From a virus, in the IMG/VR virus record IMGVR_UViG_3300030419_002955, positions 1 to 23,007 of that record: 23,007 bases of DNA. One strand, 5' to 3'. Position numbers and translations under genes: made by a program. The notes beneath the pieces were generated by a model that worked only from the letters and a program-made list of their open reading frames with translations, was not told the origin of the DNA and searched no databases. This document shows, piece after piece, positions 1-23,007 of the stretch. The number at the start of each line of letters is the position of its first letter. Position 1 is the first letter of the stretch.

Positions 1-280
1 AGACCCCCGCGCACCAATCAGAACCATTGATGTCTGTAGGAGTCCACGTCACTGACGCCGTGTCCGTGGCACTCAAGAGGGCGGTTCTGCTTACACCATT
101 TGGGTCCTTGAGGCTCCAGGTGTAGGTGCCCGTACCATTCTCGGCAGTACTTGTGACCTGGGCAAGGTTGTCTTGGGTCGAGTCGGCAGTAGTCAGGGCC
201 AGATCTGACCCTGACCCACCGTCGCCGCCCCCGCCTCGGCCAAAAGGACCACGGTTGGGGAGAAAAGGTCCAGCAGGCAT
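1..280 (-). CDS. N-terminal part of an Ig/PKD-like phage protein (3' end outside window)
   Basis: An open frame of 93 residues from ATG at 280 to the left edge with no stop. The start follows the previous TGA by 1 nt and has GGAG about 8 nt upstream. Residues 1-32 form a flexible Pro/Gly-rich leader (PAGPFLPNRGPFGRGGGGDG). From about residue 34 a beta domain begins; the segment TGTYTWSLKDPNG then TASVTWTPTDING is typical of Ig-like or PKD-like beta sandwiches seen in phage surface proteins, where they often bind sugars or cell surfaces weakly. The rest of the protein lies beyond the window, so its size and end domain are unknown. Confidence 0.7.
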   Translation of the reverse strand, partial: MPAGPFLPNRGPFGRGGGGDGGSGSDLALTTADSTQDNLAQVTSTAENGTGTYTWSLKDPNGVSRTALLSATDTASVTWTPTDINGSDWCAGV

Positions 281-281
281 G

Positions 282-722
282 TCAGTGGCTCCGACGCTGA
301 GCCCAGAAGATGCGGGCTTCGTTGACGGTGACCGTCCCCGCATTCGTTTTACACCACAAGTATAGGGTCCCGGCGGTGGTCTGCCTATCTGTAGACATGA
401 TCCACACGTCCAGGCCCAAGGCGCAGCTCCGGTGGGTAGCCGTCGTTAGTCCTGTGACCAACGTCGTTGCGGCCGACTCCCCCGATAGGGGGTAGTCGCC
501 CAAGTTATCCCAACTCAGGAAAAACTGGATGGTTGCAGAAGTTCCTCCCGTCTGAATGCAGTTGAGTTCAATATGGGACAAGTAGACTGCCCCCGGCATT
601 GTTTCCGCATTCGAGTCGAGAGTACCCGTGCCGTCCAGGGCGATGCCCTGGGCCACGCTGTAGCTGGTGGTGACGCCGGCTTGCGTGGCGTTGTTGGCGA
701 TAAAGCCTCTATTGGATGCCAT
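282..722 (-). CDS. Beta-rich virion-type protein, unknown
   Basis: A 146-residue protein rich in Thr, Ala, Gly and Ser. Probable strands run through AVYLSHIELNCIQTGGTSAT, TIQFFLSWDNLGDY and TLYLWCKTNAGTVTVNEARI, closing with FWAQRRSH. Its layout recalls the trio at 10299-12267, in which a last strand pair also closes a beta sandwich, but the N-terminal anchor helix is missing. The start has GGGGAG about 8 nt upstream, inside the end of the previous gene. Likely a virion surface or appendage protein. No homology can be claimed from reading alone. Confidence 0.65.
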   Translation of the reverse strand: MASNRGFIANNATQAGVTTSYSVAQGIALDGTGTLDSNAETMPGAVYLSHIELNCIQTGGTSATIQFFLSWDNLGDYPLSGESAATTLVTGLTTATHRSCALGLDVWIMSTDRQTTAGTLYLWCKTNAGTVTVNEARIFWAQRRSH

Positions 723-725
723 AAC

Positions 726-923
726 TCACTCCCCTGACGCCTTCTTATTGGGGAGAATCTCTCCCGGGCCTGCTACCCAAGGCTCTTTTAGACGGATGGC
801 ACTCTCCACGGAGGAGAGTGCCGACATGAACACCTCCCAGTCTCCCATCGCAATGGGAACACCTACGTGGAGGTTGCGCAACGCGACCCTGAGAGCCCGC
901 AGTTCTTGGAGCGTGAACTCCAT
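726..923 (-). CDS. Small helical protein of unknown function
   Basis: A 65-residue protein, mostly a helical hairpin: MEFTLQELRALRVALRNLHV, then FMSALSSVESAIRLKEP, then an extended tail ending NKKASGE. The start is supported by TAGGAG, which carries the upstream stop, 6 nt before ATG. The next gene starts 3 nt after its TGA. Similar small helical proteins appear in phage late operons without known function. The tight coupling on both sides argues that it is real. Confidence 0.7.
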   Translation of the reverse strand: MEFTLQELRALRVALRNLHVGVPIAMGDWEVFMSALSSVESAIRLKEPWVAGPGEILPNKKASGE

Positions 924-932
924 TTACTGCTC

Positions 933-1796
933 CTACGCGGCGTAGATGGGGATCTGGTACTGAGTAGTGCCTACCTCGATGGTGATGTACCCATCCTCAG
1001 TCTGAGACTCAGGGTTCTTTGTCATCCCATCGGCTGCGACCGTAATGCCTGCATCGCCAGAAGCGGCCACCTTAGCGAAGTTGTCCATCGCGTCCCGGCT
1101 GTAGAGCAGGGAGTGGTCTGCGTTAGCCTCGCCCGTGGTGCAGAAGCCCTCGAAGCAAGCGTAGTCCACGCCAGCGGTGTCGCCCGAGAGCGAAGTGACC
1201 CGACCCTTCACCGCGCTGGCCACACCAGCAGTCCGGTTGGTCGTGATCTGCGCAAGCGAGAAGTCAGCCGCAGAGGCCTCTGCCGTAGCGTTGTTGATGG
1301 TGGCGTCGAGATCGAGCATGGATCCCGCACCCACCAGGGCCAGAGTTCCATCCATCGCTGACCGGGACACACCACCCATGCCCGTGGGCTGGAGGAGGAC
1401 CGCTCCTGTCGAGGCGTGGTCTGAGACAATAATCCCGACAGCCTTAGCAAAAGTCCCTGGAGTGAGGGACCAACCGCCGGCAGTGCCACTGACGTACACC
1501 GAGTCGCCAACAGAGCCTGCAGCCGTGTTGACATTACGGACGAGCTTCCAGGGCACCACTTCGCCGTACTCCCCGTTCGGGATGTCGTGACGAGCGATCC
1601 AGAGGGGGGTAATCGCTGAGGCGGCTGCATCCGCATCCGCAGCAGTGACCTCCATCACCAGCCCACGCTGAGCCGTAAAGTAGACGAGGTCATCGGCGCT
1701 AATGTCCGATCCGCTGTTGTTGTAGACCTGGGCCCGTGCCGGCCAAGGGATGTCCTGACAAGCACCAACGTGCTTAGCCTTGATGGGCTTACCCAT
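933..1796 (-). CDS. Decoration/head-fibre-like protein with C-terminal extension
   Basis: A 287-residue protein. I chose ATG at 1796 because GGAAGGAG lies 6 nt upstream; an in-frame TTG at 1829 would add 11 residues but lacks a good site. Residues 1-140 form a beta-rich domain (ARAQVYNNSGSDISADDLVY, LWIARHDIPNGEYGEVVPWK, VGIIVSDHASTGAVLLQP), similar in layout to the cement-like protein at 16503-17027. Residues 140-287 are a second domain, Ala/Gly/Asp-rich (LVGAGSMLDLDATINNATAE), with CFEGFC and ending in TQYQIPIYAA. The combination of capsid-binding core and extension suggests a head fibre or decoration protein. That reading is inferred from internal resemblance only. Confidence 0.6.
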   Translation of the reverse strand: MGKPIKAKHVGACQDIPWPARAQVYNNSGSDISADDLVYFTAQRGLVMEVTAADADAAASAITPLWIARHDIPNGEYGEVVPWKLVRNVNTAAGSVGDSVYVSGTAGGWSLTPGTFAKAVGIIVSDHASTGAVLLQPTGMGGVSRSAMDGTLALVGAGSMLDLDATINNATAEASAADFSLAQITTNRTAGVASAVKGRVTSLSGDTAGVDYACFEGFCTTGEANADHSLLYSRDAMDNFAKVAASGDAGITVAADGMTKNPESQTEDGYITIEVGTTQYQIPIYAA

Positions 1797-1910
1797 GATG
1801 ACTCCTTCCGCAGAAGTCCCCCGACCCAAGTGTCTGGGGGTCCACTTGTCTTCGCGACAAGCTCATAGGGACTCTACCCCCCTGGGCTTGTCAGGTCAAC
1901 TGTAGGAGGG
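1797..1910 (-). promoter_or_regulatory. 114-nt spacer with overlapping inverted repeats
   Basis: The longest spacer in the operon. On the minus strand GACAAGC (1886-1892), GCTTGTC (1856-1862) and GACAAGT (1844-1850) occur in that order. The middle copy can pair with either outer copy: 7 pairs with a 23-nt loop, or 6 pairs plus a G-U pair with a 5-nt loop. A further CCCCC/GGGGG pair with a 13-nt loop lies at 1818-1840. None is followed by a U-run. The spacer ends in GGAAGGAG, 6 nt before ATG at 1796. This looks like an RNA-level control or processing region between the giant ejection gene and the accessory block. No promoter consensus is seen. Confidence 0.5.
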
Positions 1911-4900
1911 TCAGTCCGGGAGGTGCCCAGTCTGCTGGTAGGCCTGGATATCTTCCAAATCCGGCACATCCTGGTCCTTGATGTCCCTCTGGTGGTATGC
2001 GTCTTTGATCCCCCTGACTGCATACTCAACTTCTTTCCGGGGATTGTAGGGGACCCTCTGGGGGAGCCTAAGGAGCTGTTGGACTGTTCGAGTAGTCCCC
2101 TGAATCCAGCCTTTATCCCACTCTGGGTTGTTTCCGGAGCCAAGCCAGTATGGGAGCGATGTCGCTGCGATCGGCACACCTCGCCAGAGCAAGTATGCAG
2201 CCGGACTTGTGTAGTACCTGCCGCTCTCGGGGTCTTTTTTGGCAGTTCCGGGAAGCCATCCGCTCATGGCTTGTGCTTGAGACTCCGTCAGCCACCGCCT
2301 GTTTCCTCGCTGGGTGTACTCCAAGTCGAAGCCCAGAGCATCAAGTGCTGTGCGACCAGCAAACTCGACAGGAGGAATCGTTTGGGAGAGGAGCACCTCT
2401 AAGCCCTGAGCTTCGATGTTCTCAGCGACATTTACGGGCTCGCCCCTCATCATCTCTGAGATAGATGCCCCCATTCCGTACAAGCCTATGAGGAGACCTG
2501 CCTGGAAATCGGCAACATCCAAAGTTGTCGCCGTGGGGGCCACGAGGGCTTCGTGGGTGTACCCCCGCTCCGGAGAGTTCTCCGCCCAGTACCTCCGAGT
2601 GTGGACATCCATCTCACGAAGCCCAAGGAGGAGGCGGGAATCCATCCAAGGGGGGTGGGCCTTCGCCAGAATGGCGCTCTCAATCACGAGGGGATCAACG
2701 TAGTCTTGTTCGATCCGCTCGTTATCAAAGAACCAATCTGGTAGTCCTTGGGCGATGAGGCCCAGGTCTTGGATATTGCCCAGCTTGGTCTTGTTTTGCA
2801 GAGACCTCTTGAGCATCTCGTCTGTCGGTCGGACGATCGGGTCCAAGTAGGCCCCGGCCGTGGTCTTATTGGCGAGGTACCAGAATCGAGTGAAGGGTAC
2901 GACTTTTACGAGTGTCTGGAGTTCACCTCGGGCAATCCCGTGCTTCCAGTCGTAGAGAGCTTCCAGAGTTCGTCGCTTAGCTTCTTTCCGTGGGACCCCT
3001 TGCCTCAGGAGATGGGTATATAGGGCCATCCTCTGGCGCTGCTGGACAAAAGAAGCGTGGTCTGAGATCTGCCGGTTCCACGATTTGACGGCATTCCGGA
3101 GAGCCATCTCCATCTCGGCTGCGATTTTCCCAGTCCCAGACAGCTCTTTCGTTTGGTAGATCGACTTGAGGGCGCCCTCGATAAGAGAGTTCGCGGCCTG
3201 GGCGTAGTGGTCAGCAAGCTCCGCGTGGACAAAGGTCTCCAAGATCCCGTCTTCTGCTGCCCAACGGAAAGCTTGCTTAGATGTCATCGTGGTCCCGTCA
3301 GGTAGACGGAAAACGACATCTTCCCCCTTGAACATCTTCCCCAACAGAGGATTCAGGAAGCTCACGAGGGGGGAGGGGAGGGCGTCCTCTACTCCCTGTT
3401 TCCGAGCCCAATCTCCCATCATCGCCGCGTACTCATCGAGCCGCTTCGCCATGGGCAAGTTCGTTGGGAGGTTCAGGAGGCTTAGGTGAGTAGCAGTCCT
3501 CAGGTCTTCCGAGAACCACATCTGAAAAGCGTCACCTACGACATTGTTGGTCCAATAGCGGGGGTTGGGGAGGCCCCACCCAGTGACTACGCTCGTCCGC
3601 CATAGGTTCAACCACTCCGAGAAAGCGTCAACGCCGGCTCGGGCGAACTCTTTGCCCGTAGGAGCCTGCCAGAAGGGCTCCAAAGTCTTGATGACTTTGT
3701 CCATCTCGGCGTCAAACTGGTCCACCATTGCCTTCGGCAGGTAAACACTCTCGCCAGCACCTGTTTCCCCCCACTTGATCATAGACGCCGACAGCTCTTG
3801 GGCTTTGAAGAGGCCATCTCCGACTGTCTTGATGACGCTTTGTGGGAAAGGGATCCCCAGTCGGTTGAGGGCCGATAGTGCCTCTTCGACACTGCCCTTG
3901 TCATACTGGCCAGCAAACATCCTGTTCACTGAGGCCGCTTCGTCCGCACTAAGGACTCCGCCCAACAGCCTACGAGCCAAGCCTGTAGCGTAGTCGTTAG
4001 CCACGGCCTGCCCAGAGGCAGTGAGGCCAATAGCGTGGACCTTTTGGAGCCGACTATCTACCTTCCCAACCAGGGCAAGGGTGGCCTTCTCCATGTTCCG
4101 AACGTACTCTCGGTAAGAGTTGCTCGACGAGGCCAGACCTCGGGCCAGTGCGGTGAGAGTTGCCCCTGTGTCCTCGGAGATTTTATACCCTGACGGGAGC
4201 CACATCCGAGCGAAGGCCCGTTGGGGGGCTGAGGCACTGCCCATGAGGGCCTCAGCGATTTCCTTATCTGAAAGCTTCTTCAGGACTTCAACCAACTTGT
4301 CTTTGTGCTTGCCGTCAGGGACTTTATCGAGAGCTTTAGCCACCCGGACTCTCGCCCTCTCAACGTCGAGGGCAGCAGAAGCGGCTTCTGCTGGATCGTG
4401 TCGGCTGGCCGTAGTTAGGAACCGACGTACTTTGTCCCATCGAGTGCCGGGGCCCGTCATCAGGTCAACCGGGGACGGCGCTTTGTGCTGCCCCAGAGCC
4501 CCAGAGGTCACCATGGCCACACCCTGGTGGTCCATGATGGCCATCATCTCGTCGACGTGAACAGGTTGGCCTTTTCGGGTAGTCCTCTCAAGGAGTTCCC
4601 TCTGCCATAGGCCTGCAAGGTTCTCTTGAGCCCTAAGGACGTCTTGGAGGGCCTCATTGGTTTTCCCAATCCTCCCCTCTGCGAAGTGGAAAGACGCCAA
4701 GAGCCGCCTAAGGCCCCGAGTAAAGTCGCGCCCCCTGTCGATCTCATACGCTGTGACGTTCTGCTGGGCGAGGGCCAATGCCCGACCCCAAGTCATGCTC
4801 GACTTAGCCCACCGAAGTTCCTCTGCGTAAGCTGTGAGGAGCCTAAGGGACTCATAAAACTCCGCAGCCTTTTCTGGGGACAGAGTGTGGACCCCGGGTT

Positions 4901-7900
4901 TCAGTACTGCCCGAAGTGGGGCCCCCTCAGGAGCCGTCCTCACCCAATCCGCCAGAGTCGCATCGCCGATGGCGTCTGGGAGCGTGCTCTTCAGCCCACC
5001 TACCGACGGGGGAACTTTGATGTCATCCCCGTAGAGGCGCTCCAAGCGAGACTGTAGGAGGTCGCCATGGATGCGGGCACTCCCATCGGAGCGGCGATTT
5101 ACTACTTGGAGGAGGTTTTCGTAGTTCTTCTGCGCCTTAGCAGGGTCACTCCGCAGACCAACACGGCCAAGGTCTTCCAGGGACTTAGTGAACAGGAGCC
5201 CAGGGGAGGTGAGGCTTGGGAGGTCCTTTCTGACCTCCTTACGGAAAGCGGCGAGCGAGTCAGCAAGCTCTTCGAGCGAGTTGTAGAACACTCGCGGCAT
5301 GTCGGCTGTGGCTTCATACTTCCAAGCTGCGCTGTCGGCGCGTTTTTGGGCGGCCTCCACCTTGGGGTCCAGCCTGTCTGCCCTTCCCGCCAGCTTATCG
5401 CTCTCCCTCTGAGCTGCTTTGAGGGCTTTATCGGCCTTGATGCGTTTTGCCCGAACACGGTCCAGCCTTCCGGCGACCTTCTCGATCCCTGTCCGGGCCC
5501 CACTGCCTTTCTGGAGGAGCTGAAAAGTCTCCTCAATGTGCTTAGCGGCTGCGACGGCCTCCTTGCCCTTGAGGGCGGGGCCTGCAATGGAAGCAAGGTG
5601 CCTCGAAGCCGCATTTAGCTGGGAGGCGTGGTCCTTCGGGATGATGATGTCAGTTGCGAGCCGAGCAGTTTTATCCTGGTCAGGCAGCTTTACTACGACG
5701 TAGACGCGCCCAGTCCCTCCGTGCGGCTTGACTTCGAGGACTTCAACGAGCCGGCCCCCACGCTTACTGATCTGACCGGCTTTGTCTCCCGTGGTGTGGA
5801 TCCGAACCTTACTGCCAGCCTTGGGGATACCGTGGGCGGTCAGAGCCTGATCGTAAGCGGTCTTGTACTTGTCGTAGCTTTCAATAGCCTTTTTGTGGCG
5901 GGCCTCAGTCTTTTTCCGTTCCCGAGTGGCACCCTTAGAGGCCTTATCCATGGCCCGATCGATCTTGTCGGTACTCGTCTTCGTCTTAGTGGGCCGGAGA
6001 CCCTTGACTGTCATACCTGGAACTTCTTCCAGACCTTCAGCCGCAAGCATTACTCCCAATCGAGCTTCCAAAGCCGCCTCTCCGAGGGAGTAGGCGATCA
6101 CTTCCTGCTGGGCTGACTTCAACTTTGCGGAGGCAGTCACGGCCTCAGCGGCGGCCAAGTCCAACTTGGCCTCTACTCCCGCCAACTCGCCTGCGGCCTT
6201 GGCTGACTTAGCCTCCACCTCTGCGAGAGTTTTGTATTCATTTGCGACTTTGCGCTCGACTGCGCCTGTGACGCTAAAGTCCTGCCCGACCTTGGCCCGA
6301 GTCATTTGCCCAAGCCAAGGATCTGAATCTTCAATCTTTTGGAGAATAGCTTCTGGGTGGAAGTCTGCGACTCTCCCACTCGTGGCAGCATCTTTAGCGG
6401 CCTCCATGCCCACACGGAGAGCGTCCTCAGATTTCCTCAGCTTCCAGAGCTTTGTCGCCACCTTTGCTGCTTTGGGGATGGGGCCCAGGGGGACGAGAGT
6501 CATAGAAAGGAGGTCGGGCTCTGCAAGGACAATCCCCAAAGCTGGAAGCAGGCCTACTGCCTTCTTTACGCCTGTAGGGGCGTGCTCGGCTGCGATTTGG
6601 GCGGTCGTCCCTGGGACCATCTCTAAGCCCGCCTCACCCAACATCGTCAAAACCCGAGGGTCAAAGATGTCCAAGCCTCGGCGCAGTTCGTCTACTGCTT
6701 GCTTTGAGGTGGCTGAGCCGGAGAGGAGGCGACCTTTGTCTTCCCCTCGGGCGATCCCAGACAAAGTCATCGGAGGGAGCAAGTCTTCGCCCTCTCCTGT
6801 GATCATCCAAGCGGCGGCGAGGGTAGATGGAGCAAACCTAAAGAAGGGATCCATCGTCTCCAGGGCTCCAAACTGGCCTGCAGAAAGGCCAACCCAGCTA
6901 TCCAACCCCTTTTGGTCCGCGAGATACCCACCCTCATACACGGTAGGGGGAGACATGATGGATGCTGCTGGCCGCAATGCGGCAGGCAACTCCATGATCT
7001 GCTCAGTCGGTGTAGTTACCTTCTCTTCGCCGTACTCCCCCTCATAGATGGTGTCGATGAGCTGCACCTGGGGGGAGAACGTCTTGAAGTTCGCCTCCAT
7101 TTGCACTTGGGCTCGCCGGTTGGCCTCTTCCCGAAAGAGCGCCCTCTCCTCCGGGGGGCGTTGGTTCATTTGGAGGCCGTCTTCTTTCTGAGCACTACGC
7201 TGAATGGCTTGAAGGTACTCTTGGTACATCTTCTTGTGCATTTCAGCTTGATTGAGCCGGATTTTGTCGTCCGTCAACCGCCACAAAGGGAGCCTGTCCT
7301 GCTCCATGCGGAGTGTCCGGACAGCTTGGCGATCAATCTCATCGCCCTCCCCAAAGAAGATGGCTTCCCGGAAAGACTTAGCGAGTTCCGCCTCTCCCCC
7401 CTTTAGGTGCTTGGTTGATTGCTCGTCGGCGGCCAACTCCAGCATGGTCTGGAGGCCTTCTTCCGGCGTAAGTTCTCCCTTCGCGATTTGACGCTCTACC
7501 TTATCTCGACCCTCTTGTGAGACGTACTGAGTGAGGCCTTTCATCCACCTCGACTGAGCCTCTGGGGGGAGATCTCCCCAGCGAGCACTGGCATCCCGTA
7601 GCCCTTCTCCGACACCTTTGATGTCGCCCTCGACCCGTAGTGGGGGGGCTGGTTCTGGGGCAATGTCCGGAAGGGGATCCAGAGGGGGGTAAGCGTGTTC
7701 CGGCATGTACCGGACTCCAGGCTCTTTATCCTCCTTCTCAAACTCAACCGCTTCAGGTTCGGGGAGGGGCGGAGGGACAGAAGCGCCTTTCGAGACACTC
7801 GCCGTAAACTCGCTCCCAAAAAGCTGATCCAGCAGGTCCGAGCCATATAGGCTTTTGCTTACTCGACCCTCTACAAAAGTTTCTCGCTCCCCCTTGAAGG

Positions 7901-8027
7901 TAGGGGGACCTTCCCGATCTTCTGGGGCCTTGTCTGCCTCAGGGTCGTCAATAGCCACGCCAGTTCGGGCTAAGTCTTCCCCAAACAGGTCTTTGACCAG
8001 CTCATACCCGACCTTACCAGACCCCAT
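1911..8027 (-). CDS. Giant internal virion/ejection-type protein
   Basis: A 2038-residue protein, over a quarter of the window. Visible parts: an acidic and Pro-rich N-terminal region (about 20-135); helical regions to 480; a hydrophobic stretch at 488-515 (AVGLLPALGIVLAEPDLL); coiled-coil-like helices at 598-650 and 845-905 with a small beta-rich, SH3/KOW-like segment between them (about 735-797, GSKVRIHTTGDKAG, VYVVVKLPDQ); and a C-terminal region with NPRYWTNNVVGDAF (1488-1501) and ALYDWKHGIARGELQTLVKV followed by VPFTRFWYLANK (1690-1721). The last two resemble paired conserved motifs that I associate with very large phage virion proteins (large polyvalent protein-associated type). No lytic transglycosylase, protease or polymerase motif was found. 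Position and size match T7 gp16-like ejection proteins, which enter the cell with the DNA. Confidence 0.7.
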   Translation of the reverse strand: MGSGKVGYELVKDLFGEDLARTGVAIDDPEADKAPEDREGPPTFKGERETFVEGRVSKSLYGSDLLDQLFGSEFTASVSKGASVPPPLPEPEAVEFEKEDKEPGVRYMPEHAYPPLDPLPDIAPEPAPPLRVEGDIKGVGEGLRDASARWGDLPPEAQSRWMKGLTQYVSQEGRDKVERQIAKGELTPEEGLQTMLELAADEQSTKHLKGGEAELAKSFREAIFFGEGDEIDRQAVRTLRMEQDRLPLWRLTDDKIRLNQAEMHKKMYQEYLQAIQRSAQKEDGLQMNQRPPEERALFREEANRRAQVQMEANFKTFSPQVQLIDTIYEGEYGEEKVTTPTEQIMELPAALRPAASIMSPPTVYEGGYLADQKGLDSWVGLSAGQFGALETMDPFFRFAPSTLAAAWMITGEGEDLLPPMTLSGIARGEDKGRLLSGSATSKQAVDELRRGLDIFDPRVLTMLGEAGLEMVPGTTAQIAAEHAPTGVKKAVGLLPALGIVLAEPDLLSMTLVPLGPIPKAAKVATKLWKLRKSEDALRVGMEAAKDAATSGRVADFHPEAILQKIEDSDPWLGQMTRAKVGQDFSVTGAVERKVANEYKTLAEVEAKSAKAAGELAGVEAKLDLAAAEAVTASAKLKSAQQEVIAYSLGEAALEARLGVMLAAEGLEEVPGMTVKGLRPTKTKTSTDKIDRAMDKASKGATRERKKTEARHKKAIESYDKYKTAYDQALTAHGIPKAGSKVRIHTTGDKAGQISKRGGRLVEVLEVKPHGGTGRVYVVVKLPDQDKTARLATDIIIPKDHASQLNAASRHLASIAGPALKGKEAVAAAKHIEETFQLLQKGSGARTGIEKVAGRLDRVRAKRIKADKALKAAQRESDKLAGRADRLDPKVEAAQKRADSAAWKYEATADMPRVFYNSLEELADSLAAFRKEVRKDLPSLTSPGLLFTKSLEDLGRVGLRSDPAKAQKNYENLLQVVNRRSDGSARIHGDLLQSRLERLYGDDIKVPPSVGGLKSTLPDAIGDATLADWVRTAPEGAPLRAVLKPGVHTLSPEKAAEFYESLRLLTAYAEELRWAKSSMTWGRALALAQQNVTAYEIDRGRDFTRGLRRLLASFHFAEGRIGKTNEALQDVLRAQENLAGLWQRELLERTTRKGQPVHVDEMMAIMDHQGVAMVTSGALGQHKAPSPVDLMTGPGTRWDKVRRFLTTASRHDPAEAASAALDVERARVRVAKALDKVPDGKHKDKLVEVLKKLSDKEIAEALMGSASAPQRAFARMWLPSGYKISEDTGATLTALARGLASSSNSYREYVRNMEKATLALVGKVDSRLQKVHAIGLTASGQAVANDYATGLARRLLGGVLSADEAASVNRMFAGQYDKGSVEEALSALNRLGIPFPQSVIKTVGDGLFKAQELSASMIKWGETGAGESVYLPKAMVDQFDAEMDKVIKTLEPFWQAPTGKEFARAGVDAFSEWLNLWRTSVVTGWGLPNPRYWTNNVVGDAFQMWFSEDLRTATHLSLLNLPTNLPMAKRLDEYAAMMGDWARKQGVEDALPSPLVSFLNPLLGKMFKGEDVVFRLPDGTTMTSKQAFRWAAEDGILETFVHAELADHYAQAANSLIEGALKSIYQTKELSGTGKIAAEMEMALRNAVKSWNRQISDHASFVQQRQRMALYTHLLRQGVPRKEAKRRTLEALYDWKHGIARGELQTLVKVVPFTRFWYLANKTTAGAYLDPIVRPTDEMLKRSLQNKTKLGNIQDLGLIAQGLPDWFFDNERIEQDYVDPLVIESAILAKAHPPWMDSRLLLGLREMDVHTRRYWAENSPERGYTHEALVAPTATTLDVADFQAGLLIGLYGMGASISEMMRGEPVNVAENIEAQGLEVLLSQTIPPVEFAGRTALDALGFDLEYTQRGNRRWLTESQAQAMSGWLPGTAKKDPESGRYYTSPAAYLLWRGVPIAATSLPYWLGSGNNPEWDKGWIQGTTRTVQQLLRLPQRVPYNPRKEVEYAVRGIKDAYHQRDIKDQDVPDLEDIQAYQQTGHLPD

Positions 8028-8030
8028 AGC

Positions 8031-9722
8031 TCACTGCCCGGGGCGGAAAGAAGAGGTCAGACGCTTGAGGGATTCCCTCAAAGCTCCTGTCTGGCTGTCT
8101 GTAGGCTCTTCAGCCGCCCCACTCATGTTCGGTGGCTCGTTGATCGTAGCTTCGCCCCCATCAGTGCCCCCATCTCCTTGGGAGTCTTCGTCCTCGTGGA
8201 GGTCCAACTCGATTTCAGGGGCATCTTCGTCTTGTCTGGTGACGTTGGGGATCTTGTACTGCTCGTCCTCAAACTCAAACTCTTCATCATCACTCCCATA
8301 AGCCGCACCTTCTTCTCGACTTAGGTCGAGCGGGGGCCCAGGGGGGAGACCTGACTCTTCCGCCTTCTCCTTGAACTGCCTCGTTCGGACATCGGCCTGA
8401 CGAAGTTGGATGTCTTCCTCGGCGCTCTTGCGGCCCTCTTCGCCGGCCAAGAGTCGCTGAACGTCAGCCAAAAGGCCACCACTGATCCCACCGATCCTGT
8501 TGGCCCTTTCCGCTTCTCGACTCGTTCGGACGTTCTGGCGCTTCATTCGACGCGCGTCCTGCATGAACTTCTTGAAGGCGTAATCTGCGTCGGTGTACCC
8601 CTTCATCTCCATGTACTCTTTGAACCGGTCATCGCTAACGATGGCCCGCTTCATCCGCATCAGTACAGGATCTACCGTCCCCTTTTCCAGCTCCTCCAGA
8701 GCCTTATCCATAGTGTCTTGGGCCGGACTCGGCGTGGTTTCCGACGTCTTCAGGGCTTCCGTAAACTTGTACCCCATCCCTTGGAGGGCTTCCTGCATAC
8801 TCGGAGGGATCGGCTCACCCGCACGAACAAGCTTGAGGTAGTCCGTGAATAGGCCCTGAAGTTCACCAGCAAACGAGGCGGCTCCACCGAGGCCAGCCCC
8901 GGCGGCCTTATCGAGGTCCCTCTGGGCGTCCCACAAGTCCTTAGTGGCTTGGTCGTAAGCCGCAAACTTCTTCGAAGTCTTCATCTCCATTTGGGCGAAC
9001 CACATCAGCTCATCAGGCTGGAGCCACTCGGATCCAGCACTCCCATCCGGATTGGACTCGGGCGAAGTGATGTCCTCGAAGACCTCATCGTAGGACTTGC
9101 CTGTACGAGCTGCGACTTCAGCCAAAGCTGCCCGAGCTGTGTAGATGTCTCCGAGGCCTTTGAGTTTGAGGGCCGCTTGGGCGGTCAGGTTACTCCTCGG
9201 CCCTGACGTCATTGCGGTGATGATCTCGTCGATGACAGTCTCAGCTTGGGCTGGCAGCTCATCAAACTCGACAATCCCCTCCAGGGCCTTGTTCTGAGCG
9301 GCTTTAGCTTCTTTGTACTTCGCGTTTGCAGCCGCTGACCTCAAGTCAGCAGTCTTACGGGAAGACGAGGCCGATTCCGTAGTGATCGTCTTCAGGAGGT
9401 CCGTTATCCCCTTCTGCAACTCCCCTTGAGTCTTAGAAGACACCCCCCCACTTCGAGCCTCGGCGTTGTACTTAGCCAGTCGAGCCTGAAGCTCTGCAAA
9501 CCTCGCCAGCATCTCAGCCTTAGCGGCGGGGTCCGTAACGCCCAGGGTGTTGGGGTCAGTCCAAAAACGGGACACGCCCACACCGGGGGACCGGCCAGCG
9601 CGAGCATCACGAGTACCAGCGAGCCCACGCTGAACAGCGTAGTTCCGCATCTTTCGGTAGTCAGTGGCTTGGGCGGCCATATCCGCCGGGATCACGTAGT
9701 TTCCCTGCTCATCGAACGGCAT
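8031..9722 (-). CDS. Probable middle internal virion (ejection) protein with acidic tail
   Basis: A 563-residue mainly helical protein. Ala/Lys/Glu-rich helices fill about residues 60-450, with coiled-coil-prone parts (ELQARLAKYNAEAR, RMKRQNVRTSREAERANRI). From about 474 to 520 the sequence is highly acidic (GSDDEEFEFEDEQYK, LDLHEDEDSQGDGG). The end is neutral to basic (SLKRLTSSFRPGQ). There are no Cys residues that I noticed and no enzyme motif. It lies 3 nt after the small ejection-like gene and 3 nt before the giant one, and is therefore likely the middle component of the same complex. The acidic tail may keep it from binding packaged DNA or dock it to a basic partner, which is inference. 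Confidence 0.6.
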   Translation of the reverse strand: MPFDEQGNYVIPADMAAQATDYRKMRNYAVQRGLAGTRDARAGRSPGVGVSRFWTDPNTLGVTDPAAKAEMLARFAELQARLAKYNAEARSGGVSSKTQGELQKGITDLLKTITTESASSSRKTADLRSAAANAKYKEAKAAQNKALEGIVEFDELPAQAETVIDEIITAMTSGPRSNLTAQAALKLKGLGDIYTARAALAEVAARTGKSYDEVFEDITSPESNPDGSAGSEWLQPDELMWFAQMEMKTSKKFAAYDQATKDLWDAQRDLDKAAGAGLGGAASFAGELQGLFTDYLKLVRAGEPIPPSMQEALQGMGYKFTEALKTSETTPSPAQDTMDKALEELEKGTVDPVLMRMKRAIVSDDRFKEYMEMKGYTDADYAFKKFMQDARRMKRQNVRTSREAERANRIGGISGGLLADVQRLLAGEEGRKSAEEDIQLRQADVRTRQFKEKAEESGLPPGPPLDLSREEGAAYGSDDEEFEFEDEQYKIPNVTRQDEDAPEIELDLHEDEDSQGDGGTDGGEATINEPPNMSGAAEEPTDSQTGALRESLKRLTSSFRPGQ

Positions 9723-9725
9723 CAG

Positions 9726-10289
9726 TTACCCCATCATTGTGCCGGCACTGGCAAGACCACCAGCATCCGCAAGGCCTCCCAGACCGCCGAAGTAGTAGTC
9801 CAAGATCATTCCGCCAAAGTCCTGAGCCTCATCAATAGCCCATTGCTGGTTCTCACGACTACGATCCTGCTGCCGTTCCAGTCGCCCAAGGATCTCCGCC
9901 CTACGACCTTCTGCGAGCTGACGAGAAACTTCGTCTGCCCCTGCGTAGGCCTGGGCCCCAGCCTGGGCAGCTTGGCCCCCAAGGGCCTGAGACATCTCAG
10001 CGTATTGACCCGCAAAGCCCCCACCAGACCCCAACTGCTGGCGATTGATTTCTTCCTGCTGAGCGCCAATCTGCTGACCCGCAAGGGTCTGCTGCTTGGA
10101 CGCCATCGTATCCTTCTCCTGCTCGGAGAGGCCCAGTTCACCTTCCTGGAGAGCTTTGACATCCTGGCGGAGTAGCTGATTGGCGGCCGGCCCCGCCCAC
10201 GTTCCGGTAAACGTACTGGCGGCATTCCCCACGTTTTGGAGGGGTTGACCTGTATTACGCCAAGGCTGTGTGCTGCCGGTGACTGACAT
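9726..10289 (-). CDS. Probable small internal virion (ejection) protein
   Basis: A 187-residue protein, Gln/Ala/Gly-rich and helical. The middle (about 40-150) has long Gln-containing helices (GQQIGAQQEEINRQQL, RLERQQDRSRENQQW). The C terminus from 157 turns hydrophobic and Gly-rich (FGGMILDYYFGGLGGLADAG). This composition is typical of the small member of podovirus ejection-protein sets, such as T7 gp14, which is released first and enters the outer membrane. It is followed by two larger genes in increasing order of size, 563 and 2038 residues, matching the order of T7 gp14-gp15-gp16. The Shine-Dalgarno TAGGAGG contains the upstream stop. The function rests on composition and order. Confidence 0.6.
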   Translation of the reverse strand: MSVTGSTQPWRNTGQPLQNVGNAASTFTGTWAGPAANQLLRQDVKALQEGELGLSEQEKDTMASKQQTLAGQQIGAQQEEINRQQLGSGGGFAGQYAEMSQALGGQAAQAGAQAYAGADEVSRQLAEGRRAEILGRLERQQDRSRENQQWAIDEAQDFGGMILDYYFGGLGGLADAGGLASAGTMMG

Positions 10290-10298
10290 AGGGGCCTC

Positions 10299-10943
10299 CT
10301 ACCAGAACCAAGAGTAGTCTATCCCACGGCATCTGACACGGGTGTTGTTGTTATCTGCGGCGATGCGCAGCCCAAAGGTGTGCCAACCAATCCCTGGTGT
10401 CGCCTCGTAATGGAAGCCACACCAAGTCCGATCCCAGGGGAGGCCATCCCTGGTCCCTGTGGGCGCTGCGCCCCACACCTGACGGACTTGATTAGTCACC
10501 CGTGTTCCGTTTTTGTATAGGCGGAACTTGGCCCGGGTGTCGTTGCCGTTTGGGGCGACAAAGATGCGCCAAGTAACCAGGAGCACCGCAGGATTTACAG
10601 GGAGGTGGAAGGTGATGTTGGCACCGGGAATGGGCCTATACAGCGCAGTTTTATCCGTCCCGTTGTCCCAACCCCCAAAGACACTCCCAAGGGCGGCGAA
10701 GTAGTCCATGTTGAGGGTGGACCCTACAGTCCTACCAGACGATACCGCTTGAGGCTGAATGTGGACTCGGCTGATATTCCAACCAGCTTCTCGATTGACG
10801 TTGTCCAGTTGTCCGTTGACGACATCAAGAGAAGCTGGAGTCACATCTGGGTCATAAAAGTTCTGAGCTACGTTAGGCGCAGAAGTGACAGCGCCATCAG
10901 TGATGGTGGTCGCTGCCCGGTGGGGAATGACAATGTTAGGCAT
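10299..10943 (-). CDS. Tail/virion fibre-like beta-sandwich protein, third of three
   Basis: A 214-residue protein. The N-terminal region (AATTITDGAVTSAPNVAQNF, then VVNGQLDNVNREAGW) parallels the anchor of the second gene. The body is beta-rich and Trp/Asn-rich, ending in GIGWHTFGLRIAADNNNTRV and RGIDYSWFW. The GWHTFGL segment lines up with GTHTVEL in the first gene of the trio. The gene starts in a TGATG overlap. Its TAG stop forms TAGGAGG, the ribosome-binding site of the first ejection-cassette gene. Likely an appendage subunit, perhaps a diverged paralogue of its two upstream neighbours. Confidence 0.65.
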   Translation of the reverse strand: MPNIVIPHRAATTITDGAVTSAPNVAQNFYDPDVTPASLDVVNGQLDNVNREAGWNISRVHIQPQAVSSGRTVGSTLNMDYFAALGSVFGGWDNGTDKTALYRPIPGANITFHLPVNPAVLLVTWRIFVAPNGNDTRAKFRLYKNGTRVTNQVRQVWGAAPTGTRDGLPWDRTWCGFHYEATPGIGWHTFGLRIAADNNNTRVRCRGIDYSWFW

Positions 10944-11629
10944 CAGTCGCTCCGGACCCCAAGGACCATGAGTTGGGCGGACGAGATGACGACTTGGGTC
11001 ACAGCGCCGCCGACTGGTGGGTCTTCAACCATATACATCCGGACCCTCACACCATCGATGTTGTTCGGGACATCTCCAGCCACAATGAGAGTCTGAATGG
11101 AGACATCCAGCTCTTGAGTTTGACCTGCGCCTGTGAGGTTGCGCTCTGCGACCATCCTACGAGTTCGATTGATCGTAGTCCAAGTCCCACCGCCACCTGT
11201 GTCCCGAAGCTGCAGGGTGAAGACGGCCATCCGTCCCCATTGAGGAGTTCCGCCCGTGTTGTCTGTGACGGAGTTCACCACGCAGTTGAACATCGCCAAG
11301 ATCCCACGCATCCCAGAGCCGAGAGTTTGGGCGGTAAAGGTGATGCTCAAGTCAGTGCCGCCTCCAGCTTCTCCATTAGAGTCGAGAGTGATCTCGTTTC
11401 CGGGCCCAATCCCAGTTGTGGTCTCCGTGTAAGTGATGGGACCTGCGATCCACTGTTGGCCACTGACCACCACGAGGCTCGGGAGGTGGTAGCTGTTGAA
11501 GCAGAACTGATCTACGGAGTCTGTAGTGAGGTCATTGATCGCGCTTACTACACCCGTAAAGCGGCTATTGACGCTCCCAGCGGTGATAGCGTCCCCTTCT
11601 TCCAGGGGGGAATAGGTCACGTCAGGCAT
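10943..11629 (-). CDS. Tail/virion fibre-like beta-sandwich protein, second of three
   Basis: A 228-residue protein joined to the previous gene by TAATG and to the next by TGATG. The N terminus (EEGDAITAGSVNSRFTGVVS) is a common phage appendage anchor pattern, a short turn then a helix with AINDL. The body is beta-rich with Thr, Gly and Asn, and ends in VVISSAQLMVLGVRSD, again a closing strand pair. It contains Arg pairs (INRTRRMVAERN) but no catalytic motif. Probable structural appendage, exact place unknown. Confidence 0.65.
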   Translation of the reverse strand: MPDVTYSPLEEGDAITAGSVNSRFTGVVSAINDLTTDSVDQFCFNSYHLPSLVVVSGQQWIAGPITYTETTTGIGPGNEITLDSNGEAGGGTDLSITFTAQTLGSGMRGILAMFNCVVNSVTDNTGGTPQWGRMAVFTLQLRDTGGGGTWTTINRTRRMVAERNLTGAGQTQELDVSIQTLIVAGDVPNNIDGVRVRMYMVEDPPVGGAVTQVVISSAQLMVLGVRSD

Positions 11630-12267
11630 TAGCGGCCCCTCCTCATCTCAAGGGCAACAACTTCTCGGCTTCCCACATAGATGAAGTTTGCTGTGAAAGC
11701 CAAAGTCTTCACGACCAACTCAACTGTGTGGGTGCCCGAGGGGAGGGGGATGATGGCGTTCGTCCCCTGGGGCCACACACCATACCCCAAACCTCCAAGC
11801 GGATCGTTCTCCACTTCTACGCTACCAATGATGCTCTCTGAGATGATTTGCCCATTGACCCTCAGGGCAAAAGAAGGGAGGGGCGTATTGTTTGGGGTAT
11901 TGGGGGCCGTGGGGTGGAGCTGCCAAGAAGCCCACAGCATGAGTGTGCAAGCAGGAGCACTCAGCGAGATGGTTGTGGATGAGACAGCCACCCAGGAAAT
12001 AGTTGATTCCACCAGGAAGGCGTTGGTGGGCAGTGTCGTGTAGTCCACGTACTGGCTGGCGCTATGCCACACAAAGGCCGAAGAAGGATCAATATCCGTG
12101 ACGGCCGTAATGGCGCGGGCTGAGGGAGTCCCCACACTACCCGACCAGTTGTGCTCGTTTAGAGATCCCCCCAGCTCTTCTACATACTCAAAGAAGTTCG
12201 CATTGAGATCTTCCAGGTCTGTGACCCGAGTATTGAGGAGCGGAAACTTAGGAACTCGCCAACTCAC
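11629..12267 (-). CDS. Tail/virion fibre-like beta-sandwich protein, first of three
   Basis: A 212-residue protein with a GTG start overlapping the nozzle stop as GTGA. A short N-terminal helix (LNTRVTDLEDLNANFFEYVE) precedes a beta-rich body (about 50-212) ending in PSGTHTVELVVKTLAF and SREVVALEMRRGR. The closing pattern, GTHTVEL then a strand then REVVALEM, resembles jelly-roll or C1q-like domains found in phage appendage proteins, which fits a fibre or baseplate-type decoration. No receptor specificity can be read. It begins a run of three similar-size genes joined by 1-nt overlaps. Confidence 0.65.
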   Translation of the reverse strand: MSWRVPKFPLLNTRVTDLEDLNANFFEYVEELGGSLNEHNWSGSVGTPSARAITAVTDIDPSSAFVWHSASQYVDYTTLPTNAFLVESTISWVAVSSTTISLSAPACTLMLWASWQLHPTAPNTPNNTPLPSFALRVNGQIISESIIGSVEVENDPLGGLGYGVWPQGTNAIIPLPSGTHTVELVVKTLAFTANFIYVGSREVVALEMRRGR

Positions 12268-14426
12268 TTGGGCACCCTGGTCGTAGAGGGTCGAGGGACC
12301 TCGTCGAAGGAGAGCCCAATAAAGTCCCAGTGCCCCTGATGATTGATACGAAGCTTGAAAGCCTCGGCCCCTGCCACAAAGATGTCAGCCTTCCCTCGGA
12401 TCCAATACGGACGACGACGTTTCCAAGTGAGGGGATCCCCATCCGGGTCAGTCCCGTTGTACGTCGCAGTCCCCCAGAAAGGTGGAATGTCGTCGGTCGC
12501 GTGTAGCTGGACAGTGATGGTCTGTGTCACTGGACTTGTCCGGTAATCCCGGTACACGTCCACATTGAGTGTCCCGTTTTCAGACTCCCGGAGCCAGAAG
12601 AAGACTGTCATAGGGGACCCACGACGCTCTGACTTTAGACTCCGGAGCCATGCAGTCTCAACTTGACTGGTCCGAGCTGTGGGAGCCCAGGAGTTGTTGA
12701 CCTCGTGGTCTACGAGCCACACCCCTTCAGAGTAAGTGGACGAGGTCGAAGCCCGCCCAACTGCAATCATGTAGTGGCGATGATCGTCTGTGACTACGAC
12801 ATCAGCGGCTTGCACATCATCTCGACGTGACCACCCACGCCCATCGTACTCCCAGCACAGATTGTTGTAGACGGAACCTTCAGTGGGGACCCAACAGCGA
12901 TACCGCTTAGTGCGCGAATCGACAGCCGAGCAAGCCTGTAGGAGACGAGCACGGTTGAAGGTCCGGACTTCTCTCTCGATGTCTTGAGAGATCGGGCCGA
13001 TTGCACCTCCGGCGTGGTTGTAGAAGCCGTCCCTGGACAGCCACACTGTCTGCCCAGAGGGCATAGTCTGGATCGAAGACGGAGCAGCACAGCCCACAGT
13101 TGGGTGCAATGTCTGGGACTTGAAGCTCTTACCGTCATCCGAGACGGTAAGCAGGAAGGTGCTGTGCTCTGTGAACACCAGTAGGCCTCCCTCTACCGCG
13201 TGTAGGCCTGTGATGGCCCTGCCCCGAGGGTCTGGGTAGAGGAAATCGTTCCGGCGGAACGTCCCCCACCGCCCAGGCATCGTCCATCGAAGCAGTCCTG
13301 GGTCCTCATCGTAGTTGGCAGAAAAGCCTCGACCAAAGGCCAACTTGTAGAGCTTGAATGGGCGGACAGGGATGATGTCCTCGGTCGGCTTGACCAACCA
13401 GGAGTCAGGGACATTGTCCGGGAAGAGGTCTGAGACATTGTCTGGGATAGTCGCAAACCCAAGACCCCCCTCCTGGGCCCCTGCAGGGATCTCAAACAAG
13501 TCCAATGTCCCAGAGTGGCGTTGGTCTTTAGTCCGAGACAAGATCTTGCCGATGGTCCCGTCTGGGCCATCCTCCAAACCACACCAAACAATCTGCTTTG
13601 GGAGATCTGCTACTGCGGTGCTTGTGCCCGGAGAGACATCAGTCGTTCGCTCTTCCTCGAAGACCACAAGATTAGACCGGAGGGAGAGCGGCGAGAGATT
13701 ACCCCAGAGGTCAATCCACTGTAGGGCCGCCCTATACGAACCCTTCATCAGGGTCCCCTGCATCTCGTGGGCACCGCCTACAACCAACCCCTCAGTCGTG
13801 ATTGTCCCCAACCGACCGTAGCGGTAGTCGTTGTGCATGTTGGCGCCATCGTGGTGATAGCCACTGTCGTTAGGCGCATTGTCGGTGTCCGGGCCCCACC
13901 CAATAGGGGCACCTGGGGTCTCTGAGTAGCCCAGAGGGGCTGTCGTCTTACCGTCGTAGAAGTAAGGGCGGCTACTCTCCCCCTTAGGGATGATGACTAC
14001 GCCTCCGGGCGTGCTCTCAAACTGAGAAGGGAAACGGGGCCTGGAATCAACAGCGAAAGAGGTCGTTACATCGGGGCTTAGTGCCGCAGGCCCCAAGATG
14101 GGGTGCCAAATCGCATTGGGAGTACCTCCTCCGGCAGTCCATCCCCGAAAGGTGTGGATCCCATCTCCCCATTGGATCAGGAGAATCTCCTTACCGTCCC
14201 ACCGAGTTGTGTGGTGGACGCCGTGGAGGCGGCCACTGAAGCTTGGATAGCCCTCTCCCCAGTTGGGGACGTAAGGACATGGCCCCCACACAGAGCGGAT
14301 AGTTCCTTCCTCTGTGGGGTACATGTTTAGGATCTCCCCGGCAATAGAGTCGGGGAGAAAGAGCTTCCCTGACTCAATCCGGAGAGGGAGCCTGGAAGAG
14401 CGGATCCGGACGGAGTCGTCAGCCAT
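12264..14426 (-). CDS. Tail nozzle protein, beta-propeller type (gp10/gp12-like)
   Basis: A 720-residue beta-rich protein with many Trp and Gly residues and repeated blade-like segments: GDGIHTFRGWTAGGG, then LLVFTEHSTFLLTVSDDGKS (around 420-440), IQTMPSGQTVWLSRDGFYNH, and NNLCWEYDGRGWSRRDD (around 540-560). The pattern of a test of stored data (VFTEHSTFLL), a GCAAPSSIQ segment and a WLSRDGFY strand is typical of phage tail nozzle and stabilisation proteins such as P22 gp10 and T7 gp12, which extend the short tail under the adaptor ring. It follows the adaptor gene with one gene between. The N-terminal strand block (residues 6-45) is probably the adaptor-binding part. Its TGA stop overlaps the next GTG start as GTGA. 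Confidence 0.75.
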   Translation of the reverse strand: MADDSVRIRSSRLPLRIESGKLFLPDSIAGEILNMYPTEEGTIRSVWGPCPYVPNWGEGYPSFSGRLHGVHHTTRWDGKEILLIQWGDGIHTFRGWTAGGGTPNAIWHPILGPAALSPDVTTSFAVDSRPRFPSQFESTPGGVVIIPKGESSRPYFYDGKTTAPLGYSETPGAPIGWGPDTDNAPNDSGYHHDGANMHNDYRYGRLGTITTEGLVVGGAHEMQGTLMKGSYRAALQWIDLWGNLSPLSLRSNLVVFEEERTTDVSPGTSTAVADLPKQIVWCGLEDGPDGTIGKILSRTKDQRHSGTLDLFEIPAGAQEGGLGFATIPDNVSDLFPDNVPDSWLVKPTEDIIPVRPFKLYKLAFGRGFSANYDEDPGLLRWTMPGRWGTFRRNDFLYPDPRGRAITGLHAVEGGLLVFTEHSTFLLTVSDDGKSFKSQTLHPTVGCAAPSSIQTMPSGQTVWLSRDGFYNHAGGAIGPISQDIEREVRTFNRARLLQACSAVDSRTKRYRCWVPTEGSVYNNLCWEYDGRGWSRRDDVQAADVVVTDDHRHYMIAVGRASTSSTYSEGVWLVDHEVNNSWAPTARTSQVETAWLRSLKSERRGSPMTVFFWLRESENGTLNVDVYRDYRTSPVTQTITVQLHATDDIPPFWGTATYNGTDPDGDPLTWKRRRPYWIRGKADIFVAGAEAFKLRINHQGHWDFIGLSFDEVPRPSTTRVPK

Positions 14427-14428
14427 GA

Positions 14429-14445
14429 GGTAGTGTAACCCTACC
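14429..14445 (-). promoter_or_regulatory. Small hairpin holding the only ribosome-binding-site-like sequence before the nozzle gene
   Basis: GGTAG pairs with CTACC around a 7-nt loop. The TAGGG in its 5' arm is the only purine-rich site upstream of the nozzle ATG at 14426, and it is 12 nt away, longer than usual. Folding would hide part of the site. This is a five-pair stem, so the effect may be weak. Confidence 0.35.
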
Positions 14446-14447
14446 GA

Positions 14448-14861
14448 TTACTTCTTCTTAGGGCGGCCGTACTTAGCCTTGCTTGCTGCGGCAGATTCCA
14501 TCGCCATGGCAACCTGCTTCTTGATGGCCTCTTCGAGGGGCTTCGTGACGATGTCACTCTCCTCAACCTTCTGAGCCCAGGGGGAGTTGGGAATGGGCGG
14601 AGCCCACACCAGTCGAACTCCGGCGGCCCGCTGAGGGGTCCACTCGTACTGCTCATCGGCCATTCCGTAGCGCTGGAAGCGGCCAAAGACCTTGTCCTTC
14701 TGGCGAATGACTGCGATGCAAGTGAAGTGCTCCAGCTCTTCGTACCGAAGAGCCTCGTAAATGCCTCCACAAACCAGGGGGGCGAGACGTCCCACAGTGT
14801 CCGGGTCAAACTGGGCGGTGCTCCAGTCCTGGTATGGGGTCTCGACAGTCTTGTACGGCAT
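14448..14861 (-). CDS. Unknown small protein between adaptor and nozzle genes
   Basis: A 137-residue protein with a mixed N-terminal part (MPYKTVETPYQDWSTAQFDP, then a helix LAPLVCGGIYEALRYEELEH and strand FTCIAVIRQ) and a helical, basic C-terminal tail (EEAIKKQVAMAMESAAASKA, ending KYGRPKKK). The tail could bind DNA or an acidic virion partner. I recognise no family. The ribosome-binding site TAGGAG contains the stop of the adaptor gene and lies about 8 nt before ATG. Being placed between two tail-tube genes makes a neck or tail-completion role plausible, which is inference only. Confidence 0.8.
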   Translation of the reverse strand: MPYKTVETPYQDWSTAQFDPDTVGRLAPLVCGGIYEALRYEELEHFTCIAVIRQKDKVFGRFQRYGMADEQYEWTPQRAAGVRLVWAPPIPNSPWAQKVEESDIVTKPLEEAIKKQVAMAMESAAASKAKYGRPKKK

Positions 14862-14871
14862 GAGTGTGCTC

Positions 14872-16410
14872 CTACGGCAAGTTGTACCAACGACGCCACG
14901 GCTTTCGTGTGTCTACGAGAGTAGTCACCCGAGCAGGCTTCCTCAAGATGGGCTCCGAGGGGTAGCTCAAGTCGCCATAGCGCTTGGTCATTGTGAAGAG
15001 GGATTCCTTGTACTGGCCGACAGCCCGGTCAGCCATCTTGACGTTCCCAATCATCTCGTACATGAGGATTAGGGTCTTGTAGATCAAGACTTCCATCGCA
15101 TCTCGGTGGATCAGGGGAGAGTCCTGATCATCTACGAGGGCCATAGGGCGTTTGACGCAACGGACATCCAACTCATAGCGCTGATCTGGCCGGGGGTAGA
15201 AGGCCACAGATTGATATCCATGACTTTCCCGCAATCGTCGGTGGTAGTCCGGAGAGGCGACCCCAATATCGTCGTAGGTGATCGTGAAGTCATCCACTTC
15301 AGCGAGGAGGTAGTACACCGGAGATGACTGGATCTGGTCACCTCCAGGCATGTCCCTAAGCAGCGTGGTGTATGCGACCGACCTATCGATGGAGTGCCTA
15401 CGTCGGTAGATCCGCTTGAAGAAGCCACCATGCCCGTAGCGTTGAGTCGTGTTGACTCCAAAGCCCTGCATGAAGCCCAGGTTGGGGAGGGTGAGCTGGA
15501 TGCGCTGGTTAGTTCCGGCGTTGGTGTTGGAGACAACTGCGCTGATGGGGCTCGGAGGGCTCTCCCATCGGGGCTCTGGGTGAGCCGCCCTACTGGTGAC
15601 CATACTGCCTGCGGGGCCGAAGGTCTGAATCTCTTCATCCCGGTAGCCCCAGCAGTAGGTCATGAGGTAGCTGAACTCGCCAGCAGGTTCTGGCCCCTCC
15701 CAGTTCACTCCCGTAGTGACGGCTGCAGTCGGAGAAACAAAGGGAGCATCCAGGCTGAAGTGGCCCCGACGCCACGCGACTCGCGGGACTCCGGCACTGA
15801 CCTGGGATGGACTATCAGCCAATGAGAGCTTTTCAGCTTCCATTTGAGAGATGATGTCCAAAGGCCAGTTCTGGTTGCTCTTCGCCAACCGCATTGAGTG
15901 GACTTGAATCAAGTTGTCGGGGAGCGAGTAAGCGTCCGTGTAGATCCGGTAGTCCATCCCTGTGTCTGTGGTGTTGTGCCACGGACGATACAGGGAAAGG
16001 TTCTGACGGGGACCACTGTCGTCAGTCCAGATGTCTCGGATCCGATGACGGTGGATTTGCCCGCTTGGATCCGTGACCTCAATCATCCGGCTGTTCCAGT
16101 ACCCAGCCTCGTCCCAAAGAGTAAGGCCTGTCGCCGTATTCAGGGGGGTCCGCTCCAAGACCCAAGGGTCTGAGCTGGAAACACGAAGCCTATCGGGGCC
16201 TCCTGCAGCAGTGGTAATCGACTGCGCAGGGAAGTCCGGGAGGGTAGCGATGCGGAGAGTCTGCTCAAAAAAGAGGAAAGGGGCTTCTTCCGCCAACTGC
16301 ATGTAGGCGCGATTGATGAGTCGGTTGACTCGGGTAGTGGCGTCTGAGGACTGAGTGGGGGCCCAGTCCACCTGGGAGAAGACGCGATCTCGGATGTCAG
16401 CCAGATTCAT
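14872..16410 (-). CDS. Head-tail connector/adaptor protein (gp4-like or tail tubular A-like)
   Basis: A 512-residue protein. The N terminus (MNLADIRDRVFSQVDWAPTQ, then a helix containing RVNRLINRAYMQLAEEAPFL) and the C-terminal helical part (DAMEVLIYKTLILMYEMIGN, then ADRAVGQYKESLFTMTKRYG) match the general pattern of podovirus adaptor proteins. These form a ring under the portal and join head to tail, as P22 gp4 and T7 gp11 do. In between lies a long beta-rich insertion (about residues 60-400), so the protein is much larger than P22 gp4 (166 residues) or T7 gp11 (196 residues). The insertion may carry an extra domain that contacts the nozzle or fibres. The gene lies after the capsid block and before the nozzle gene, as expected for this role. 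The assignment is good for the two ends and uncertain for the middle. Confidence 0.7.
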   Translation of the reverse strand: MNLADIRDRVFSQVDWAPTQSSDATTRVNRLINRAYMQLAEEAPFLFFEQTLRIATLPDFPAQSITTAAGGPDRLRVSSSDPWVLERTPLNTATGLTLWDEAGYWNSRMIEVTDPSGQIHRHRIRDIWTDDSGPRQNLSLYRPWHNTTDTGMDYRIYTDAYSLPDNLIQVHSMRLAKSNQNWPLDIISQMEAEKLSLADSPSQVSAGVPRVAWRRGHFSLDAPFVSPTAAVTTGVNWEGPEPAGEFSYLMTYCWGYRDEEIQTFGPAGSMVTSRAAHPEPRWESPPSPISAVVSNTNAGTNQRIQLTLPNLGFMQGFGVNTTQRYGHGGFFKRIYRRRHSIDRSVAYTTLLRDMPGGDQIQSSPVYYLLAEVDDFTITYDDIGVASPDYHRRLRESHGYQSVAFYPRPDQRYELDVRCVKRPMALVDDQDSPLIHRDAMEVLIYKTLILMYEMIGNVKMADRAVGQYKESLFTMTKRYGDLSYPSEPILRKPARVTTLVDTRKPWRRWYNLP

Positions 16411-16473
16411 AGAGAACCCCTACGAGCAATCCTATCAGACGCAGGAGAGCCCCGCCTCCCAACAAGAGGAGAC
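16411..16473 (-). promoter_or_regulatory. Remaining spacer before the adaptor gene
   Basis: After the hairpin the spacer carries pyrimidine-rich sequence and a GC-rich stretch, then TAGGGG about 6 nt before the ATG at 16410, a good ribosome-binding site that supports the chosen start of the 512-residue gene. I see no sigma-70-type promoter with reasonable spacing. If the hairpin ends transcription fully, a phage-specific promoter would have to lie here. Confidence 0.4.
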
Positions 16474-16510
16474 AGGGCCCTGAGTTCCGGAGAAGTAGGA
16501 ACTCAGCCCT
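16474..16510 (-). terminator. Hairpin overlapping the end of the cement-like gene, possible terminator
   Basis: An imperfect inverted repeat. On the minus strand AGGGCTGAGTTCC pairs with GGAACTCAGGGCCCT around a 9-nt loop, giving nine pairs, a two-base bulge and four more pairs. The TGA stop codon of the cement-like gene lies inside the 5' arm. The bases that follow, GTCTCCTCTTGTT, are pyrimidine-rich but not a clean U-run. It could act as a partial rho-independent terminator or as a 3' mRNA stabiliser that keeps capsid and cement messages more abundant than the tail genes downstream. Confidence 0.55.
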
Positions 16511-17027
16511 GGCAGTCCAAAGCGGCGGTCACCAAGGAAGCAGCACCCGAGTCAGTAGCCAGAGCCACACCGAAAGCGTCCGACGTCACGGCCGACACAT
16601 CAGTGCACTGGCCCGCGTTCGCGTCCGGAGTAATGGCCGTATCGGCAGTGACGTTACCGTCGCAGAGGACCTGCCCCAGACCCTTCCGAAGAATGAAGCC
16701 AAAGGAGCCGGCTGCGATGGTGTGCTGAGCGACCCCAACGATCCGAGCGGGGCTGATGGCTCCCGACGAAACGAGGGTATCGTAGTTCGTAGCGCCAGTC
16801 TCACGCATCACGACCGTACCAGCAACGAAGTTGGTAGCTCCCTCTGCGTTGCGGACGTAGATCCACTCCTGATCACCAGCGTCGGCGGTGCGGACACCGT
16901 CGTTGATCGCCTGGGGGACCATGAGAGTGAAGCCCAACGGTGCCTGAGCACCCTGACCGTCCGTAGGACTGGTAGAGGCCGTAGTGACAAGATCGAACGA
17001 AATACCAGAAGTGGTGCGAGCGGCCAT
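16503..17027 (-). CDS. Probable capsid cement/decoration protein
   Basis: A 174-residue beta-rich protein of Gly, Ala, Thr, Val and Ser with few charges. After an extended N-terminal arm (residues 1-50) comes a compact beta domain: EWIYVRNAEGATNFVAGTVV (54-73), RIVGVAQHTIAAGSFGFILR (95-114) and a final repetitive strand region to 174. The middle pattern, in which a strand reads GVAQ, then AAG, then a strand FGFIL, resembles the beta-tulip cement proteins that bind capsids from outside (DUF2190-like and related families). The gene follows the capsid gene with a 9-nt gap and shares its stop region: TAGGAGG is both the capsid stop and this gene's ribosome-binding site. A second, longer protein with a similar core is encoded at 933-1796. 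A small structural role other than cement remains possible. Confidence 0.7.
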   Translation of the reverse strand: MAARTTSGISFDLVTTASTSPTDGQGAQAPLGFTLMVPQAINDGVRTADAGDQEWIYVRNAEGATNFVAGTVVMRETGATNYDTLVSSGAISPARIVGVAQHTIAAGSFGFILRKGLGQVLCDGNVTADTAITPDANAGQCTDVSAVTSDAFGVALATDSGAASLVTAALDCQG

Positions 17028-17036
17028 GGAAGCCTC

Positions 17037-18104
17037 CTACGGGGTGTTAGCGCCAGTAACGGCACCGTTGCAGCGGAGCTGATCGCAGTACAGGCCCATG
17101 TTCAGCACGTACTCGTACCGCCACATGTCCTGCTCGGGAATCCGGATGGGGCCCCGGATAGCGAAGTCGCCCTTGGTCTCCATCCCAGAGTCGTGACCCA
17201 GAGTAAAGAGGTGCCAAGTCGAAGACTTGAGGTAGTAGATGACGCCGTCCTGAGCAGCAGCGGTGGAGAAGCTGCCGGGGACAATGTCCTCTTCCATGTA
17301 GAAGGTGGCGTCCAGGAACTCAACACCCATGCGGACGTTGGACGGGGCCTTGTCACCCTCGACCTTCGCGACGCGGACTTCCTGGTCCAAGTCGTCGATG
17401 TAGGTCAGGTAAGAGGTGGGGTCGCCCAGCAGCAGATCCACGGGGCCCATGACCTTGGAGCCCTGGCGGCTGCACTCGTAGTAGACCTGACGCATCCGGT
17501 TCCGGCCATTGGCCGCGAAACTGGTAATGTCAGCGTACTGGTTGACCCAGCCCGTAGTCGTAGCCTTGTTCAGGCCAAAGACGGTACCCGTCTGCGCCGT
17601 GGTAGCGGCGAAGTCGAGGGCTCCGTCACGAGCAGTGCCCTGGGGGTTGTAGGTAGCGTCACCGTTCAGGGTCGGGAAACCACCAACACCGGCACCGGTA
17701 CCCATGGCGAGCTGAGTAGCAATCCGCTCGTGGAAGTCGGACAGTGCCAGCTCGGGGTAGGACTTGATGATCTTAGCCAGATCATTCGCGCCATTAGCCT
17801 CAGCCAGATCCTTACCCGGGACATCGAACGCATAAATGATGCGGGGCGCGTAGGCGTCACCGCGAGAAGCGTTCTGGCGACGACCACCGGCAATGACCTC
17901 AGATCCCGTAAGGACCTGGGTGACCTGACCGGGGCCATCCGTCACCACGGTGAACTCGCGGTAGGGACCCTTCAGGGAAGCCCGGTCAATATTGCCCTTC
18001 TTCACGATCTTATCGAGAATCGGGTGCCAAGTGGTGAAGAGGTCACTGTACCCAGGAGCGAGGTCCTGGAGAGCAGTTGCGACGACGTCCGGAGAAATGG
18101 CCAT
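17037..18104 (-). CDS. Major capsid protein (HK97-fold presumed)
   Basis: A 355-residue protein that builds the icosahedral head shell. The N-terminal region (MAISPDVVATALQDLAPGYS) is followed by mixed alpha/beta sequence with capsid-like features: an extended charged segment early on (residues 45-110), a central helix (SYPELALSDFHERIATQLAM), and a late beta-rich part with VEFLDATFYMEEDIVPGS and RYEYVLNMGLYCDQLRCN. Phage coat proteins often close with a similar description of substrate-like loops and a final strand. The main evidence is context: it directly follows a scaffold-like gene, precedes a cement-like gene and has a strong AAAGGGAG ribosome-binding site, as expected for the most abundant virion protein. 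No protease cleavage site or N-terminal delta domain can be assigned, consistent with a separate scaffold. Whether it is closer to P22 coat or another HK97-fold branch cannot be judged by eye. Confidence 0.85.
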   Translation of the reverse strand: MAISPDVVATALQDLAPGYSDLFTTWHPILDKIVKKGNIDRASLKGPYREFTVVTDGPGQVTQVLTGSEVIAGGRRQNASRGDAYAPRIIYAFDVPGKDLAEANGANDLAKIIKSYPELALSDFHERIATQLAMGTGAGVGGFPTLNGDATYNPQGTARDGALDFAATTAQTGTVFGLNKATTTGWVNQYADITSFAANGRNRMRQVYYECSRQGSKVMGPVDLLLGDPTSYLTYIDDLDQEVRVAKVEGDKAPSNVRMGVEFLDATFYMEEDIVPGSFSTAAAQDGVIYYLKSSTWHLFTLGHDSGMETKGDFAIRGPIRIPEQDMWRYEYVLNMGLYCDQLRCNGAVTGANTP

Positions 18105-18199
18105 CAGGAACTCCCTTTACGGGTGGGACAGTAGCAGGGCAGTCTTGACAGTGCAAGTGAGGGATTGAAGTATCCCGTATGCCCAAGGGGTGGGAGGGG
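18105..18199 (-). promoter_or_regulatory. 95-nt leader before the major capsid gene
   Basis: This is one of only three long spacers in the operon. Reading along the minus strand it holds two short inverted repeats: GGGAT/ATCCC with a 6-nt loop (positions 18161-18176) and CTTG/CAAG with a 6-nt loop (18144-18157). It ends in a strong ribosome-binding site, AAAGGGAG, about 7 nt before the capsid ATG. Neither hairpin has a following U-run, so a terminator is not supported. No good sigma-70 promoter is seen on the minus strand; the best pair, TTGCAC with TACTGT at 17 nt, matches consensus at only half the positions. The spacer may serve capsid-specific initiation, RNA processing or mRNA stability, which is inference. 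Confidence 0.45.
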
Positions 18200-19141
18200 T
18201 CACCGCTTTCCGCCTCGATGGACTCTAAGAGCCCGATTGGCGGCAAGATTCCTCATCTCTTCGATGCTCCTGGCATCGGAGATAGAGCGTTCTGCGGGAC
18301 GCGAGATAGTCGCCCTATCAGCGCCAGCGGTAATGCGGGCTGCCGGGCGAGGCTTGGACGCGGCTGCTGTAGCTTTCGCTTCTACGGCCGCTTGCTCTTC
18401 CTGCTGCTGTTGCTTGAGGCTCTGCTCAGTCGTGTGAATCTGGTCGTGCGCTTGACCCAACTTGAAAGCGTATTGCTCTGGAGTGCCGTTCTTCTTGGCG
18501 TCAATAACTACCTGCCGGGCCGCCTCTCCCAGCTTCATTACTTCGACAGCCAAGTAGGGGTTCCACGGACCACCGTAGTCGCCATCGTCCAAGTACTTAG
18601 CGAACTCTGACAGCGCAGCCTTATCGTTCCGGAGATCCTTGTTCCGATCCCAGAAGTCGTTGACGTAGTCCTCGTCTGACTGAGCTTGGTACCCCTTATA
18701 CTCCTCAGCCATCGCCTTGTGCGTGTTCTGGAGTTCTTCCAGCTCCTTCCGGGCAGTCTCCAAGTCAGACGTCAAAGTCTGAACCCGAGGATCTCCGGCC
18801 CCATCCAGCATGGAGGTGTAGACCTCCATCAGCTCGTTGAGCTGACGTTCTTTCCCAGAGACTGTACTGGTGTAGTGGCTGTTGAGCTTATCGAGAAGAC
18901 CTCCCAGCTCTTCCCGGCGCTCTTCCGGGGCAGCCCCTGTCAGGGCTCCCTGGTCGCCATCCCATCCATCCCAATCGAACTGGCTGTACCACGGGTCTGA
19001 CGCGGGTGGCTCAGGAGCACTACCAGCATCACTGCTGGGAACATCACTGCCCTGAGGGGCAGAGGCACTCGTGTCTGCTGCGGGCGCAGGCGCCTCAACA
19101 GGCGCGGCTGCCGGAGCTGCTGGGGGGGCGACTTCACTCAC
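18200..19141 (-). CDS. Probable capsid scaffolding protein
   Basis: A 313-residue protein with a GTG start that overlaps the preceding stop as GTGA. Residues 1-50 are Pro/Ala-rich and low in complexity. An acidic aromatic patch follows (DPWYSQFDWDGWDGDQ, about 49-64), then a long helical, coiled-coil-prone region (about 72-250) including LETARKELEELQNTHKAMAE and a Gln run (KQQQQEEQ). The C terminus from 262 is basic and Arg-rich (SIEEMRNLAANRALRVHRGG). An elongated helical body with a basic C-terminal end, encoded directly before the major capsid gene, is the usual pattern of phage scaffolds, which template procapsid assembly and then leave. In known scaffolds a basic C-terminal helix-turn-helix can bind the coat protein. 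No protease domain is visible. The assignment rests on position and composition. Confidence 0.8.
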   Translation of the reverse strand: MSEVAPPAAPAAAPVEAPAPAADTSASAPQGSDVPSSDAGSAPEPPASDPWYSQFDWDGWDGDQGALTGAAPEERREELGGLLDKLNSHYTSTVSGKERQLNELMEVYTSMLDGAGDPRVQTLTSDLETARKELEELQNTHKAMAEEYKGYQAQSDEDYVNDFWDRNKDLRNDKAALSEFAKYLDDGDYGGPWNPYLAVEVMKLGEAARQVVIDAKKNGTPEQYAFKLGQAHDQIHTTEQSLKQQQQEEQAAVEAKATAAASKPRPAARITAGADRATISRPAERSISDARSIEEMRNLAANRALRVHRGGKR

Positions 19142-19560
19142 GAGTAGCGTCCTTTCGGGACTTCTCCCTTCTTGAACTTATCAAAGGCCCGCTCAGCGGC
19201 ACCATTACGCATAGTCTCGATAGACAGGATTCCACCGCCCATCTCGGCCATCTCTCCGCCGTCGTCACCCTCTTCGGGGAGGCCAACTCCAACACCGATA
19301 GCGACTTCAGCCGGCCCAGAGGTGAGTTCATAGCCGTACTCTTGGAGCCACTCAACGAGCTTAGCCGGGTCATCGGCCCCGTGCTCTTCAATAGCTGCAC
19401 CCAAAGCGTCGGCTGGAGTGTCGAAAGAAGTAGTCTCCTCTTCGGAGCCAGCCTCCATGGACTCTTCCATCCCTTCTTCGGGGATCGCTTCAGAGACTTC
19501 CTCTTCCTCCTCCATCTCGGTGGGGAGGGAGTCTTTCATCATGGAGTCGTCGTTAGGCAT
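19138..19560 (-). CDS. Very acidic small protein preceding the scaffold
   Basis: A 140-residue protein. Residues 1-48 are dominated by Glu, Asp, Met and Ser (EMEEEEEVSEAIPEEGMEES). A short predicted helical domain follows at about residues 50-80 (ADALGAAIEEHGADDPAKLV), then a Gly-rich segment and a basic C-terminal tail (FDKFKKGEVPKGRYS). Small acidic proteins of this kind are common near capsid genes in phages, but I know no activity for this one. The start is supported by TAGGAAAG before ATG, which includes the upstream stop. Its TGA stop overlaps the GTG start of the scaffold gene as GTGA, so the two should be made in coupled amounts. It might assist the scaffold, which is inference. Confidence 0.8.
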   Translation of the reverse strand: MPNDDSMMKDSLPTEMEEEEEVSEAIPEEGMEESMEAGSEEETTSFDTPADALGAAIEEHGADDPAKLVEWLQEYGYELTSGPAEVAIGVGVGLPEEGDDGGEMAEMGGGILSIETMRNGAAERAFDKFKKGEVPKGRYS

Positions 19561-19569
19561 ATTTCTTTC

Positions 19570-19998
19570 CTACTTGAAGACGCGAGGGGAGTCAATCCCG
19601 GTAGCCAGTTCAGCTTTACGCTTTCTGTCTTTTCGAAGGGTATCCCGTTTCTGGTCAAGACCCTGGTACCCCTCTCTCTTAGCCTGATTTTCGGCCACTG
19701 TACGGACGTGGTGGCGATGATCCTTCCACTCGGACGAGTCTCGGTGGATGAGCTGAGAACCTTTATTCTGGGCCAAGTAGTTCTTCAGCTCTCGATTGCT
19801 CGTAAAGGAGCGCCCGATCTGAGGCATATCCAAAGGCTTAGAAGGCATCGGCCCGATAGTCCTTACCGGAGAAATGATTGTCTTGGCTTTATTGGAGCAG
19901 CGAGGGCAGATGAGCCCCTCAACCTCGTAATCCCTGAGCGGAACAAAGGTCTCGCCCTCGTGGTCGCAAGTCGGACAGCGGAAGTCGTAGAGGGGCAT
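19570..19998 (-). CDS. FmdB-family-like zinc-ribbon protein
   Basis: A 142-residue protein. The N terminus MPLYDFRCPTC is the typical opening of FmdB-type zinc ribbons. The four probable zinc ligands are Cys8, Cys11, Cys31 and Cys34, arranged as two CxxC knuckles (CPTC and CPRC) 19 residues apart. The remainder (residues 60-142) is basic and probably helical (KRDTLRKDRKRKAEL), longer than in many stand-alone FmdB proteins. FmdB-type ribbons were named as putative regulatory proteins in bacteria and also occur in phage genomes; their biochemical role is generally unclear. Here the gene sits inside the virion operon between unknown proteins and the scaffold, so it may aid assembly, bind nucleic acid, or be a late regulator. 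The start follows the preceding TAG by 3 nt. Confidence 0.85.
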   Translation of the reverse strand: MPLYDFRCPTCDHEGETFVPLRDYEVEGLICPRCSNKAKTIISPVRTIGPMPSKPLDMPQIGRSFTSNRELKNYLAQNKGSQLIHRDSSEWKDHRHHVRTVAENQAKREGYQGLDQKRDTLRKDRKRKAELATGIDSPRVFK

Positions 19999-20001
19999 GA
20001 G

Positions 20002-20811
20002 CTAATCTACCTTTGGTGTGATTCCGAGGACAGGGTCACCGCCCCCTTCCCTAAGCCAAGCGTCCTTACCCAGACGCTCAACTTCCTCAGTAGCGGTCTC
20101 TTGCCGCCATTGGAGTGCTTTGTCGATGGCACGATACTCCTCTTCTTCAGCGGCGTACTGGTCTGAGAGGTCCAGAAACTCCCGGGCCTTCCTGAGTGTG
20201 TCTGCCGAGGGAGTGCGCCCAAAGACAGGCTGCAGCTCCTTGGGAGTCTTCCCTGAGATTGCCATCTCACGAAGGTCGTCTTGGAGATCCCAGACCTCTC
20301 CGGTGTAGTCCTTGAAGGAGGGGAAGAACTTGTGTGCGAGATTCCAATAGAGAGCATCGCCGTGGTGCCGGAGCACTCCAAAGATGCTGTCATTGAGCAG
20401 CTCTTCCCGCCTCTTGAGCATCGAGTTGACGTGGTCCTGCTGAAGCTCTGCCCGCCCCCAAGCGTAATCCTTGTCCGCCCGGGGGTCTGTCACCGCTGAG
20501 TCCTGGTGCATCCAGCTCTGGGGAGGTTCATCTTGGAGGAAGTCAGCAGTCTCTTGGTCGATCTTGCCAGCCTTCTCCAGGTCCCAAATACGGGCAGAAT
20601 TACCCGCAGCACGGAGGAAGTCGTCTTGAGTCGCTCGACCGTCGCCCCCAAACGTCTCCGTGTCGAAGGTGATCACGGGGACATCAGACCCTTCCACGAA
20701 TCGAGTCTGGGTCTGGAGGCGCCTGCTGGCCGCTCCCTCTTCAGCCTCAGTCAAGGCCCGCTCGGCTGCCGCCCGGGTCTTGGGGTCCTGTTCTTCCTGC
20801 CAACCCGCCAT
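20002..20811 (-). CDS. Unknown charged phage protein
   Basis: A 269-residue protein, helical and charged, with an Ala/Glu-rich N terminus (residues 1-30) and a long helical C-terminal region (TLRKAREFLDLSDQYAAEEE, then LQWRQETATEEVERLGKDAW). A short stretch near residues 44-56 (DVPVITFDTETFGGDG) resembles the first motif of DEDD exonucleases, but I find no convincing second or third motif, so no enzyme is called. Trp and His occur in the middle (PQSWMHQDS, RHHGDALYWNLAHKFFP). The gene starts in a TGATG overlap with the 501-residue gene, making the two a likely functional pair. It is followed after only 3 nt by the zinc-ribbon gene. The family is not recognised. Confidence 0.8.
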   Translation of the reverse strand: MAGWQEEQDPKTRAAAERALTEAEEGAASRRLQTQTRFVEGSDVPVITFDTETFGGDGRATQDDFLRAAGNSARIWDLEKAGKIDQETADFLQDEPPQSWMHQDSAVTDPRADKDYAWGRAELQQDHVNSMLKRREELLNDSIFGVLRHHGDALYWNLAHKFFPSFKDYTGEVWDLQDDLREMAISGKTPKELQPVFGRTPSADTLRKAREFLDLSDQYAAEEEEYRAIDKALQWRQETATEEVERLGKDAWLREGGGDPVLGITPKVD

Positions 20812-22316
20812 CAGTACCCGTGCTCCTGGCGCTTGGAGATGAGGCGCTCCTGGAGTTCATCAGAGATCAGTCCTTGTTGGGACAAAACTTCACCCAACTG
20901 GGGGTCTTGAAGCAGTAGACCCAAGGTCTCAGTGTTCAAGTCTCCAATCTCCAAAGGACGACGAAGACCGTGGAGGGACATAAATCGGAGTCGCTCGTAG
21001 GGGTCCAGTGTTCGAGCGTAGTTGCCCACAGCTACGGCTGGAACCGCACCGGCTGCCAAAGTAGCCAGTCCAGCGATTTGCTGTCCCGGATGGCCCGGCT
21101 TGATCTTGGGGTCTCCAGTCTCGGCGCCTGGAATGCCTGCAGTGACACCTCGGCGGAGTTGGTCTCGCTGTTCAGCCAACTGAGCACGGTCCTTGTCCCT
21201 ATAGTGCTCGATGGACTTGAGTCGGCGGGAGTAAGCGTCAATAGTCTCCGGGTCACCCTCTCGAATGGCTCGGCGGAGAAGTTCACGGTCCTCATCAGCG
21301 GCGAGACCACCTTCGTGTAGCTCAGTTAGAGCTTCGGAATAGCCTTGGACGCCCAACTTGCGGGCCGTCTCCTCGGCTTCCTCAGCGAAGGCGTTAGAAG
21401 CGGCATTCAGTTGGCGGAAGGTAGGATCCTCCCCAAGATCGCGGGGATCCCACCCCTCATCGATGAGACGATCAGCGTACTGGTCGGCTAAATCGCGAGC
21501 GGATTGCGCTTCCTCCCAGAGGAAGTAGAGGCTTTTGATGTCTTTCTCGCCAGGGGTGAACTCGGTGTGGGGAAGGCCCTGGAGGTGCTTTGCCTGCATG
21601 TCCCCCAACTCAGAGAGAACCTGACCGGTGGCGGCCTTCTCCTGCAGCTCCTTGATGAAAGGCTCGATCTCCTGAATGCGTCTGACGTAGTCAGGGTAGG
21701 CCTTCTCTGCCGCACTCCACTCTTCCAACGTCCAGTCCGGAGCCGTGTGAAACTGGCGGGTCTTGATAGCCCGCTCCTGCTGCTTGAGCTTGGCCCACAG
21801 CTTACGAGCCTCGTCCTCGTTGATAGACTTTCCGACCTCCAGGTCAGACGCCGCCTGAGCCCAGGCCTGAGCGTTCTTCCGGTTGGTATCAGCTCCCTGC
21901 TGTACGTCTTGGACCCACAAGGACTGCTCTCGCTTCTGGCCTGCAGTCTCTACCGAGTCTCCAACTCCAGTTAGTCCAAGAGCAACGGGGTAATAGTTCT
22001 TTGTGCGGACCTTCTCCATGGCCTTGCGGTAGCCCTCTTCGTCCCCCATCGCGCGGGCTCTCTCAGCTTCTTGCTGAGCGAGGTGTCGATCGGGATCCGC
22101 ATTAGGGTCCCAAAGTGTCGGATCTCCTACGGCGGCCTTGGCGATACTTGTGCCCACGAGGCCGGCAGACCTAAGAGGTTCATCGCGGAGGGAGGACTCC
22201 CAACGCTCTTTCGTAGTCTGGGGCTTAGGGGCCTCTTTCTCGCCAGACAAAGCCGCTTCAGCGGCTCGCCTACGAGCTTGGGCCTGAGCTTCCTCTTCGT
22301 AGAAGATTCCAGCCAT
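20811..22316 (-). CDS. Charged alpha-helical phage protein of unknown function, possible minor virion protein
   Basis: A 501-residue protein rich in Glu, Ala, Arg, Gln and Lys, with long helical and coiled-coil-prone stretches (roughly residues 140-240 and 300-395). One clearly hydrophobic Ala/Gly/Val segment lies at about residues 412-432 (GLATLAAGAVPAVAV). It is followed by a basic/aromatic patch, LDPYERLRFMSLHGLRR. I see no signal peptide, nuclease, protease or portal-like signature. The ATG overlaps the previous stop as TGATG, and its own stop overlaps the next gene the same way. Its place ahead of the scaffold and capsid genes suggests a head-associated or ejected protein, and the single hydrophobic segment would fit an ejected, membrane-contacting protein. 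That role is inference. Confidence 0.8.
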   Translation of the reverse strand: MAGIFYEEEAQAQARRRAAEAALSGEKEAPKPQTTKERWESSLRDEPLRSAGLVGTSIAKAAVGDPTLWDPNADPDRHLAQQEAERARAMGDEEGYRKAMEKVRTKNYYPVALGLTGVGDSVETAGQKREQSLWVQDVQQGADTNRKNAQAWAQAASDLEVGKSINEDEARKLWAKLKQQERAIKTRQFHTAPDWTLEEWSAAEKAYPDYVRRIQEIEPFIKELQEKAATGQVLSELGDMQAKHLQGLPHTEFTPGEKDIKSLYFLWEEAQSARDLADQYADRLIDEGWDPRDLGEDPTFRQLNAASNAFAEEAEETARKLGVQGYSEALTELHEGGLAADEDRELLRRAIREGDPETIDAYSRRLKSIEHYRDKDRAQLAEQRDQLRRGVTAGIPGAETGDPKIKPGHPGQQIAGLATLAAGAVPAVAVGNYARTLDPYERLRFMSLHGLRRPLEIGDLNTETLGLLLQDPQLGEVLSQQGLISDELQERLISKRQEHGY

Positions 22317-22537
22317 CAGAGGTGAGCGCTAAACAGTTGGAGAGCCTTGAAGGCTTCTCCGGCCTTAGCGTCTCCGGCTTTAGCCGCAGCCTTTTTTGCC
22401 TCTCCCCAAGCATTCAGAAGTTCCATAAGGGAGGGGCAAGCGTGTGCCGCTTTCGAAGGCTTCGACGGAGCTTTTGCCTTGGGGCGGGAGGTTCGCTTCT
22501 TGGGCGCGGCCTTAGAGGCCTTCTTGGGAGTGGGCAT
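22316..22537 (-). CDS. Small Lys/Ala/Pro-rich basic protein, histone H1-like tail
   Basis: A 73-residue protein. Residues 2-30 are almost entirely Lys, Ala, Pro, Ser and Arg (PTPKKASKAAPKKRTSRPKA and onward), like the tails of histone H1 and bacterial H1-like proteins. Residues 34-73 look like an amphipathic helical segment (LMELLNAWGEAKKAAAKAGD) ending in ALQLFSAHL. Such a composition suggests nucleic-acid binding or neutralisation of an acidic partner, which is inference. The start is supported by TAGGAG, which contains the upstream stop codon, placed about 7 nt before ATG. The gene ends in a TGATG overlap with the next gene, so the two are translationally coupled. It could also be a minor virion protein. 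No specific family is recognised. Confidence 0.8.
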   Translation of the reverse strand: MPTPKKASKAAPKKRTSRPKAKAPSKPSKAAHACPSLMELLNAWGEAKKAAAKAGDAKAGEAFKALQLFSAHL

Positions 22538-22546
22538 TTCAGTCTC

Positions 22547-23007
22547 CTACTTAGTGGGCATCTGGCTCTTGAGGGGGTCGCCACCCGCTTCAGTCAAGGT
22601 GGCGCGTTCCTGGAGTTCAGAGAGGGGCGGAGCCCTGTTGGTGCGGCTATGGCCACTAACAGCGTCCTTCGCCTTTTCCTCGGCCAAGTAGCGGCGATAG
22701 TCCAGTTCGCTGCCACCCTTCTCCAAGGCGCTGAACTCCTGAATGCGCCGCTCCAGGTCGGGGTCCACCTTGACAATCCCACGGTCCATCATCCTTTGGA
22801 GGTGATCCAGCTCGTCGACCCTTACCTCTGGGATAAGGGTCTCCCAAGTATCGACATCCCGCCAATCTTGGCCATCCCCCTCACGCGCCAGGGTCTTGGG
22901 CTGTGAGATGGCCGCCAAGGCATCATCCACAGCAGCCATCTCAGACATCCCTTCGTCTCGCATAGCCTCACGAGCCTCGACAGGGCCCCAGCCCGCAGCG
23001 TCGGCGG
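22547..23007 (-). CDS. Unknown protein, C-terminal part (5' end outside window)
   Basis: The reading frame is open from the right edge to a TAG stop, giving 152 residues in the window. An internal ATG at 22963 would give 138 residues, but no stop separates it from the edge. The in-frame upstream residues read ADAAGWGPVEAREA, and the only purine-rich stretch before that ATG sits just 2 nt away. The true start is therefore probably outside. The protein is charged and helical, with many Asp, Glu, Arg and Lys (for example VDELDHLQRMMDRG and LDYRRYLAEEKAKDA), and ends in SQMPTK. I recognise no enzyme motif. Because portal genes usually lie just before the scaffold/capsid block, it could be the C-terminal tail of a portal or a small accessory protein. 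Neither is shown by the sequence. It is the first gene of the visible operon, and its TAG stop is fused to the ribosome-binding site of the next gene. Confidence 0.7.
   Translation of the reverse strand, partial: ADAAGWGPVEAREAMRDEGMSEMAAVDDALAAISQPKTLAREGDGQDWRDVDTWETLIPEVRVDELDHLQRMMDRGIVKVDPDLERRIQEFSALEKGGSELDYRRYLAEEKAKDAVSGHSRTNRAPPLSELQERATLTEAGGDPLKSQMPTK

Follow-up and report, generated by a model that had tools for sequence, protein, structure and literature searches.

The passage of proteins of 200–400 kDa through a phage tail of roughly 35 Å, followed by their refolding, is an open question (PMC12633501). In the ejection systems of T7 (gp14, gp15 and gp16) and N4 (gp52, gp51 and gp50), the genes form a small-medium-large trio, the layout also seen in the phage described here, and T7 gp16 (internal virion protein D) is encoded by the third and largest gene of this trio after the tail tubular genes, as is the protein that we describe. 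The stretch of DNA analysed, hereafter the window (23,007 nucleotides, positions 1 to 23,007 of the IMG/VR record IMGVR_UViG_3300030419_002955), derives from a short-tailed virus of bacteria in which this very large protein, P0001, probably enters the host cell before the viral DNA. We regard P0001 as probably the large internal (ejection) protein of a short-tailed phage that has not been cultured; by gene position it corresponds to T7 gp16 and N4 gp50.

Gene context and family

A single open frame of 2038 codons fills positions 1911–8027 of the window on the minus strand; the plus-strand reading of the same interval contains stops. The initial annotation had reported this frame without naming a strand, and we consider the gene real because many records contain long open frames that belong to its family. 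It is the last member of three adjacent, co-oriented genes of increasing size standing behind the tail genes, and these, like the neighbours named below, all lie on the minus strand. By position only, the 187-aa P0003 (9726–10289) corresponds to gp14/gp52 and the 563-aa P0002 (8031–9722) to gp15/gp51. No sequence match of P0002 to T7 gp15 or N4 gp51 was found; a Pfam hit of P0002 to DUF643 (E = 0.058) was under the cut-off and was taken as chance or coiled coil. Upstream of the trio stand the genes of a nozzle/tail-tubular-like protein (P0007, 720 aa, 12264–14426; phrog_3287 virion structural protein, E = 1.1e-9) and of a member of the SU10 adaptor family (P0008, 512 aa, 14872–16410; 28.2 bits, cut-off 27), and the 355-aa P0011 (17037–18104) is the putative major capsid protein, as judged from place and conservation. 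The arrangement recurs among relatives: in all 14 stretches reaching upstream, an ORF of 534–1352 aa, the size range of P0002 relatives, ends −8 to +15 bases from the gene of the P0001 family and is itself preceded by an ORF of 146–270 aa.

Operon position, sizes and neighbours therefore support the ejection-type identity proposed initially. P0001 might instead be a structural protein of the outer tail or one associated with the fibres, and not be ejected; we regard this as highly improbable given the gene order and size pattern and, as detailed below, the hydrophobic segment, the polyvalent-type fold and the presence of injected-type enzymes in relatives.

P0001 falls in a family known from uncultured phage records, from which 42 ORFs were collected, some of them cut or near-duplicate. 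L045, near-identical to L044, was dropped after alignment A1. L079 and L080 were also omitted (contig shared with L055; truncated version of L081); alignment A7 comprised 20 of the 42 ORFs and A8 38 of them, without L097, L107, L111 and L114. Searches with P0001 returned no match among 50,697 deposited phage genomes or in viral_contigs, and neither P0011 nor the C-terminal part of L048 had a match in the 50,697 phage records. The family marks a group of phages whose injection parts can be recognised, whereas hardly any wall enzyme has been recognised in them.

N-terminal half and the question of wall passage

Residues 1–340 (7008–8027; this and all further features of P0001 are on the minus strand) are acidic (pI 4.7), partly disordered, Pro-rich between residues 80 and 146 and weakly conserved. 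Both ends of the protein are acidic and residues 600–1760 are basic (pI 9.2–9.8). Residues 483–520 (6468–6581) form a hydrophobic helix with an EPD motif, a candidate membrane segment which contains the sole 19-mer of P0001 with a hydropathy above 1.3; the EPD motif is present in 14 of 20 aligned rows. Among the reference proteins, this block matched T7 gp16 318–384, inside its TM region I, best; at 6.0 bits the match fell below the best of 550 shuffled sequences (6.5), so homology to that region is not claimed.

Two coiled-coil blocks around a short beta-rich segment had been predicted initially, and this architecture was borne out. Block 1 (residues 601–731; 5835–6227) and block 2 (residues 798–935; 5223–5636) are defined by heptad periodicity and AlphaFold2. 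Of 1000 shuffles, 8 reached the hydrophobic periodicity seen in residues 598–650; for residues 845–905, none of 1000 did so. The AlphaFold2 model of residues 1–1080 is mostly helical and weak (pLDDT 64, pTM 0.35); it places helices at 601–663, 685–731, 798–839 and 843–908 and, among them, strands at 758–769, 772–780 and 787–797. The beta-rich segment itself (residues 735–797; 5637–5825) was delimited by AlphaFold2 and beta-former content, which reaches at least 24% at the aligned place in 11 of 19 relatives and is lower in the other 8. Since the pLDDT of the strands is only about 47–65, the fold is not settled, and three low-confidence strands as against a five-stranded barrel do not confirm the SH3/KOW identity suggested for it. 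Against the PDB, the model of the N-terminal half matched chiefly SMC/MukB-type coiled coils (E down to 3.4e-4, but TM 0.06), with VIA Z of up to 11.1.

The absence of a recognisable enzyme, also asserted initially, held in every search: no Pfam family scored above cut-off, PHROG gave no match at E ≤ 1 and the PDB sequence search no match (best E 0.063). A Pfam hit to CENP-F_leu_zip (E = 0.058) lay under the cut-off and was attributed to chance or coiled coil. No polymerase was detected by Pfam or PHROG, phrog_2206 did not match at E ≤ 1, and HExxH is absent from P0001. A Pfam scan found no wall-cutting domain in P0001 or in 28 relatives, while the identical library recovered SLT in T7 gp16 (1.7e-31) and in a Limnohabitans phage protein (9e-17); SLT was present in none of 33 records. 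The lack of a wall enzyme is the rule across the family and not peculiar to P0001. P22 gp16 offers a known precedent for an ejection protein without a wall hydrolase (PMC8954989).

An enzyme of some kind should nevertheless breach the wall. A search of the 33 records for six families of wall enzymes yielded a single free-standing M15 gene and nothing else, so that the enzyme may be diverged beyond detection. P0001 could then hold a wall-degrading or other enzyme too distant for profile libraries and act like the full T7 gp16, the more so as residues 1–480 are poorly modelled. We judge this improbable: the library that detected SLT at once in gp16 and in the Limnohabitans protein found none in the family members scanned, and the N-terminus, where SLT resides in gp16, is partly disordered and Pro-rich in P0001. 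A hydrolase hidden in residues 140–480, as had been suggested, likewise found no support, the region being modelled as helices of mixed confidence with only coiled coils as PDB matches (a weak test), and a wall-enzyme fold was absent among the matches listed for both half-models.

Conserved core and possibly exchangeable cargo

The conserved core of the family (residues 1300–2013; 1989–4130) is LPD38-like by predicted fold. It contains the motif NPRYWTNNVVGDAF (residues 1488–1501; 3525–3566) and the most conserved stretch, QRQRMALY..LYDWKHG..VPFTRFWYLANK (residues 1661–1721; 2865–3047), in which VPFTRFWYLANK begins at residue 1710; both motifs lie where they had been placed initially. The core model (pLDDT 75.5, pTM 0.75) had 36 matches at E ≤ 0.001 in BFVD, many of them named large polyvalent protein associated, with LPD38 named in two of the top 50 (one such protein at E = 3.7e-4, TM 0.25). 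The Pfam LPD38 profile (PF18857) matched neither P0001 nor anything in the 33 records at E ≤ 10; it matched 7 of 398 other genomes. In a weak hhalign alignment of core and LPD38 (score 25.5, E = 0.09), a pair of motif blocks kept its order; the score exceeded those of all 50 column shuffles (maximum 22.8), but was under the best 15-column-block shuffle (33.5). The core resembles phage large polyvalent (LPD38-type) proteins by predicted fold only. The best PDB match of the core model, the N4 mini-vRNAP fold (E = 0.2, TM 0.06), was dismissed as noise; VIA Z was at most 6.5 and came mainly from one helical stretch.

Between the N-terminal half and the core, residues about 1001–1050 (4878–5027) form a poorly occupied joint, short in P0001 as if an 'empty slot'. 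Four relatives (L053, L085, L102 and L104) carry zincin metallopeptidase (MPTase), ADP-ribosyltransferase (ART) or pentapeptide repeats: L085 has all three, L102 MPTase and L104 ART, the last counted for ART only because the region around its HExxH shows no similarity to the MPTase by BLAST. In L053, an insert of 465 residues that contains the metallopeptidase falls exactly at this joint; its zincin matches phrog_2206 (E = 4.7e-16), and the insert is homologous to phikF77 ORF37 (3e-14) and to the Limnohabitans phage protein (2e-16). L086, the sister of L053, lacks these 465 residues, the two proteins being 41% identical over 1–979 and 57% over 1445–2417. As read from the sequences of this pair, the joint is a cargo slot, which appears empty in P0001. 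Such close relatives, differing by one inserted enzyme at one joint, provide matched pairs in which the packaging and translocation part can be set against the cargo. The cargo label was not clustered on a quick tree beyond shuffles (500 of 500 as low).

We put forward, tentatively, that the family may serve as a natural delivery chassis. It would consist of a core that is packaged and ejected and an arm that threads through, joined at a single exchangeable cargo slot; separate lineages would have acquired a metallopeptidase, ADP-ribosyltransferase or pentapeptide-repeat module there, the slot being empty in the window's phage. If so, core and arm alone suffice for packaging and translocation. 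The predicted C-terminal fold and the enzyme cargo of relatives support the polyvalent link drawn initially, and the same two observations would suit P0001 being an early-acting host-modifying polyvalent protein whose cargo has escaped recognition, and not chiefly a component of DNA translocation. This seems rather unlikely, as its slot is short and without a recognised domain, and the model of its N-terminal half consists mainly of helices, long coiled coils among them. Where polyvalent proteins are defined by at least two unlike enzymatic or effector domains (Iyer et al. 2017), P0001 has none and its relative L085 three.

Comparison with known ejection systems

The initial annotation had P0001 building or lining a DNA conduit. 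Gene context upholds its ejection-type identity; by the T7, DEV and N4 precedents, however, the tube would be formed by the 187- and 563-residue proteins. On our best reading, by analogy, P0001 would be a last-out ejection protein acting at the inner membrane and cytoplasm. Packaged in the head, it would leave via the tail after these two proteins have built an outer-membrane/periplasmic tube; its N-terminal part would thread the tube and contact the inner membrane through the hydrophobic segment. The basic coiled-coil region and core, placed at the membrane or in the cytoplasm, would then hold the DNA or pull it in, DNA binding being suggested by charge. The joint would carry enzymes for the new host in some relatives and none in the window's phage, and passage through the wall would depend on an enzyme encoded elsewhere that has escaped recognition, or on gaps that the wall already has.

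T7 gp16 and P0001 share a hydrophobic segment in the N-terminal part and a large C-terminal region; they differ in length (1318 and 2038 aa) and in the N-terminal SLT of gp16, and BLAST gave no match between them at E ≤ 1. Profile comparisons (A1, A7, A8 and the EPD block) of the family's core and N-terminal half with T7 gp16, phikF77 ORF37 and N4 gp50 gave nothing beyond noise. The P22 gp16 type, likened here by description (PMC8954989), resembles P0001 in having no transglycosylase, but is only 609 aa long. The virion RNA polymerases N4 gp50 and DEV gp71 (Schitoviridae) are, like P0001, giant last members of the trio, and their zincin domain, which in the N4 type follows the polymerase, is common to some P0001 relatives such as L053; P0001 itself has neither RNA polymerase nor HExxH, and its core is not homologous to theirs by profile. 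The LPD38-bearing polyvalent proteins (Iyer et al. 2017, PMC5512222) differ in that the Pfam LPD38 profile misses P0001, but have a core fold like that predicted for it, and relatives of P0001 bear MPTase and ART-PolyVal cargo. Finally, ORF37 of the phiKMV type and the Limnohabitans phage YIMV22061 protein that resembles gp16, the latter also with SLT, differ from P0001, which has neither SLT nor MPTase; they occupy the same place in the operon, and their MPTase is homologous to the L053 insert.

Gene context and relatives of the putative ejection protein

The gene for P0001, the putative large ejection protein of a short-tailed phage (window 1911-8027), comprises 2038 codons on the minus strand, ends at position 1911 and starts 3 bases past the stop codon of the gene for the 563-residue protein P0002. 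All window genes read as real lie on the minus strand; they include, in this order, an adaptor (SU10_adaptor match of 28.2 bits, cut-off 27), a nozzle-like protein (phrog_3287, 1.1e-9), three proteins of 212-228 residues, which may be fibres, and then the proteins of 187, 563 and 2038 residues. We infer that P0011, a 355-residue protein (17037-18104), is the major capsid protein. Upstream of its gene lies that of P0014 (19570-19998), with two CxxC pairs at the protein start, presumably akin to an FmdB-type zinc ribbon. The whole virus record measures 38,163 bases and also encodes a terminase (Terminase_6C match); it is probably a fragment, because its relatives reach 50-60 kb. The rest of this record holds a plus-strand cassette (L042:9899-14512), which we take to resemble a MoxR-VWA pair. 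It encodes an AAA_5 ATPase (20.5 bits, where the cut-off is 22) together with a DUF2201 metallopeptidase-like/VWA protein and a DUF6744 protein.

With P0001 as query, no match was obtained among deposited phages. A capsid-protein scan returned 20 loci, and a P0001 relative was encoded in 15 of the 20 records searched (18 out of that scan and 2 from another search); scans with C-terminal alignments gave 29, 1 and 30 loci, with overlap between scans. The family set of 42 collected ORFs includes near-copies and ORFs cut at contig ends, and complete members have about 1910-3698 residues, with the exception of one frame of 624. Within the first 31-member set, all 30 others matched P0001 by BLAST, over residues 1383-1734 as a minimum span; the family is most conserved across residues 1451-1600 and 1651-1730. 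The sole match in the bacterial collection, L086, is located in a Proteobacteria MAG, on a contig that probably represents a phage or prophage included in its bin, and this placement hints at a proteobacterial host. L086 (JAERSQ010000243.1; contig of 57,430 bases) is also the best BLAST match among the P0001 relatives. No paper describing the family was recognised in the open literature for the terms searched.

Protein anatomy and core fold

Residues 1-340 of P0001 are acidic and in part disordered. The only 19-mer with hydropathy above 1.3 (residues 483-501) continues into an EPD motif, found in 14 of 20 aligned rows, and predicted long helices (601-731 and 798-935) flank a beta-rich segment. 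Residues 600-1760 are basic and both ends acidic. The model of the conserved C-terminal core (residues 1040-2038; pLDDT 75.5, pTM 0.75) was adequate for fold searches, which gave no match under E 0.001 in the PDB and 36 models at E<=0.001 in a viral structure library. Among the named models, many carry the label 'large polyvalent protein associated domain'; one is ART-PolyVal-like and one LPD38. TM-scores are modest (maximum 0.52).

The Pfam LPD38 profile had no match in P0001 or in the 33 records scanned; it matches in 7 of 398 genomes, so seven sequences formed the comparison alignment. By hhalign, the P0001 family and LPD38 aligned over 201 columns at a score of 25.5 (E 0.09), and the two motif blocks follow each other in matching order. 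All 50 column shuffles scored lower, but block shuffles reached 33.5. The core thus resembles LPD38 in predicted fold, and its membership is putative.

Proposed cargo and the search for wall-degrading enzymes

The clearest case of an insert is the pair of family members L053 and L086, which are 41% identical over residues 1-979 and 57% identical over 1445-2417. Between these parts L053 has 465 residues and L086 has 19. At the same joint, some 40-50 residues of P0001 align poorly. We regard this joint as a cargo slot; among the four carriers, use of exactly this joint is shown for L053 only. In L053 (2421 aa), a phrog_2206 match spans residues 797-1335. Within it lies a zincin metallopeptidase (MPTase) domain, whose HELLH is at position 1104; this domain shows homology to phikF77 ORF37 and a Limnohabitans protein, and a weak match (0.011) links it to N4 gp50 around the HELVH of the latter. 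Iyer et al. (PMC5512222) describe this MPTase in the N4 vRNAP. L085 has three modules ahead of its P0001-like part, which BLAST aligns from 2089: an MPTase at 1255-1424, pentapeptide repeats that start at 1496 and an ART-PolyVal domain at 1683-1832. L102 has an MPTase, and L104 an ART at residues 1151-1307. Known carriers amount to 4 of the 42 ORFs (MPTase in 3, by BLAST of all 42; ART in 2), and on a quick tree they represent 4 changes, at least 3 of them forced by well-supported branches. Such cargo would be delivered into the host. ART matches occur in 3 of the 33 records; the third has ART-PolyVal on a separate 526-residue frame (G016:C1:28466-29440), distant from that phage's ejection gene, which we read as cargo in the form of a free gene.

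Pfam revealed no wall hydrolase in 29 distinct family members, P0001 included (16 scanned first, then 13 further), nor in L104; as positive controls, SLT was found in T7 gp16 and the Limnohabitans protein, and Phage_lysozyme in phikF77 ORF36. Across the 33 records, SLT, Phage_lysozyme, Amidase_2 and Hydrolase_2 had no matches and M23 none above cut-off (one sub-threshold match). The only wall-enzyme family above cut-off was M15_3, with one peptidase on a separate 162-residue frame (G032:C1:23342-23683). Fifteen of these records exceed 50 kb, and the absence of wall enzymes is unproven because records may be incomplete.

The three-gene operon and known ejection systems

The upstream side was present in 14 of 15 stretches around P0001-family genes. 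In all 14, an ORF of 534-1352 residues precedes the P0001-family gene at a spacing of -8 to +15 bases, and one of 146-270 residues lies ahead of it. The P0002 family (window 8031-9722 and relatives; 534-1352 residues) has few invariant positions, and one of its 15 members shows a weak LPD23 match (E 0.015). In the family of the 187-residue P0003 (9726-10289), 5 of 13 aligned proteins (L043, L044, L047, L048 and L050) carry an extra C-terminal part of ~90 residues, beginning CWVAREV..., which P0003 lacks.

The likeliest role of P0001 is that of an ejected translocation protein whose slot is empty. The initial annotation, in which it builds or lines a DNA conduit, named the right kind of function, but P0002 and P0003 are the better candidates for the tube itself. 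No sequence homology of P0001 to the T7, N4 or phikF77 ejection proteins was detected. The layout of the P0003-P0002-P0001 trio is that of T7 gp14-gp15-gp16 (196, 747 and 1318 aa) and N4 gp52-gp51-gp50 (150, 644 and 3500 aa). In T7, N4 and DEV (PMC8954989, PMC10925440, PMC12633501), the first two ejection proteins form a pore in the outer membrane and a tube in the periplasm, and the third extends to the inner membrane and into the cytoplasm; by analogy, P0001 would be the third ejection protein of its trio.
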